64,000 nucleotides of DNA from Variovorax sp. SG517 (GTDB taxonomy: Bacteria > Pseudomonadota > Gammaproteobacteria > Burkholderiales > Burkholderiaceae_C), in contig NZ_JABMJG010000009.1 of the NCBI RefSeq assembly GCF_013376045.1, positions 62,001 through 126,000 on the forward strand, written 5' to 3'. Below the pieces are notes generated by a model. It did no database searches. It had not been told where the DNA came from and saw only the letters and a program-made list of their open reading frames with translations. This document shows positions 1-64,000 of the stretch, piece by piece (the first letter of the stretch is position 1; each line of letters opens with the position of its first letter). The position numbers were made by a program, and so were the translations under genes.

Positions 1-2285
1 ACGCGGCCGATGTAGTGCACCGTGCGCTCCAGGTACCAGCCTTCCTCGCGGTACAGCTGCAGGAAGGCGCCCGAGTACTCCATCACCTCGGCGGCTGTCT
101 TCACCTTCACCAGGAACTGCGCCACCTCGGTCTTGATGCCGCCGTTGCCGCCCACGTAGAGCTCCCAGCCGGAATCGACGCCGATCACGCCCACGTCCTT
201 GATGCCGGCTTCGGCGCAGTTGCGCGGGCAACCCGACACCGCCAGCTTGACCTTGTGCGGCGAATACATGGCCCACAGCGCGCGCTCCAGGTCTTTGCCC
301 ATCTGCGTGCTGTCCTGCGTGCCGAAGCGGCACCACTCGCTGCCCACGCAGGTCTTCACCGTGCGCAGCGACTTGGCGTAGGCAAAGCCGCTGGGCATGC
401 CGATGTCCTTCCACACGCCTTCCAGGTCTTCCTTCTTCACGCCCAGCAGGTCGATGCGCTGGCCGCCCGTGACCTTGACGGTCGGGATCTTGTACTTGTC
501 GGCCGCGTCCGCAATGCGGCGCAGCTCGTCGGGCGTGGTGTGGCCGCCCCACATGCGCGGGATGACCGAATAGGTGCCGTCCTTCTGGATGTTGGCGTGG
601 CTGCGTTCGTTGATGAAGCGGCTCTGCGGATCGTCCTTCGCCTCCTTGGGCCAGGTGCTGATCAGGTAGTAGTTGACGGCCGGGCGGCAGGTGGCGCAGC
701 CATTGGGCGTGCGCCAGCCGAGGTTGCGGTAGACCTCGTCGTGCGTCAGGTAGTGCTCCTTGCGGATCGCGTCGCGCACGTCCTGGTGGTTCGCGTCGGT
801 GCAGCCGCACACGGCCTTCTTCTTGGGCGTGGCGGAGTAGTCGCCGCCCGCGGTGAACATCAGGATCTGCTCGACCAGCCCGGTGCACGAGCCGCAGCTC
901 GCGCTGGCCTTGGTGTGCTTCTTCACCTCGTCGAGCGTGAACAGGCCCTTTTCCTTGATGGCCTTGCAGATGGTGCCCTTGTTTACGCCGTTGCAGCCGC
1001 ACACCTCGGCGTCGTCGGGCATGCTCGCGGCCTTGTTGTGGCCTTCATGGCCGGTGTCGCCGATGTTCGATTCCCCGAACATCAGCTTGTCGCGGATGTC
1101 GTGCACGCTGCGGCCGTCGCGCAGCAGCTTGAAGTACCAGCTGCCGTCCACCGTGTCGCCGTAGAGGCAGGCGCCCACCAGCTTGTCGTCCTTGATGACC
1201 AGCTTCTTGTAGACGCCGCCGAAGGGGTCGCTCATGACGATCTCCTCCGTGCCTTCGCCGCCCATGAACTCGCCGGCCGAGAACAGGTCGATGCCCGTCA
1301 CCTTCAGCTTGGTGGAAGTGAGCGAACCCAGGTAGCGGCCGATGCCGAACTGCGCCAGGTGGTTGGCCGCCACCTTGGCCTGCTCGAAGAGCGGCGCCAC
1401 CAGCCCGTAGGCGATGCCGCGGTGCGCCGCGCATTCGCCCACCGAGTAGATGCGCGCATCGGTCACGGTCTGCATGGTGTCGGTGACGACGATGCCGCGG
1501 TTGCAGTGCAGCCGCATCTTCTCGGCCAGCTCCACGTTGGGGCGGATGCCCACGGCCATCACCACCAGGTCGGCGACGGTCTCGGTGCCGTCCTTGAAGC
1601 GGATGGCCTTGACACGGCCGTCCTCTCCACCCACCAGCTCCTGCGTCTGCGCGCCCATCATGAACTTCAGGCCGCGGTCTTCCAGCGACTTCTGCAGCAG
1701 CTTGCCCGCCACGTCGTCGAGCTGGCGTTCCATCAGCCAGGGCATGACGTGCACCACGGTCACGTTCATGCCGCGCAGCATCAGGCCGTTGGCGGCTTCC
1801 AGGCCCAGCAGGCCGCCGCCGATGACCACCGCGTTCTTGTGCGTGCGCGCGGTCTCGATCATGTAGTCGGTGTCGGCGATGTCGCGGTAGGCGATCACGC
1901 CCTTCAGGTCCTTGCCGGGCACCGGCAGCATGAAGGGGTTGGAGCCGGTGCACATCAGCAGGCGGTCGTAGGCGGCCTCGGTGACGCCACCTTCCGAATC
2001 CACGGCGCGCACGATGCGCTTGACGCGGTCGACCTCCACCACCTTCTTGCCGGCGTGCAGCGTAATGTTGTTCTCCGAATACCACTCCCAGCTGTTGAGC
2101 ACGATCTCGTCGATGGTCTGCTCGCCCGCGAGCACCGGCGACAGCAGGATGCGGTTGTAGTTGGGATGCGGCTCCGCGCCGAAGACGGTGATGTCGTACA
2201 GGTCGGGCGCGATCTTCAGCAGCTCCTCGAGCGTGCGCACGCCGGCCATGCCGTTGCCGACCATCACGAGTTTCATTTTCTTCAT
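1..2285 (-). CDS. nirB: Nitrite reductase (NADH) large subunit, 3' part beyond window
   Basis: Assimilatory cytoplasmic NADH-nitrite reductase, which reduces nitrite to ammonium. About 761 codons are present; the C-terminus lies off the left edge. Read on the minus strand, the protein starts MKKMKLVMVGNGMAG (FAD-binding GxGxxG). An NAD-binding Rossmann motif (VVIGGGLLGLEAA) follows. Next come two BFD-like [2Fe-2S] segments, each with CxC then CxxC (VCGCNG..SCGSC and VCGCTD..GCATC). The sirohaem/4Fe-4S cysteines are present as TCVGSEWC and SGCPRNC. The ATG at 2285 is chosen because AAGG lies about 8 bases upstream. The gene is divergent from the phosphatase-kinase gene with only 64 bases between. 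The nirD small subunit would be expected just beyond the window. Confidence 0.96.
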   Translation of the reverse strand, partial: MKKMKLVMVGNGMAGVRTLEELLKIAPDLYDITVFGAEPHPNYNRILLSPVLAGEQTIDEIVLNSWEWYSENNITLHAGKKVVEVDRVKRIVRAVDSEGGVTEAAYDRLLMCTGSNPFMLPVPGKDLKGVIAYRDIADTDYMIETARTHKNAVVIGGGLLGLEAANGLMLRGMNVTVVHVMPWLMERQLDDVAGKLLQKSLEDRGLKFMMGAQTQELVGGEDGRVKAIRFKDGTETVADLVVMAVGIRPNVELAEKMRLHCNRGIVVTDTMQTVTDARIYSVGECAAHRGIAYGLVAPLFEQAKVAANHLAQFGIGRYLGSLTSTKLKVTGIDLFSAGEFMGGEGTEEIVMSDPFGGVYKKLVIKDDKLVGACLYGDTVDGSWYFKLLRDGRSVHDIRDKLMFGESNIGDTGHEGHNKAASMPDDAEVCGCNGVNKGTICKAIKEKGLFTLDEVKKHTKASASCGSCTGLVEQILMFTAGGDYSATPKKKAVCGCTDANHQDVRDAIRKEHYLTHDEVYRNLGWRTPNGCATCRPAVNYYLISTWPKEAKDDPQSRFINERSHANIQKDGTYSVIPRMWGGHTTPDELRRIADAADKYKIPTVKVTGGQRIDLLGVKKEDLEGVWKDIGMPSGFAYAKSLRTVKTCVGSEWCRFGTQDSTQMGKDLERALWAMYSPHKVKLAVSGCPRNCAEAGIKDVGVIGVDSGWELYVGGNGGIKTEVAQFLVKVKTAAEVMEYSGAFLQLYREEGWYLERTVHYIGR

Positions 2286-2349
2286 GGGGCTGGACCTTTC
2301 AGGGAAATCAAGCGGACTTGCGCCCGCGGCGCGCGTTCAGAATCGCGCC
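2286..2349. promoter_or_regulatory. Short divergent intergenic region with hairpin abutting the kinase start
   Basis: These 64 bases separate nirB (minus) from the phosphatase-kinase gene (plus). The inverted repeat GGCGCG (2328-2333) / CGCGCC (2344-2349) ends directly at the kinase ATG, and no Shine-Dalgarno is visible for that gene. No -24/-12 element was found here, unlike upstream of nasA and nrtA, so the nirB promoter is unidentified and may lie inside the kinase gene. Confidence 0.35.
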
Positions 2350-4071
2350 ATGAGCTTTGAAGTGGACATCGGCTACAGCAGCCGGCGCGGACCGCGCGAG
2401 GTGAACGAGGACTTCGCCGGCGCGGTGCATGCGCCGCCGGGCGACGAGGCACGCGGGCTCATCGCGGCCATTGCCGACGGCGTGTCCAGCGGAGGCCGGG
2501 GCCGCGAAGCGGCGCAGACCACGGTGATGGGGCTTCTGGCCGACTACTTCGCCACGCCCGCCACCTGGGAGCCGACCGCCGCGCTCGACCGGCTGGTCGC
2601 CGCGCAGAACGGCTGGCTGGCCGACCACAACCGCCGCCGCCAGAGCAGGCGCAGCGAGGAGGGCGGCACGGCCCTCACCACGCTCACCGCACTGGTGCTT
2701 CATGGCCAGAGCTACACGCTGGCCCACGTCGGCGACACCCGCGCCTGGCGCGTGCGCGCCGGCGGCGAAGCGGCCGTGCCGCTCACGCAGGACCATGCCT
2801 TCGACCATCCCGACATGCGCAGCCGCCTGACGCGCGCCATCGGCCTCGACGACCAGGTGCGTGTCGACTACGTGCAGGGCGACGTTCGCGTGGGTGACTG
2901 CTTCGTGCTCACTTCCGACGGCGTGCACGGCGTGCTCAAGCCGCAGCAGGTGGCTGCGCTGGCGCTGCGGGGCGACGACGCCGAGGCTGCCAGCGAGGCG
3001 CTGGTGCATGCCGCGCTCGACGCCGGTACGCGCGACAACGCGACCGCGCTGGTCATCCGCGTGTTGGGTTTGGACGCCCGGCAGCTCGACGACGAACTCG
3101 GCGACGGCCGCAGGCTCGCTCCGCCGCCCGCGCTGAAAGTGGGCGAGGTGCTCGACGGCTACGCGATCACTGCGCTTGTGGCCGACACCGGCGTGCATCT
3201 GCTCTACCAGGCGCGTCATCCGGTCACGCGCGAGCTGGTCGCGCTGAAGACGCTGCATCCCTCGCGCGCCGGCGATCCGCAGGAGCGCGCGATGCTGGCG
3301 CACGAGGCCTGGCTGGGGCTGCGCGTGGGCGGCAGCGGCTTCGTCCGCGTGCATGAACGCGCCGAGAACGCGAGCGCGCTCTACATCGTTTTCGACTGGC
3401 ACGGCGGGCGCACGCTGGAGCAACTGCGCAAGGCCAATCCGCGCGGCGCGGTGGCCGATGTGGTGGCCGCCGGCATCGAACTGAGCCGCGCGCTCGGCCG
3501 GCTGCATCGGCAAGGCGTGATCCACCGCGACATCAAGCCCGGCAACCTGCACCTGGGCGACGACGGCCGCTGGCGCATCCTCGACCTGGGCGTGGCGCTG
3601 TCCGGCAGGGAGGGCGCGGCCCAGCGCGAGCTGCATGCGGGCACGCCCAGCTACATCAATCCCGAGCAGTGGGAGGAGGGCGGCACCGCCAATGCGGGCA
3701 GCGACCTGTTCGCCCTCGGCGTCACGCTCTACCAGTGGCTCACCGGCCATCTGCCCTACGGCGAGATCGAGCCCTACCAGGTGGCGCGCTACCGCCGCGA
3801 CCCGGTCGCGCTTTCGCGGCTGCGGCCCGACCTGCCGATCTGGCTCGACCACCTGGTGCGCAAGGCCGTCGCGCGCGATCCGCGCGAGCGTTTCGAGACC
3901 GCCGAGGAACTGCTGCTCGCGCTCGAACGCGGTGCATCGCGCCCCGTGAACGCACCCGCCGCCACGCCGCTGATCCGCCGCGATCCGCTCGTGCTCTACC
4001 AGCTGGCGCTGGGCGTGTCGGTGCTGTTCAACCTCCTGTTGATCGTGTGGCTGCTTTTTCTGCCGCATTGA
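2350..4071 (+). CDS. Bifunctional PP2C-type phosphatase / Ser-Thr protein kinase with C-terminal membrane anchor
   Basis: 573 aa. The N-terminal PP2C domain (about residues 1-245) keeps its metal-binding residues: VNED, ADGVSSGG, TSDGVHG and RDNATALV. A Hanks-type kinase domain (about 263-535) has VALK, HRDIKPGN near residue 392, DLG in place of DFG, and GTPSYINPEQ. A single hydrophobic helix (about 545-571) ends the protein, so the catalytic parts should be cytoplasmic. Related phosphatase-kinase genes sit between nasA and nirB in other proteobacteria (for example the Pseudomonas stk1 region), which suggests post-translational control of nitrate uptake or reduction; no target is known here. 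Unusually, this copy reads opposite to both neighbours. The start at 2350 begins the conserved PP2C sequence (MSFEVDIGYSSRRG). Confidence 0.93.
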   Translation: MSFEVDIGYSSRRGPREVNEDFAGAVHAPPGDEARGLIAAIADGVSSGGRGREAAQTTVMGLLADYFATPATWEPTAALDRLVAAQNGWLADHNRRRQSRRSEEGGTALTTLTALVLHGQSYTLAHVGDTRAWRVRAGGEAAVPLTQDHAFDHPDMRSRLTRAIGLDDQVRVDYVQGDVRVGDCFVLTSDGVHGVLKPQQVAALALRGDDAEAASEALVHAALDAGTRDNATALVIRVLGLDARQLDDELGDGRRLAPPPALKVGEVLDGYAITALVADTGVHLLYQARHPVTRELVALKTLHPSRAGDPQERAMLAHEAWLGLRVGGSGFVRVHERAENASALYIVFDWHGGRTLEQLRKANPRGAVADVVAAGIELSRALGRLHRQGVIHRDIKPGNLHLGDDGRWRILDLGVALSGREGAAQRELHAGTPSYINPEQWEEGGTANAGSDLFALGVTLYQWLTGHLPYGEIEPYQVARYRRDPVALSRLRPDLPIWLDHLVRKAVARDPRERFETAEELLLALERGASRPVNAPAATPLIRRDPLVLYQLALGVSVLFNLLLIVWLLFLPH

Positions 4072-4076
4072 GCTCA

Positions 4077-4167
4077 CCCCCAGGCTTGCCCACTGCGTGT
4101 GGCCGCCAACCCCCTCTCCGGGGGCAGCACCGGTGGCCCGGCAAAGCCGGTTCCACGGTGTTCCTGG
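4077..4167 (+). repeat. Comamonadaceae-type intergenic repeat, copy 1
   Basis: Starts CCCCCAGGCT, contains the hairpin AACCCCC..GGGGGC and ends with an AGCCGGTTCCACGGTGTTC segment. Related copies are at 45107 and 50697 in the same orientation. It begins 6 bases after the kinase stop codon and fills the gap between convergent kinase and nasA genes, so it may act as a transcript end. Its nature (REP-like, or a terminator family) is inference. Confidence 0.75.
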
Positions 4168-4184
4168 CATAGGGGCGCGCGGAT

Positions 4185-5441
4185 TCATGCGGAGCGCCTC
4201 GCCGGTTGCGAAGCCGGCGCATGGGCCGGCACGACGCGCGCGCGGCCACCCTTCTCGGCCCAGGTGCGGGTCCAGCGGATCTGCATCACGCGCATCACGC
4301 CCAGCATCACGAGTGAGAGCGCCGCGAAGAAGATGAAGCCCCAGAGGTAGCTGCCCAGGTACTGCTTCGACAGGCCCATGGCGTTGGGCACCAGGCCGCC
4401 GCCCAGCGCGCCGATCTCGCCGATCATCGAGCCGGCCACCGCCGTGCTCGCGGGCCAGCGCAGCGGCACCAGCTGGAAGAGGGCGCCGTTGCCCGCGCCC
4501 AGCGCGGCGAAGCAGACGATCAGCACCAGCGTGGTGACGGTCAGCGAACCGGAAGAGACGCCCACCAGCACAAGGCCCACGGCCACCACCAGCAGCACCA
4601 CGGTAAGCGTGTTCACGCCGCCCCAGCGGTCGGAGATCCAGCCGCCCACGACGCGCACCGCCGCGCCCATGAAGGCCGCGAGCATGGTCAGCTGGCCGGC
4701 CTGCACCTTGCTCACGCCGAACTGGTCGTAGTAATACGAGGGCAGGAAGGTCGTGAGGCCGATGAAGCCACCGAAGGTCACGCCGTAGATCAGGCTGAAC
4801 ACCCAGCCGTCTTTTTCGAACAGGCAGGCGATGTGCTCGCGGAAGCTCGAATGCGCGTTCACGTCCGGCGGCTCCTTGGCGAAGAGCACCATCACGACCA
4901 TCGGGATCAGGATGGCGACGGCGGCCACGCCGTACACCGCCTGCCAGCCCAGCCAGTTGGCCAGCGGCGGCGCCACCAGCACCGACACGGCCGTGCCCAC
5001 GTTGCCCGCGCCCACCAGCCCCATGGCCAGGCCCTTGTGCTGCGGCGGGAACCAGCCCGAGCCCAGCGACAGCGCCACGCCGAAGCTGGCGCCCGCGATG
5101 CCCAGCAGCACGCCCATGGCGAGCAGGTCGTTGAAGCTCTTGACGAAGAAGAACCCGAAGAGCATCGCCACCGCGATCAGCGCCATCTCGACCAGCGTGG
5201 CCTTCTTGCGGCCGATGTACTGCGAGAGGATGCCCAGCGGAAAACGCATGAGCGCGCCCGCGATGATCGGCACCGACAGCATCAGGCCCTTCTGCGCCGG
5301 CGAGAGGCTGAAGGTCTCGCCGATGAAGGGCGCCATGGCGCCGTTGAGCACCCAGATGCAGCAGGAGAACGAGAAGTACAGGAAGGCCGCGAACAGTGTC
5401 GGACTGTGGCCTGACTGCAAGAAATTCCTGAAACCTGACAT
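4185..5441 (-). CDS. nasA: NarK/NasA-family nitrate/nitrite MFS transporter
   Basis: 418 aa inner-membrane permease of the major facilitator superfamily with about 12 hydrophobic segments. The two glycine-rich nitrate-signature regions are visible (GLVGAGNVGTAVS and ALGAGNGALFQ). The expected role is import of nitrate for assimilation, consistent with nirB and the nrt genes nearby. The ATG at 5441 is used; an in-frame TTG at 5450 is possible, and neither has a clear Shine-Dalgarno. The leader (5442-5649) carries a -24/-12 promoter, a hexaloop hairpin and a terminator-like hairpin, so expression is predicted to need NtrC and an ANTAR antiterminator. Confidence 0.92.
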   Translation of the reverse strand: MSGFRNFLQSGHSPTLFAAFLYFSFSCCIWVLNGAMAPFIGETFSLSPAQKGLMLSVPIIAGALMRFPLGILSQYIGRKKATLVEMALIAVAMLFGFFFVKSFNDLLAMGVLLGIAGASFGVALSLGSGWFPPQHKGLAMGLVGAGNVGTAVSVLVAPPLANWLGWQAVYGVAAVAILIPMVVMVLFAKEPPDVNAHSSFREHIACLFEKDGWVFSLIYGVTFGGFIGLTTFLPSYYYDQFGVSKVQAGQLTMLAAFMGAAVRVVGGWISDRWGGVNTLTVVLLVVAVGLVLVGVSSGSLTVTTLVLIVCFAALGAGNGALFQLVPLRWPASTAVAGSMIGEIGALGGGLVPNAMGLSKQYLGSYLWGFIFFAALSLVMLGVMRVMQIRWTRTWAEKGGRARVVPAHAPASQPARRSA

Positions 5442-5456
5442 GGCGTTCAAAGATGC

Positions 5457-5490
5457 AAAAAGCCGCGGCGCGGCCCTGGAGGGGCCGTGT
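5457..5490 (-). terminator. Candidate leader terminator upstream of nasA
   Basis: On the minus strand a GC-rich self-complementary segment (GGCCCCTCCAGGGCC then GCCGCGCCGCGGC) is followed by TTTTT at 5461-5457, just before the nasA start. Several foldings compete, so the exact stem is uncertain. Its place after the hexaloop hairpin fits a leader attenuator. Confidence 0.45.
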
Positions 5491-5602
5491 CGACGGACGG
5501 GGTTGGGAGCGGGGTGCCGGCAGCGGACGCTGCAAGCGTGGGGGTGCGCGCGGCATGTGTGTTGCCGGGCCGGATGCAGGAGCCTGCAGCCTCTTCACCA
5601 AA

Positions 5603-5622
5603 GCGGTGCTTCGTTACACCGC
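5603..5622 (-). promoter_or_regulatory. ANTAR-type hexaloop hairpin in nasA leader
   Basis: Minus strand: 7-bp stem GCGGTGT/GCACCGC (closing U-G) with hexaloop AACGAA. A1 and G4 match the loop rule for RNA bound by ANTAR proteins such as NasR and EutV. The hairpin begins one base after the transcription start predicted from the -24/-12 promoter. Confidence 0.65.
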
Positions 5623-5633
5623 GCCCTGTTTCA

Positions 5634-5649
5634 TGCAAGAGGCGTGCCC
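5634..5649 (-). promoter_or_regulatory. Sigma-54 promoter of nasA
   Basis: Minus strand GGGCACGCCTCTTGCA. It matches TGGCAC-N5-TTGCA with one mismatch (first T is G) and keeps GG at -24 and GC at -12 with 10 bases between. The predicted start is near 5623. NtrC-dependent expression is inferred from known nas operons. Confidence 0.75.
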
Positions 5650-5710
5650 GCGGATTCGCGCGGGCGTGGCCTATGCTCGCGGTGCGCTCCCGCACCGTTC
5701 TTTCTCCACG

Positions 5711-6988
5711 ATGTCCCTTCTCGTTGTCCTGCCCGATGAACCTGCCGGCCCGGTGCTGCCGCAGCCGCTGGCGAAGGCCTTGTCCGGCGCTGGGATCGAC
5801 GTGCTCGGCGTTGCCGATTGCGTTGGTTTCGCACGGCAGTTCGAGGCGCTCGCTCCTCGGCAGGTGCTGATCTTCCTGCCCGTGCCCACGCCCGCGCTGC
5901 TCGATGCCCTGCGCGGCTGGGCCGGTGTGCCGCCGTGCGCTGTGGGCCTCGCCAGCGGGTCGCTGAACGCCGCGCAGCACGAGGAACTGGTCGCGCTCGG
6001 CGTGCACGCCTGGCTGCATGCCGATGCCATCGAGGCCGGATCGCTTGCCGCATTGATGGCGCGCGCCTCGTCCCGCTGGCAGCGCGAGGCCGCGCTGCGC
6101 ACCGAACTGGAGAACCTGCGCACCCGCATGGACGAGCGCAAGTGGGTCGATCGTGCCAAGGGCCTGCTGATGTCCGCGCGCGGCATCGGCGAGGACGAGG
6201 CCTTCGGCCTGCTGCGAGGCGCCGCGATGCACGCGAACCTGCGGCTCGGCGAGGTGTCGCGTTCGGTCATCGAGGCCGCGCAGTGGGCGGAGGCGATCAA
6301 CCGCGCCGGGCAGCTGCGCATGCTCTCGCAGCGGCTGGTGCGCGTGGCGGCGCAGCTGCTGGGCGGCATCGACGCGCAGCGGGCCAGGCTGCTGCGCACG
6401 CAGTCTTCCGAGCGGGTGCAGCAGAACCTGGATCACTTGGCGGCCCTCGGACTCGGCGCGGGCGGCGTCGAGGCGCTCGCGCAGGCGCAGTCCGCGTGGA
6501 GCGGGCTGGCCGAAGCCCTGACTGCAAAGCCGACGGCGGCGGGACTGGCCGACATCGACCGGCGCGCCGAAGTGCTGCTGAACGCCGCCGAGGCGCTCAC
6601 CGAGGCGCTCGAAACCTCGGGCGCGCGGCGCGCGCTGCGCATCGTCAACATCTGCGGGCGGCAGCGCATGCGCGCGCAGCGGCTCGCCAAGGACGCGCTG
6701 CTGGCCGCAGCGCTGAAGGAAGAAGCGACCAAGGCACGGCTGGTGCCGACCATGGCCGAGTTCGAAGCCGCGCTGCTCGAACTGGAGCGTGCGCCGCTGA
6801 GCACTGCCGAGATCCGTGCCGCGCTGGCGAGCGCGCGCGACGAATGGCTGCGGCTGGTGGGCGGCGTGCAGGCGCTCGACAGCGCCGACGGCCGCGCCAC
6901 GCTGGTGCGTTCCAGCGAGGCGCTGGTCGACACTTTCGAACGCCTCACGGCGTCGTACGAGCACAGCCTGCAAGTGATCATGTCCTGA
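5711..6988 (+). CDS. ANTAR-domain regulator with pseudo-receiver and two P-box (PilJ-like) motifs
   Basis: 425 aa, soluble, with no membrane segment. Residues 1-115 resemble a receiver fold without an obvious phosphoacceptor Asp. Residues about 134-195 are an ANTAR RNA-binding domain (DERKWVDRAKGLLMSARG). Two motifs resembling the nitrate-binding P-box of NarX/NarQ follow: NRAGQLRMLSQRL from residue 197 and NICGRQRMRAQRL from residue 313, each keeping the key Arg. It is therefore probably a nitrate-responsive antiterminator (inference). It converges on nrtD with 29 bases between and is divergent from nasA. The ATG at 5711 starts the folded domain; a longer open frame upstream lies in the nasA regulatory region and is rejected. 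Confidence 0.85.
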   Translation: MSLLVVLPDEPAGPVLPQPLAKALSGAGIDVLGVADCVGFARQFEALAPRQVLIFLPVPTPALLDALRGWAGVPPCAVGLASGSLNAAQHEELVALGVHAWLHADAIEAGSLAALMARASSRWQREAALRTELENLRTRMDERKWVDRAKGLLMSARGIGEDEAFGLLRGAAMHANLRLGEVSRSVIEAAQWAEAINRAGQLRMLSQRLVRVAAQLLGGIDAQRARLLRTQSSERVQQNLDHLAALGLGAGGVEALAQAQSAWSGLAEALTAKPTAAGLADIDRRAEVLLNAAEALTEALETSGARRALRIVNICGRQRMRAQRLAKDALLAAALKEEATKARLVPTMAEFEAALLELERAPLSTAEIRAALASARDEWLRLVGGVQALDSADGRATLVRSSEALVDTFERLTASYEHSLQVIMS

Positions 6989-7017
6989 CGCCGGTTGTGC
7001 TGGCGCGGGGCGCGGTA

Positions 7018-7827
7018 TCAGGCCGCGACCTTCTCCACGTGCGCCTGGCGCGTGTAGAGGAAGTCGATCACCGCCTTGCGCGCATGCACGTAGGCCGGGT
7101 CTTCGGCCAGTTCGACGCGGTTGCGCGGGCGCGGGATGTCCACCGACAGCACCTCGCCGATGGTCGCTGCCGGGCCGTTGGTGAGCATCACGATGCGGTC
7201 GCTCAGCAGCACGGCCTCGTCCACGTCGTGCGTGACCATGACGACCGTGCTGTGCGTCTTCTGCACGATCGCGAGCAGCTCGTCCTGCAGCTTGGCGCGG
7301 GTGAGGGCGTCGAGCGCGCCGAAGGGCTCGTCCATCAGCAGCACCTTGGGCTCCATCGACAGCGCGCGTGCGATGCCCACGCGCTGCTTCATGCCGCCGG
7401 AGATCTCGCCGGGGCGCTTCTGCGCGGCGTGCGAGAGGCCGACCAGCGCCAGCGCCGCGTCGGTGCGGGCGCGAAGCTGCGCCTTGCTCTCGGTGGCCGC
7501 GAACACCCGCTCCACCGCGAGGTACACGTTCTCGAAGCAGGTGAGCCAGGGCAGCAGCGAGTGGTTCTGGAACACCACCGCGCGCTCGGGGCCGGGGCCC
7601 TTGATCTCCTTGTTGGCGCACAGCAGCGAACCCTGCGTGGGCGTGGTGAGCCCGGCGATCAGGTTCAGCAGCGTCGACTTGCCGCAGCCCGAGTGGCCGA
7701 TGAGCGTGATGAACTCCCCCTTGGCCACGTTCAGGTTCACGTCGCGCAGCGCGACGAAGCGGCCCTTGGGCGTCTTGAACGCCTGCTCGACGCCGTGGAT
7801 CTCGATGTACTTGGTGTCGTCGATCAT
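7018..7827 (-). CDS. nrtD: Nitrate ABC transporter ATP-binding protein
   Basis: 269 aa cytoplasmic ATPase of the NrtD/SsuB/TauB family. Walker A is GHSGCGKST, the signature is ISGGMKQR, Walker B is VLLMDEP and the H-loop is MVTHD. It lacks the NrtA-like C-terminal domain of NrtC, so it is the short form. A strong GGAGG lies 6 bases before the ATG at 7827. It is the last gene of nrtA-nrtB-nrtD, 55 bases after nrtB, and energises nitrate import. Confidence 0.93.
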   Translation of the reverse strand: MIDDTKYIEIHGVEQAFKTPKGRFVALRDVNLNVAKGEFITLIGHSGCGKSTLLNLIAGLTTPTQGSLLCANKEIKGPGPERAVVFQNHSLLPWLTCFENVYLAVERVFAATESKAQLRARTDAALALVGLSHAAQKRPGEISGGMKQRVGIARALSMEPKVLLMDEPFGALDALTRAKLQDELLAIVQKTHSTVVMVTHDVDEAVLLSDRIVMLTNGPAATIGEVLSVDIPRPRNRVELAEDPAYVHARKAVIDFLYTRQAHVEKVAA

Positions 7828-7882
7828 TGGAAACCTCCGTGCAGCAGCGCTGCGGTATTCGCCTTCGGAGCGGCCGTGCGGC

Positions 7883-8812
7883 TCATGACTTCACCTCTTC
7901 GAACGTGAACGCGGTTGCGAGCTTGATGAGCGCGAACTCCAGCACCAGGCCGACGATGCCGATCACGAAGATCGCGATGATGATGTTGGCTACGTTGAGG
8001 TTGTTCCACTCGTCCCACACCCAGAAGCCGATGCCGACGCCACCGGTAAGCATTTCGGCGGCCACGATCACCAGCCAGGCGGTGCCTACGGCCAGCCGCA
8101 CGCCGGTCAGCATGTAGGGCAGCACGGCGGGAAAGAGGATCTTGGTGAGGATCTTCCACTCGCTCAGGTTCAGCACCTTGGCCACGTTCATGTAGTCGGC
8201 GGGCACGCGCTGCACGCCCACGGCGGTGTTGATGATCATCGGCCAGATCGAGCAGATGAAGATGGTCCAGATGGCCGCCGGGTTGGCGCCCTTGAACACC
8301 AGCAGGCCGATGGGCAGCCAGGCGAGCGGCGACACGGGGCGCAGCAGACTGATCAGCGGGTTGAACATGCGCGAGAGGAACTCGAAGCGCCCGATGGCGA
8401 AGCCGGCCGGAATGCCGACCAGCGCGGCGAGGCCGAAGCCCAATGCCACGCGCTGCAGCGAGGAGAGCACGTTCCAGCCCACGCCCTGGTCGTTGGGGCC
8501 CTTGCTGTAGAACGGGTCGCTGAACACCGTCACCGCCTGCTGCCAGGTGGCAGCGGGCGTGGGGAAGCCGGTGGTGCTCTTCATGGCCACCACCTCCCAG
8601 ATCAGCAGCAGCAGTCCGAAGCCCGCCAGCGGCGGAAGCACGCGCATCCAGAAGGCGCGCAGGTCGAGCGGCGCGCGGGTGCGCGGCTCGGGTGCGGGGG
8701 CCGGCACCGGCTGCGGAGCCGCCACCTTGGAGGCGGCCGGCTTGGGCGGGGCGGAGGGCGCCGACTGGGCGGCGGCCACATCGAGCGGCGAGTGGAAGAC
8801 TGCGCTGACCAT
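7883..8812 (-). CDS. nrtB: Nitrate ABC transporter permease
   Basis: 309 aa inner-membrane permease of the NrtB/SsuC type. An Ala/Pro-rich cytoplasmic N-terminus of about 60 residues precedes about six hydrophobic helices. The EAA-like loop that contacts the ATPase lies near LNLSEWKILTKILFPAVLPY. The start at 8812 is preferred because GGGAG sits 6 bases upstream. A start at 8830 would overlap the nrtA stop and lacks such a site. It follows nrtA by 10 bases. Confidence 0.93.
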   Translation of the reverse strand: MVSAVFHSPLDVAAAQSAPSAPPKPAASKVAAPQPVPAPAPEPRTRAPLDLRAFWMRVLPPLAGFGLLLLIWEVVAMKSTTGFPTPAATWQQAVTVFSDPFYSKGPNDQGVGWNVLSSLQRVALGFGLAALVGIPAGFAIGRFEFLSRMFNPLISLLRPVSPLAWLPIGLLVFKGANPAAIWTIFICSIWPMIINTAVGVQRVPADYMNVAKVLNLSEWKILTKILFPAVLPYMLTGVRLAVGTAWLVIVAAEMLTGGVGIGFWVWDEWNNLNVANIIIAIFVIGIVGLVLEFALIKLATAFTFEEVKS

Positions 8813-8822
8813 GGTGTTCTCC

Positions 8823-10067
8823 CTATGCATGGAGCTTGAAGGAATCGGCGTACTTCTTCGGGTCCTTGCCGTCCCAGACGGAGCCGTCGAAGAGCTTGCT
8901 GGTGCGCATCGTTTCCTTGGGCACCGGCGTCTGCGTGGCGGCGGCGGCCTGCTTGTAGATGTCGATGCGGTTGATCTCGGTGGCCACCTTCAGGTAGTCG
9001 GGGTGCTCCTTCAGCAGGCCCCAGCGCTTGTGCTGCGTGAGGAACCACATGCCGTCCGACAGGTACGGGAAGGTCACGGCGCCGCCGTTGTAGAACTTCA
9101 TGTGGTTGGGGTCGTCCCAGCTCTTGCCCAGGCCGTTGGTGTAGCGGCCCAGGATGCGCTGGTTGATGGCGTCCACGCTGGTGTTGACGTAGCTCTTGTC
9201 GGCGATGGTCTCGGCCATCTTGTTCTTGTTCTGCAGGCCGGTGTCGATCCACTTGCCGGCCTCCAGGATGGCGGCCGTCACGGCGCGCGCGGTGTTGGGG
9301 TACTTCTTCGCGAACTCGGCGGTGGTGCCCAGCACCTTCTCGGGGTGGTCCTTCCAGATGTCCTGCGTGGTGATGGCGGTGATGCCGATGCCGTCCATGA
9401 TCGCGCGCTGGCCCCAGGGCTCGCCCACGCAGTAGCCGTCCATGTTGCCCACGCGCATGTTGGCGACCATCTGCGGAGGCGGCACGGTGATGTTCTTCAC
9501 GTCCTTGAACGGGTCGATGCCGGCCGATGCGAGCCAGTAGTACAGCCACATGGCGTGCGTGCCGGTGGGGAAGGTCTGCGCGAAGGTGTATTCGCGCTTC
9601 TCGCTCGCGATGAGCTTGGCGAGCGATGCGGCGTCCACCGCGCCCTTGTCGGCCAGCTTCTTCGACAGCGTGATGGCCTGGCCGTTGTTGTTGAGCGTCA
9701 TGAGCACGGCCATGTCCTTCTTCGGGCCGCTCAGGCCCAGGTGCATGCCGTAGACCAGGCCGTAAAGCACGTGGGCGAAGTCGAGCTCGCCGTTGGCCAG
9801 CTTGTCGCGCACGCCGGCCCAGCTGGCTTCCTTGCTGGGCACGATCTTCACGCCGTACTTCTTGTCGATGCCCAGCACCGAGGCCATCACCACGCTGGCG
9901 CAGTCGGTCAGCGGGATGAAGCCGATCTTCACTTCTTCCTTCTCGGGCTTGTCGGAGCCCTGGGCCCAGACGGCCGCGCGCAGCGCAGGGTCGATGCCCA
10001 CGGCGCCGATGGCGGCGGCTTGCAGGACGCGGCGTCGGCTGAGACGGGTTTTGAGCAGGTCGGTCAT
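8823..10067 (-). CDS. nrtA: Nitrate-binding periplasmic protein (NrtA/CmpA family)
   Basis: 414 aa. The N-terminus has a Tat-type signal (LSRRRVLQAAAIGAVG) ending near AVWAQ. The mature part is the NrtA/NasF fold: KIGFIPLTDCASVV at the ligand pocket, a GYCVGEPWG segment, and MKFYNGGAVTFPYLSDGMWF near the C-terminus. It should bind nitrate in the periplasm and deliver it to NrtB. The start at 10067 has GGAG 9 bases upstream. The first gene of the operon, it is preceded by a leader with sigma-54 promoter, hexaloop hairpin and terminator. Confidence 0.94.
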   Translation of the reverse strand: MTDLLKTRLSRRRVLQAAAIGAVGIDPALRAAVWAQGSDKPEKEEVKIGFIPLTDCASVVMASVLGIDKKYGVKIVPSKEASWAGVRDKLANGELDFAHVLYGLVYGMHLGLSGPKKDMAVLMTLNNNGQAITLSKKLADKGAVDAASLAKLIASEKREYTFAQTFPTGTHAMWLYYWLASAGIDPFKDVKNITVPPPQMVANMRVGNMDGYCVGEPWGQRAIMDGIGITAITTQDIWKDHPEKVLGTTAEFAKKYPNTARAVTAAILEAGKWIDTGLQNKNKMAETIADKSYVNTSVDAINQRILGRYTNGLGKSWDDPNHMKFYNGGAVTFPYLSDGMWFLTQHKRWGLLKEHPDYLKVATEINRIDIYKQAAAATQTPVPKETMRTSKLFDGSVWDGKDPKKYADSFKLHA

Positions 10068-10115
10068 GTGGCGGGGCTCCGGTTGAAGACGAACAAACAA
10101 GAAAGACAAAAACGA

Positions 10116-10178
10116 AAAGGCGTCCGCACCGCGCAGGGGCTGCTCGAAAACGAGCCCTTGCGGGATGGGGACGCCTTT
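10116..10178 (-). terminator. Leader terminator upstream of nrtA
   Basis: Minus strand: perfect outer stem AAAGGCGTCC / GGACGCCTTT, with an inner GGGCTCG/CGAGCAGCCCC hairpin. The T-rich tract TTTTCGTTTTTGTC follows. It lies between promoter and nrtA and so would stop transcription unless antiterminated, as described for the Klebsiella nasF leader. Confidence 0.8.
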
Positions 10179-10193
10179 GTCCGGTCGGTAGGA

Positions 10194-10213
10194 AGCACCC
10201 GCCGTTGGATGCC
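10194..10213 (-). promoter_or_regulatory. ANTAR-type hexaloop hairpin in nrtA leader
   Basis: Minus strand: stem GGCATCC / GGGTGCT (two G-U pairs) closing the hexaloop AACGGC, with A1 and G4 as in ANTAR-protein targets. It lies 16 bases upstream of the terminator. The nasA leader has an almost identical loop (AACGAA). Confidence 0.7.
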
Positions 10214-10223
10214 GCCTGCCTGA

Positions 10224-10240
10224 AGGTCCATCGAGGACCT
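10224..10240 (-). promoter_or_regulatory. First leader hairpin of nrtA transcript
   Basis: Minus strand: 6-bp perfect stem AGGTCC / GGACCT with loop TCGAT, about 5 bases after the predicted start. It sits where hairpin P1 of a two-hairpin ANTAR target should be, but its loop is five bases and lacks the A1/G4 pattern. Confidence 0.55.
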
Positions 10241-10254
10241 ATGAACTTATTGCT

Positions 10255-10270
10255 TGCAAGCGGTGTGCCA
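10255..10270 (-). promoter_or_regulatory. Sigma-54 promoter of nrtA operon
   Basis: Minus strand TGGCACACCGCTTGCA is an exact match to TGGCAC-N5-TTGCA (-24/-12). The predicted start is near 10245. About 145 bases upstream, at 10389-10397, is TGCACCAAA, one half of an NtrC-type site; the other half is not clear. The rest of the gap to nasR (10271-10420) shows nothing else recognisable. Confidence 0.88.
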
Positions 10271-10420
10271 GCTTCGAGATTTGCCGGCTGCTATCAAGAA
10301 AGTAGCTGGATGTCGCACGAAGCCGCAGCGCGCAGCGGGGGAGGGGCAGGCCGGGCGGCAAAGGGTGGGTGGCACGGTTGTTGTGCGGTGCACCAAATTC
10401 GAACGCCCGGGCCGCTCGCT

Positions 10421-11686
10421 TCAGCGCGGCGGTGCGCGGTCGAGCATGGGCAGGTAGTCGGCCATCGCGAGCATCGACTCGGCCACGTCGACCAGCCTGC
10501 GCTTCTGGTTCATGGCGGTCTGGCGCAGCATCTTGTGGGCGTCTTCCTCGCTGAGGCGGCGGTGCGCCATCAGCAGGCCCTTGGCGCGCTCGACGATCTT
10601 GCGTTCGTTGAGCGAGGCGCGCACGGTCTCGAGTTCATCGCTCATGGCCTGCAGCCGGCGCGACTGCTCCTGGACCATGTCGAGCACCGAGCGCTCCAGG
10701 TGGCGGCCCAGCTGGGCCGGTGCTGCCGCCTGGGCATCGGCGTCGTCGAAGAAGAGCGCGCCGGCCTGCGGCGCCAGAGAGTCGAGCAGCTGGCGGTATT
10801 CGCGAAGCTCGCTGCGGGCCTGCGCGGTCTTGTGCTCGCACAGCGCGCGCAGGTCGCCGGCCAGACGCTCCTCTACGGTCTTCATGGCGTCGATGCGGCG
10901 GGTGCAGCAGTCGAACCAGGCCTGGCTCAACGGCACGTCGGCCGGCCCGGACGCCGCGCCGCGCCGGCGGATGCGTTCGAGATCGGCCACTTCGGCGTCG
11001 GGCTGGATGTCGTGCCAGAGCGCGAGCACCTCTTCGCCCGAGAAGTCGGTGAAGACCTGGAAGCAGCGCTCCTGCGATTCGATCAGGTGAAGCCACTGCA
11101 GGCGCTGCGCCTCGTCGCTGCGGCCCAGCGCGAGCGCGGCGGAGCCGAATGCGCGCTCCTGGCCGGCGAATTCCTTGCCCTGCATGAAGTTGAACATCGC
11201 GACCAGCAGGCGAGAGATCTCGGGGTCGGTGGCGCCGTCGGCGGCCTCGAACACCACCGAGAGCAGGCCCGCGACCAGCTTGGCGAAAGCGGCGGTGGAT
11301 TGCGCCGGCTTGAGCTCGAGCGCGTCGATGCGGCGGCGCAGGGCGGGCAGGGCGTCCAGGCCCGGCAGCACCCAGGCGATGCGGCTGAACAGGCGCGCGT
11401 TGTTGCCGGCGTCGGAGCCGCGGTGGTAGTTGTCGGCCTCGAGCTGGTCGAAACAGGTGCGGACCTCCTGCTCGAGCGCGACGCATTCGGCGATCTGCGG
11501 GCCGCGCTGCTCGGCGAAGCGGCCGCCGCGCGAGGTGAGGAACATGTTCGACATGCCCCGCTCGCGCTGCAGCGCGTGCACCAGCCGGCCGATCAGGCCC
11601 ACCAGCTCGCTGGTGCGGGCGAGCCGGTCCAGTTCGTCGATTTCGCAGCGGCGGGCGGCGATGAGGAAGCTCAATCCGGATTTCAT
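10421..11686 (-). CDS. nasR: NasR-like nitrate-sensing antiterminator (NIT domain + ANTAR)
   Basis: 421 aa. The N-terminal helical NIT domain has the two nitrate-sensing segments expected of Nas[13 protein letters not shown] near residue 38 and [15 protein letters not shown] near the middle. The C-terminal ANTAR domain ([20 protein letters not shown]) binds paired hairpins in nascent RNA. In Klebsiella, NasR binds nitrate and antiterminates the nas operon leader. Here the gene sits directly upstream of the nrtA leader in the same orientation, as in Klebsiella. The start at 11686 ([13 protein letters not shown]) is the first sensible Met; no strong Shine-Dalgarno is seen, so the N-terminus is uncertain. 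Confidence 0.88.
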
Positions 11687-11780
11687 GGTGGGGCGCGTGG
11701 CTCTGGCTGCGTCACTGCAACATCCGTGCCGTTTGCCCCCTTGCGGGCGTCGGCGGAGGGCGGCGCCTACACTCGGCGCC

Positions 11781-12842
11781 ATGCTCTTGTTGGGAATCGA
11801 ATCATCCTGCGACGAGACCGGCGTGGCGCTGGTCGAGTCGCACGGCAACGCGCTGCCGGTGCTGCGTTCGCACGCGCTGCACAGCCAGATCGCCATGCAC
11901 CAGGCCTACGGCGGCGTGGTGCCCGAACTGGCCAGCCGCGACCACATCCGCCGCGTGCTTCCGCTGACCGAGACGGTCATGGCCGAGGCCGGCCGCTCGC
12001 TCGGCGAGATCGACGTGGTGGCCTACACGCGCGGGCCGGGGCTCGCGGGCGCGCTGCTGGTGGGCGCCGGCGTGGCCTGTGCGCTGGGCGTGGCGCTGGG
12101 CAAGCCGGTGCTGGGGGTGCATCACCTCGAAGGGCACCTGCTGTCGCCGTTCCTGAGCGCCGACCCGCCGGAGTTTCCGTTCGTCGCGCTGCTGGTGTCG
12201 GGTGGGCATACCCAGCTGATGCGGGTGGATGGCGTGGGGCGCTACGAGCTGCTCGGTGAAACCATCGACGACGCGGCCGGCGAGGCCTTCGACAAGAGCG
12301 CCAAGCTGATGGGCCTGCCGTATCCCGGCGGGCCGTGGCTCGCGAAGCTGGCAGAGGGCGGCGATGCCGCGGCCTTCAAGCTGCCGCGCCCGCTGCTGCA
12401 CAGCGGCGATCTCGACTTCTCCTTCGCCGGACTGAAGACCGCAGTGCTCACGCAGGCAAAGAAGCTGGGCGACGAGCTCGAAGCCCGCAAGGCCGACCTG
12501 GCGGCGTCCACGCAGGCGGCCATCGTCGAGGTGCTGCTGAAGAAATCTCTGACTGCGCTGGACCAGACCGGCCTCAAGCGGCTGGTGGTGGCTGGAGGCG
12601 TGGGGGCCAACAGGAGCCTGCGCGAGCAGCTGGATGCGGCATGCGCCAGGCGCAAGGTGCGGGTGCACTACCCCGAGCTGCACCTGTGCACCGACAACGG
12701 CGCCATGATCGCCATGGCTGCCGCGATGCGGCTGCAGTCGGGGCTGTCGCAGGCGAGCGAGCGCTATGCCTTCGACGTCAGGCCGCGATGGCCCATGGCT
12801 GCGCTGTCCGTGCCTGAATCGGCGCTACCTGAGACTGCGTAA
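11781..12842 (+). CDS. tsaD: tRNA N6-adenosine threonylcarbamoyltransferase
   Basis: 353 aa, usual size. With TsaB and TsaE it transfers the threonylcarbamoyl group to A37 of ANN-decoding tRNAs. Visible signatures are [14 protein letters not shown], the metal-binding [11 protein letters not shown] (HxxxH), [23 protein letters not shown] and [12 protein letters not shown]. Its last 65 bases overlap the end of the convergent hydrolase gene. Confidence 0.97.
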
Positions 12843-13536
12843 TCGTTTGCCTCGACTGCCTGCCGGCGGCCGGCAGCGGCAGCACATCCAGCACGTTGCG
12901 CCATAGCTGGCGCCATTGCGGCCAGTCGTGGCCGCCCTCGGTCGTGAAGACGCGCCCCGGCGGCAGGGCGTCGGCCAGCAGCTTGTGGTTGCTGGCAAAG
13001 CGGTCTTCCAGGCCGAACCCGAGGTACAGCGGCGGCAGGTTCTTCGACGGCTTGGCTTCCAGGTACTGCTGGAAGAAGGGCCAGAGCTTGCGGTCGGGCT
13101 CCTCGTCGGGCTGCGGTCCGGTGGGTGCCTGCCAGGCGCGCAGGCCGCCGGCCTTCTTGATCTCCGCGCCGAGCACCCGGCGACCCAGGTAGGGCGCGAG
13201 CGCCACGATGCCGTCCACCGAGCCCGGCCGCGCCAGTTCGTGGATCAGCGCGCCGAAGCCGCCGATGGAAATGCCCACGAGCCAGATCGACTTGTAGCCC
13301 TTGGCGCGCTGCGGCTCGATGACCTCGGTGTGCAGGCGGTCGCTCAGCGTCTGCTCGTAGTAGTAGGAAACATCCGCGTCGACCAGCAGCGCGTCGGCCG
13401 CCAGATGACGCTCGCGCACGGCGTCGATGAAACCTTCGCGCTCGAACTCGTCGGGCTTCAGGTAGGCCCCGGGCAGGAACACCAGGAGCGTGTCGGATTG
13501 TTCGTTGGGGTTGGCGGGCTGAAGGTGCGTTTTCAT
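12778..13536 (-). CDS. Alpha/beta-hydrolase family protein
   Basis: 252 aa, no signal peptide. The nucleophile elbow is GISIGGFGA (GxSxGG), an acidic residue lies in GFGLEDRF, and the catalytic His is likely in [10 protein letters not shown]; together these support a serine hydrolase. The substrate is unknown. AAGG lies 5 bases before the ATG at 13536. The C-terminal tail ([14 protein letters not shown] onward) is Gln/Ala-rich and lies partly antisense to the tsaD 3' end. It is probably a single-gene unit. Confidence 0.85.
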
Positions 13537-13618
13537 GGTGCCTTTTGGGGGCACCCGAACCGCACCGTAGCCGTTCGGTGCGTTTACAAGACGCCCACGA
13601 AGAAGAAAGTTCTAAGAA

Positions 13619-13639
13619 AACGTCACATCATGTGACGTT
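13619..13639. promoter_or_regulatory. 21-bp perfect palindrome
   Basis: AACGTCACAT and its exact complement flank a single central C. It lies 83 bases upstream of the hydrolase start and 86 bases downstream of hsp20. It could be an operator for the hydrolase promoter. Because TTTTC follows on the minus strand, it could instead be the hsp20 terminator. Confidence 0.55.
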
Positions 13640-13724
13640 ATCCAGCGCTATTGTGAATAAGGTGCTCGTTTAAAGTCAAAAACCGAGCCTTACTAACATT
13701 TTCCTCTTGTGGGCATAGGCCGAA

Positions 13725-14096
13725 TTAGTTGATTTGCAACTGCGTGGCCTGGCTCACCGGCACCAGCTTGCCGAGCTTCAGCGTGAGCACGCCGTTCTCG
13801 AGCTTCGCTTCGCTGGCGGCCACGTCGATGTCCTGCGGCAGTTCGTAGGCGGCCTTGAACAGGCGCTTGGCTTCGGCCTTGCTCTCGATGCGCAGGACGG
13901 CGCCTTCGATGCTGATCGAGAGGTCTTCACGCGCGAAGCCCGGCACGTCGAGCGAGAGGGTCCAGCTCTTGTCGTCCTGCTCCACCAGGGGCGAGCGGCG
14001 GGCGCCTGCGAAGGCTTCGTTCACGAAGCGTTCGAACGAGCGGTCATACGCACGGGGAGCGAAGCGGGCGGTGCGAAGGGTGGGGGCGAAAAACAT
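13725..14096 (-). CDS. Hsp20/alpha-crystallin family small heat-shock protein
   Basis: 123 aa. The alpha-crystallin domain runs from about residue 38 (DDKSWTLSLDVPGFAREDLSI) to KLENGVLTLKLGK, which holds the conserved GVLxLxL. It should be an ATP-independent holdase in the cytoplasm. The start at 14096 (MFFAPTLRTAR) has AGGAG 9 bases upstream. The short length means little C-terminal extension; an IxI tail motif is not evident. It diverges from the binding-protein gene at 14221. Confidence 0.93.
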   Translation of the reverse strand: MFFAPTLRTARFAPRAYDRSFERFVNEAFAGARRSPLVEQDDKSWTLSLDVPGFAREDLSISIEGAVLRIESKAEAKRLFKAAYELPQDIDVAASEAKLENGVLTLKLGKLVPVSQATQLQIN

Positions 14097-14189
14097 GATG
14101 AAGAACTCCTGAATCAACACAATGGGGACAAGGAATGTGTGTCCCTTACACTGCGCGGCCGTTCAATCGTGAGTGCCGCTTGAGACCTC

Positions 14190-14217
14190 ATCTAGGCGCA
14201 GCGGCACGCGTTTCAAG
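14190..14217 (-). promoter_or_regulatory. Candidate heat-shock (sigma-32) promoter of hsp20
   Basis: Minus strand CTTGAAA is an exact -35-like element. After 14 bases comes CCTAGAT, a partial match to CCCCATnT. A second -10-like CCCCATT lies closer to the gene but has no good -35. The assignment is tentative. Confidence 0.4.
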
Positions 14218-14220
14218 ACA

Positions 14221-15522
14221 ATGAATCCCCCCTTTAATTTGCGTCGCGAGACCTTGAAATTCGCGGCGCTGGCGCTATGCGCGAGGCCCTTCGCGGCGCT
14301 TGCGCAGGCGCCGTCCGCAGCGCCTCCCGCGCCCATCCGGCTGGCTCTCATCGAAAGCATGAGCGGACCCTTCGCCAACACCGGGGAAGCCGTGTTCCGC
14401 AACCTGCTGTGGGCCGTGGAGCGCGTGAATGCGCGAGGCGGGGTCAAGCTGGCGGGTGTTCCCGGAGGTGCACGGCCGCTGCAGCTCGACCGCTACGACA
14501 GCAAGGGGCAGAACGAGGAAGCGCTCTCCGCGCTGCGCGCCGCGCTGGACGACGGCGCGCGCATCGTGCTGCAGGGCAATTCGTCGGCCACGGCAGCGGC
14601 GCTGGTCGATGCTATCGACAAGAACAACGAGCGCGATCCTTCGCGGCGCGCGATCTTCCTGAACTACGCGGCGGTCGATCCGTCGCTCACGAACGAGCGC
14701 TGCAGCTTCTGGCACTTCCGCTTCGACGCGCACGCCGACATGCGCATGGCCGCGCTGATGGACGTGGTGAAGGACGACGCGGCGCTCAAGCGCGTCTACC
14801 TGATCGGACAGGACTACAGCTTCGGCCAGGCCGTGCTGCGCGAGGCACGCCGGCAGCTCGGCGCGCAGCGGTCCGACGTGGAGATCGTCGGCGACGAACT
14901 GCACCCCATGGGCAAGGTGAAGGATTTCGCGCCCTACGCCACGAAGATCATCGCCAGCGGCGCGCAGGCGGTGGTCACGGGCAACTGGGGCAACGATCTC
15001 ACGCTGCTGGTGAAGGCCGCGCGCGAGGCGGGCTTCAACGGCAGCTTCTACACCTTCTACGGCAATGCGCTGGGCGCGCCGGCCGCGATCGGCGACGCGG
15101 GCATCGGGCGCGTGGTGGCCGTGGCCGACTGGCTGCCCAACGTGCAGACGGCGCAGTCCGAGGCTTTCTACCGAGCCTTCCGGGCGCGCTTTCCGAAGCC
15201 TTCCGACGACTACGTGCACATGCGGCTGCAGCTCATGGTCGAGGCGCTGGTGCAGGCTGTCGAACGCGCGGGCAGCGTCGATGCGGTACCGGTGGCGCGC
15301 GCACTGGAGCAGGCCGACGTGAGCCTGTACGGCCAGCGCGGACGCATGCGCGCAGCGGACCATCAGTTCCAGCAGCAGCTGGTGGTGGGCGTGATGGACA
15401 GGCAGGGCAGGCCCGGCGTGCAGTTCGACGTGGAAGGCTCGGGCTACGGCTTCCGCGTGGTCAAGACGATTGCCCCCGAGCGCGCCGAACTGCCGACCTC
15501 GTGCAAGATGAAGAGACCTTGA
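14221..15522 (+). CDS. Periplasmic binding protein of branched-chain amino acid type (LivK-like), orphan
   Basis: 433 aa. The N-terminal Tat-like signal is LRRETLKFAALALC, with cleavage near ALAQ. The mature part is a type-1 periplasmic binding fold: IRLALIESMSGPFANTGEA at the start, VYLIGQDYSFGQAV in the hinge region and a PKPSDDYVHMRL segment. No permease or ATPase gene is adjacent, so it would rely on a transporter elsewhere. An aminotransferase gene follows after 30 bases, which hints at an amino acid-like ligand (inference). Confidence 0.85.
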   Translation: MNPPFNLRRETLKFAALALCARPFAALAQAPSAAPPAPIRLALIESMSGPFANTGEAVFRNLLWAVERVNARGGVKLAGVPGGARPLQLDRYDSKGQNEEALSALRAALDDGARIVLQGNSSATAAALVDAIDKNNERDPSRRAIFLNYAAVDPSLTNERCSFWHFRFDAHADMRMAALMDVVKDDAALKRVYLIGQDYSFGQAVLREARRQLGAQRSDVEIVGDELHPMGKVKDFAPYATKIIASGAQAVVTGNWGNDLTLLVKAAREAGFNGSFYTFYGNALGAPAAIGDAGIGRVVAVADWLPNVQTAQSEAFYRAFRARFPKPSDDYVHMRLQLMVEALVQAVERAGSVDAVPVARALEQADVSLYGQRGRMRAADHQFQQQLVVGVMDRQGRPGVQFDVEGSGYGFRVVKTIAPERAELPTSCKMKRP

Positions 15523-15552
15523 ATCCGATGACGAACAACAGGAACTGCCGAC

Positions 15553-16713
15553 ATGCGTGAAGCCATCCACAACCTCGAAGCATCGAAGATCCGCGAAGTC
15601 GCCAACGCCGGCATGGGGCGCGACGACGTGCTGGCCTTCTGGTTCGGCGAGAGCGACGAAGTCACCCCCGAGGTGGTCCGCCAGGCGGCCATCGAATCGC
15701 TGCAGCGCGGCGAGACCTTCTATGCCCACAACCTCGGCCTGCCCGAGCTGCGCGAGGCCATCGCGCGCTACACCAGCGCGCTGCATCCGGCAGTCGATGC
15801 ATCGCGCATCGCCGTCACCTCGGGCGGTGTGAGCGCGCTGATGCTGGCGGTGCAGGCGCTGGTCGATGCGGGCGACGAGGTGGTCGCGGTCACGCCGGTG
15901 TGGCCGAACCTGACGGCGCAGCCCGCGATCATGGGTGCGCAGGTGCGCACGCTGCCGCTGGTGCCGGTGAACGGGCAATGGACGCTCGACCTGCCGGCGC
16001 TGCGCGCGGCGGTCACGTCGAAGACGAAGCTGCTGATCGTCAACGCGCCGAACAATCCAACGGGCTGGACCATGAGCCGCGACGAGCAGCAGGCCGTGCT
16101 CGACCACTGCCGCCAGACCGGCACCTGGATCCTGGCCGACGAGGTGTACGAGCGGCTCTACTTCGAGCCCACGCCCAACGCCTGCGCGCCGAGCTTCCTC
16201 GACATCTCGAAGCCGGACGACCGGCTCGTGGTCACGCACAGCTTCTCCAAGAGCTTCCTCATGACCGGCTGGCGCCTGGGATGGCTGGTGCTGCCGCCGT
16301 CGATGGTGGAGGGCATCGGCAAGCTGATCGAGTTCAACACTTCCTGCGCCAGCGTGTTCACGCAACGCGCCGCCATCGCCGCCATCGAGCACACGGCCGA
16401 GATCACGCCGCGCGTGGTGGCGCACCTGAAGCAGTGCCGCGATACGCTGGTGCCGCTGCTGGCCGCGCTGCCGGGCGTGCAGGTGGCGCCGGCCAAGGGC
16501 GGCATGTACGCCTTCTTCCGTCTCGAAGGTTTCGGCGATTCGCTCGAAGTGGCCAAGCGGCTGGTGGCGGAGGCTGGCCTGGGGCTCGCGCCGGGCAATG
16601 CCTTCGCGCCCGAGGCGCAGGGCTGGCTGCGCTGGTGCTTCGCCTCGAAGGATCCGCAGCGGCTGGTGAAGGGCGTGGAGCGGCTGCGCGACTGGCTGGC
16701 GCGGCAGAAGTAG
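15553..16713 (+). CDS. PLP-dependent aminotransferase, class I/II
   Basis: 386 aa, fold-type I. Visible are the substrate/PLP segment [15 protein letters not shown], the Asn/Pro motif NAPNNPTGW, the PLP-binding DEVYERLYF, and the Schiff-base lysine in [23 protein letters not shown] near the C-terminus holds the carboxylate-binding Arg. The specificity (aspartate, aromatic or another amino acid) cannot be told from sequence. It lies 30 bases after the binding-protein gene and is likely cotranscribed. Confidence 0.93.
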
Positions 16714-16778
16714 AAACAGGCAGGGCAGGGCGGCAGCTCGACAGGAGCCTCCGGGGGCGCGCGCGAAGGGGCAAAAAA

Positions 16779-16805
16779 GCCCCGACGGGACGGTCGGGCT
16801 ATAAT
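16779..16805 (+). promoter_or_regulatory. rpsO promoter with overlapping hairpin
   Basis: TATAAT at 16800-16805 is a consensus -10 box. It directly follows the inverted repeat AGCCCCGAC..GTCGGGCT; a -35 box is not clear. On the minus strand the same hairpin is followed by TTTTTT, so it may also act as a terminator for antisense transcription. Confidence 0.6.
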
Positions 16806-16834
16806 CCCAAGGCTTTGCATGCCGCAAGGCGCAC

Positions 16835-16859
16835 GGCGAGGGCAGTTCCAGCCCTTGCC
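16835..16859 (+). promoter_or_regulatory. Hairpin in rpsO leader
   Basis: 9-bp stem GGCGAGGGC / GCCCTTGCC (one G-U) with loop AGTTCCA, ending 33 bases before the rpsO start. S15 is known to autoregulate through its own leader in several bacteria, by differing structures. This is a candidate S15 site, not shown. Confidence 0.45.
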
Positions 16860-16892
16860 GCAAGTCAAACACCCAGGAACAAGGAAATCAAC

Positions 16893-17159
16893 ATGATCGC
16901 AGCCTCCATCAAGGCCGAAGTTGTCAAGGACAACGCCCGTGCCGCCAACGACACCGGCAGCCCCGAAGTGCAAGTCGCACTGCTGACCGCCCGCATCAAC
17001 GAGCTCACCCCCCATTTCAAGACGCACGCCAAGGACCACCACGGTCGCCGCGGCCTGCTGCGCATGGTGAGCCGCCGCCGCAAGCTCCTCGACTACCTCA
17101 AGTCCAAGGACGCCGACCGTTACACCGCGCTGATCGCCAAGCTGGGTCTGCGCAAGTAA
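16893..17159 (+). CDS. rpsO: 30S ribosomal protein S15
   Basis: 88 aa, full length. The conserved core [17 protein letters not shown], the central [22 protein letters not shown] and the C-terminal [12 protein letters not shown] are all present. It binds 16S rRNA in the central domain. The ATG at 16893 follows AAGG (about 8 bases). It is followed by its own terminator and then pnp, the usual rpsO-pnp pair. Confidence 0.98.
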
Positions 17160-17175
17160 TCCAAATCGCATGAAG

Positions 17176-17212
17176 AAACGCCTGGGTTAGTCCGCTAGCT
17201 CAGGCGTTTTTT
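17176..17212 (+). terminator. Intrinsic terminator after rpsO
   Basis: Stem AAACGCCTG / CAGGCGTTT with T-run TTTTTT, starting 17 bases after the rpsO stop. It would separate most rpsO transcripts from pnp. Confidence 0.9.
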
Positions 17213-17229
17213 ACTTCGCGATCCACTTT

Positions 17230-17335
17230 CGGAGTGCCCAAACAGAGCGAAGCTGTGTCATTCCAATGAAGTTCCTGCCGAGCTTCGCTGGAATGGCATC
17301 GTGTTCTGAGAAGCCTCCGTCACCTGCGGACTCCG
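17230..17335 (+). promoter_or_regulatory. Structured pnp leader with interlocked inverted repeats
   Basis: Two stems overlap in the order A-B-A'-B'. A/A' is 17246-17254 with 17281-17289 (AGCGAAGCT, 9 bp). B/B' is 17255-17265 with 17289-17299 (11 bp, with wobbles). They cannot both form as simple hairpins. An outer CGGAGT / ACTCCG pair (17230-17235, 17330-17335) could close the region. The E. coli pnp leader is a structured RNase III/PNPase autoregulatory site; a similar role here is inference. Confidence 0.6.
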
Positions 17336-17365
17336 TGTAGTTCGCTATCAAAACAGGAGCAAAAC

Positions 17366-19678
17366 ATGAGCCTCTTCAACAAAGTCACCAAGTCGTTCCA
17401 ATGGGGCGGCAAGACCGTGGTCATGGAAACGGGCGAAATCGCCCGCCAGGCCAGCGGCGCAGTGCTCGTCGACATCGAGGGCACCGTCATCCTCGCGACC
17501 GTGGTCGCCTCCAAGTCGGCCAAGCCCGGCCAGGACTTCTTCCCGCTGACCGTCGACTACATCGAGAAGACCTACGCCGCCGGCAAGATCCCCGGCAGCT
17601 TCTTCAAGCGCGAAGCCAAGCCCAGCGAACACGAAACGTTGACCAGCCGCCTGATCGATCGCCCGATCCGCCCGCTGTTCCCCGAAGGCTTCCTGAACGA
17701 AGTGCACGTGGTCATCCACACGATCTCGCTGAATCCCGAAGTCGACGCCGACATCGCAGCCATGATCGGCGTGAGCGCCGCGCTGTCGATCTCCGGCGTG
17801 CCGTTCAACGGCCCGATCGGTGCCGCCCGCGTGGGCTACATCAACGGCCAGTACGTGCTGAATCCGGGCCAGACCGCCCGCAAGGATTCGCAGATGGACC
17901 TCGTCGTCGCCGGCACCCAATCCGCCGTGCTGATGGTCGAATCCGAAGCCCTGCAGCTCAGCGAAGAAATCATGCTGGGCGGCGTGGTGTTCGGCCATGA
18001 GCAGGCCAACATCGCCATCGACGCGATCCATGAACTCGTGCGCGACGCCGGCAAGCCGGTGTGGGACTGGAAGGCTCCCGCCGAAGACGAAGCCTTCGTC
18101 GCCAAGGTCAAGGGCCTGGCCGAAGACAAACTGCGCGCTGTGTACCAGATCCGCAGCAAGCAGGCCCGTACGCAAGCCCTGCGCGAAGCCAACGCCAGCG
18201 TGCTCGAGGCCCTGAAGGCCGAAGGCGCCGAATTCGACTCCGGCAAGGTTTCCGACCTGCTGTTCGCCATCGAATCGAAGATCGTGCGCAGCCAGATCCT
18301 GTCGGGCGAGCCCCGCATCGACGGCCGCGACACGCGCACCGTGCGCCCCATCGAGATCCGCAATTCGGTGCTGCCCCGCACCCACGGCTCGGCGCTGTTC
18401 ACGCGCGGCGAAACGCAGGCGCTGGTCATCACCACGCTCGGCACCGAACGCGACGCGCAGCGCATCGACGCGCTGGCCGGCGAGTACGAAGACCGCTTCC
18501 TGTTCCACTACAACATGCCTCCCTTCGCCACCGGCGAAGTGGGCCGCATGGGCTCGACCAAGCGCCGCGAAATCGGCCACGGCCGCCTGGCCAAGCGCGC
18601 GCTCGTCGCCGTGCTGCCGAACAAGGAAGAGTTCCCGTACACGGTTCGCGTGGTGTCGGAAATCACCGAGTCGAACGGCTCGTCGTCGATGGCTTCGGTC
18701 TGCGGCGGCTGCCTCTCGATGATGGACGCCGGCGTGCCCATGAAGGCGCACGTGGCGGGCATCGCCATGGGCCTGATCAAGGAAGACAACCGCTTCGCGG
18801 TGCTGACCGACATCCTGGGCGACGAAGATCACCTGGGCGACATGGACTTCAAGGTGGCCGGCACGACCAACGGCATCACCGCCTTGCAGATGGACATCAA
18901 GATCCAGGGCATCACCAAGGAAATCATGCAGGTCGCGCTGGCCCAGGCCAAGGAAGCGCGCATGCACATCCTCGGCAAGATGCAGGAAGCGATGGGCGAG
19001 GCCAAGGCCGACGTGTCGCAGTTCGCTCCGCGCCTGACCACGCTGAAGATCAACCCCGAGAAGATCCGCGACGTGATCGGCAAGGGCGGCGCGGTCATCC
19101 GTGGCCTGCAGGAAGAAACCGGCACGACGATCAACATCGACGAAGACGGCACCATCACCATCGCCTCGACCGATCCGGAAAAGGCCGAGCTGGCCAAGAA
19201 GCGCATCGAGCAGATCACGGCCGAAGTCGAAATCGGCAAGGTCTACGAGGGCCCGGTCACCAAGATCCTGGACTTCGGCGCGCTCATCAACCTGCTGCCC
19301 GGCAAGGACGGCCTGCTGCACATCAGCCAGATCGCGCACGAGCGCGTCGAGAAGGTGACCGACTACCTGAGCGAAGGCCAGATCGTGAAGGTCAAGGTCC
19401 TGGAAACGGACGAGAAGGGCCGCGTCAAGCTGTCCATGAAGGCTCTGACCGAGCGTCCGGCCGGCATGGAATACAGCGAGCGCCCGCCCCGCGAAGACCG
19501 TGGTGACCGCGGCGAGCGTCGTGAACGTGGCGATCGCGGCGACCGTGGCGATCGCGGTGGTGATCGCGGCGAGCGTGGCGAGCGCGCACCGCGCTTCAAC
19601 GGCGAGCAGCAACAGCAGCCGCGCAGCGAAGCGCCCGCCGGCGAGCAGCCGCAGGCCCCGCGCGAGCCTCAGGAGTAA
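17366..19678 (+). CDS. pnp: Polyribonucleotide nucleotidyltransferase (PNPase)
   Basis: 770 aa; 3'-5' phosphorolytic exoribonuclease and degradosome-type enzyme. In order there are two RNase PH-like domains (first from residue 1, second from about 320 with [17 protein letters not shown]), a KH domain with [15 protein letters not shown], and an S1 domain ([21 protein letters not shown] onward). From about residue 705 a low-complexity Arg/Gly/Asp-rich tail with repeated DRGDRG follows, making the protein about 60 aa longer than the E. coli enzyme. The tail is likely disordered and may bind RNA or partners. Confidence 0.98.
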
Positions 19679-19685
19679 GAAGGGC

Positions 19686-19734
19686 GCAGCGGCGGCGGCT
19701 TGCTCGTGCAGCCGGCCGCCGTTGCTATCTTTTG
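19686..19734 (+). terminator. Intrinsic terminator after pnp
   Basis: An 11-bp GC-rich stem GCAGCGGCGGC / GCCGCCGTTGC (one G-U) has an inner GGCT/AGCC helix. It is followed by TATCTTTTG and lies 8 bases after the pnp stop. Confidence 0.75.
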
Positions 19735-19780
19735 AACGTCAAGCTTCGCCCCATCTGCGGGCGATGGAGGCCGAAAGACC

Positions 19781-20779
19781 ATGAAAGCCATTGAAATCAC
19801 TTCGTACGGCGCCCCCGAGGTGCTGCGCGTCGCGGAACGTCCCGACCCCGTCGCGGGCGCGGGCGAACTGCTGATCCGCGTTGCGGCGAGTGGCGTCAAT
19901 CGCCCCGACGTGCTGCAGCGCAAGGGGCACTACCCCGTGCCGCCGGGCGCCTCCGATCTGCCGGGCCTCGAAGTGGCTGGCGAGATCGTGTCGGGCGACG
20001 CCGCGGCGCTGGCCGAGGCCGGCTTCAAGGTCGGCGACCGCGTCTGCGCGCTCATTGCCGGCGGCGGCTATGCCGAGCTGTGCGTTGCGCCCGTGGCGCA
20101 GTGCCTGCCCGTGCCCAAGGGGTGGAGCGATCTCGAGGCGGCATCGCTGCCCGAGACCTTCTTCACCGTCTGGAGCAACGTGTTCGAGCGCGGCCGCCTG
20201 CAGAAGGGCGAGACCCTGCTGATCCAGGGCGGCTCGAGCGGCATCGGCGTCACGGCGATCCAGATCGCCAAGGCGCTCGGCGCGACCGTCATCGTCACGG
20301 CCGGCAGCGACGACAAGTGCGAAGCCTGCCTCAAGCTCGGCGCCGACCACGCCATCAACTACCGCACGAGCGATTTTGTCGAAGAGGCGAAGAAGCTCAC
20401 CGGTGGCAAGGGCGTGGACGTGGTGCTCGACATGGTCGCTGGCGACTATGTGGCGCGCGAGGTCGAATGCCTGGCCGAAGATGGCCGCCTGGTCATCATC
20501 GCGGTGCAGGGCGGGGTGAAGAGCGAGATCAACGCGGGCCTCGTGCTGCGCAGGCGTCTCACGATCACCGGCTCGACGCTGCGTCCGCGGCCGGTGGCAT
20601 TCAAGGGCGCCATCGCCAAGGCGCTGCGCGAGAAGGTTTGGCCGCTGCTGGAAAGCGGCGCGATCAAGCCCGTGATCCACAGCACCTTTGCTGCAGCGGG
20701 TGAGCCCAGCGGCGCCGCCCAGGCTCATGCGCTGATGGAGTCGAACCAGCACATCGGCAAGATCGTGCTGACGTGGTGA
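19781..20779 (+). CDS. NAD(P)H:quinone oxidoreductase, PIG3/QOR family (MDR superfamily)
   Basis: 332 aa. The N-terminal GroES-like domain ([19 protein letters not shown]) is followed by a Rossmann domain with [15 protein letters not shown] and the NADPH-side [12 protein letters not shown]. The zinc-ligand Cys/His of alcohol dehydrogenases is lacking, as in quinone reductases. It probably reduces quinones or enals in the cytoplasm. It reads into tpiA with a 20-base gap. Confidence 0.92.
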
Positions 20780-20799
20780 GTGACGAGAAGACGAACGCG

Positions 20800-21564
20800 A
20801 TGACAACCAAGAAGAAACTGATCGCCGGCAACTGGAAGATGAATGGCAGCCTGACTGCCAACGAGGCGCTGGTGAAAGCCCTCCAGCAGGGCCTGGCCGT
20901 GAATCCGGCCGCTTGCGACGTGGCGCTTTGCGCGCCCGCTGCGTATTTCGCGCAACTGCAGTCGCTGCTGGCCGGCTCGCCGGCCATCGCGCTCGGTGCG
21001 CAGGACGTCTCGGCGCACCCGCAAGGTGCGTTCACGGGCGAGCAGTCGGCTGCGATGCTGAAGGACTTCGGCGTGCGCTATGCCATCGTCGGTCACTCCG
21101 AGCGTCGCCAGTACCACGGCGAGAGCGACGAAGTCGTTGCCGCCAAGACATCGGCGGCGCTGGCCAACGGCATCACGCCGATCGTGTGCGTGGGCGAGAC
21201 TCTGGCGCAGCGCGAAGCAGGGCAGACCGAAGAGGTCGTCAAGCGTCAGTTGGCCGCCGTCATTCACGTGAACGGCCATTGCATCAGCGAGATCGTCGTG
21301 GCGTACGAGCCCGTGTGGGCCATCGGCACGGGCAAGACGGCCACGCCGGAGCAGGCGCAGGCGGTGCACGCGGTGCTGCGCGCACAGCTGCATCACGCGG
21401 CGAGCGAGCATGCCGCAGGCATTCGCATCCTCTACGGCGGCAGCATGAATGCAGCGAATGCCGCCGAACTGCTGGCACAGGCCGACATCGACGGTGGCCT
21501 CATCGGCGGCGCATCGCTCAAGGCGCCCGACTTTCTGCAGATCATTTCCGCCGCTGCGCGCTGA
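20800..21564 (+). CDS. tpiA: Triosephosphate isomerase
   Basis: 254 aa. It interconverts dihydroxyacetone phosphate and glyceraldehyde 3-phosphate. Key residues: Lys in IAGNWKMNG, catalytic His in VGHSERRQY, catalytic Glu in [14 protein letters not shown], and the phosphate-binding [11 protein letters not shown]. The ATG at 20800 is used; upstream in-frame GTG codons would overlap the preceding gene. It is the first core gene of the tpiA-secG-tRNA-Leu-nuo order. Confidence 0.97.
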
Positions 21565-21601
21565 TCGCGCAACGGCTGCATCAAATTAGGAGTAAGAACG
21601 A

Positions 21602-22003
21602 ATGAACGTGGTCCTCAACCTTCTGGTCGGCGTGCAGATGCTGGCAGCCCTCGCAATGATCGGCCTGATCCTGATCCAGCACGGCAAGGGCGCCGACATG
21701 GGCGCGGCCTTCGGCAGCGGCAGCGCCGGCAGCCTGTTCGGTGCCAGCGGCAGTGCCAACTTCCTCTCGCGCACCACTGCAGTGCTTGCTGCGGTGTTCT
21801 TCGCGTGCACGCTGCTGCTGGCCTACTTCAGCCATGCGCGTCCTGCGGGTGGCGGCAGTCTTCTGGAGCGTGCTGCGGTGGGTGCGCCTGCTGCGCCGGC
21901 CTCCGGTACGGCCAACGAAATTCCCGGTGCGGCTGCTCCCAATGCGCCTGCTTCGGCTCCTGCAGCCCCTGTTTCGGGTGCGGGCCAGATTCCGAGCAAG
22001 TAA
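21602..22003 (+). CDS. secG: Preprotein translocase subunit SecG
   Basis: 133 aa. Two membrane helices (about residues 2-22 and 55-77) flank the conserved IQHGKGADMGAAFGSGSAGSLFG loop region. A long Ala/Pro-rich C-terminal tail follows that is not found in E. coli SecG. It is an auxiliary subunit of SecYEG. AGGAG lies 9 bases upstream of the ATG. Confidence 0.96.
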   Translation: MNVVLNLLVGVQMLAALAMIGLILIQHGKGADMGAAFGSGSAGSLFGASGSANFLSRTTAVLAAVFFACTLLLAYFSHARPAGGGSLLERAAVGAPAAPASGTANEIPGAAAPNAPASAPAAPVSGAGQIPSK

Positions 22004-22051
22004 TCAACTCGTTTTCATGAGTTGCCCGTGAGAAATGGCTCCATTTCAGGG

Positions 22052-22115
22052 TAAACTCTAAATCTGTTCGGAAAGCCAAATTCCTCTTGCAGGTACCTCA
22101 TGCCATCCGAACAGA
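22052..22115 (+). promoter_or_regulatory. tRNA-Leu/nuo leader: possible -10 box and 10-bp inverted repeat
   Basis: A TAAACT (22052-22057) could be a -10 box, although its -35 is unclear. About 6 bases later the perfect repeat TCTGTTCGGA (22063-22072) / TCCGAACAGA (22106-22115) encloses a 33-base loop that ends 7 bases before the tRNA. It may fold in the tRNA precursor or be an operator. Confidence 0.4.
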
Positions 22116-22122
22116 AAAAACC

Positions 22123-22207
22123 GCGGTCGTGGTGAAATTGGTAGACACGCTATCTTGAGGGGGTAGTGGCGAAAGCTGTGCGAGTTCGAGTCTCGCCGAC
22201 CGCACCA
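22123..22207 (+). tRNA. tRNA-Leu (GAG)
   Basis: 85 bases with encoded CCA. The acceptor stem is GCGGTCG / CGACCGC. The D-arm is GTGGTGAAATTGGTAGACAC, the anticodon loop TTGAGGG gives GAG, there is a long class-II variable arm, and the T-loop is GTTCGAGTC. It lies between secG and nuoA, typical for betaproteobacteria. Confidence 0.97.
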
Positions 22208-22274
22208 AATCTCATCGGCAGAAAACCTCATCCAGAGGTTCTTCCTGCCGGTGGCAAGCGGTGAAAAACTCTCG

Positions 22275-22634
22275 ATGAATCTCGACTCCTACCTCCCCGT
22301 CCTTTTGTTCATTCTGGTCGGAGTCGGCGTAGGCGTCGCCCCTCAGGTCATCGGATACATTCTCGGCCCCAACCGGCCCGACGCCGCAAAGAACGCTCCC
22401 TACGAGTGTGGCTTTGAAGCCTTCGAGGATGCGCGCATGAAGTTCGACGTGCGCTATTACCTCGTTGCGATTCTCTTCATCCTGTTCGATCTCGAGATTG
22501 CCTTTCTCTTTCCGTGGGCCATTGCGCTCAAGGAGATCGGTGCTGTCGGCTTCTGGGCCATGATGATCTTTCTCGCCATCCTCGTCGTGGGCTTCGCCTA
22601 CGAGTGGAAAAAGGGCGCGCTCGACTGGGAATGA
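22275..22634 (+). CDS. nuoA: NADH-quinone oxidoreductase subunit A
   Basis: 119 aa, first of 14 complex I genes. Three membrane helices are visible, with conserved [20 protein letters not shown] between the first two and [13 protein letters not shown] in the second. It is part of the quinone-site region of the membrane arm. The ATG at 22275 is chosen over an upstream in-frame codon because it matches the family N-terminus ([12 protein letters not shown]). Confidence 0.97.
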
Positions 22635-22649
22635 CAAGGAAGAAACACG

Positions 22650-23129
22650 ATGGCCATTGAAGGCGTTCTCAAGGAAGGCTTCGTCACCACGACCTACGAT
22701 TCGGTCGTCAACTGGGCGAAGACTGGTTCTCTCTGGCCGATGACCTTCGGCCTCGCATGCTGTGCGGTGGAGATGATGCACGCGGGCGCCGCCCGCTACG
22801 ACATCGACCGCTTCGGCATGCTGTTCCGCCCCAGCCCGCGCCAGTCCGACCTGATGATCGTGGCCGGCACGCTGTGCAACAAGATGGCGCCGGCTCTGCG
22901 CAAGGTCTACGACCAGATGCCCGAGCCGCGCTGGGTTCTCTCGATGGGTTCGTGCGCGAATGGCGGTGGCTACTACCACTACAGCTATTCGGTCGTGCGC
23001 GGCTGCGACCGCATCGTGCCGGTCGACGTCTATGTTCCGGGTTGCCCGCCCACCGCCGAGGCATTGCTCTATGGCGTGATCCAGCTGCAGCAGAAGATTC
23101 GCCGCACCAACACCATTGCCCGCGCCTGA
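22650..23129 (+). CDS. nuoB: NADH-quinone oxidoreductase subunit B
   Basis: 159 aa peripheral-arm subunit carrying cluster N2, the last Fe-S before quinone. The tandem Cys pair is in [12 protein letters not shown], with further ligands in GSCANGG and [15 protein letters not shown]. It starts 15 bases after nuoA. Confidence 0.98.
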
Positions 23130-23142
23130 GGGATTGCCGACG

Positions 23143-23754
23143 ATGACTGACTTTGCAATTTCGCCGGAGGTGCTGCGCGCCACCGTTGCTGAGACGCTCG
23201 GCGCCAAGGCCAAGAGCGTGACCGTTGCCCTCGACGAAGTGACCGTCGTGGTCGGCGCGGCTGACTATCTCGAAGCCGCCTTGCTGCTGCGCGATGCGCC
23301 CGGCTGCCGCTTCGAACAGCTGATCGACCTGTGCGGCATGGACTACTCCGACTACCGCGAAGGCGAGTGGCAGGGCGAACGCTACGGCGTCGTCTCCCAC
23401 CTGCTGTCGGTGAGCCTCAACCAGCGTGTGCGCCTGACGGTGTTCGCGCCGAGCGACGATTTCCCTGTTGTCGATTCGCTGCAGTCCGTGTGGAACTCTG
23501 CCACCTGGTTCGAGCGCGAGGCGTTCGACCTCTACGGCATCGTGTTCGAAGGCCACGACGACCTGCGCCGCCTGCTGACCGACTACGGCTTCATCGGCCA
23601 CCCGTTCCGCAAGGACTTCCCGGTGTCGGGCCATGTCGAGATGCGCTACGACGAAGAGCAGAAGCGTGTGGTCTACCAGCCGGTTTCCATCGAGCCGCGC
23701 GAAATCACCCCGCGCGTGATCCGCGAAGACAACTACGGCAGCGGCTTGCACTGA
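23143..23754 (+). CDS. nuoC: NADH-quinone oxidoreductase subunit C
   Basis: 203 aa; the 30-kDa subunit, separate from NuoD here (fused in E. coli). The signatures [24 protein letters not shown] and [16 protein letters not shown] are present. The ATG at 23143 is preferred, 13 bases after nuoB. Confidence 0.97.
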
Positions 23755-23759
23755 CTGAT

Positions 23760-25013
23760 ATGGCCGAAATCAAGAACTACACACTCAACTTCGGTCCCCA
23801 GCACCCGGCAGCGCACGGCGTGCTGCGACTGGTGCTCGAACTGGATGGCGAAGTCATCCAGCGCGCCGACCCGCACATCGGCCTGCTGCACCGCGCGACC
23901 GAGAAGCTCGCCGAGACGCGCACCTTCATCCAGTCGCTGCCGTACATGGACCGTCTCGACTACGTGTCGATGATGAGCAACGAGCACGCCTACTGCCTCG
24001 CCATCGAGCGCATGCTGGGCCTCGAAGTGCCCGAGCGCGCGCAGTACATCCGCGTGATGTTCGCCGAGATCACCCGCCTGCTGAACCACCTGCTGTGGCT
24101 CGGCGCGCACGGTCTGGACTGCGGTGCGATGAACATGCTCATCTACTGCTTCCGCGAGCGCGAAGACCTGTTCGACATGTACGAGGCCGTCTCCGGCGCG
24201 CGCATGCACGCGGCGTACTTCCGTCCGGGCGGCGTGTACCGCGACCTGCCCGACGAGATGCCGCAGTACAAGGTCAGCAAGGTCAAGAACGCGAAGGCCA
24301 TCGAGAAGCTCAACGAGAACCGCCAGGGCTCGCTGCTCGACTTCGTCGACGACTTCTGCAAGCGCTTCCCGAAGATGGTCGACGAGTACGAGACGCTGCT
24401 CACCGACAACCGCATCTGGAAGCAGCGCACCGTGGGCATCGGCGTGGTCACGCCGGAGCGCGCGCTGAACCTCGGCTTCACCGGCCCCATGCTGCGTGGC
24501 TCGGGCATCGAATGGGACCTGCGCAAGAAGCAGCCCTACGACGTCTACGACCGCATGCAGTTCGACGTGCCCGTCGGCAAGACCGGCGACTGCTATGACC
24601 GCTACCTGGTTCGCGTGGAAGAAATGCGCCAGGCCAACCGGATCATCCAGCAGTGCTCGGCCTGGCTGCGCGCCAACCCCGGCCCGGTCATCACCGACAA
24701 CCACAAGGTCGCCGCGCCTGCGCGCGAATCGATGAAGGCGAACATGGAGGAACTGATCCACCATTTCAAGCTTTTCACCGAAGGCTTCCATGTGCCCGAA
24801 GGCCAGGCCTACGCCGCCGTCGAGCATCCGAAGGGCGAGTTCGGCATCTATCTGGTGAGCGACGGCGCCAACAAGCCGTACCGCCTGAAGATCCGCGCCC
24901 CTGGTTTCCCGCACCTCGCCGCCCTCGACGAAATGTCGCGCGGTCACATGATCGCCGACGCTGTCGCGGTGATCGGCACGATGGACATCGTGTTCGGCGA
25001 GATCGACAGGTGA
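23760..25013 (+). CDS. nuoD: NADH-quinone oxidoreductase subunit D
   Basis: 417 aa; the 49-kDa subunit, related to NiFe-hydrogenase large subunits, which lines the quinone pocket. [21 protein letters not shown] lies at the N-terminus, with [12 protein letters not shown] and a C-terminal FGEIDR. It starts 5 bases after nuoC. Confidence 0.98.
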
Positions 25014-25023
25014 GAAAGAGCGA

Positions 25024-25578
25024 ATGACTTCCTCGACCCACCATGACACGGCGCCCTCGGCGCCTTCTGCCCCTCTGGAGCCTGCGATCCTCGAGCGCTT
25101 TGCGCGCGAGGTGGCGAAGTACCCCGAAGCGGGCAAGCAGTCGGCCGTGATGGCCTGCCTGTCCATCGTTCAGCAGGACGAGGGCTACGTCAGCCTGCAG
25201 CGCGAGCGCGAGATCGCCGAATACCTCGGCATGGCGCCCATCGCCGTGCACGAGGTGACGACCTTCTACAACATGTATAACCAGCACCCGGTGGGCAAGT
25301 TCAAGCTCAACGTGTGCACCAACCTGCCTTGCCAGCTGCGCGACGGTGTCACCGCCCTCGTGCATCTCGAGAAGAAGCTCGGCATCAAGATGGGCGAGAC
25401 CACGCCCGACGGCCTGTTCACGCTGCAGCAGAGCGAATGCCTCGGTGCCTGCGCCGATTCGCCCGTGATGCTGGTCAACGACCGCACGATGTGCAGCTTC
25501 ATGAGCAACGAGAAGCTCGACCAGCTGGTCGACGGCCTGCGCAACGCCGCGCCGGCCACCAAGGGGGAGGCTTCCTGA
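25024..25578 (+). CDS. nuoE: NADH-quinone oxidoreductase subunit E
   Basis: 184 aa thioredoxin-fold [2Fe-2S] subunit (N1a). The cysteine ligands are in VCTNLPCQL and [11 protein letters not shown]. The N-terminal 15 residues are Ser/Ala/Pro-rich. Its stop codon overlaps the nuoF start by one base (TGATG). Confidence 0.97.
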
Positions 25579-26918
25579 TGTCACCCGAACAAGTGCTCCA
25601 GCAGTTCCAGGCGACGGGCGTCCAGACCTGTTTCCATGACCGCCACATCGAGCCGCAGATCTATGCCGGCCTCGACGGCACCAACTGGCGCCTGGCCGAC
25701 TACGAAGCGCGCGGCGGCTACCAGGCGCTGCGCAAGATCCTGACAGAGGGGCTCACGCCCGACCAGGTGATCGCCGAGGTCAAGGCCTCTGGCCTGCGCG
25801 GCCGTGGCGGCGCGGGCTTCCCGACCGGCCTGAAGTGGAGCTTCATGCCCCGCCAGTTCCCGGGCCAGAAGTACCTCGTCTGCAATTCGGACGAAGGCGA
25901 ACCGGGTACGTGCAAGGACCGCGACATTCTGCAGTTCAACCCACACATCGTGATCGAAGGCATGGCCATCGCCGCGTATGCGATGGGCATCAGCGTGGGC
26001 TACAACTACATCCACGGTGAGATCTTCCAGACCTACGACCGCTTCGAGGAAGCCCTCGAAGAGGCGCGCGCCGCGGGCTACCTCGGCGACAAGATCATGG
26101 GCAGCACGTACAACTTCCAGTTGCACGCGGCCCACGGCTTCGGTGCCTACATCTGCGGCGAGGAAACCGCGCTGCTCGAATCGCTGGAAGGCAAGAAGGG
26201 CCAGCCGCGCTTCAAGCCGCCGTTTCCCGCAAGCTTCGGCCTGTACGGCAAGCCGACCACCATCAACAACACCGAGACCTTCGCGGCGGTGCCCTGGATC
26301 ATCCGCAACGGTGGCCAGGCCTACCTCGAGTGCGGCAAGCCGAACAACGGCGGGACCAAGATCTATTCGGTGAGCGGTGACGTCGAGCTGCCCGGCAACT
26401 ACGAGGTCCCGATGGGCACGCCGTTCTCCAAGCTCCTGGAGCTGGCCGGCGGCGTTCGCAAGGGCCGCACGCTGAAGGCGGTGATTCCCGGCGGTTCGTC
26501 CGCTCCGGTGCTGCCCGCGTCGATCATGATGGAATGCACGATGGACTACGACTCCATCTCCAAGGCCGGCTCCATGCTGGGCTCGGGCGCGGTCATCGTG
26601 ATGGACGACAGCCGCTCGATGGTCGAGTCGCTGCGCCGCCTGTCGTACTTCTACATGCACGAGTCCTGCGGCCAGTGCACGCCCTGCCGCGAAGGCACGG
26701 GCTGGCTCTACCGCGTGGTGGACCGCATCCACAACGGGCAGGGCAGGGCGTCCGACATGGACCTGCTGAACTCCGTGGCCGACAACATCCAGGGCCGCAC
26801 GATCTGCGCCCTCGGCGACGCGGCGGCGATGCCGGTGCGCGCCATGATCAAGCATTTCCGTCACGAGTTCGAGGCCCTGATCCCGGGCTACGTACCGAAA
26901 GCGCCCGTCAAGGCCTGA
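25578..26918 (+). CDS. nuoF: NADH-quinone oxidoreductase subunit F (NADH-binding)
   Basis: 446 aa. It binds FMN and NADH ([18 protein letters not shown] and [17 protein letters not shown]) and cluster N3 ([12 protein letters not shown] plus a later Cys in [10 protein letters not shown]). Electrons enter complex I here. It is translationally coupled to nuoE. Confidence 0.98.
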
Positions 26919-26935
26919 GCGCGAGAAACACACAT

Positions 26936-29107
26936 ATGGTTGAAATCGAACTCGACGGCAAGAAGGTCGAAGTCGCTGAAGGCAGCATGGTCATGCATGC
27001 GGCCGACAAGGCCGGCACGTACATCCCGCACTTCTGCTATCACAAGAAACTGAGCATCGCGGCCAACTGCCGCATGTGCCTCGTGGACGTGGAAAAGGCG
27101 CCCAAGCCGATGCCGGCCTGCGCCACGCCCGTTACGCAGGGCATGATCGTTCGCACCAAGAGCGAGAAGGCCATCAAGGCGCAGCAGTCGGTCATGGAGT
27201 TCCTCCTGATCAACCACCCGCTGGATTGCCCGATCTGCGACCAGGGCGGCGAATGCCAGCTGCAGGACCTGGCCGTCGGCTACGGCGGTTCCTCTTCGCG
27301 CTACGAAGAGGAAAAGCGCGTCGTGTTCCACAAGGACGTCGGCCCGCTGATCAGCATGGAAGAGATGAGCCGCTGCATCCACTGCACGCGCTGCGTTCGC
27401 TTCGGCCAGGAAGTGGCCGGCGTGATGGAGCTCGGCATGTCGAACCGCGGCGAGCACTCCGAGATCGAGACCTTCGTGGGCGACTCGGTCGACTCCGAAC
27501 TCTCGGGCAACATGATCGACATCTGCCCGGTCGGCGCGCTCACGAGCAAGCCGTTCCGCTACAGCGCCCGCACCTGGGAACTGTCGCGCCGCAAGTCGGT
27601 GAGCCCGCACGACTCCACCGGCGCCAACCTGATCGTCCAGGTCAAGAACAACCGCGTGATGCGCGTGGTGCCGCTGGAGAACGAAGACGTCAACGAATGC
27701 TGGATCGCCGACCGCGACCGTTTCTCGTACGAAGCGCTCAACGGTCCGGAACGACTGACGCAGCCCATGCTGAAGCAGGGCGGCCAGTGGCAGCAGGTCG
27801 ACTGGCAGACCGCGCTCGAGTACGTTGCCAACGGCCTGAAGCAGATCAAGGCCGACCACGGCGCACAGAGCATCGGCACGCTGGTCAGCCCGCACAGCAC
27901 GCTTGAAGAGCTGCAGCTGGCCACCATGCTCACGCGCGAGCTCGGCAGCGACAACATCGACTACCGCCTGCGCAACGCTGAATTCGCGGCCTTCGAAGGC
28001 GTGCGCTGGCTCGGCACCTCGATCGCCTCGCTCACGCAAGTGCAGCGCGCGCTGGTCGTGGGCTCGAACCTGCGCAAGGAACATCCGCTGTTCGCGCAGC
28101 GCATCCGCCAGGCCGTGCGCAAGGGCGCCGCGCTGTCGGTGATCACCTCGGCCAGCCTGATGGCCGACCGCGACGCCTGGGCCATCAACGTGGCGCAGTC
28201 GTCCATCGTCGAAGCCGATCAATGGGTCGAAGCGCTGGCCGCAGTGGCCGCCGCCATCGGCGAGACCAACGGCGCTGCCGCGCCGCTGGCCCCGAAGAAT
28301 GCACCCGACGCGACGGCGAAGGCCATCGCAGCCTCGCTGCTGAGCGGCGAGCGCAAGGCCATCCTGCTCGGCAACGCTGCCGCGCACCACGCCCAGGCGA
28401 GCAGCCTGCTGGCGCTGGCCAACTGGATCGGCGCGCAGACCGGCGCCACAGTCGGCTACCTGACCGAAGCCGCCAACACCGTGGGCGCGCAGATCGTCGG
28501 CGCATTCCCGAAGAACGGCGGCCTCGATGCCGGCCGCATGCTCGCCGCAGGCTCCGGCCTGAAGGCCGTGCTGCTGCTGAACACCGAACCGGTGTTCGAT
28601 TCGGCCGCCGGCGCAGCCGCTGCCGATGTCATCGGCAATGCGCAAATGGTCGTCACGCTGAGCCCCTTCAAGGCCAACCTCGAATTCAGCGACGTGCTGC
28701 TGCCGATCGCACCGTTCACCGAGACCCCGGGCACCTTCGTCAATGCCGAAGGCCGCCTGCAAGGTTTCCATGCCGTCGTGAAGCCGCTGGGCGAAACGCG
28801 TCCGGCCTGGAAGGTGCTGCGCGTGCTGGCCAACCTGCTGGGCCTGCCGGGCTTCGCGTTCGAATCGACCGCCGAAGTGCTGGCCACCGTCGGCGACAAG
28901 GGCGCGGTGCCGGCGAATGCGCTGAGCAATGCCACGTCCGCGAATGCCGTCGCCTCGAACGGCGCGGTTGCCGCACCCGTGGTCGCGAGCATCTATCAAC
29001 TGGACTCGATCGTGCGCCGTGCGCCGTCGCTTCAACTGACCGCCGACGCGCGCAATGCGCTGGCCGGCTCGAACGTGTCGGCTGGTGCCGAGGAGGCATT
29101 GGCATGA
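26936..29107 (+). CDS. nuoG: NADH-quinone oxidoreductase subunit G
   Basis: 723 aa. N-terminal ferredoxin-like part: N1b cysteines ([16 protein letters not shown]), N5 ([15 protein letters not shown]) and N4 ([10 protein letters not shown] with CPVGALTSK). A molybdopterin-oxidoreductase-like domain without a cofactor follows. The extra N7 cysteines of E. coli are not evident. The last 60-70 residues are Ala-rich. It overlaps nuoH by 4 bases (ATGA). Confidence 0.97.
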
Positions 29108-30180
29108 TCGACGCGATTCATGGCTTCGGCCAGGGGCTGATCGCCGCAGGCTGGTGGACGGCCGTGGCTTGGCCGGTGATCTGGACGCTGATCAAGATCA
29201 TCGTGGTCGTGCTCCCGCTGATGGGCGCCGTCGCCTATCTCACGCTGTGGGAACGCAAGGCCATCGGCTTCACGCAGATCCGCATCGGCCCCAACCGCAT
29301 CGGACCGCTGGGCCTGCTCCAGCCGATCGCCGACGCGCTCAAGCTGATGACCAAGGAAATCATCCTTCCGACGGTCGCCAACAAGGGCCTGTTCCTGCTC
29401 GGCCCGATCATGACCATCATGCCGGCGCTTGCCGCATGGGCGGTGATTCCCTTCGGCCCCGACGTGGCGCTCGCCAACATCAACGCCGGCCTGCTGTTCG
29501 TGATGGCCATCACCTCGCTCGAGGTGTACGGCGTGATCATCGCCGGCTGGGCATCGAACTCGAAGTACGCCTTCCTGGGCGCGCTGCGCGCCTCGGCACA
29601 GATGGTGAGCTACGAAATCGCGATGGGCTTCTGCTTCGTCGTGGTGCTGATGGTCACCGGCAGCCTGAACATGACCGAGATCGTCAACGTTCAGGGCAAG
29701 GGCATCTTCGCCAACATGGGCGTCGGCTTCCTGTCGTGGAACTGGCTGCCGCTGCTGCCGATCTTCGTCGTCTACTTCATCTCGGGCCTTGCCGAAACCA
29801 ACCGCCACCCCTTCGACGTGGTGGAAGGCGAGTCCGAAATCGTGGCCGGCCACATGATCGAGTACTCGGGCATGAGCTTCGCGATGTTCTTCCTGGCCGA
29901 GTACGCCAACATGTGGCTCGTGTCGATCCTGACCGTGGTGCTGTTCCTCGGCGGATGGCTGCCGCCGTTCGAGTTCCTGAGCTTCATCCCGGGCTGGATC
30001 TGGCTGGGCCTCAAGACCTTCTGCGTGGTCACCATGTTCCTGTGGGTGCGCTCGACGTTCCCGCGCTTCCGCTACGACCAGATCATGCGTCTGGGTTGGA
30101 AGATCTTCATTCCCGTCACGCTCGTGTGGCTGGTCGTGGTCGGTGGCTGGATGCAGACGCCGTTCAACATCTGGAAATAA
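29104..30180 (+). CDS. nuoH: NADH-quinone oxidoreductase subunit H
   Basis: 358 aa membrane subunit with about 8 helices that forms the quinone chamber at the arm junction. The signatures [21 protein letters not shown] and [20 protein letters not shown] are both intact. The ATG sits inside the nuoG stop region. Confidence 0.98.
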
Positions 30181-30197
30181 CAGGGAGCGCCAACATC

Positions 30198-30719
30198 ATG
30201 TCTGCTGCGCACACTGCAACACCATCCGCGCCTTTCTCGCTCAAGGACTTCCTGAGCAGCTTCATGCTGTTCGAGCTGTTCAAGGGCCTGGCCATCACCG
30301 GCAAGTACGCCTTCGCCCGCAAGATCACGGTGCAGTTCCCCGAAGAGAAGACGCCGCTGTCGCCGCGCTTCCGCGGCCTGCACGCACTGCGCCGCTATGA
30401 GAACGGCGAAGAGCGCTGCATCGCCTGCAAGCTCTGCGAGGCCGTCTGCCCGGCGCTGGCCATCACCATCGAATCCGATGTGCGCGACGACGGCTCGCGC
30501 CGCACCACGCGCTACGACATCGACCTGACCAAGTGCATCTTCTGCGGCTTCTGCGAGGAGAGCTGCCCGGTGGACTCGATCGTCGAGACGCACATCTTCG
30601 AGTACCACGGCGAAAAGCGCGGCGACCTGTACTTCACCAAGGACATGCTGCTGGCCGTGGGCGACCGCTACGAGAAGGAAATCGCAGCGAACAAGGCGGC
30701 CGACGCCAAGTACCGCTGA
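30198..30719 (+). CDS. nuoI: NADH-quinone oxidoreductase subunit I
   Basis: 173 aa, 8Fe ferredoxin-type subunit carrying N6a and N6b. The two 4Fe-4S motifs are [12 protein letters not shown] and [12 protein letters not shown]. An amphipathic N-terminal helix ([20 protein letters not shown]) anchors it. GGGAG lies 12 bases upstream of the ATG. Confidence 0.98.
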
Positions 30720-30757
30720 CCCGGTTCAGCCCGAAACCCGTACCAATTCGAATTCCA

Positions 30758-31408
30758 ATGGACGTCAAGACCGGTCTGTTCTATCTGTTTGCCGTAGTGC
30801 TGCTGTTCGCAGCATTCCGCGTCATCACCGCCCGCAACCCCGTGTACGCAGCGCTGTACCTGGTTCTGGCCTTCTTCCAGGCATCGGCCATCTGGCTGCT
30901 GCTGCGCGCCGAGTTCCTCGCGATCTCGCTCGTGCTCGTGTATGTGGGCGCCGTGATGGTGCTGTTCCTGTTCGTGGTGATGATGCTGGACATCAACGTC
31001 GACAGCTTGCGGGAGGGCTTCTGGAAGCACTTCCCGCTGGCGGCGGGCGTGGGTGCGCTGATCGCGCTCGAAATGGCGGCCGTGCTCATGGGCGGCTTCC
31101 GCCTGGGCGAGCCGCGCGCTGCAGCCGGCGCGGCGGGGGCCAACACTTCCAACACGCTCGAACTGGGCAAGCTGCTCTACTCCGAATATCTCTACCCGCT
31201 GGAAATCGCCGCGGTCATCCTGCTCGTGGCCATCGTGGCTGCCATCGCACTGACGCTGCGCACCCGCAAGGACAGCAAGTACGTCAACCCGGCCGACCAG
31301 GTCCGCGTGAAGGCGCGCGACCGCGTGCGCATCGTGCAGATGCCGGCAACGCGTGCCGCGGAGCCTGTGGTCGAAGCTGCGGACGCTGCAAAGGAAAACA
31401 AGGCATGA
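30758..31408 (+). CDS. nuoJ: NADH-quinone oxidoreductase subunit J
   Basis: 216 aa with five membrane helices. The conserved third helix region [20 protein letters not shown] is visible. A charged C-terminal tail of about 40 residues extends into the cytoplasm. It overlaps nuoK by 4 bases (ATGA). Confidence 0.96.
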
Positions 31409-31713
31409 CGCTCACGCTCGGACACTTTCTTTCGCTCGGCGCGATGCTTTTCGCGCTGTCCGTGATCGGCATCTTCCTGAACCGCAAGAACCTGATCGTG
31501 CTGCTGATGGCCATCGAGCTGATGCTGCTGGCGGTCAACATGAACTTCGTGGCGTTCTCGCACTTCCTGGGCGACATGCACGGACAGATCTTCGTGTTCT
31601 TCATCCTGACGGTGGCCGCGGCCGAGTCGGCCATCGGGCTGGCTCTGCTGGTGCTGCTGTTCCGCAACAAGTCGAACATCAACGTCGACGAACTCAACTC
31701 GCTCAAGGGTTGA
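31405..31713 (+). CDS. nuoK: NADH-quinone oxidoreductase subunit K
   Basis: 102 aa with three helices, MrpC-like. The membrane glutamates needed for proton pumping are in [17 protein letters not shown] and [13 protein letters not shown]. Usual length. Confidence 0.97.
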
Positions 31714-31720
31714 CAGCAAC

Positions 31721-33751
<2,031 letters not shown>

Positions 33752-33775
33752 GCCTAGCGCTGGAGAAAAAGAAAA

Positions 33776-35254
33776 ATGGGTTTGTTGAGCCTTGCCATCT
33801 GGGTGCCGATCGCATTCGGCGCCGTGCTGCTGGCGTTTGGCCGTGACGAGCACGCCAGGGGCGTGCGCTGGGTCGCGCTCGTCGGTTCCATCGTGAGCTT
33901 CCTGGTCACGGTGCCGCTGTTCACGCGTTTCCAGAACGGCACCGCCGCGATGCAGTTCGTCGAGAAGACGGGCTGGATCTCGCGCTTCAACGTCAACTAT
34001 CACCTCGGGATCGACGGCCTGTCGCTCTGGCTGGTGCTGCTGACGTCGTTCATCACGGTCATCGTCGTCATTTCCGCCTGGGAAGTGATCACCGAGCGCG
34101 TGAACCAGTACATGGGCGCGTTCCTGATCCTGTCGGGCTTCATGATCGGCGTGTTCGCCGCGCTCGACGGCGTGCTGTTCTACGTGTTCTTCGAAGCCAC
34201 GCTGATCCCGATGTACCTGATCATCGGCATCTGGGGCGGCCCGAACAAGATCTACGCGGCCTTCAAGTTCTTCCTCTACACCTTGCTCGGCTCGCTGCTG
34301 ATGCTGGTGGCGCTGATCTACCTGTACAACAAGTCGGGCGGAAGCTTCGACATCCTGTCGTGGCACAAGCTGCCGCTGGGTTCGACCGCGCAGACCTTCC
34401 TGTTCTTCGCCTTCTTCGCGGCCTTCGCGGTGAAGGTGCCGATGTGGCCGGTGCACACCTGGCTGCCCGACGTGCACGTCGAAGCGCCGACCGGTGGTTC
34501 CGCCGTGCTGGCCGCGATCATGTTGAAGCTGGGCGCCTACGGCTTCCTGCGCTTCTCGATGCCGATCGCGCCCGACGCCTCGCACGAATGGGCCTGGCTC
34601 ATGATCGCGCTGTCGCTGATCGCCGTGATCTACGTCGGCTTGGTGGCGCTGGTGCAGCAGGACATGAAGAAGCTGGTGGCCTACTCGTCGGTGGCCCACA
34701 TGGGCTTCGTGACGCTGGGCTTCTTCATCTTCAACGAGCTGGGCGTGTCCGGCGGCATCGTGCAGATGATTGCCCACGGCTTCGTGTCGGGCGCCATGTT
34801 CCTGGGCATCGGCGTGCTGTACGACCGCGTGCACTCGCGCCAGATCGCCGACTACGGCGGCGTGGTGAACACCATGCCCAAGTTCGCCGCGTTCGCGCTG
34901 CTGTTCGCCATGGCCAACTGCGGCCTGCCGGGCACCGCCGGTTTCGTGGGCGAGTGGATGGTGATCCTGGGTGCGGTGAAGGCCAATTTCTGGATCGGCC
35001 TCGGGGCCGCAACCGCGCTGATCTTCGGCGCCGCCTATACCCTCTGGATGTACAAGCGCGTGTATCTGGGACCGGTCGGCAACGACCACGTGAAGGAACT
35101 CAGCGACATCAATTCGCGCGAATTCCTGATGCTGGCGCTGCTGGCCATCGCCGTGCTGTGGATGGGCCTGTTCCCGAAGCCGTTCACCGACGCGATGGAT
35201 GCCTCCGTGACCGAGCTGCTGCGCCACGTGGCAGTTTCGAAGCTGCCCTCCTGA
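33776..35254 (+). CDS. nuoM: NADH-quinone oxidoreductase subunit M
   Basis: 492 aa antiporter-like subunit with about 14 helices. FYVFFEATLIPMYLIIGIWG holds the essential Glu. VKVPMWPVHTWLPDVHVEAPT and the Lys region KLVAYSSVAHMG are conserved. It starts 24 bases after nuoL. Confidence 0.97.
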   Translation: MGLLSLAIWVPIAFGAVLLAFGRDEHARGVRWVALVGSIVSFLVTVPLFTRFQNGTAAMQFVEKTGWISRFNVNYHLGIDGLSLWLVLLTSFITVIVVISAWEVITERVNQYMGAFLILSGFMIGVFAALDGVLFYVFFEATLIPMYLIIGIWGGPNKIYAAFKFFLYTLLGSLLMLVALIYLYNKSGGSFDILSWHKLPLGSTAQTFLFFAFFAAFAVKVPMWPVHTWLPDVHVEAPTGGSAVLAAIMLKLGAYGFLRFSMPIAPDASHEWAWLMIALSLIAVIYVGLVALVQQDMKKLVAYSSVAHMGFVTLGFFIFNELGVSGGIVQMIAHGFVSGAMFLGIGVLYDRVHSRQIADYGGVVNTMPKFAAFALLFAMANCGLPGTAGFVGEWMVILGAVKANFWIGLGAATALIFGAAYTLWMYKRVYLGPVGNDHVKELSDINSREFLMLALLAIAVLWMGLFPKPFTDAMDASVTELLRHVAVSKLPS

Positions 35255-35278
35255 TGCCACGCTGAAGAAGAGAACGAG

Positions 35279-36766
35279 ATGATTGACAAACTCAGCTGGG
35301 TCACGATCTACCCCGAAATCGTGCTGCTGGTCATGGCCTGCATCATTGCGCTGGTCGACCTGTCCGACACGAGCCCGCGCCGTACCCGCACCTATGTGCT
35401 GACGCTTGCCACGCTGGCCGTGGTTGCCGTGCTGTCGGGTCTGCAGGCTTCCGAAGCCAAGACCATCTACGGTTTCGGCGGCATGGTCGTCAGCGACCCG
35501 ATGGGCAACTGGCTCAAGTGCTTCGCCACGGTCGCCCTGATGATCACGCTGGTCTACGGCCGTCCCTACGCGGCCGATCGCGAGATGCTGCGCGGCGGCG
35601 AAATGTTCACCATCAGCATGTTCGCGCTGCTGGGCATGTTCGTGATGATCTCGGGCAGCAACTTCCTGCTGATCTACCTGGGCCTCGAGCTGCTCACGCT
35701 GTCGAGCTACGCGCTGGTGGCGCTGCGCCGCGACAACGCCGTGGCCAGCGAAGCCGCCATGAAGTACTTCGTGCTCGGCGCCATGGCCAGCGGCTTCCTG
35801 CTCTATGGCCTGTCGATGATGTACGGCGCGACCGGTTCGCTCGACGTGAACGAGGTGTTCAAGACCATCGCCAGCGGCAAGGTCAACCACCAGGTGCTGG
35901 TGTTCGGCCTCGTGTTCATCGTTGCCGGCCTGGCCTTCAAGGTGGGCGCTGCTCCGTTCCACATGTGGGTGCCCGACGTCTACCAGGGCGCTCCGACGGC
36001 GATCACGCTGCTGATCGGCGCTGCGCCCGAGCTGGCCGCCTTCGCCATCATCATCCGCGTGCTGGTCGACGCGCTGCAGCCGCTGGCCATCGACTGGCAG
36101 CAGATGCTCGCCGTGCTGGCCATCGCCTCGCTGCTGGTCGGCAACCTGGCCGCCATCGCGCAGAGCAACCTCAAGCGCATGCTGGCCTATTCGACGATCT
36201 CGCAGATGGGCTTCATGCTCCTCGGCCTGGTCGCGGGCTCGGACCAGCAGGGCACCTACAACGCCCAGTACGCCTACAGCGCCTCGATGTTCTACATCGT
36301 GACCTACGTGCTGACCACGCTGGCGAGCTTCGGCATCATCTTGCTGCTGGCGCGCGAAGGCTTCGAGAGCGAGGAGATCACCGACCTGGCCGGCCTGAAC
36401 CAGCGCAGCCCGCTGTACGCCGGCGTGATGTCGATCGCGATGTTCTCGCTGGCCGGCCTGCCGCCGCTGGTGGGCTTCTACGCGAAGCTGGCCGTGCTGC
36501 AGGCGCTGATCGCCTCGGGCCACGCCATCTACATCGGCCTGGCCGTGTTCGCGGTGATGATGTCGCTGATCGGCGCGTTCTACTACCTGCGCGTGGTCAA
36601 GGTCATGTACTTCGACGCGCCCGTCACGGCCACCACCGTGTCGGCACCGCGCGACGTGCGCACCGTGCTGACGATCAACGGCGCGCTGATCCTGATCCTG
36701 GGCATCGTGCCCGGCGGCCTGATGACGCTGTGCTACGACGCGATCGTGGCAACCCTGGCCCATTGA
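35279..36766 (+). CDS. nuoN: NADH-quinone oxidoreductase subunit N
   Basis: 495 aa antiporter-like subunit. [40 protein letters not shown] and [19 protein letters not shown] are intact. It is the last canonical complex I gene and starts 24 bases after nuoM. Confidence 0.97.
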
Positions 36767-36781
36767 CGCGGCCGACCTCGG

Positions 36782-37087
36782 GTGTCGCAAACCGCGTCGG
36801 TCTGGGTCGTATTGCTGGTGGCCCTCGTGGCCGCCAACCTGCCGTTCTTCAACGACCGCCTGTTCGGCGTCGTGCCTCTGGCGACTGCCCCCAAGTCGCT
36901 GGCGGTGCGCCTCGCCGAACTGGTGGTCTTGTACTTTCTGGCCGGCGGCGTCGGCCTGCTGTTCGAGCGCAGGGCTGGGCAGATCGCCGCACAGGGCTGG
37001 GAGTTCTATGCGGTGACCGGCGCGCTGTTCATCGTGCTGGCCTTTCCGGGGTTCACCTGGCGCTACCTGATGAAGCACAGGCACTGA
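36782..37087 (+). CDS. DUF2818 family small membrane protein
   Basis: 101 aa starting at GTG, 15 bases after nuoN. Three hydrophobic segments can be seen (about 6-24, 42-60 and 75-95). Similar proteins follow nuoN in many betaproteobacteria, so it may assist complex I assembly or stability. That is inference from position only; no function is established. Confidence 0.85.
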   Translation: MSQTASVWVVLLVALVAANLPFFNDRLFGVVPLATAPKSLAVRLAELVVLYFLAGGVGLLFERRAGQIAAQGWEFYAVTGALFIVLAFPGFTWRYLMKHRH

Positions 37088-37108
37088 AAAGAGGACGAGC
37101 GACCGACC

Positions 37109-37729
37109 ATGACCATCAAGCCGACCGACACCTCCACCGCCGATTCGCACCTGAAGGAAGAACTCCAGAGCCGCGAGGAGCTGTTCAACGGCAAGTTCCT
37201 GAAGGCCCGGCGCGACACCATCCGCCTGCCCGATGGCCATAGCGCCACACGCGAGTACGTGGTGCACCCGGGCGCCGTGGTCGTCATTCCGCTGCTGGAC
37301 GACGGCCGCATCGTTCTGGAGCGGCAGTTCCGCTATCCGGTCGGCCACGTGATGATCGAGTTTCCCGCGGGCAAGCTCGATGCGGGCGAGGATCCGTTCG
37401 ACTGCGGCCGGCGCGAGCTGATCGAGGAAACGGGCTACACCGCGCGCGAGTGGGCGTATGCGGGTGCCATGCACCTTGCTGTGGCCTACTCGACCGAGAT
37501 CATCCATATCTACTTTGCGCGGGGCCTTTCGCTCGGCGAGCGGCAGCTCGACCACGGCGAGTTCCTCGACGTGTTCACGGCCACTCCCGACGAGCTGGCC
37601 GGCTGGTGCCGCGAAGGCAAGGTCACCGATGCCAAGACGCTGACCTGCACGCTCTGGCTGCAGAACGTCCTTTCGGGCGCATGGGCACTGGATTGGCAGG
37701 CTGCGCCCGCGCAGGGCAGCGCGGGATAA
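37109..37729 (+). CDS. NUDIX hydrolase, ADP-ribose pyrophosphatase-like
   Basis: 206 aa. A complete Nudix box is present, from GKLDAGEDPFDCGRRE through LIEETGY (Gx5Ex7REUxEExGU). The upstream PGAVVVIPLLDDGRIVLERQFRYPVG matches the NudF/ADP-ribose branch, so likely substrates are ADP-ribose or NADH-related nucleotides. It starts 21 bases after the DUF2818 gene and is probably cotranscribed with nuo. Confidence 0.92.
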   Translation: MTIKPTDTSTADSHLKEELQSREELFNGKFLKARRDTIRLPDGHSATREYVVHPGAVVVIPLLDDGRIVLERQFRYPVGHVMIEFPAGKLDAGEDPFDCGRRELIEETGYTAREWAYAGAMHLAVAYSTEIIHIYFARGLSLGERQLDHGEFLDVFTATPDELAGWCREGKVTDAKTLTCTLWLQNVLSGAWALDWQAAPAQGSAG

Positions 37730-37737
37730 TCCGCGCC

Positions 37738-38202
37738 ATGAAGGTTCTCGATCTCCGCTGTACCCATGGCCACGGCTTCGAGGGCTGGTTCGCCTCGAGC
37801 GAAGACTTCGAGTCGCAACTGGCCTCCGGCCTGGTCGAATGCCCCGTTTGCGGCGACACCGGCATCGTCAAGCTGTTGAGCGCTCCGCGCCTCAACCTGG
37901 GCAACGCCAAGGCTCCGCAGGAAGCCGCCGCGGCTGCGCCCGTGCCAGCCACTGCCTCCAACGTTCCCGCCGACATCTCGCCCGAGGCGCGCTGGATGCG
38001 CGCCGTGCGCGAAGTGCTGGCCAAGACCGAAGACGTCGGCGACCGTTTCGCCGACGAAGCCAGGAAGATGCACTACGGCGAGACCAAGGAGCGCGGCATT
38101 CGCGGCCAGGCGACGCCCGAGCAGACCGAAGCGCTGCTCGACGAAGGCATTCCGGTGATGGCGCTGCCGATTCCGGCCGCGCTGAAGGAAACCCTGCAGT
38201 AG
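37738..38202 (+). CDS. DUF1178 family protein
   Basis: 154 aa. The N-terminal zinc-ribbon-like part has a Cys/His in LRCTHGHGFEGWF and CPVCGD about 33 residues later. An Ala/Pro linker and a conserved C-terminal half (GDRFADEARKMHYGETKERGIRG) follow. Function is unknown. It starts 8 bases after the Nudix gene and is the last plus-strand gene of the nuo unit, converging on the ABC gene. Confidence 0.88.
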   Translation: MKVLDLRCTHGHGFEGWFASSEDFESQLASGLVECPVCGDTGIVKLLSAPRLNLGNAKAPQEAAAAAPVPATASNVPADISPEARWMRAVREVLAKTEDVGDRFADEARKMHYGETKERGIRGQATPEQTEALLDEGIPVMALPIPAALKETLQ

Positions 38203-38229
38203 TCCGGCCGGCTGGCTCGGGGCGGCCGT

Positions 38230-40014
38230 TCAGGTCGTGAACTGAAGCGCGGCCAGCCGCGCGTAGACGCCGCCCTGCGCGACCAGCGCCGCGTGCGTTC
38301 CCTGTTCGACGATCCCGCCGTGGTCCAGCACCACGATGCGGTCGGCCTTCTGCACGGTGGCCAGGCGGTGGGCGATCACCAGCGTGGTCCGGTTCTCCAT
38401 TGCCGACTCCAGTGCTGCCTGCACCATGCGCTCGCTTTCGGCGTCGAGCGCGCTCGTGGCTTCGTCCAGCAGCAGCAGCGGCGGGTTCTTCAGGATCGCG
38501 CGCGCGATGGCGATGCGCTGTCGCTGTCCGCCCGACAGGCGCACGCCGCGCTCGCCGAGGAAGGTGTCGTAGCCCTCCGGCAGGGCCTGGAGGAAGTCGT
38601 GGGCGAAGGCGGCGCGGGCGGCGGCTTCCACTTCCTCGGCGGTCGCCTCGGGGTTGCCGTAGCGGATGTTCTCGAACGCGCTGGCCGAGAAGATCACCGC
38701 GTCCTGCGGAACGAGGCCGATGCGGGTGCGCAGCTCGGGCAGGGCGAGCGAGGCCAGCGGTGCGCCGTCGAGCAATACGCGGCCCGTTTGCGGGTCGTAG
38801 TAGCGAAGCAGCAGCTGGAATACGGTGCTCTTGCCGGCGCCGCTCGATCCCACCAGCGCAACAGTTTCGCCTGGCGCAATCTCCAGGCTGAAGTCGCGCA
38901 AGGCCGGTGTGCTGGGGCGGGAAGGGTAGTGGAAGGTGACCGCGTCGAATTTAATGGCGCTGCCCGCGACGGGAACGGGCGCAACCGCCGGGTTCGCGGG
39001 CGAAACGATGGCTGCGGGCGCGTGCAACAGCTCCATCAGCCGCTCGGTCGCGCCGGCTGCGCGCAGCAGGTCGCCGTACACCTCGCCGAGCACGGCGGTC
39101 GCGCTGGCGAGGATGGCCACGTAGACGACGGTCTGGCCCAGGTGGCCGGCGGTGATGTCGCCGCGCAGCACCGCCTGGGTTCCTTGGTACAGGCCCCAGA
39201 GCAGCGCCGCCGAGGTCGCGATGATGATGAAGGCCACGAGCACCGAGCGGGCCTTGGCACGGCGCACGGCGGTGCGGAAGGCGTTCTCGGTCGAGCCGCT
39301 GAAGCGTGCGGCCTCGCGGCCTTCGGCGGTGTAGCTCTGAACCACCGGAATCGCGTTCAGCACCTCGGCGGCGATGGCGCTGGAGTCGGCCACGCGGTCT
39401 TGGCTGGCGCGCGAGAGCTTGCGCACGCGGCGGCCGAACACCATGCTCGGCAGCACCACCAGCACGAGGATGCCCAGCACCTGCACCATTACGTAGGGGT
39501 TGGTCCAGATCAGTACCGCCAGGGCGCCCACGCCCATCACCGCGTTGCGCAGGCCCATGCTCAGCGATGAGCCGACGACCGTCTGCACCAGGGTGGTATC
39601 GGCCGTCAGGCGCGACAACACCTCGCCGGTCTGCGTGGTCTCGAAGAAGACGGGGCTCTGCTTGAGCACGTGGCTGTAGACAGCGTTGCGGATGTCGGCC
39701 GTCACGCGCTCGCCCAGCCAGCTCACCGTGTAGAAGCGCGCCGCCGAGAAGACGCCCAGCGCCACGGCCACGGCGAAGAGGGCGCCGAAGTGCTCGCGCA
39801 GCGCCATGGTCTGCGCGCCCTTGTCGGAGCTGATGAGGCCGTTGTCAATCAGACTGCGCAAGGCGATAGGAAAAGCCAGCGTGGTAACCGCCGCCAGCAC
39901 CAGGAACAGGGTCGCCAGAACGATCTGCACACGGTACGGGCGAAGAAAAGGGCTCAGGCCCGAGAGCGATCGGGGCGAGCCCTTGGCCATGGAAGACGGT
40001 GGGGAGGAAGCCAT
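38230..40014 (-). CDS. ABC half-transporter, permease-ATPase fusion (MsbA/BmrA-like)
   Basis: 594 aa. Six membrane helices (about 30-310) are followed by a nucleotide-binding domain with Walker A GSSGAGKST, signature LSGGQRQR, Walker B LLLLDEATSALD and H-loop VIAHRLAT. It would act as a homodimeric exporter of lipid or hydrophobic compounds. Substrate is not inferable. It is divergent from the marR gene with 76 bases between. An internal ATG at 39990 is an alternative start. Confidence 0.93.
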   Translation of the reverse strand: MASSPPSSMAKGSPRSLSGLSPFLRPYRVQIVLATLFLVLAAVTTLAFPIALRSLIDNGLISSDKGAQTMALREHFGALFAVAVALGVFSAARFYTVSWLGERVTADIRNAVYSHVLKQSPVFFETTQTGEVLSRLTADTTLVQTVVGSSLSMGLRNAVMGVGALAVLIWTNPYVMVQVLGILVLVVLPSMVFGRRVRKLSRASQDRVADSSAIAAEVLNAIPVVQSYTAEGREAARFSGSTENAFRTAVRRAKARSVLVAFIIIATSAALLWGLYQGTQAVLRGDITAGHLGQTVVYVAILASATAVLGEVYGDLLRAAGATERLMELLHAPAAIVSPANPAVAPVPVAGSAIKFDAVTFHYPSRPSTPALRDFSLEIAPGETVALVGSSGAGKSTVFQLLLRYYDPQTGRVLLDGAPLASLALPELRTRIGLVPQDAVIFSASAFENIRYGNPEATAEEVEAAARAAFAHDFLQALPEGYDTFLGERGVRLSGGQRQRIAIARAILKNPPLLLLDEATSALDAESERMVQAALESAMENRTTLVIAHRLATVQKADRIVVLDHGGIVEQGTHAALVAQGGVYARLAALQFTT

Positions 40015-40054
40015 TGCCCGATTCTACCGATCCCTTGCCTCTACAAAGGTAGCC

Positions 40055-40083
40055 TTGACAATAATTGCCGAGGCAACTAATAT
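40055..40083 (+). promoter_or_regulatory. marR promoter with embedded operator, leaderless mRNA predicted
   Basis: Consensus TTGACA (40055-40060), 17-base spacer, TAATAT (40078-40083). The spacer holds the near-palindrome TAATTGCC-GA-GGCAACTA. The start codon is at 40091, seven bases after the -10 box, so transcription should begin at or within a base of the ATG. Confidence 0.85.
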
Positions 40084-40090
40084 TTGCCCC

Positions 40091-40630
40091 ATGAGCGATG
40101 CCAACACCCCTCAAAACCCGCCGGCTTCCACCGGCGAGGAGCGTCGTGCGCCCGTCGCCTTCTACAGCCCCGAAACCTATCGCGCCGAGGAAAGCATCGG
40201 CTACCTCATGCGCCGCATCGTCACGGCGGTCGGCCAGTCGGTCGAAACCCGCATGTGCGAGCCGGGCAGCCCCACCTATCCGCAGTGGGTTCCTCTCTAC
40301 AAGCTGCACGTGGGCGCCGCAACAACCGTGGCCGAGCTGGCCCGCGCCTGCGAACTCGACACCGGCGCCATGACGCGCCTGCTCGACCGCCTCGAGGCCA
40401 AGGGCCTGTGCCGCCGCGTGCGCTCGCTCGAAGACCGCCGCGTGGTCAACATCGAGCTCACCGACGAAGGCCGCGCGTCCGCCAAGGAAGTGCCGCACGT
40501 GCTCAGCAGGGTGCAGAACGAGCACCTCGCAGGTTTCACCGTAGAGGAGTGGGAGCAGCTCAAGGGCTATCTGCGCCGCATCCTCGACAACGCCCAGGCC
40601 CTCGCGGCCCGTGGAGATAAAAATGACTGA
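40091..40630 (+). CDS. MarR family transcriptional regulator
   Basis: 179 aa winged-helix repressor. The recognition region is TTVAELARACELDTGAMTRLLDRLEAKGL and the wing is RRVRSLEDRRVVNIELTDEG. It very likely represses its own efflux operon and releases on binding an antimicrobial compound. There is no Shine-Dalgarno before the ATG, in keeping with a leaderless transcript. It overlaps the next gene by 8 bases. Confidence 0.93.
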   Translation: MSDANTPQNPPASTGEERRAPVAFYSPETYRAEESIGYLMRRIVTAVGQSVETRMCEPGSPTYPQWVPLYKLHVGAATTVAELARACELDTGAMTRLLDRLEAKGLCRRVRSLEDRRVVNIELTDEGRASAKEVPHVLSRVQNEHLAGFTVEEWEQLKGYLRRILDNAQALAARGDKND

Positions 40631-42098
40631 CTCCCTCGCCGTGCGCGCCATGCGCCGCACTCCCGTCGTGGCCGCCGCGCTGCTGGTGGTCGCACTCGCC
40701 GGCTGCGCCGACATGGCCGGCATCGGCTCGCAGGCGAAGCTGCGCAACGCCTCGTCGCTGGGCATCGCGCCCGACAGCGCCGCCGTCCCGGTGTCCCGGC
40801 TCGACAGCCAGTGGTGGCTCGCCTTCGGCGATTCGCAGCTCAATTCGCTTGTCGACCAGGCGGTGGCCGGCAACCCCAACCTGCAGGTCGCGCAGGCCCG
40901 CCTCGCGCGCGCGCAAGCCTCGGCCGACATCGCCGGCGCCGCGCTCAAGCCGCAGGTCAAGGCCGATCTCGACCTGAACCGCCAGAAGTTCAACAGCAAC
41001 TACATCTACCCGGCGCCGCTGGGCGGCTCCACCCAGAACATCGGCCTGCTGCAGCTGGGCGCGAGCTGGGAGCTCGACTTCTTCGGCAAGAACCGCACCG
41101 CGCTCGACACCGCCATCGGCGCGGCCAACGCCGCAGCCGCCGATGCCGACGCAGCCCGCGTGCTGCTCGCGAGCAACGTGGCGCGCAGCTACTTCCAGTG
41201 GGCTCGCCTGAACGACCAGCTCACCGTCGCCCAGCGTACGCTGGCACAGCGCGACGAAACCCTGAAGCTGGTGCGCGACCGCGTGTCCGCCGGCCTCGAC
41301 ACCCGCCTCGAACTGCGCCAGAGCGAAGGCGGCCTGCCCGAGGCGCGCCAGCAGATCGAAGCGCTCAACGAGCAGATCGCGCTGCAGCAGCATGCGCTCG
41401 ACGCGCTGGTGGGCCAGCCGAACGTCACCGCCTCGCTCAAGCCGCCGGTGCTTTCGGGCGTGAAGCCGATGGCGCTGCAGGCGAACATCCCGGCCGACCT
41501 GCTCGGCCGCCGCGCCGACATCGCCGCCGCGCGCTGGCGTGTCGAGGCGGCCACCAGCGACGTGGCCAATGCGAAGACGCTCTTCTATCCCAACGTGAAC
41601 CTCACGGCCTTCGTCGGCTTCCAGAGCCTGGGCTTCGGCAAGCTGCTGAAGTCGGGCAGCGAGCAGTGGGGCGTGGGCCCGGCCATCAGCTTGCCGATCT
41701 TCGAAGGCGGCAGGCTGCGCGCCAACCTGCGCGGCAAGTCGGCCGACCTTGATGCAGCCGTCGAGAGCTACAACGCCACCGTCATCGACGCGGTGCGCGA
41801 CGCGGCCGACCAAGTCACGAGCGCCCAGTCGATTGCACGCCAGCAGGCCGAGCAGCGCGCCGCGCAGACGGCGGCCGAGGGCGCCTACGACATCGCCGTG
41901 CAGCGCTACCGCGCGGGCCTCGGCAACTACCTCAACGTGCTGACCGCCGAAACCTCCGTGCTGGCCCAGCGCCGCCTGGCCGTCGATCTCGCCGCCCGCG
42001 CGCTCGACACGCAAGTTGGCCTGGCGCGCGCGCTCGGCGGCGGCTGGCAGCCACCGGCCACCGCCACGGCATCGGTTCCCTCGGCCCCGCTGAACTGA
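40623..42098 (+). CDS. Outer membrane efflux lipoprotein, NodT/OprM family
   Basis: 491 aa. The lipoprotein signal VVALAGC has its lipid-attachment Cys near residue 25. Two TolC-like repeats have helical ANPNLQVAQARLARAQ and YNATVIDAVRDAADQV regions, and RRADIAAARWRVEAA is typical of the family. It forms the outer-membrane channel of the tripartite pump with the next two genes. GGAG lies 6 bases before the ATG at 40623. Confidence 0.94.
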   Translation: MTDSLAVRAMRRTPVVAAALLVVALAGCADMAGIGSQAKLRNASSLGIAPDSAAVPVSRLDSQWWLAFGDSQLNSLVDQAVAGNPNLQVAQARLARAQASADIAGAALKPQVKADLDLNRQKFNSNYIYPAPLGGSTQNIGLLQLGASWELDFFGKNRTALDTAIGAANAAAADADAARVLLASNVARSYFQWARLNDQLTVAQRTLAQRDETLKLVRDRVSAGLDTRLELRQSEGGLPEARQQIEALNEQIALQQHALDALVGQPNVTASLKPPVLSGVKPMALQANIPADLLGRRADIAAARWRVEAATSDVANAKTLFYPNVNLTAFVGFQSLGFGKLLKSGSEQWGVGPAISLPIFEGGRLRANLRGKSADLDAAVESYNATVIDAVRDAADQVTSAQSIARQQAEQRAAQTAAEGAYDIAVQRYRAGLGNYLNVLTAETSVLAQRRLAVDLAARALDTQVGLARALGGGWQPPATATASVPSAPLN

Positions 42099-42155
42099 CC
42101 GGCACAGCGCAGATCCAGCCCGGCCGACTTCTTCGTCTTCGGAAAGAACTTCATC

Positions 42156-43481
42156 ATGAGCGACAACAACACTCCGACGCCCGCTGCAGCCGCAGCTCCA
42201 GCAGCCCCCGAGGCGACCGCCGGCAACGGCAAGCGCCGCCGCGCACTCACCGCGCTCGCCGCGGTGGTGATCGTCGCCGGCGGCGGCTGGGGCCTGTACG
42301 AATGGCTGGTCGCCAGCCACTACGAGGACACCGACAACGCCTACGTGCAGGGCAACGTCATCCAAATCACGCCGCAGATCGGCGGCACCGTGATGGCCAT
42401 CAATGCCGACGACACCGACTTCGTGAAGGCCGGCCAGCCGCTGGTGCAGCTCGACCCGGCCGACGCCAAGGTGTCGCTCGAGCAGGCCGAGGCCGCGCTC
42501 GCGCAGGCGGTGCGCCAGGTGCGCACGCTGTATGCCAACAACGGCTCGCTGGCCGCGCAGGTCACGCTGCGCCAGGCCGACATCGTGAAGGCGCAGAGCG
42601 ACATCGCCAAGGCGCAGGACGACCTGCAGCGCCGCCGCGCGCTGTCGGGCAATGGCGCCGTGTCGAAGGAAGAACTCAATCACGCCGAGACGCAGCTCGA
42701 AACGGCCAAGAGCCAGCTCGCCGCGGCGCAGGCCGGCGTGGTGGCCGCCAAGGAGGCGCTTGCCAGCAACCAGTCGCTGACCGAAGGCACCAGCGTGGCC
42801 CAGCACCCGAGCGTGCTGGCCGCCGCCGCCAAGGTGCGCGAGGCCTACCTCGCCACGCAGCGCGTGGCCATGCCCGCGCCGGTCGACGGCTACGTTGCCA
42901 AGCGCACCGTGCAGCTCGGCCAGCGCGTGGCCGCCGGCACGCCGATGATGTCGATCGTGCCGCTCAACCAGCTGTGGGTCGACGCCAACTTCAAGGAAGT
43001 GCAGCTGCGCAACATCCGCATCGACCAGCCCGTGAAGCTCACCGCCGACGTGTACGGCAAGAAGGTCGAGTACACCGGCAAGGTCGCGGGCCTGGGCGTG
43101 GGCACCGGCAGCGCGTTCGCGTTGCTGCCGGCGCAGAACGCCACCGGTAACTGGATCAAGGTGGTGCAGCGCGTGCCGGTGCGCATCGCGCTGGACCCCG
43201 AGCAGCTCAAGGCCAACCCGCTGCGCATCGGCCTGTCGATGGACGCCGAGGTCGACATCTCGCAGAAGACCGGCAAGATGCTCGCCGACGCGCCGCGCGC
43301 CACCGCGCTGGCGCAGACGGCGGTCTACAGCCAGCTCGACCGCGGTGCCGACGCCGAGGTGGAGCGCATCGTTGCCGCCAACATCGGCGGCAAGGGCGGT
43401 GCGCCGGCCGCGGCCTCGGCTCCGGCCAAGGCGTCGCCTGCTGCGAATACCTCCGTGGCCGTGCAGGGCCAGCCGGGCTGA
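42156..43481 (+). CDS. emrA: Periplasmic adaptor of EmrA/HlyD type
   Basis: 441 aa. The single membrane anchor is about residues 30-50. The family segment TDNAYVQGNVIQITPQIGGTV follows, then a coiled-coil hairpin and barrel with VAMPAPVDGYVAKRTVQLGQ. An extra Ala/Pro-rich tail of about 40 residues ends the protein. It links the EmrB pump to the outer membrane factor. Confidence 0.94.
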   Translation: MSDNNTPTPAAAAAPAAPEATAGNGKRRRALTALAAVVIVAGGGWGLYEWLVASHYEDTDNAYVQGNVIQITPQIGGTVMAINADDTDFVKAGQPLVQLDPADAKVSLEQAEAALAQAVRQVRTLYANNGSLAAQVTLRQADIVKAQSDIAKAQDDLQRRRALSGNGAVSKEELNHAETQLETAKSQLAAAQAGVVAAKEALASNQSLTEGTSVAQHPSVLAAAAKVREAYLATQRVAMPAPVDGYVAKRTVQLGQRVAAGTPMMSIVPLNQLWVDANFKEVQLRNIRIDQPVKLTADVYGKKVEYTGKVAGLGVGTGSAFALLPAQNATGNWIKVVQRVPVRIALDPEQLKANPLRIGLSMDAEVDISQKTGKMLADAPRATALAQTAVYSQLDRGADAEVERIVAANIGGKGGAPAAASAPAKASPAANTSVAVQGQPG

Positions 43482-43534
43482 TCGCGCGAGCGTTCGTCCG
43501 GACTTTTCTTCCGTCCAGGTAAACAGCCCGCCCC

Positions 43535-45097
43535 ATGGCCACCGCTGCTCCTGCATACGTTGCGCATCCGCCGCTCGAGGGCGCAGCCCGCGTCTGGGGC
43601 ACGGTCGCGCTTTCTGCGGCAACCTTCATGAACGTGCTCGACTCGTCGATCGCGAACGTGTCGCTGCCTGCCATCTCGGGCGACCTGGGCGTGAGCACCA
43701 CGCAGGGCACCTGGGTCATCACCAGCTTCGCGGTGGCCAACGCCATCGCGGTGCCGCTCACCGGCTTCATGACGCAGCGCTTCGGACAGGTGCGCCTGTT
43801 CATGGCCAGCGTGATCCTGTTCATGATCAGCTCGCTGCTGTGCGGCCTGGCGCCGAACATGACGACGCTGATCGCCTTCCGCGCGCTTCAGGGCTTCGTC
43901 GCGGGGCCGATGATCCCGCTGTCGCAGGCGCTGCTGCTGTCGAGCTATCCGCGCGCCAAGGCGGGCCTGGCGATGGCCATGTGGTCGATGACCACGCTGG
44001 TCGCGCCGGTGATGGGGCCGCTGCTGGGCGGCTGGATCACCGACAACATCTCGTGGCCGTGGATCTTCTACATCAACATCCCGGTGGGCATCGTCGCGGC
44101 GGCCATCACCTGGGCGCTGTACCACAAGCGCGAGAGCGCCACGCACAAGGTGCCCATCGACGCCGTCGGCCTCGCGCTGCTGGTGCTGTGGGTGGGCTCG
44201 CTGCAGCTCATGCTCGACAAGGGCAAGGAGCTCGACTGGTTCCACTCCGCGCAGATCGTCACGCTGGCGGTGGTGTCCGTGGTCGGCTTCGCCTTCTTCC
44301 TGGTCTGGGAGCTGACCGACAAGCACCCGGTGGTCGACCTGTCGCTCTTCAAGCGCCGCAACTTCTGGTCGGGCGCGGTGGCGACGGCAGTGGCCTACGG
44401 CCTCTTCTTCGGCAACGTGGTGCTGCTGCCGCTGTGGCTGCAGCAGTGGATGGGCTACACCGCCACGCAGGCGGGGATGATCATGGCGCCCGTGGGGCTC
44501 CTGGCCATCTTCTTCTCGCCGGTGGTGGGCCTCACCGTGGCCAAGATCGACCCGCGCCGCTACGCGACCTTCTCGTTCCTGGTGTTCGCGCTGGTGCTGT
44601 GGATGCGCTCGAACTTCAACACGCAGGCCGACTTCGTGACGATCATCATCCCGACGATCATCCAGGGCATCGCGATGGCGTTCTTCTTCATCCCGCTGGT
44701 GACGATCACGCTGTCGGGCCTCACGCCCGACCGCATCCCGGCCGCGTCGGGGCTGTCGAACTTCCTGCGGATCACCGCGGGCGCGATGGGCACCTCGATC
44801 ACCACCACGCTGTGGGACAACCGCGCGACGCTGCACCACGCCCAACTGGCCGAGACGGTCAACCAGGGCAACAACGCAGCCGCCAGCGCGATGGCCGGGC
44901 TCAACGCCAATGGCTTCAGCACCGACCAGGTGATGGGGCAGATCAACCGCCTCGTCGACCAGCAGTCGTACATGCTGGCGACCAACGACATCTTCTATGC
45001 GTCGGCGGTCCTGTTCCTGCTGCTGATCCCGCTGGTGTGGCTGGCAAAGCCCCAGAAGGGCGGAGCCGGTGGAGACGCCGCCGCGGGCGCGCACTGA
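43535..45097 (+). CDS. emrB: EmrB-type drug exporter (MFS, DHA2 family)
   Basis: 520 aa with 14 predicted membrane helices. Motif TFMNVLDSSIANVSLPAIS is in helix 1, WVITSFAVANAIAVPLTGF in helix 2 and MGPLLGGWITDNISWPWIFYIN in the motif C region. It is a proton-driven exporter of hydrophobic drugs, the last gene of the marR operon. A repeat copy begins 9 bases after the stop. Confidence 0.95.
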   Translation: MATAAPAYVAHPPLEGAARVWGTVALSAATFMNVLDSSIANVSLPAISGDLGVSTTQGTWVITSFAVANAIAVPLTGFMTQRFGQVRLFMASVILFMISSLLCGLAPNMTTLIAFRALQGFVAGPMIPLSQALLLSSYPRAKAGLAMAMWSMTTLVAPVMGPLLGGWITDNISWPWIFYINIPVGIVAAAITWALYHKRESATHKVPIDAVGLALLVLWVGSLQLMLDKGKELDWFHSAQIVTLAVVSVVGFAFFLVWELTDKHPVVDLSLFKRRNFWSGAVATAVAYGLFFGNVVLLPLWLQQWMGYTATQAGMIMAPVGLLAIFFSPVVGLTVAKIDPRRYATFSFLVFALVLWMRSNFNTQADFVTIIIPTIIQGIAMAFFFIPLVTITLSGLTPDRIPAASGLSNFLRITAGAMGTSITTTLWDNRATLHHAQLAETVNQGNNAAASAMAGLNANGFSTDQVMGQINRLVDQQSYMLATNDIFYASAVLFLLLIPLVWLAKPQKGGAGGDAAAGAH

Positions 45098-45106
45098 TTG
45101 GGTTCT

Positions 45107-45196
45107 CCCCCAGGCTTCGCGCACTTCGTGTCGCTTCGCCAACCCCCTCGCCGGGGGCAACACCTGCGGCCCGGCGGAGCCGGTTCCGCGGTGTTC
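45107..45196 (+). repeat. Comamonadaceae-type intergenic repeat, copy 2
   Basis: CCCCCAGGCTTCGCGCACTT start, TCGCTTCGCCAACCCCC with hairpin partner GGGGGC, then GAGCCGGTTCCGCGGTGTTC. It matches copy 1 over nearly its full length. It fills the gap between the convergent emrB and AGE-family genes. Confidence 0.8.
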
Positions 45197-45215
45197 TCGA
45201 AAAGACAGAACGTTT

Positions 45216-46415
45216 TCAGGCGCCCAGTGCGCGCAGCACGTCGTAGCAGGCGCCCATCGTGTGGTAGTCGGTCTTGCCGGCCGGGCTCTTCTCGTCGCTG
45301 ATCTTCCCGTTCGCCGGCGTGAGGATGCGATACCAGGCGCCGTGCCTGTGGTCGACGAAATGCTCCCAGCTGTAGGCCCAGATGCTGTCGTACCAGTCCC
45401 AGTAGCCGGCTTCCCCGGTCCGCAGCGCGAGCAGGGCGGCGGCGGCGAAGCTCTCGGCCTGCACCCAGAAGTACTTGCCGCCGTCGCACACCTTGCCGTC
45501 GGGGCCGAAGCCGTAGACCAGCCCGCCGTGGTCGGCGTCCCAGCCGCGTTGCATGGCGGTATCGAAGAAGTGGCGTGCGCGCGGAAGCGCCCATTCGGCC
45601 TTGTGGTCCTGGGTGGCGAGATGGCCTTCGAGCTGCAGCAGCAGCTTGGCCCACTCCGTCAGGTGGCCGGTCTGGAAGCCCCAGGGCTTGAAGATGTCGG
45701 TCTTGTTGCCGCGGTTGTAGTCCCAGTCGACCGACCAGTCCTCGCGGTAGTGCTCCCAGACGAGGCCGTCGGCCTGCGCGGCCAGCCGGCCGGTCACCGA
45801 CTCGGCCACCGCCAGCGCGCGATCGATGTAGCGTGATTCCCGCGTCGCCTCGAAGGCCGCCATCAGCGCCTCGCAGGCGTGCATGTTGGCGTTCTGCCCG
45901 CGATAGCTGCCCACGCGCCAGTCCGTGGTGGCTTCGTCGGCATAGAGCTGGTGCCGCGGCTCCCAGAAATGCGCCTCCATCAGCCGCCAGGCGTTCTCCA
46001 GCCCGGCATGCGCTTCCTCGATGCCGGCCATGAGCGCGTGCGCGTGCGCGAGCAGCACGAAATCCAGCCCATAGCAGCGGTTGGTGCCGTCCTGCACCGT
46101 GGCGCGCTGTTCGTGCCAGTCGATCTGCCATGCATAGCCGCCATCCTGCTGCCTGTGGGCACGTTCGATGAAGGCCAGGCCATGCCGCGCGGCCGCGAGG
46201 TCGGCAGGCTTGCCGAAGCGCCGGTACGCCATCGCATGGTTGAACACGAAGCGCGTACTGCTCACCAGGTGGCGGGTGCGGCGGTCGTATACCGTGCCGT
46301 CGTCCTTGAAGAAGTGGAAGAAGCCGCCGCTGGGGTCGAGGTTGCGGCCCTCGTAGAAGGCCAGCGTGTGCTGGATGTGGTCGGCCAGGAAGTCAGGAGA
46401 GCGGAAGTCGGGCAT
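45216..46415 (-). CDS. N-acylglucosamine 2-epimerase (AGE) family sugar isomerase/epimerase
   Basis: 399 aa (alpha/alpha)6-barrel enzyme. Conserved regions are STRFVFNHAMAY, YRGQNANMHACEALMAA with the catalytic-type His, KPWGFQTGHLTEWAKLLLQLE and KYFWVQAESFAAAAL. Family members isomerise mannose/fructose/glucose or epimerise N-acetylglucosamine. The exact sugar is unknown. The start at 46415 gives usual family length; longer in-frame starts (46451 or 46496) are possible because no Shine-Dalgarno stands out. Confidence 0.9.
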   Translation of the reverse strand: MPDFRSPDFLADHIQHTLAFYEGRNLDPSGGFFHFFKDDGTVYDRRTRHLVSSTRFVFNHAMAYRRFGKPADLAAARHGLAFIERAHRQQDGGYAWQIDWHEQRATVQDGTNRCYGLDFVLLAHAHALMAGIEEAHAGLENAWRLMEAHFWEPRHQLYADEATTDWRVGSYRGQNANMHACEALMAAFEATRESRYIDRALAVAESVTGRLAAQADGLVWEHYREDWSVDWDYNRGNKTDIFKPWGFQTGHLTEWAKLLLQLEGHLATQDHKAEWALPRARHFFDTAMQRGWDADHGGLVYGFGPDGKVCDGGKYFWVQAESFAAAALLALRTGEAGYWDWYDSIWAYSWEHFVDHRHGAWYRILTPANGKISDEKSPAGKTDYHTMGACYDVLRALGA

Positions 46416-46705
46416 GTGCGGCGATGTCGTTGGTGCGATGGGCGCGATCATGCCCAATCGAAGCGGGTGCTGCGAGGGCTCGATGCGCGGCATCTTCGCC
46501 GGTTCGCGTGCCGCCTTTGTCGTCGAGATGACAGTCGTGCGGAAGGAGCCGGCGAAGCCTCGGAATGGTTGCAGTGCAGCATAGGCATTTGCCCCAGTAT
46601 GCAAGTGGGAGACGCGCACGAACAATCGGTCCGCGCTCGATGGTGGCGCATTGAGATGGACCGCATGACGCACATTCTTTCCACGCACACGGGCGACCTC
46701 GCGAG
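46416..46705. other. Divergent intergenic region between AGE-family gene and liv operon
   Basis: 290 bases with no convincing gene. No consensus promoter, strong hairpin or palindrome could be picked out by eye. It should contain the promoters of both divergent units. Confidence 0.4.
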
Positions 46706-47476
46706 ATGAGCGACGTCATCCTCGAAACACGCGAGCTCACCAAGGAATTCAAGGGGTTCACAGCGGTCAGCAAGGTCGACCTGTCGGTGGTGCGCGGCTC
46801 CATCCACGCGCTCATCGGCCCGAACGGCGCGGGCAAGACGACCTGCTTCAACCTGCTGACCAAGTTCCTCGAGCCCACCACCGGCACGATCCTCTTCAAC
46901 GGCCAGGACATCACGCGCGAGCGCCCCGCGCAGATCGCGCGCCGCGGCATCATCCGCTCGTTCCAGATATCGGCCGTGTTCCCGCACCTCACGCTGCTGG
47001 AGAACGTGCGCCTCGGCCTGCAGCGCCGCCTGGGCACCTCGTATCACTTCTGGAAGAGCGAGAAGTCGCTCAAGCCGCTGGATGCCAGGGCCCGCGAGCT
47101 GCTGGCCGAAGTCGGCCTCGAGGAACTCGCCGACGAACAGACGGTGAACCTGCCCTATGGCCGCAAGCGCGCCCTGGAGATCGCCACCACGCTGGCGATG
47201 GAGCCTGAGCTCATGCTGCTCGACGAGCCCACGCAGGGCATGGGCCATGAAGACGTACACCGCGTGGCCGAGCTCATCAAGCGCGTGTCGGCCGGCCGCA
47301 CCATCCTCATGGTGGAGCACAACATGAGCGTGGTCTCGACCATCGCCGACACCATCACCGTGCTGCAGCGCGGCGCGGTACTGGCCGAGGGGCCGTACGC
47401 CGTGGTCTCGAAGAACCCGCAGGTGATGGAGGCCTACATGGGCACGACAGAAGGCCAGCTGCAAGGAGCCCACTGA
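46706..47476 (+). CDS. livG: Branched-chain-type ABC transporter ATPase (LivG-like)
   Basis: 256 aa. Walker A GPNGAGKTT, Q-loop RSFQISAVFPHLT, signature-like LPYGRKRALEIA, Walker B LMLLDEP and H-loop MVEHNM. These features fit the LivG branch. It pairs with the next ATPase to drive uptake through the LivH/LivM-like permeases at 50832-52704. The ligand is not known (amino acid, amide or aromatic acid are possible). Confidence 0.93.
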   Translation: MSDVILETRELTKEFKGFTAVSKVDLSVVRGSIHALIGPNGAGKTTCFNLLTKFLEPTTGTILFNGQDITRERPAQIARRGIIRSFQISAVFPHLTLLENVRLGLQRRLGTSYHFWKSEKSLKPLDARARELLAEVGLEELADEQTVNLPYGRKRALEIATTLAMEPELMLLDEPTQGMGHEDVHRVAELIKRVSAGRTILMVEHNMSVVSTIADTITVLQRGAVLAEGPYAVVSKNPQVMEAYMGTTEGQLQGAH

Positions 47477-47477
47477 C

Positions 47478-48185
47478 ATGACGGCAGCATTGGAGATAAA
47501 AGGCCTGCAAGCCTGGTACGGCGAATCGCATGTGCTGCACGGCGTCGACATGGTCGTGCAGCCGGGCGAGGTCGTCACGCTGCTGGGCCGCAACGGCGCG
47601 GGCCGCACCACCACGCTGCGCGCCATCATGGGCCTGACGGGCGCGCGCAAGGGCAGCATCGAGATCAACGGCCGCGAGACCATCGGCCTGCCCACGCATC
47701 GCATCGCGCACCTCGGCGTGGGCTACTGCCCGGAGGAGCGCGGCATCTTCGCGAGCCTCTCGTGCGAGGAGAACCTGATGCTGCCGCCCGAACTGAAGGG
47801 CGCGGGCAAGGGCATGTCGGTCGAAGAGATCTACGCCATGTTCCCCAACCTCGCCGAGCGCCGCCACAGCCAGGGCACGCGCCTGTCGGGCGGCGAGCAG
47901 CAGATGCTGGCCGTGGCGCGCATCCTGCGCACCGGCGCCAGGCTGCTGCTGCTCGACGAGATTTCCGAAGGCCTCGCGCCGGTCATCGTGCAGGCGCTGG
48001 CCCGCATGATCACCACGCTGCGCGCCAAGGGCTACACCATCGTGATGGTGGAGCAGAACTTCCGTTTCGCCGCGCCGCTGGCCGACCGCTTCTACGTGAT
48101 GGAGCACGGCCGCATCGTCGAGAAGTTCGGCGCGGCTGAACTCGAAGCCAAGATGCCGGTGCTCACCGAGCTGCTGGGCGTCTGA
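47478..48185 (+). CDS. livF: Branched-chain-type ABC transporter ATPase (LivF-like), Walker A Lys replaced by Arg
   Basis: 235 aa. The LivF pattern is clear: signature RLSGGEQQMLAVARI, Walker B LLLLDEISEGLAP and VMVEQNFRF. Walker A reads GRNGAGRTTT: residue 43, normally the phosphate-binding Lys, is Arg (codon CGC at 47604-47606). Turning AAG into CGC needs two changes, so a simple read error is unlikely. It may be a degenerate ATP site paired with the intact LivG. It starts 1 base after livG. Confidence 0.93.
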   Translation: MTAALEIKGLQAWYGESHVLHGVDMVVQPGEVVTLLGRNGAGRTTTLRAIMGLTGARKGSIEINGRETIGLPTHRIAHLGVGYCPEERGIFASLSCEENLMLPPELKGAGKGMSVEEIYAMFPNLAERRHSQGTRLSGGEQQMLAVARILRTGARLLLLDEISEGLAPVIVQALARMITTLRAKGYTIVMVEQNFRFAAPLADRFYVMEHGRIVEKFGAAELEAKMPVLTELLGV

Positions 48186-48248
48186 AACGCATCAAGTCCA
48201 CAAGACCTGTCCTTCCATCCCACAAAGATTTCTCTAGGAGACAACAGC

Positions 48249-49445
48249 ATGAACAAGAAACTCGGCCTCATCGCAACCGCAATCGGCATCCTCGCCATGA
48301 GCGCGGGCGCCGTGCAGGCGCAGGAGAAGGTGAAGATCGGCTTCGTCACCGACCTGTCGAGCCTGTACGCCGACCTCGAAGGCAAGGGCGGCGCCACCGC
48401 CATCCAGATGGCCATCGACGACTTCGGCGGCAAGGCGCTGGGCCAGCCCATCGAGCTGCTGGTGGCCGACCACCAGAACAAGGCCGACATCGCCGCCTCC
48501 AAGGCCCGCGAATGGGTCGACACGGCCGGTGTGACCATGATCTTCGGCGGCACCAACTCCGGCACCGCGCTGGCCACGGCAAAGGTGGCCGAAGAGAAGA
48601 AGCGCGTGTACTTCAACAACGGCGCCGGCAGCTCGGTGCTCACCAACGAGCAGTGCAGCCCCTACACCATCCACTACGCCTACGACACCGTGGCGCTGGC
48701 CAAGGGCACCGGCGCGGCGGTGGTCGACCGCGGCGGCAAGAGCTGGTTCTTCCTGACGGCCGACTACGCCTTCGGCCACGCGCTCGAAGCCGACACCACC
48801 AAGGTGGTGAAGGAAAAGGGCGGCACGGTGGTGGGCGCAGTGCGCCATCCGCTGAACGCGTCGGACTTCTCCTCGTTCCTGCTGCAGGCGCAGAACTCCA
48901 AGGCGCAGATCCTGGGCCTGGCCAACGCGGGCGGCGACACCATCAACTCGATCAAGGCCGCCAAGGAATTCGGCATCAACAAGACGATGAAGACGGCGGG
49001 CCTGCTGGTCTTTCTGAGCGACATCCACAGCCTGGGTCTGAAGAACACCGAAGGCCTGCTGCACACCACCAGCTGGTACTGGGACCTGAACGACGAGACG
49101 CGCAAGTTCGCCAACCGCTTCTTCGAGAAGACCAAGCGCATGCCCACCGACGTGCAGGCCGCCGACTACTCGGCCACCATGACCTACCTGAAGGCCGTGG
49201 CCGCCGCCAAGACCACCGACTCCGACAAGGTGATGGCGCAGCTCAAGAGCATGAAGATCGACGACTTCTACGGCAAGGGCCAGATCCGCGCCGACGGCAG
49301 CTTCATCCACGACATGTACCTGGTCGAGGTGAAGTCGCCCGCCGAATCGAAGAAGCCCTGGGACTACCTGAAGGTGCTCAAGACGCTGCCGGGCGACCAG
49401 GTCTTCACCACGAAGGCCGAAACCAAGTGCGCGCTCTGGAAGTAA
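48249..49445 (+). CDS. Periplasmic substrate-binding protein 1 of liv-type transporter
   Basis: 398 aa. The Sec signal MNKKLGLIATAIGILAMSAG has its likely cleavage at VQAQ. The type-1 binding fold (KIGFVTDLSSLYADLEG, NNGAGSSVLTNEQCSPYTIHY, DYAFGHALEAD) is present. Very similar to the protein encoded at 49500, so a tandem duplication. AGGAGA lies 9 bases before the ATG. Confidence 0.92.
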   Translation: MNKKLGLIATAIGILAMSAGAVQAQEKVKIGFVTDLSSLYADLEGKGGATAIQMAIDDFGGKALGQPIELLVADHQNKADIAASKAREWVDTAGVTMIFGGTNSGTALATAKVAEEKKRVYFNNGAGSSVLTNEQCSPYTIHYAYDTVALAKGTGAAVVDRGGKSWFFLTADYAFGHALEADTTKVVKEKGGTVVGAVRHPLNASDFSSFLLQAQNSKAQILGLANAGGDTINSIKAAKEFGINKTMKTAGLLVFLSDIHSLGLKNTEGLLHTTSWYWDLNDETRKFANRFFEKTKRMPTDVQAADYSATMTYLKAVAAAKTTDSDKVMAQLKSMKIDDFYGKGQIRADGSFIHDMYLVEVKSPAESKKPWDYLKVLKTLPGDQVFTTKAETKCALWK

Positions 49446-49499
49446 CTGGCTGAAGCCGCGCCAGACTTTTTCACCGAAGCCAACCAAGAGGATCACTCC

Positions 49500-50696
49500 A
49501 TGAACCGCACGCTCATTGCTTCTGCCTGCCTCGCTGCTACCTGCCTGATGGCCGCCGGCGCGGCGCAGGCCCAGGACAAGGTCAAGATCGGCTTCATCAC
49601 CGACATGTCCAGCCTCTACGCGGACGTGGAGGGCAAGAACGGGGCGCTGGCGATCCAGATGGCCATCGACGACTTCGGCGGCAAGGTCAACGGCATGCCC
49701 ATCGAGCTGCTGCAGGCCGACCACCAGAACAAGGCCGACATCGCCGCCTCCAAGGCGCGCGAGTGGATCGACACGCAGGGCCTGACGATGCTGTTCGGCG
49801 GCACCAGCTCGGGCACCGGCCTGGCCATGGCCAAGGTGGCGCAGGAGAAGAAGCGCGTGTTCATCGTGAATGGCGCGGGCAGCTCGGCGCTCACCAACGA
49901 GCAGTGCAGCCCCTACACCGTGCACTACGCCTACGACACCGTCGCGCTGGCCAAGGGCACGGGCAGCGCCGTCATCGCGCGCGGCGACAAGAGCTGGTAT
50001 TTCCTGACGGCCGACTACGCCTTCGGCCAGGCCCTCGAAGCCGACGCGACCAAGGTCGTGAAGGAGAAGGGCGGCACGGTGCTCGGCAGCGTGAAGCATC
50101 CGCTGAACACCTCCGACTTCTCCTCGTTCCTGCTGCAGGCGCAGAACTCCAAGGCGCAGGTGCTGGCGCTCGCGAACGCGGGCGGCGACACGCAGAACGC
50201 GATCAAGGCGGCGAAGGAATTCGGCATCTCCAAGACCATGAAGATGGTCGGCCTGCTGGTCTTCGTGACCGACGTGCACAGCCTGGGCCTGAAGAACACC
50301 GAGGGCCTGCTGCTGACCACCAGCTGGGACTGGAACCTCGACGACAAGACGCGCGCCTTCGGCAAGCGCTTCTTCGAGAAGACCAAGCGCATGCCCACCG
50401 ACATCCAGGCCGCCGACTACTCGGCCACCATGACCTACCTGAAGGCCGTGCAGGCCGCCAAGACGGTCGATGCCGACAAGGTGATGGAGACGCTCAAGTC
50501 CACCCCGATCGACGACTTCTATGCCAAGGGCAGCATCCGCGCCGACGGCCGCTTCGTGCACGACATGTACCTGGTGCAGGTGAAGTCGCCGGCCGAGTCG
50601 AAGCAGCCTTGGGACTACTACAAGGTGGTCCAGAAGCTGAAGGGCGAAGAGGTCTTCACGACCAAAGCCGAAAGCAAGTGCGCGTTATGGAAGTAA
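49500..50696 (+). CDS. Periplasmic substrate-binding protein 2, tandem paralogue
   Basis: 398 aa, exactly the same length as its upstream neighbour and alike in nearly every segment (KIGFITDMSSLYADVEG, NGAGSSALTNEQCSPYTVHY, DYAFGQALEAD). Signal cleavage is near AQAQ. Differences cluster in the signal and in surface residues, suggesting either dosage or a shifted ligand range. A repeat copy abuts its stop codon. Confidence 0.92.
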   Translation: MNRTLIASACLAATCLMAAGAAQAQDKVKIGFITDMSSLYADVEGKNGALAIQMAIDDFGGKVNGMPIELLQADHQNKADIAASKAREWIDTQGLTMLFGGTSSGTGLAMAKVAQEKKRVFIVNGAGSSALTNEQCSPYTVHYAYDTVALAKGTGSAVIARGDKSWYFLTADYAFGQALEADATKVVKEKGGTVLGSVKHPLNTSDFSSFLLQAQNSKAQVLALANAGGDTQNAIKAAKEFGISKTMKMVGLLVFVTDVHSLGLKNTEGLLLTTSWDWNLDDKTRAFGKRFFEKTKRMPTDIQAADYSATMTYLKAVQAAKTVDADKVMETLKSTPIDDFYAKGSIRADGRFVHDMYLVQVKSPAESKQPWDYYKVVQKLKGEEVFTTKAESKCALWK

Positions 50697-50820
50697 CCCC
50701 CCAGGCTGCGCGCACTGCGTGTCGCTTCGCCAACCCCCCTTTGCAAGGGGGGCGGGCCGGCCGCTTCGGGCGGCCGTGCGCGGCGGCCCCCGCGAAAAAG
50801 AAGAAACGGCCAGTGGTGTC
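50697..50820 (+). repeat. Comamonadaceae-type intergenic repeat, copy 3
   Basis: CCCCCCAGGCTGCGCGCACT start, TCGCTTCGCCAACCCCC with a hairpin AACCCCCCTTTGCAAGGGGGG. The 3' part diverges from copies 1 and 2 (extra GGCCGGCCGC..GCGGCCG hairpin). It starts at the base after the stop codon and lies inside the liv operon, between the second binding protein and livH, where it might lower downstream expression. Confidence 0.75.
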
Positions 50821-50831
50821 CTGAACTTTCT

Positions 50832-51707
50832 ATGAACATTTCCCTTCCCGCCCTGTTGAGCCAGCTCCTCCTGGGGCTGGTCAACGGCTCCTTCTACGCC
50901 ATCCTGAGCCTCGGGCTGGCGGTGATCTTCGGCCTGCTCAACGTCATCAACTTCGCGCACGGCGCGCTGTTCATGCTCGGCGCCGTCCTGACGTGGATGG
51001 CCATGGAGTATCTCGGCGTCAACTACTGGGTGATGCTGATCGCGGCGCCCATCGTCATCGGCATCTTCGGCGTGCTCATCGAGCGGCTGCTGCTGCGCTG
51101 GATCTACAAGCTCGACCACCTCTACGGCCTGCTGCTCACGCTGGGCCTCACGCTGCTGATCGAGGGCGTGTTCCGCTCGGTCTACGGCGTTTCGGGCCTG
51201 CCCTACGACGCACCCGACGCGCTGTCGAGCGCCACCGACCTGGGCTTCATGGTGCTGCCCAACTACCGCGCCTGGGTGGTGGTGGCGTCGCTGGTGGTGT
51301 GCTTCGCCACCTGGTACGTGATCGAGAAGACGCGCCTGGGCGCCTACCTGCGCGCCGGCACCGAGAATCCGCGGCTCGTGGAAGCTTTCGGCGTCAACGT
51401 GCCGCTGATGATCACGCTGACCTACGCCTTCGGTTGCGCGCTCGCCGCCTTCGCAGGCGTGCTGGCCGCGCCGGTCATCCAGGTGTCGCCGCTGATGGGG
51501 CAGAACCTCATCATCGTGGTGTTCGCCGTGGTCGTGATCGGCGGCATGGGCTCGATCATGGGGGCCATCCTCACGGGCCTCGGACTCGGGGTGATCGAAG
51601 GGCTCACCAAGGTTTTCTATCCGGAGGCATCCTCCACTGTCGTGTTCGTGATCATGGTCATCGTGCTGCTCATCCGTCCGGCCGGCCTGTTCGGCAAAGA
51701 GAAATAA
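50832..51707 (+). CDS. livH: Branched-chain-type ABC permease (LivH-like)
   Basis: 291 aa with about 8 membrane helices. LLLGLVNGSFYAILSLGLAV near the N-terminus and GSIMGAILTGLGLGVIEGL near the C-terminus are typical of the family. The FFNxx-type coupling loop lies around ENPRLVEAFGVNVPLM. It forms the channel with LivM. Confidence 0.94.
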   Translation: MNISLPALLSQLLLGLVNGSFYAILSLGLAVIFGLLNVINFAHGALFMLGAVLTWMAMEYLGVNYWVMLIAAPIVIGIFGVLIERLLLRWIYKLDHLYGLLLTLGLTLLIEGVFRSVYGVSGLPYDAPDALSSATDLGFMVLPNYRAWVVVASLVVCFATWYVIEKTRLGAYLRAGTENPRLVEAFGVNVPLMITLTYAFGCALAAFAGVLAAPVIQVSPLMGQNLIIVVFAVVVIGGMGSIMGAILTGLGLGVIEGLTKVFYPEASSTVVFVIMVIVLLIRPAGLFGKEK

Positions 51708-51717
51708 GGCGAGCGGC

Positions 51718-52704
51718 ATGAACACGAAAAAAATCTCCACCGTCGTCTACGCGCTGCTGCTGCTCGCACTCGTCTTGGCCCCGTTCTTCGGCGCCTATCC
51801 GGTGTTCGTGATGAAGCTGATGTGCTTCGCTCTCTTCGCGGCTGCGTTCAACCTGCTGCTGGGCTTTACCGGGCTGCTTTCCTTCGGGCATGCGGCCTTC
51901 CTTGGCGGTTCTGCCTACGTGGCGGGCCACGCGATCAAGGTCTGGGGCCTCACGCCCGAGCTGGGCCTGATCGCGGGCACGCTCACCGGCGCCTTGCTCG
52001 GCTGGGTCTTCGGCGTGCTGGCCATCCGCCGCCAGGGCATCTACTTCGCGATGATCACGCTGGCGCTCGCGCAGATGATGTTCTTCGTCGCGCTGCAGGC
52101 CAAGTTCACCGGCGGCGAGGACGGCCTGCAGGGCGTGCCGCGCGGCAAGCTCTTCGGCGTGATCGACCTGTCGAACGACCTCACGATGTACTACGTCGCG
52201 CTGGTCGTCGTCGTCGCGGCCTTCCTGCTGATCGTGCGCACCATCCATTCGCCGTTCGGCCAGGTGCTCAAGGGCATCAAGGAGAACGAGCCGCGCGCGC
52301 TGTCGCTGGGCTACGACGTGAGCCGCTTCAAGCTGCTGGCCTTCGTGATCTCGGCGGCGCTGTCGGGCCTGGCCGGCTCGCTCAAGACGCTGGTGCTCGG
52401 TTTCGCCACGCTGTCGGACGTGCACTGGACGGCATCCGGCCAGGTCATCCTGATGACGCTGGTGGGCGGCCTCGGCACGCTCTCGGGTCCGCTGGTGGGC
52501 TCGGCGGTGGTGGTGCTGCTGGAGAACAAGATCGGCGAACTCGGCAACTTCCTCGCACGCATCACCACGGTGGAGTGGTTCAACACGCTGGGCGAGTCGG
52601 TGACCATGGTCACGGGCCTGATCTTCGTGATCTGCGTGCTGGCCTTCCGCAAGGGGATCATGGGCGAGATCATCGCGTTCATCGACCGGCGACGGGCGAA
52701 GTAG
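51718..52704 (+). CDS. livM: Branched-chain-type ABC permease (LivM-like)
   Basis: 328 aa with about 9-10 helices. FALFAAAFNLLLGFTGLLSFGHAAF is the hallmark (split across helices 2-3). IKENEPRALSLGYDVSRFKLLAFV is the coupling region. It starts 10 bases after livH and is the last gene before a strong terminator. Confidence 0.94.
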   Translation: MNTKKISTVVYALLLLALVLAPFFGAYPVFVMKLMCFALFAAAFNLLLGFTGLLSFGHAAFLGGSAYVAGHAIKVWGLTPELGLIAGTLTGALLGWVFGVLAIRRQGIYFAMITLALAQMMFFVALQAKFTGGEDGLQGVPRGKLFGVIDLSNDLTMYYVALVVVVAAFLLIVRTIHSPFGQVLKGIKENEPRALSLGYDVSRFKLLAFVISAALSGLAGSLKTLVLGFATLSDVHWTASGQVILMTLVGGLGTLSGPLVGSAVVVLLENKIGELGNFLARITTVEWFNTLGESVTMVTGLIFVICVLAFRKGIMGEIIAFIDRRRAK

Positions 52705-52726
52705 GCAGGCGCGGACAAGCAGAAAG

Positions 52727-52754
52727 AAAAAGGGAGCCCGTCGGCTCCCTTTTC
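52727..52754. terminator. Bidirectional intrinsic terminator
   Basis: 10-bp perfect stem AAAGGGAGCC / GGCTCCCTTT with CGTC loop. TTTTC follows on the plus strand and TTTTTC on the minus strand. It ends the liv operon and the converging YXWGXW gene. Confidence 0.92.
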
Positions 52755-52779
52755 ATTTGAGGCTCTGCAGGCCTGCGCC

Positions 52780-53244
52780 TCAGCAGTTGCCCTTCTTGGC
52801 CTGGCCGGGCGGGCAGAAATCGCCGCGGTCGCGATCGTGGCCGTGCCGGTGATCGCGCTCGTAGCGGTCGTGGCGGCGGTCTTCTTCCCACTCGCGCTCG
52901 CGGCGTGCCTCACGGCGGGCTTCGCGGCGCCAGTCGCCGTCGTTCCAGCGCCAGCCGCCGCGGTCCTCGATCCAGCGGCCCGGTGCATACACGTAGCCCG
53001 CGCGCGCCGGCTGCCAGCCGCCCGCATGCCATGCATAGGCCCGGCCGTCCCAGACCCAGCGGCCCGGCACCCAGACGAAGCCGCCGCGGGGCGGGGGCAG
53101 GGGCTCGTAGCGCGGCGGGGGTGGGGCCGTCATCACCAGCCCGGGCACGTTGATGTTGACGGAGACCTGCGCGGTGGCGGCAAGGGGGATCGTGAGAATG
53201 GAGAGCGCGCCGGCCGCGGCCAGCATTGCGATTCGGGTTTTCAT
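52780..53244 (-). CDS. YXWGXW-repeat-type periplasmic protein
   Basis: 154 aa. Sec signal (MKTRIAMLAAAGALSILTIP) with cleavage near ATAQ. A Pro-rich stretch leads into repeated aromatic units of the form V/A-PGRW (VPGRWVWDGRAYAWHAGGWQ, APGRWIEDRGGWRWNDGDW). A highly charged Arg/Glu/His/Asp-rich tail ends in FCPPGQAKKGNC, with two Cys. Function is unknown. GGAG lies 5 bases before the ATG. Confidence 0.85.
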   Translation of the reverse strand: MKTRIAMLAAAGALSILTIPLAATAQVSVNINVPGLVMTAPPPPRYEPLPPPRGGFVWVPGRWVWDGRAYAWHAGGWQPARAGYVYAPGRWIEDRGGWRWNDGDWRREARREARREREWEEDRRHDRYERDHRHGHDRDRGDFCPPGQAKKGNC

Positions 53245-53274
53245 GGGGGCTCCTCTGAGTCGGTTGATTATTTA

Positions 53275-53289
53275 TGGGAAATTTTCCCA
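53275..53289. promoter_or_regulatory. 15-bp palindrome upstream of YXWGXW gene
   Basis: TGGGAAA-T-TTTCCCA, perfect, 31 bases upstream of the YXWGXW start. It is a candidate operator in the promoter region. Confidence 0.45.
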
Positions 53290-53309
53290 ACGCATGTAGG
53301 CGGTGTTCG

Positions 53310-53337
53310 GTTGTCAGCCCCGGACCGAGGTGACAAC
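53310..53337. terminator. Hairpin after CrtC-like gene
   Basis: GTTGTCA / TGACAAC arms with CC/GG pairs inside, two bases past the CrtC-like stop codon. No T-run follows, so it is at best a weak terminator or an RNA-stabilising 3' end. Confidence 0.45.
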
Positions 53338-53339
53338 AG

Positions 53340-54416
53340 TTACAGCTTCAGCGGCGCCGCGTAGCCGGTCATCTCGAGATAGCCGCGCCCGACGCGACGC
53401 CCCTGCGCATCGATCAGGTCGCTCACGCCCTCCCAGTACACGCCGCCGGTGGAGCCGCGGCTGTCCAGTTCCTGGTCGTCGAGCAGGGCGCGCACCTCGA
53501 AGCTGCCGGCGGGCGTCTGTACGCGCCAGCGGGTCGGGTACTTCGCCTGCGTGCGCGGGCTGTTCCAGGTCTCGAGGGCTCCGAAGCGCACTTCCTCGTT
53601 CCTGAAGATGCGCGCCGCGTCATCGCGCGGCCGGAACGAGCCGCCGGCCCACAGCGCGCTGCCGTCGCTGCGCCGAAGGTGAAAGGCGGTGAGGGCGCTG
53701 CCGTCGTCGAGGTTCATGCCGATCCAGTCCCAGCCCACGGCCTCGGGGTGCATCAGCGCCTCGCTCCATTCGTGGTCGAGCCAGGCGGTGCCGGCGATGT
53801 CCAGGGCCTGTCCCTTGAGCGTGAGCCTGCCCTGCGCCTTGAGCTGCGGCTCGCTGTAGTAGTAGCTGGCCTGCGATTCTTCCGGCCCCTTGCGCGAGAG
53901 CCCGGCATTGCCCTGCAGCAGCACCGGCTGCGTGGGCGTGAAGCGCAGATCGAGTGCGAACTCGCCCGCCGGAATGCGTGCGACATAGATGCCGTTCTGG
54001 CGCGCCAGAGACCAGTCGCGGATGCGCACGTCGGTGTCGGCCACCGAGGCCTCCGCCACGCCGAAGCCCGCGCGCGCGATGCGCTGGTCGTGCAGCAGCA
54101 CGCGGCCTTGGAGGTCGGTGACGGCCGCGTGTGCAAACACCAGATGCTTCGCCGCGAAGGCCGATCGCATGCCCTGCGTGGCCTCGACGCGCGAACGGAA
54201 GAAGGTGAGCTGGTAGCCGAATTCGCGCCCGGCCGACGTCTTCGCATGGCCGGTGATGTACCACCACTCGGTGCGCAGGTCGGGATGGCTGCCGAAATCG
54301 CGCGGGAACTCCAGGCGGCGTTCGGGCAATGCCCACGCGGCCAGCGGGCCCGACGCGAGCGCGGCGAGCAGCAGGCTTCGGCGCGAAAGGGAGAAGGAGA
54401 AAGGTGCTTGCTGCAT
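53340..54416 (-). CDS. CrtC/AttH-like lipocalin-fold secreted protein
   Basis: 358 aa. The N-terminal signal has twin arginines (SLSRRSLLLAALASG) and ends near AWA. The fold resembles carotenoid 1,2-hydratase (CrtC) and AttH: RTEWWYITGHAKTSAGREFGYQLTFFRS, AGTAWLDHEWS and WDWIGMNLDDGSALTAF. No carotenoid genes are near, so a pigment role is unlikely. In other bacteria such proteins occur with FtsX-like permeases, as here. The start could also be at 54458, 4 bases past the permease gene. Confidence 0.87.
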   Translation of the reverse strand: MQQAPFSFSLSRRSLLLAALASGPLAAWALPERRLEFPRDFGSHPDLRTEWWYITGHAKTSAGREFGYQLTFFRSRVEATQGMRSAFAAKHLVFAHAAVTDLQGRVLLHDQRIARAGFGVAEASVADTDVRIRDWSLARQNGIYVARIPAGEFALDLRFTPTQPVLLQGNAGLSRKGPEESQASYYYSEPQLKAQGRLTLKGQALDIAGTAWLDHEWSEALMHPEAVGWDWIGMNLDDGSALTAFHLRRSDGSALWAGGSFRPRDDAARIFRNEEVRFGALETWNSPRTQAKYPTRWRVQTPAGSFEVRALLDDQELDSRGSTGGVYWEGVSDLIDAQGRRVGRGYLEMTGYAAPLKL

Positions 54417-54462
54417 GGGTTCCAGTTCAAGAGTCGGGCCTTGCACGAATACGGTCATCGGC

Positions 54463-57054
54463 CTACCAGTCTTCCTTCACAGCCAGCACCACATCCTTGC
54501 CTGCTGCGGCGCGGCCGGCCAGCCAGGCAGTGATGGTCCCTGCCGCCACCACCGCGCCGCACAGCACCAGCAGGCGCGCCCATGGCACCAGCAAGTCCAT
54601 GCTCCAGTGGAAGCTCTGCGGATTCACCACCTTCACGAGCACCACCGACACGGCCAGGCCGAGGCCCAGCCCCGCCACGGCGCCGATCGCGGTCCATGCC
54701 GCGCCTTCGCCCGCCACCACCGCCAGCACCTGCCGCCGCGTGAAGCCCAGGTGCGCGAGCAGCCCGAACTCCTTGCGCCGCGCGAGCACCTGCGCGCTGA
54801 AGCTGGCCGCGATGCCGAACAGGCCGATGGCGATGGCCACCGCCTGCAGCCAGTAGGTGACGGCGAAGCTGCGGTCGAAGATGCGTAGCGAGGTCGTGCG
54901 GATCTGGCCCACCGAGGCGATCTCCACCGATCCGGCCGAGCCGTCGTCCTGGCGCGCGGCGAGTTCGTGCACAGAGGCCTGGACGGCACCCTCCGATGCG
55001 CCGGGCGCGAGCCACAGCGCGACGTCGCTCACGTTGCGCTCGCCGGTGATGCGCTCGTAGTCGCGTGCGTCCATGGTGATGGCGCCGAACTGCCGCGCGT
55101 AGTCGCGCCACACGCCGGCCACGAAGAACGACGCCCGGGCGTTGCCCATCGCGCCCGACAGCGGCGCGAACGTCGTGCCCGGCTTCGCGCCGTAGAGCTC
55201 CACCATCGGCTCGCTCACGTAGATGCCGATTTGTCCATCCGGCACGGCAAGCGCGCTGCCCACGAGCGGCAGCGACTGCGCGGCGCCGCCTTCGAGGCTG
55301 CGCGCGATCAGCGTCACTGCGGGCCGCGTCGCATCCAGCTGCAGCGACTGCGTGCGCAGCGTGCCGGTGCGCGCCACGCCGGGCAACTGCGCCAGCGACT
55401 GCACGAAGGCAGGGGAGAAGGTCGCGGTGTCGGTGCTGCTGGCGCCGCCGCTGTTGCCGCCGCGGCCGCCCGAGGTGGCGCGCACGTACAGGTCGGCAGG
55501 CAGCACCACGTCGAGCCATTGCGTCACCGAATCGCGAAAGCTCGCGACCATCACCGTGAGCGCGACGGCAAGGCTCAGGCTCGCGACCACGCCGCTGACG
55601 GCCACGGCCGCCGTGCCGCGCATGCGCCGCGCGCGCTCCACCGCCAGCATCGGCAGCACGCGCCGCGCGAACAGCGGCGCGACGCGGTCGTACACCAGCG
55701 CGATCAGCCAGGGCAGGGCGGTGATGCCGCCCACCAGCAGGCAAGCCACCGAGAGATAGGCCGCCACCGGAATGCCGCCGATGGCGGGCAGCCTGGCCAG
55801 CACCGCGCCCAGGGCGATCAGTCCCAGCGCGAGCCAGTGGCCATTGCCCTGCGTGGGCGCCGCGCCAAGGCCCTTGAGCGTCTGCGCCTCGGGCAGCGCC
55901 TGCGCCGCGCGGGCGGGCCACCAGCCGCCGACCAGCGCGGCCACCACGCCGAGCCCGCCATAGAGCAGGGCAGCGCCGGCGCTCCAGTGCAGCGTGGGCG
56001 CCACGCCCTCGAAATACCCGCCGCCCAGGTCACCGCCCAGCACGCGCAGTGCGAAGGCCGCCAGCGCCGTGCCCAGCGCGAGGCCGGCCACGCTGCCGAT
56101 CAGGCCCAGCACCAGCGACTCGGCCAGCACCAGCCGCAGCCGTTCGCGCGGCGTGAGGCCGAGCACGCCGAGCAGCGCGAACTGCTGCGCCCGCTTGGCC
56201 ACGCTGAGGGCCAGCACCGAGAACACCAGGAATGCGCCGGTGAACAGGGCTACCAGCGCCAGCACCGTGAGGTTCACGCGGTAGGCGCGCGAGAGGTTGC
56301 TCACGCGCTGCGCCGCATCGCCGGGCTCGGCGAACTGCACGCCCGTGGGCCAGTCGGGCGACTTCTGCAGCGAGGCCATGAAGGCGGCCCGGTCGGTGCC
56401 GGGCGCGAGCCGCAGGTCGATGCGGCTCAACTGGCCGATGCGGCCGAAGAGTTCCTGCGCCGCCGCGATGTCCATCACCGCCAGGGCCTTGCCGCCCGCA
56501 GCCACGTGGCCATCCACCGTGAGCGAGTGCCAGGCGTCGCCGCTGCGCAGTTGCACTGTCTCCGTGGCGCCTTCGCCGGGTGCCTGCGCAGGCAGTCCCA
56601 GCGCGTCGCGTGCCGCGAGGTTGAGGAACACGCGGCCGGGCGCGAAGAGCGCGAAGCGGTCGGCGCCCGCGGCCACCTGCGGCATCAGCGCGGGGGCGAT
56701 GGTCGGCAGCACCAGTGCGTCGATGCCGATCACGCGGATCGGCACCTGCCGCTCGCCGGCCAGCGCCAGTCCCTGGAACTCGAACACCGGGCTCGCGAGC
56801 GCCACCTGCGGATGCCGGGCCAGCCGCGCGAACACCGCTTCGTCGAAGCCGCCCTGCACGGCGCGCACTTCCAGATCGGGCTCGCCGTTGACCGAGCGCA
56901 CCGCGCTGGAGAATTCGTCGAGCGCCGAGGCGTTGATCAGCTGCACGGAGAAGGCCAGCGCAACGCCGAGCATCACGGCCAGCACGGCCGCCGCGTTGCG
57001 CCAGGGATGGTGGCGGAGTTCCTGCCAGGAGAAGGTGCCGAGCAATGCGCGCAT
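54463..57054 (-). CDS. FtsX/MacB-type ABC permease, duplicated FtsX domains
   Basis: 863 aa. An N-terminal helix (RNAAAVLAVMLGVALAFSVQL) is followed by a large periplasmic domain and two FtsX membrane blocks (about residues 255-460 and 735-850), as in YbbP/LolC-like extrusion permeases. Such permeases work with a separate ATPase, which is not found next to it. The start at 57054 (MRALLGTFSWQELRHHPWR) is the family-like N-terminus. It overlaps no gene and diverges from the beta-lactamase-like gene with 70 bases between. Confidence 0.9.
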   Translation of the reverse strand: MRALLGTFSWQELRHHPWRNAAAVLAVMLGVALAFSVQLINASALDEFSSAVRSVNGEPDLEVRAVQGGFDEAVFARLARHPQVALASPVFEFQGLALAGERQVPIRVIGIDALVLPTIAPALMPQVAAGADRFALFAPGRVFLNLAARDALGLPAQAPGEGATETVQLRSGDAWHSLTVDGHVAAGGKALAVMDIAAAQELFGRIGQLSRIDLRLAPGTDRAAFMASLQKSPDWPTGVQFAEPGDAAQRVSNLSRAYRVNLTVLALVALFTGAFLVFSVLALSVAKRAQQFALLGVLGLTPRERLRLVLAESLVLGLIGSVAGLALGTALAAFALRVLGGDLGGGYFEGVAPTLHWSAGAALLYGGLGVVAALVGGWWPARAAQALPEAQTLKGLGAAPTQGNGHWLALGLIALGAVLARLPAIGGIPVAAYLSVACLLVGGITALPWLIALVYDRVAPLFARRVLPMLAVERARRMRGTAAVAVSGVVASLSLAVALTVMVASFRDSVTQWLDVVLPADLYVRATSGGRGGNSGGASSTDTATFSPAFVQSLAQLPGVARTGTLRTQSLQLDATRPAVTLIARSLEGGAAQSLPLVGSALAVPDGQIGIYVSEPMVELYGAKPGTTFAPLSGAMGNARASFFVAGVWRDYARQFGAITMDARDYERITGERNVSDVALWLAPGASEGAVQASVHELAARQDDGSAGSVEIASVGQIRTTSLRIFDRSFAVTYWLQAVAIAIGLFGIAASFSAQVLARRKEFGLLAHLGFTRRQVLAVVAGEGAAWTAIGAVAGLGLGLAVSVVLVKVVNPQSFHWSMDLLVPWARLLVLCGAVVAAGTITAWLAGRAAAGKDVVLAVKEDW

Positions 57055-57124
57055 CGGGCCATTGTCGTCGCGGCGCGCGGGGGCATGGCACGATGGCGCT
57101 CTTCGAACGCTGAGGAATCCGACG

Positions 57125-58570
57125 ATGCGGCTCATGCCCCATGCCTTGCCGTACCGCTCCTGGCTCGCGGGCTGGCTTCTCGTCCCCTTGCTGGCCGGCA
57201 ATGCCGTCGCGCAGCTGCAGCCGCCGCAACAGCAGCAACAGCCCCTGACGCTGGCGAGCGACCCGGGCGTCCTGGCCAGGGCCGCGCTCGGCGCGGAACG
57301 CGGCACGCTGGTGGTGGGCACGCTGCGCAACGGGCAGGCCGCCTACGGCGCGGCCTACAACCCCGAGCCGCCTTCGGCCCCGCGCGCCATCGCATCGGGG
57401 AGCGCGGAGCAGCCGATGTTCGAGATCGGCTCCGTCACCAAGGTGTTCACCGGCCTGCTGCTCGCGCAGGCGGTGCAGCGCGGCGACCTGAAGCTGGACG
57501 ACACGGTGGGCAAGCTGCTCGCCGGCAAGGTCGACGGCCTTTCGCCCGCGGTGGCCTCGGTCACGCTGCGCCAGCTCGTCACGCACACCGGCTGCATGCC
57601 GGTGATGGCCGATGGCGTGACCGGCGGCGCGCCGCTCGTCGAGCAGTTCCACTCCTTCGACAAGCCCATGTTCTGGGCCGCGCTCGCGCGCATCAGGCTC
57701 ACGGCCGCGGCGCCGCCCTGCGAAGGCGCGTACAGCAACTTCGGCATGGCGCTGCTCGGGCAGCTGCTCGCCGAGCACTACGACACCTCGTGGGGCGAGC
57801 TGGTGCGCGCGCGCATCACCGAGCCGCTGGGCATGAATGACACCGTCATCACGCTGGGCGACAAGGCCTCGCGCATGGCCCCGGCCTTCGCGGGCGACCG
57901 CCGCCAGCCGCTGTTCGACATGCAGGCCTACGCGCCGGCCAGCGCGCTGCGTTCCACGGCGGCCGACATGATGACCTTCAGCCGCGCCATCCTCGCGGGC
58001 GCCAGCGGGCCGCTGGGCCCGGCCGCCGCGCGCGTGCTCACGCCGCTGGCGCGCTACGAGGGCGCAGAGATCGGCTATGCGGTGATGGTGCGCGGGCCCG
58101 AAGGCGGCCGTCGCACCTACTACCACGCAGGCGTCACCCAGGGCTACCGCACGCTATGGCTGCTCGCGCCCGACACCGGCGAGGCGCTGGTCGTGCTCAG
58201 CAGCAATGCGCACGCGCCGATGCAGACGGTGATGCTGGCCATCGGCAAGAGCCGCTATCCGGTGCCGACCGCGGAAGTGCCCATCGATCCGAAGCGGCTC
58301 GACGAATACAGGGGCGAATACCGCGTGACGCGCACCCAGTCGCTGAACTTCACCGTGCGCAGCGGCCGGCTGCTGGTGCGCGAGACAGGGCGCGGCTACA
58401 ACGCGCTCACGCCCACGGGCACCGATCGCTTTGCCGTGACCGCCATCGGCGCGCAGGTCATGTTCAGGCGCGATGCGGCGAACGCGGTGATCGGGGTGTC
58501 GCTGGCGCAGGGGGGCAGCCAGCTCGATGCGCGCCGGGTGAGCGACGCGGCCGCCGTACAGCAGGAGTAG
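57125..58570 (+). CDS. Serine beta-lactamase-like hydrolase (class C/DD-peptidase fold) with C-terminal extra domain
   Basis: 481 aa. Signal peptide to about residue 29 (GNAVAQ), then a Gln-rich stretch. Active-site SVTK (SxxK, about residue 102), YSN (about 203) and HAG in place of KTG (about 334) identify the fold. A C-terminal domain of about 100 residues (DEYRGEYRVTRTQSLNFTVR) is lipocalin-like, as in many esterase or peptidase relatives. It is probably a periplasmic esterase or D-amino peptidase rather than a true AmpC. Confidence 0.9.
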   Translation: MRLMPHALPYRSWLAGWLLVPLLAGNAVAQLQPPQQQQQPLTLASDPGVLARAALGAERGTLVVGTLRNGQAAYGAAYNPEPPSAPRAIASGSAEQPMFEIGSVTKVFTGLLLAQAVQRGDLKLDDTVGKLLAGKVDGLSPAVASVTLRQLVTHTGCMPVMADGVTGGAPLVEQFHSFDKPMFWAALARIRLTAAAPPCEGAYSNFGMALLGQLLAEHYDTSWGELVRARITEPLGMNDTVITLGDKASRMAPAFAGDRRQPLFDMQAYAPASALRSTAADMMTFSRAILAGASGPLGPAAARVLTPLARYEGAEIGYAVMVRGPEGGRRTYYHAGVTQGYRTLWLLAPDTGEALVVLSSNAHAPMQTVMLAIGKSRYPVPTAEVPIDPKRLDEYRGEYRVTRTQSLNFTVRSGRLLVRETGRGYNALTPTGTDRFAVTAIGAQVMFRRDAANAVIGVSLAQGGSQLDARRVSDAAAVQQE

Positions 58571-58635
58571 CTGAACTCAGGGCGTCGTCCCCCGCGCACG
58601 TTCGACGCGAAGCAATCCGCTGAAGTCGCGCAGCC

Positions 58636-59868
58636 TCAGAGCCGGTCCGACATCGCGTGCAGGTACGCACGCACGGCCGCGTTGGAGCTCAGCCCGATGG
58701 CGCGATCGAATGCCTGGCGCGCCGCGGAGCGTGCGCCACCGGTTGCGAGCAGGTGGGCGCGCGCCGCCCAGTACGGCTGATAGTTCGCCACGTCCTGCGC
58801 GGGAATTGCTTCGAGCGCACGTAGGCCGACCTCGGGACCGCGCGCGTTCGCGAGCGCGCAGGCGAGACTGACCTGTGCGCCGATGCTGCTGCGCAGTGCC
58901 AGCAGTCCTTCGTAGAGTGACACCAGCGCTTCGGGCGGCACCGGCGCGCCGACGCGGCGTTCGCAGTGGGCCGACTGGATCGCAGCTTCTAGCTGGTAGG
59001 CGCCGAGCGACTTCATTTCGGACGCGCGGCGCAGGCAGAGCTCGGCCTCGGCGAGCAGGTCGGGGTTCCAGCGCAACGGGTCCTGCTGATCGAGCGGCAC
59101 GTAGGCGCCGGTGTCGCTGCGGCGCGCGGGCATGCGGGCCTCGCAGAAGAGCATCAGCGCCAGCAGGCCCAGCGGCTCGGGCTCGGCGGGCATCAGGCTG
59201 CAGAGGATGCGGCACAGGTCGATGGCTTCGGTGGTGAGGCCGCGCGGCAGGGCGTCGGCACCGTCGATGTCGTCCCAGCCGGTGCCGTAGGCGGCATAGA
59301 TGCCGTCGAGCACATCCTGCAGCCGCTGCGGCAGGTCGCGCGCCTGCGGGTATTCGAAGGGAATGCCGGCCGCGCGGATGCGGGCCTTGGCGCGCACCAG
59401 CCGCTGGCCGAGGGTGGAAGGCGCGGTGAGGAAGGCGCCGGCCATGCGCGCCGCGTCGAGGCCGAGCACGGTCTGCAGCATGAGCGGCGCGCGCGCCGCC
59501 GCGTCGATGGCCGGATGCGCGCACACGAACAGCAGGCGCAGCCGCTCGTCGGGAATGGCGCTGCTGCCATCGGCGGCGTCGTCGACTTCGCCGGCGAGCA
59601 GCAGCAAGGTCTGGGTGGCCTGGTCCTGCACGCGGGTGTGGCGCCAGGCGTCGAGCTTGCGGTGCCGCGCCACGCTCAGCAGCCAGGCATCGGGCTGGTC
59701 GGGAATGCCGTCGGAGGGCCAGCGCTCGAGCGCCCGTGAGAAGGCGTCTGCGAGGGCGTCTTCCGATGCGGCGATGTCATGGGTGCGCGCCGAGAGAATG
59801 GCCAGCAGCCGGCCATACGATTCGCGCGCCGCCCGTTCGGCGGCCCTGTGAACCGCCGGATCGCTCAT
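58636..59868 (-). CDS. ECF sigma factor, ECF42 type, with C-terminal TPR-like domain (DUF6596)
   Basis: 410 aa. Region 2 is around DALADAFSRALERWP..PDAWLLSVARHRKLDAWR. Region 4 includes MAGAFLTAPSTLGQRLVRAKARIR. The long C-terminal half (about 200 aa) is helical and TPR-like, as in ECF42 factors, which have no anti-sigma factor and use this domain for control. It overlaps the DGPF gene by 4 bases (ATGA), a hallmark partnership. A matching promoter lies before the pair. Confidence 0.92.
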   Translation of the reverse strand: MSDPAVHRAAERAARESYGRLLAILSARTHDIAASEDALADAFSRALERWPSDGIPDQPDAWLLSVARHRKLDAWRHTRVQDQATQTLLLLAGEVDDAADGSSAIPDERLRLLFVCAHPAIDAAARAPLMLQTVLGLDAARMAGAFLTAPSTLGQRLVRAKARIRAAGIPFEYPQARDLPQRLQDVLDGIYAAYGTGWDDIDGADALPRGLTTEAIDLCRILCSLMPAEPEPLGLLALMLFCEARMPARRSDTGAYVPLDQQDPLRWNPDLLAEAELCLRRASEMKSLGAYQLEAAIQSAHCERRVGAPVPPEALVSLYEGLLALRSSIGAQVSLACALANARGPEVGLRALEAIPAQDVANYQPYWAARAHLLATGGARSAARQAFDRAIGLSSNAAVRAYLHAMSDRL

Positions 59869-60233
59869 GCAGCAGCAGCCAGTGCCGTGGCCACGAAGAC
59901 GGGCCGCACCTCCACCCCGCCACTGGTCGCGCAGGGCGCACGCGCGGCCCATTCGAGTGCGGCGTCGAGGTCGGGCACGTCGATCACGAAGTAGCCGCCG
60001 AGCTGCTCCTTGGTGTCGGCGAAAGGGCCGTCCTGCACCTGGCGCCGGTCGCCGCGCACGCGCAGCGTGGTGCCGGTCATGGGCGGAAAGAGGCCGTGGC
60101 CGCCGAGCGAGATGCCCGACTGGCGCACCGCGTCGGCATACGCGACCCAGCTGGCCCGGTAGGCCTGCGCGGATGCGTCTTCGCGTTGCTCGAATTCGGA
60201 CGCGGGCTGATAGAACATCAACATGTACTGCAT
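59865..60233 (-). CDS. YCII/DGPF-domain protein, partner of ECF42 sigma
   Basis: 122 aa. YCII-related fold with the naming motif VQDGPFADTKEQLGGY and YMLMFYQP at the N-terminus. Such proteins are co-encoded with ECF42 sigma factors. Their biochemical role is unsettled. GGAG lies 9 bases before the ATG. It is translationally coupled to the sigma gene. Confidence 0.93.
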   Translation of the reverse strand: MQYMLMFYQPASEFEQREDASAQAYRASWVAYADAVRQSGISLGGHGLFPPMTGTTLRVRGDRRQVQDGPFADTKEQLGGYFVIDVPDLDAALEWAARAPCATSGGVEVRPVFVATALAAAA

Positions 60234-60285
60234 GGTGTCTCTCCGTCAAAGGAAAAGCTTGCTGAGCAGGATCGCTCACCACAAT

Positions 60286-60312
60286 GACGGCCAGCCGGCG
60301 AGCATTTCGACA
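60286..60312 (-). promoter_or_regulatory. ECF42-type promoter of the DGPF-sigma operon
   Basis: Minus strand TGTCGA (60312-60307), 17-base spacer, CGTC (60289-60286). This fits the reported ECF42 target pattern (TGTCGA at -35, CGA/TC at -10), so the sigma factor probably transcribes its own operon. The start should lie near 60279, leaving a leader of about 45 bases. Confidence 0.8.
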
Positions 60313-60401
60313 CGGGCTTCGTGCCGAGCAGAACATTTTTTACGCGAAAGCCTCCCGCTGCAACGGTGCCTGCACCGAAGCGGAAAGTTCTCGGCCAGCC
60401 T

Positions 60402-61763
60402 TCAGGCGGCCTCTGCCCGTGCCGAGGGGGCGAACAGGGTTTCCATCTCGTTGCGCAGCCTGTAGGCGGCAGTGGTGGTGTCGATGGTCACGTCGGCCCA
60501 GCTCAGGCTCTGGCCCTTCTTCACCGGGCGCACCAGCCTGACGTTGTGCGCCAGCCCCAGTGGCAGGCCGCCCAGGCGCAGCGAGCGCTCGGCCGGCAGC
60601 AGCTTGCCCCAGACGGTGTAGCCGCCTTCGCCGTCGAGCATCTCGCCGGCGGCCAGGTCGCGCTTGGCTGTGGCGACCACGTCGGCGTTCCAGCAGGTGG
60701 CCACGCCGGTGGGCTCGCCGCGCAGCGCCACGCTGGCCACCGACATGCCGACTTCGAGCCCGATCAGGTGCCAGCGCTTATAGAGCGTGAAGTAGCGCCC
60801 GCTCGGGTCGGTGTGGGCGTTGTACTCCTCGAAGCAGTTCTTGATGTAGTCGGTCTCGGCCTCGACCGTGACCCACACGCCCATGCGGATGTCGTACGGG
60901 ATCTTCCGACCGTCGGGTTCGAGCGAGGAAATCACCTCGACCATGCCCTTGCGCTCCAGCACGCCGCCTTCGCTCTTCGGCCGCGTGACGAAGGGAATGT
61001 CCTCCACGCTCGCGGGCGGGTAGAGCAGGCCGTCCGAGGGCACCGTGAGCCCGGTGGCGTTGGCCACCGCCGAGCTTTCGATCGAAGGCTTGGAGCCGTC
61101 GAGGAAGCTGTTGAACATCTTCGGGTTGAGCCCGCCGCGCCTGGCCTGCTCGGGCGTGAGGCCGTAGTTGCCCCACACCGTCTCCGGCGTGGATTCGGTG
61201 AAGTGCGGCAGCCACTTGTGGCCGCGCCCGGCCGCCACCACCGGGAAGCCGCAGGTGCGCGCCCAGTCGACCAGGTCGCAGATCAGCGCGGGCTGGTCGC
61301 CGAAGGCCAGCGAATAGACCACGCCGGCCTGCAGGGCCTTGCGCGCGAGCAGCGGGCCGCAGAAGGCGTCTGCCTCCACGGTCACGTTCACCAAGTGCTT
61401 GCCGTGCGCGAAGGCGTCGAGACAGTGGTCCACCGCCGCGATGGGGTTGCCGGTGCACTCGACCACGATGTCGATGGAGGGCTCGCGCGTCACGGCCTGC
61501 CACTCGTCGGTGATCCAGGTGGTGCCCTGCTTCAGCGCCTCCTGCACCGAGGCGGCGGCGGCGCGGCCGGGCTCCCAGCCCACGCGCTCGAGGTTGACGC
61601 GGGCCGCGTCCGGCGACAAGTCGGCGATCGCCACCAATTGCACGCCGGGCGTGCGGGGAATCTGCGCGAGGTACATCGAGCCGAACTTGCCGGCGCCGAT
61701 CAGGCCGATGCGGATGGGGCGGCCTTCGGCGGCGCGCTGCTGCAGGCGGGCGTGGAGGCTCAT
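60402..61763 (-). CDS. NAD(P)-binding oxidoreductase with C-terminal SAF domain (homoserine dehydrogenase-like)
   Basis: 453 aa. A Rossmann motif IGLIGAGKFGSMYL near residue 20, with VECTGNPIAAVDH and VNVTVEADAFCGPLLARKA, resembles homoserine dehydrogenase/GFO-type folds. The C-terminal third (AGEMLDGEGGYTVWGKLLP and VKKGQSLSWADVTID) is an SAF domain. Its substrate is unknown. The start at 61763 (MSLHARLQQRA) follows the dioxygenase stop by 5 bases, so the two are cotranscribed and probably act in one pathway. Confidence 0.88.
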   Translation of the reverse strand: MSLHARLQQRAAEGRPIRIGLIGAGKFGSMYLAQIPRTPGVQLVAIADLSPDAARVNLERVGWEPGRAAAASVQEALKQGTTWITDEWQAVTREPSIDIVVECTGNPIAAVDHCLDAFAHGKHLVNVTVEADAFCGPLLARKALQAGVVYSLAFGDQPALICDLVDWARTCGFPVVAAGRGHKWLPHFTESTPETVWGNYGLTPEQARRGGLNPKMFNSFLDGSKPSIESSAVANATGLTVPSDGLLYPPASVEDIPFVTRPKSEGGVLERKGMVEVISSLEPDGRKIPYDIRMGVWVTVEAETDYIKNCFEEYNAHTDPSGRYFTLYKRWHLIGLEVGMSVASVALRGEPTGVATCWNADVVATAKRDLAAGEMLDGEGGYTVWGKLLPAERSLRLGGLPLGLAHNVRLVRPVKKGQSLSWADVTIDTTTAAYRLRNEMETLFAPSARAEAA

Positions 61764-61768
61764 GTCGT

Positions 61769-62644
61769 TCAGGCCTCCACCGTGTCGAGCACGTCGGGCG
61801 AGGTGCGCAGGGCGCTTTGGGGCAGGCCGTTCTTCCACGGCACATCCACCGGGTAGGGATTCAGCAGGCAGTCGTCGGGCAGCAGCTCGATGGGCGTGAA
61901 GTCGCGGTGCGCGATGTACTCGGGCCGTTTGTGGCGGCGGATGTGGTTGCTGACGGCGCACAGGCTCAGGTACACCGCCACGCGGTTGAAGGGCGAGAGG
62001 TTGCTGCCAGAGGCATGCACCAGGCAGCTGTGGAACAGGATCATCGAGCCCGCCGGGCCCTTGGGCGAGACGATGCCGCCCTGCCTGCCGCCGGCGCGCT
62101 CCACCAGCTGGCGGATCAGGTCGTTGTCGACGGTCCACAGCGGGTAGCTGGTGGTGGTGAGGTCGTGCTTCGCGTCGACCACGCCCTTGCGGTGGCTGCC
62201 CGGGATGAACATCAGCGGGCCGTTGTGCTCGTTCACGTCGTCGAGAAAGATCGCGACGTTCATCGCGCGCTCGGTGGGCATCAGGTCGTCGTTGAGCCAG
62301 GTGCCGTAGTCCTGGTGCCACTGCCACACATCGCCTTCGAAGGCCATCTTCCCGTTGATCTTGAACTGGTGCATGTAGACCTCCTCGCCGAAGAGATCGA
62401 CCACCGGCTCGACCATGCGCGGGTGGCGCGCGAGCCGTGCGAAGGGCTCGCTCACGAGGTGCGCGGCGAAGTTCGTGCGCACGGCATCGGAGCCTTTCTC
62501 GCGCACGTTGAAGGCCTCGCGCTTCGCGTAGAGATCGGGCACCGCGTCGGTCAGCACCTTGGTTTCTTCGGCCGAGAAGTGGCCGGGGAAGAACAGATAG
62601 CCGTCGCGCTCAAACTGCGCGCGCTGCTCGGGGGTGAGCTTCAT
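61769..62644 (-). CDS. Phytanoyl-CoA dioxygenase (PhyH) family Fe(II)/2-oxoglutarate oxygenase
   Basis: 291 aa. Iron-binding HxD is in WQWHQDYGTW and the distal His in LFHSCLVHASGSNLS. An Arg for 2-oxoglutarate is in PFNRVAVYLSL. The sequence is closer to EctD/PhyH hydroxylases than to fatty-acid enzymes. It likely hydroxylates a small polar compound. Its ATG overlaps the gntR stop by 4 bases (ATGA), a regulator-enzyme coupling. Confidence 0.91.
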   Translation of the reverse strand: MKLTPEQRAQFERDGYLFFPGHFSAEETKVLTDAVPDLYAKREAFNVREKGSDAVRTNFAAHLVSEPFARLARHPRMVEPVVDLFGEEVYMHQFKINGKMAFEGDVWQWHQDYGTWLNDDLMPTERAMNVAIFLDDVNEHNGPLMFIPGSHRKGVVDAKHDLTTTSYPLWTVDNDLIRQLVERAGGRQGGIVSPKGPAGSMILFHSCLVHASGSNLSPFNRVAVYLSLCAVSNHIRRHKRPEYIAHRDFTPIELLPDDCLLNPYPVDVPWKNGLPQSALRTSPDVLDTVEA

Positions 62645-63348
62645 GCCTTGTCTCCTTTTTGCCTGGGGGTGATGGCGGTGTCGGCGGATGCGGCACGTGC
62701 CAGCAGCCGCTCGCTCAATGCCTCGCTGGCCCGCGAGACGTGTTCCTCGCTCAGGCGCGCGGCGCGGTCGGCGTTGCCTGCCGCGATGGCTTCGGCGATG
62801 GCCTCGTGCTCGTCCCACAGCGTCTCGCGCTGCGGCTCGGCCTGCAGCACCGCGCCCATCGCGCGGCGCAGGTGGCGCCAGTGCGGATCGGCGCTCTGTG
62901 CGATCAGCGGATTGCCCGACGCTTCGTAGATGGCCTGGTGGAAGGCCACGTCGGCATCGATCATCGCTTCCACGTTGCGCCCGCGCGCGGCGCGCCGGCC
63001 GCGTTCGATGAGCTTCGGGTCGATGCGAAAGCGCTGCCGCGCCGCCAGCCGCGCGGCCAGGGCATCGAGCGCGCCGCGCACCTGGTAGACCTTGCGCATC
63101 GCCTCCGCTTCCAGCGGGGCCACCAGCACGCCGCGGCCGGGCGCGTCGAGCACGAAGCCGTCCTTCTTCAGCAGCCGCAGCGCCTGCAGCACCGGCTGGC
63201 GCGACACCGAGAGGCGCTGCGCGATGTCTTCCTGCGTGATGCGCTCGCCGGGTGCGAGCGTGCCGCTGCTGATGGCGCCGAGCAGGGCGCGGTAGACCTG
63301 GTCGACGAGGTCGGGTGCGACCTCGATGCTGACGAGCTGGGCGGGCAT
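62641..63348 (-). CDS. GntR family regulator (FCD subfamily)
   Basis: 235 aa. The N-terminal winged helix (RITQEDIAQRLSVSRQPVLQALRLLKKDGF) is followed by an FCD ligand domain with metal-binding-type residues (DADVAFHQAIYEASGN and EHEAIAEAI). It probably represses the operon it heads in the absence of a small acid ligand. AAGGAGA lies 6 bases before the ATG. A perfect palindrome lies 29 bases upstream. Confidence 0.93.
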   Translation of the reverse strand: MPAQLVSIEVAPDLVDQVYRALLGAISSGTLAPGERITQEDIAQRLSVSRQPVLQALRLLKKDGFVLDAPGRGVLVAPLEAEAMRKVYQVRGALDALAARLAARQRFRIDPKLIERGRRAARGRNVEAMIDADVAFHQAIYEASGNPLIAQSADPHWRHLRRAMGAVLQAEPQRETLWDEHEAIAEAIAAGNADRAARLSEEHVSRASEALSERLLARAASADTAITPRQKGDKA

Positions 63349-63376
63349 GGTTGTCTCCTTGCGCCGGGTTCTTTGA

Positions 63377-63392
63377 ACTCTGTATACAGAGT
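63377..63392. promoter_or_regulatory. GntR operator palindrome
   Basis: ACTCTGTATACAGAGT, a perfect 16-bp palindrome with the TGTATACA core typical of FadR/FCD-type GntR sites. It lies between the divergent gntR operon and the PLP-enzyme gene, so it could control both. Confidence 0.82.
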
Positions 63393-63475
63393 ACGAAGTT
63401 CGGGGCCGCCACGGATAGCGGGTTTTTACCCATCGGGGCTGCAAAAGAGCGGAAGCCGCCGCTAAGCTCGACCCC

Positions 63476-64000
63476 ATGCAACTACCCACCTACGACGACG
63501 TCATCGCCGCGGCCGCGCGGCTCGAAGGCCACGCCCACCGCACGCCGGTGCTGCGCTCCACCACCGCCAACGAGCGCTGGGGCGCCGAGTTCTTCTTCAA
63601 GTGCGAGAACTTCCAGCGCATGGGCGCCTTCAAGTTCCGCGGCGCCTTCAACGCGCTTTCGAAGTTCGATGCCGCGCAGCGCAAGGGCGGCGTGATCGCC
63701 TTCTCGTCGGGCAACCATGCGCAGGCCATCGCGCTGTCGGCGCGCCTGCTGCAGATGCCCGCCGTCATCGTGATGCCCAAGGACGCGCCGGCCGCCAAGG
63801 TCGCGGCCACCAAGGGCTACGGCGCCGAGGTCGTGATGTACGACCGCTTCACCGAAGACCGCGAGGCGCTGACCAGGAAGCTCGCGCAGGAGCGCGGCAT
63901 GACGATGATCCCGCCCTACGACCATCCCGACGTGCTCACCGGCCAGGGCACCGCGGTGAAGGAGCTGATCGAGGAAACCGGCCCGCTCGACCATCTGTTC
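63476..64000 (+). CDS. Threonine/serine or 3-hydroxyaspartate ammonia-lyase-like PLP enzyme, 3' part beyond window
   Basis: The first 175 residues are present. Fold-type II PLP enzyme: the lysine is in MGAFKFRGAFNAL, and SSGNHAQAIAL is the phosphate/substrate loop. The FKCENFQRMGAFKFRGA region resembles threo-3-hydroxyaspartate dehydratases and serine racemases more than biosynthetic IlvA. With a hydroxylase nearby, a hydroxylated amino acid is a tempting substrate (inference). It is divergent from gntR. Confidence 0.88.
   Translation, partial: MQLPTYDDVIAAAARLEGHAHRTPVLRSTTANERWGAEFFFKCENFQRMGAFKFRGAFNALSKFDAAQRKGGVIAFSSGNHAQAIALSARLLQMPAVIVMPKDAPAAKVAATKGYGAEVVMYDRFTEDREALTRKLAQERGMTMIPPYDHPDVLTGQGTAVKELIEETGPLDHLF

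Follow-up and report, generated by a model that had tools for sequence, protein, structure and literature searches.

A probable nitrate-responsive ANTAR attenuator with an additional 5' hairpin in front of nrtABD in Variovorax sp. SG517

In the stretch of 64,000 nucleotides analysed here (the window), the gap between a NIT-ANTAR regulator gene and an nrtA-like gene holds a 155-nt unit on the minus strand, composed of a promoter, a first hairpin (P0), a second hairpin (P1) and a third hairpin overlapping a terminator (P2/terminator). We consider it very likely that this leader is a nitrate-responsive attenuator, in which the NIT-ANTAR protein would act on P1 and P2 and thereby set termination against read-through into nrtABD, with P0 as an extra element. 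The elements themselves, their conservation and covariation, the mutual exclusion (on paper) of P2 and the terminator, and the linkage of the leader to ANTAR genes are all read directly from the genomes described below. The features of the window to which we refer are the following.

10421..11686, minus strand: NIT-ANTAR (NasR-like) regulator gene; the ORF is open to 11896, and 11686 is the likely start, by eye
10372..10386, minus strand: NtrC-type enhancer-like site GCAC-N7-GTGC, GCACAACAACCGTGC, 5' of the promoter
10256..10270, minus strand: putative sigma-54 promoter (-24/-12), TGGCACACCGCTTGC, TGGCAC-N5-TTGC, by sequence match
10224..10240, minus strand: P0 hairpin, AGGTCC-[TCGAT]-GGACCT, beginning 15 nt past TTGC
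10195..10212, minus strand: P1, the first ANTAR hairpin, GCATCC-[AACGGC]-GGGTGC, loop at 10206-10201
10187..10220, minus strand: extended P1 stem, in which part of the P0-P1 linker is paired with part of the P1-P2 linker (MFE fold)
10169..10182, minus strand: P2, the second ANTAR hairpin, GGAC-[AAAGGC]-GTCC, GGACAAAGGCGTCC, loop at 10178-10173
10106..10178, minus strand: intrinsic terminator, with outer stem, branched interior and T-rich tail TTTTCGTTTTT (MFE fold)
8823..10067, minus strand: nrtA-like substrate-binding protein gene (Pfam NMT1_2, 9e-103); likely ATG at 10067, preceded by CCGGAG
7883..8830, minus strand: nrtB permease gene (NCBIfam TIGR01183, above cut-off)
7018..7827, minus strand: nrtD ATPase gene (NCBIfam TIGR01184, above cut-off)
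5711..6988, plus strand: gene for a second ANTAR protein, with a receiver-like N-terminus, ANTAR (3.6e-18) and PilJ in two stretches (2.1e-16)

The order of the cluster is NIT-ANTAR, nrtA, nrtB, nrtD, the convergent gene for the second ANTAR protein (ANTAR-PilJ), a NarK-like MFS gene, a PP2C/Ser-Thr-kinase gene on the opposite strand, and nirB.

In the putative sigma-54 promoter, the GG and GC dinucleotides at -24 and -12 were found at the fixed spacing. Assuming that the usual sigma-54 rule applies, transcription would start at about 10244, near the beginning of P0; no sigma-70 promoter was found within 10050-10450. The GCAC-N7-GTGC element, which we take from its consensus to be a putative NtrC site, accompanies 42 of 58 leaders at a distance of no more than 190 nt 5' of the promoter, as compared with 0.015 occurrences per 190 nt across the same loci. 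Between this site and the promoter of the window (10305-10285, minus strand) there is also an imperfect palindrome, GCTACTTTCTTGATAGC, and in several relatives GCTA...TAGC stretches resembling it occupy roughly this position.

P1 (loop AACGGC) and P2 (loop AAAGGC) are tandem hexaloop hairpins carrying A1 and G4, the dual-hairpin criterion for ANTAR targets (Ramesh 2012). With a 6-bp P1, the linker between the two is 12 nt, which lies within the 5-12 nt given for eut hairpins of Enterococcus faecalis in the available part of PMC3369931. The ANTAR rule, as worded in the accessible sections of PMC3369931 and PMC7496416, asks for two C-G-closed hexaloops with A1 and G4, the second of which overlaps the terminator. 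Read against this rule, the canonical ANTAR pair is P1 plus P2, and P0 is an additional 5' element.

A preliminary description of the leader had placed the promoter, the P0 pentaloop, the P1 hexaloop with its A1 and G4 and the 10-bp terminator stem exactly where we find them. However, it took the pentaloop hairpin for an ANTAR hairpin with an 'atypical' loop and did not list the hairpin at 10182-10169, which together with the AACGGC hairpin forms the pair that fits the rule. Its comparison with a Klebsiella-like attenuator, in a betaproteobacterium and in front of NrtABD, stands as regards the layout but not as regards the choice of the hairpin pair.

The outer stem of the terminator is formed by AAAGGCGTCC (10178-10169) and GGACGCCTTT (10125-10116), which pair perfectly over 10 bp. 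Since the P2 loop and the 3' half of P2 are exactly the 5' arm of this stem, P2 and the terminator are mutually exclusive. In ANTAR systems, a protein bound at the second, terminator-overlapping hairpin blocks formation of the terminator, according to the parts available of PMC3369931, PMC7496416 and PMC8934654. An RNA ending just 3' of P2 was predicted to fold into P0, P1 and P2 (-32.4 kcal/mol), while the MFE structure of the whole leader (-68.7 kcal/mol) includes the terminator, the best fold with P2 enforced being 13 kcal/mol worse (-55.8 kcal/mol). A simple terminator scan, allowing loops of 3-8 nt, was blank at the leader, whose terminator interior is long and branched. The T tail of the terminator, TTTTCGTTTTT, is interrupted, which counts against the attenuator reading.

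When both strands of the 64 kb were scanned for dual A1/G4 hexaloops, three places came up; of these, the leader is the only one whose second hairpin overlaps a terminator and whose sigma-54 match is complete. Dual hairpins by themselves appeared 1.8 times per shuffle in 40 dinucleotide shuffles of the window; a terminator of at least 9 bp overlapping the second hairpin appeared in none of the 40.

As to the start site, the protein partner, the response to nitrate, the activator and the role of P0, we infer the following scheme. Upon nitrogen shortage, an NtrC-type activator would probably turn on the sigma-54 promoter, yielding leader RNA in which P0, P1 and then P2 would fold in their order of emergence. 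Without nitrate, NIT-ANTAR would be off, and the 3' arm GGACGCCUUU would pair with AAAGGCGUCC, displacing P2 and stopping transcription before nrtA. With nitrate, a NIT-ANTAR dimer would sit on the A1/G4 hexaloops of P1 and P2; with P2 held shut, the terminator could not form and nrtABD would be transcribed. P0, in most of the genus, would keep its stem for structural purposes, with a loop free of ANTAR recognition.

The gene directly upstream had been called NasR-like, and this was borne out. Pfam detected a NIT domain (5.3e-55) fused to a C-terminal ANTAR domain (3.4e-18), the combination typical of NasR; the best PDB match was NasR itself (4akk, 4.1e-44), with an alignment covering residues 77-478 of the ORF and, by count, the ERK arginine facing NasR R340. 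The ANTAR-PilJ protein is built differently: its N-terminus aligns with response-regulator ANTAR structures, it has no strongly hydrophobic segment, and it contains the nitrate-box-like motifs INRAGQLRMLSQ and VNICGRQRMRAQ. The former was present in 40 of the 42 ANTAR-PilJ copies examined, window included, and fits 11 of the 12 positions of the nitrate box (N-box) defined for McpN in the available text of PMC6381276. Judging from these motifs, ANTAR-PilJ is a second candidate nitrate sensor that could act on the same leader.

The genome contains three ANTAR genes, one of them directly upstream of the leader. Across the order, 148 of 300 genomes proved to have an ANTAR gene. A covariance-model search proved insensitive, matching 4 of the 300 (the genome of the window included by construction, with 19 candidates per genome scored), and was consequently replaced by an exact pattern consisting of the promoter end, a P1 loop AANG and P2. 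This pattern occurred in 15 of the 300 genomes, all of them ANTAR-positive, and in 12 of the 15 it lay within 3 kb of an ANTAR gene; a few of these matches may be due to chance, because a reversed control pattern matched 6 of 300. The genome of the window misses the exact pattern, its spacer being one base too long.

For a closer comparison, 58 loci from the same genus (probably Variovorax; L049-L106) were fetched. The NIT domain was detected in 58 of 60 same-genus relatives as well as in the genome of the window. All 58 loci have the NIT-ANTAR gene, and in 57 of them, as in the window, the leader follows at its 3' side, with NIT-ANTAR directly upstream in every leader-bearing case; the exception, L078, is 2,900 bases long and ends there. 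An nrtA gene comes after the leader in 55 of the 58 loci; besides the short L078, the loci where none was found there are L052 and L074.

The alignment of 58 leaders (57 genus loci plus the window) showed complete invariance of GGCA and TTGC in the promoter, of CCAA.G..GG in P1 (leader residues C63, C64, A65, A66, G68, G71 and G72) and of GGACAA.G..GTCC in P2. Thus, each of the two loops has the same A1, A2, G4 and closing C-G pair in 58 of 58 leaders; in L068 the automatic caller misplaced P1, whose loop reads AATGAC by eye, with A1 and G4 either way. Because a close match to the promoter and the greater part of P2 were conditions of retrieval, the conservation of these two elements among the retrieved loci is partly built in; as a counterweight, promoter and P2 were at the expected place in 57 of the 58 loci.

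Covariation supported the predicted helices. Taken together, the extended P1 stem and the terminator scored 0.127, against 0.089 in shuffles (none of 500 as high) and 0.017-0.066 in slid controls. Six of the 12 pairs of the extended P1 helix showed changes on both sides, and two of its pairs are weak, 10217-10190 forming in only 3 of the 58 leaders and 10213-10194 failing in 18. The outer stem of the terminator was paired in 97.8% of cells across the 58 leaders. P2 gives little covariation evidence of its own, as it varies in only two leaders (L072 and L106). In L072, P2 reads GGAC-AACGAA-GTCC and the terminator pairs AAGTCC with GGACTT, a joint change that keeps both structures.

The P0 stem was kept in 58 of 58 leaders. 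It starts 12-15 nt past TTGC, hence at about +1 to +4 if the usual sigma-54 rule holds, and its third pair from the loop is A-U, G-C, U-A or C-G depending on the species, so the stem appears to be under selection. The loop is 4-7 nt long, with UUCG, GCAA, GAAA and CCUG tetraloops and pentaloops among its forms, and an ANTAR contact at P0 is probably dispensable in the genus. An A1/G4 hexaloop was present on P0 in six leaders (L077, L085, L086, L091, L093 and L096); the automatic caller gave seven, from which we excluded L087, whose loop reads TGCAAA by eye. On a tree of NIT-ANTAR proteins (unrooted, made by a quick method and with several long branches; 59 of 85 loci had a long enough NIT-ANTAR match, namely 58 from the genus plus L129), the A1/G4 state of P0 amounted to three changes. 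Given this number and the absence of a root, gain and loss of the P0 loop within the genus are indistinguishable, and the notion of A1/G4 as the older state would draw on other genera only.

To look beyond the genus, we scanned named genomes with the pattern and obtained at least 119 stretches at no fewer than 80 loci. Among the 80 loci listed, 16 had no called promoter, and 8 of those 16 came from other phyla and look like chance matches. Promoter, P1 and P2 were present, among the matches listed, in Pseudomonas, Thiobacillus, Hydrogenophilales, Gallionella and others; in these groups no P0 was called, and promoter and P1 are mostly 30-48 nt apart. In the nrtA leaders of Comamonadaceae (Rhodoferax, Acidovorax, Variovorax and others) this distance is 47-60 nt, and a hairpin, usually GACC...GGTC, occupies the place of P0. 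Both traits recurred in one Curvibacter leader before nirB; two Xylophilus nirB leaders had no hairpin in the P0 place.

C-G-closed A1/G4 hexaloops preceding P2 were then counted at 52 places that passed the promoter filter, drawn from 63 named non-Variovorax loci among the matches listed; P2 was itself part of the search pattern, and only the upstream hairpins could be counted freely. There were two such hexaloops at 15 places (mostly Comamonadaceae), one at 32 and none at 5, which means that leaders with three ANTAR-type hexaloops exist. With 15 of 52 places in this state, P0 of Variovorax plausibly represents a third ANTAR hairpin in relaxed form. In the order sample, where 13 of the 15 loci passed the promoter filter, two hexaloops were found in 3 loci, one in 9 and none in 1, the two-hexaloop cases (L246, L248 and L249) being outside the family and having other hairpin spacings.

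The proteins encoded upstream of these leaders are of more than one kind. For ten named loci outside Variovorax that have a hairpin at the position of P0, Pfam found ANTAR and no NIT in all ten upstream ORFs, which are 208-303 aa long as called (8 of 10 below 265 aa), five of them with a weak receiver match. Three other loci, L142, L163 and L172, were left out of the Pfam set because the ORF caller had taken another ORF; they too showed an ANTAR-only match upstream of the leader. Similar leaders thus follow both short receiver-like ANTAR proteins, which we take to be NasT-like, and NIT-ANTAR proteins (Variovorax, and Xenophilus L129).

In L109 (2516-2671) and L163 (2904-3005), beside the ANTAR genes, we noticed 63-68% matches to residues 1-51 of the NIT-ANTAR query, not to NIT. 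These residues precede the likely NIT-ANTAR start and partly overlap a tsaD-like ORF on the opposite strand (start at about 11781). If tsaD is the neighbour in L109 and L163 as well, a non-NIT ANTAR gene at the same place would amount to an exchange of sensors in situ.

In the covariance-model check that had been suggested for ANTAR RNA, no Rfam family reached its gathering threshold in the window. Below threshold, P11 (RF00625) matched over the whole model, promoter included, at 26.0 bits (gathering 70), and narK RNA (RF03032) at 26.2 bits (gathering 43.2) over model positions 31-70 only, both scores falling short of membership. For each model, the leader was the best among the scored candidates in the 7.4-Mb genome, and at a lax threshold (E up to 10) the two models also matched in 9 and 13 of 14 control genomes, respectively, never over the cut-off. 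At gathering, no Rfam hit was obtained in nine loci from Comamonadaceae, Rhodocyclaceae and Hydrogenophilales; the three Pseudomonas-group loci alone scored, with P11 at 94-135 bits directly before nirB.

P11, which we take to be NalA, the nirBD leader of nitrate assimilation in Pseudomonas, resembles our leader in its promoter, the P1 hexaloop AACG.., P2 (GGAC-AAAGGC-GTCC) and terminator. It differs in that no P0 was called in the Pseudomonas group, in that its target is nirB rather than nrtA, and in the distance from promoter to P1, which is 37-48 nt in 6 of 7 Pseudomonas-group loci (L119 is misread at 68), as opposed to 47-60 nt in the Comamonadaceae nrtA leaders. The regulators of the Pseudomonas nirBD leader are NasS and NasT. 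As for nasF of Klebsiella, we know of no P0 in it. The NasR-nasF system of Klebsiella oxytoca shares with the leader a NIT-ANTAR protein, two C-G-closed A1/G4 hexaloops, the terminator overlap and a role in nitrate assimilation, as described in the available parts of PMC7496416 and PMC3369931; on our side, the operon is nrtABD, there is the extra 5' P0, and a second ANTAR protein, with PilJ, is encoded in the cluster.

In the eut system of Enterococcus faecalis, too, EutV has two A1/G4 hexaloops as target, the second within the terminator, and is proposed to bind them in succession, the dimer engaging the first hexaloop and then cycling to the second (PMC8934654 and PMC3369931, accessible text). 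Control there is two-component and by ethanolamine, and the accessible text of the same two papers describes no third hairpin in eut. Overall, the sequence comparisons indicate that the leader belongs with the ANTAR attenuators already described, P11 and nasF being its nearest counterparts. Since PMC3369931 names, as a class, targets in front of nitrate and nitrite transporters, the leader may already figure in its supplementary tables. Going by titles and abstract openings, none of the open-licence papers that came up describes a third ANTAR hairpin or the Variovorax leader, and a term search of the accessible text of PMC8934654 and PMC8164766 did not return a third hairpin.

The narK RNA model of Rfam consists of a sigma-54-like GGCaCAgcucUUGC, a P1 CCAACGGCGG and a 3' end CGACAAAGACGUCG that can be read as an A1/G4 hexaloop; this second hexaloop, CGAC-AAAGAC-GUCG, is left unpaired by Rfam, which pairs P1 alone. 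By sequence, narK RNA reads as a sigma-54-like promoter plus an ANTAR dual hairpin. We found no paper on narK RNA in the open-licence literature. Matches to its model were also seen in L131 (7900-7970) and L152 (993-1064).

Could the hairpins be paired otherwise, with P0 and the AACGGC hairpin as the two ANTAR hairpins and the terminator as a separate element? P0 is present in all 58 leaders, its mean loop-centre distance from P1 (27.5 nt) is much like that between P1 and P2 (29.3 nt), and six leaders do carry a proper A1/G4 hexaloop on it. However, P0 loops vary freely and those of P1 and P2 do not, for which reason P0 was discarded as one of the two recognition hairpins; moreover, a P0-P1 pair would not touch the terminator, and tetraloops, which a methionine of EutV is suggested to exclude along with other smaller loops (PMC8934654, available text), do occur in P0. 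We therefore regard such a pairing as extremely improbable. That the terminated leader serves mainly as a small RNA with effects elsewhere, in line with the Rfam entry P11 (a Pseudomonas sRNA), strikes us as very improbable: P11 is indeed filed under small RNA genes, and its model covers the leader end to end, though at 26 bits, but the position before nrtA, the overlap of P2 with the terminator and the ANTAR linkage are traits of a cis attenuator, and the three Pseudomonas-group P11 matches themselves lie directly before nirB.

The identity of the protein partner leaves somewhat more room. The same attenuator might be served mainly by ANTAR-PilJ (5711-6988), or by both proteins, rather than by the adjacent NIT-ANTAR: ANTAR-PilJ is encoded 3.4 kb from the leader in the same cluster, its ANTAR score equals that of NIT-ANTAR, its motif INRAGQLRMLSQ fits the N-box at 11 of 12 positions, and in other genera leaders of this type follow genes for ANTAR proteins of other kinds. 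Against this, NIT-ANTAR is directly upstream in all 57 leader-bearing genus loci, whereas ANTAR-PilJ had no match in 17 of the 58 fetched loci, several of which are short or cut; the gene could lie elsewhere in those genomes. Four loci of 17 kb each (L054, L055, L057 and L062) have no ANTAR-PilJ match, yet contain both NIT-ANTAR and the leader. On balance, we consider ANTAR-PilJ an unlikely main partner, and an attenuator governed by NIT-ANTAR through P1 and P2 is the reading that we retain.

The correction regarding the hairpins gripped by the ANTAR protein has a practical side, since a gel shift would have to be designed on P1-P2 and not on P0-P1. In addition, our comparison suggests that the P11 entry of Rfam (an sRNA gene) and narK RNA (a cis element) both contain a sigma-54 promoter and an ANTAR two-hairpin element.

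The leaders with an extra early hexaloop invite a hypothesis based on analogy, namely that this loop is an additional landing site, in keeping with the successive-binding model of EutV. Tentatively, some Burkholderiales nitrate leaders might be ladders of three hexaloops, whose loop at the extreme 5' end would catch the dimer at the moment the RNA emerges and pass it on to P1 and then P2 in steps of about 28 nt. The same tentative picture would have the RNA stay while the sensor is swapped (short receiver-like ANTAR in Rhodoferax and Acidovorax, NIT-ANTAR in Variovorax), and most Variovorax leaders, that of the window included, keep the stem of a first rung without an ANTAR loop. Whatever its merit, related genomes form a natural series, with either three recognition hairpins or two and a relaxed third, that could serve to test the successive-binding model; if the ladder is real, the Variovorax leaders would be a natural mutant series bearing on the purpose of the first rung.

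Some further observations concern other genes. Directly before nirB, two genus loci (L050, 9432-9582, and L100, 5575-5724) have one more leader, which combines P1 with the same P2 and lacks P0; in the genome of the window, no nirB leader was found within 420 nt.

The third ANTAR gene of the genome (L018 1093-1692, on G000:C17) we take to be AmiR-like, with an AmiC-like gene upstream and a urea/amide-type binding protein downstream; a terminator-like hairpin and a T-run lie between.

The NarK-like gene (4185-5450) has on its 5' side, at 5650-5590 of the window (minus strand), a sigma-54-like promoter GGGCACGCCTCTTGCA and, 3' of this promoter, the stretch GGTGTAACGAAGCACCGC. The latter did not vary among the 40 copies aligned, a set from which L074 was left out, and has one exact copy in the genome. 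GGTGTAACGAAGCACCGC can form a U-G-closed hairpin with an AACGAA loop (A1/G4) and overlaps a GCAC-N7-GTG NtrC-like site. No P2 was found there, hence we do not count this site as a further canonical ANTAR leader; GGTGTAACGAAGCACCGC may be a single-hexaloop ANTAR site. Between narK and nirB, on the opposite strand, lies the gene for the PP2C phosphatase-Ser/Thr kinase fusion (2353-4071, plus strand), a homologue of which is located near nirB in Pseudomonas too.
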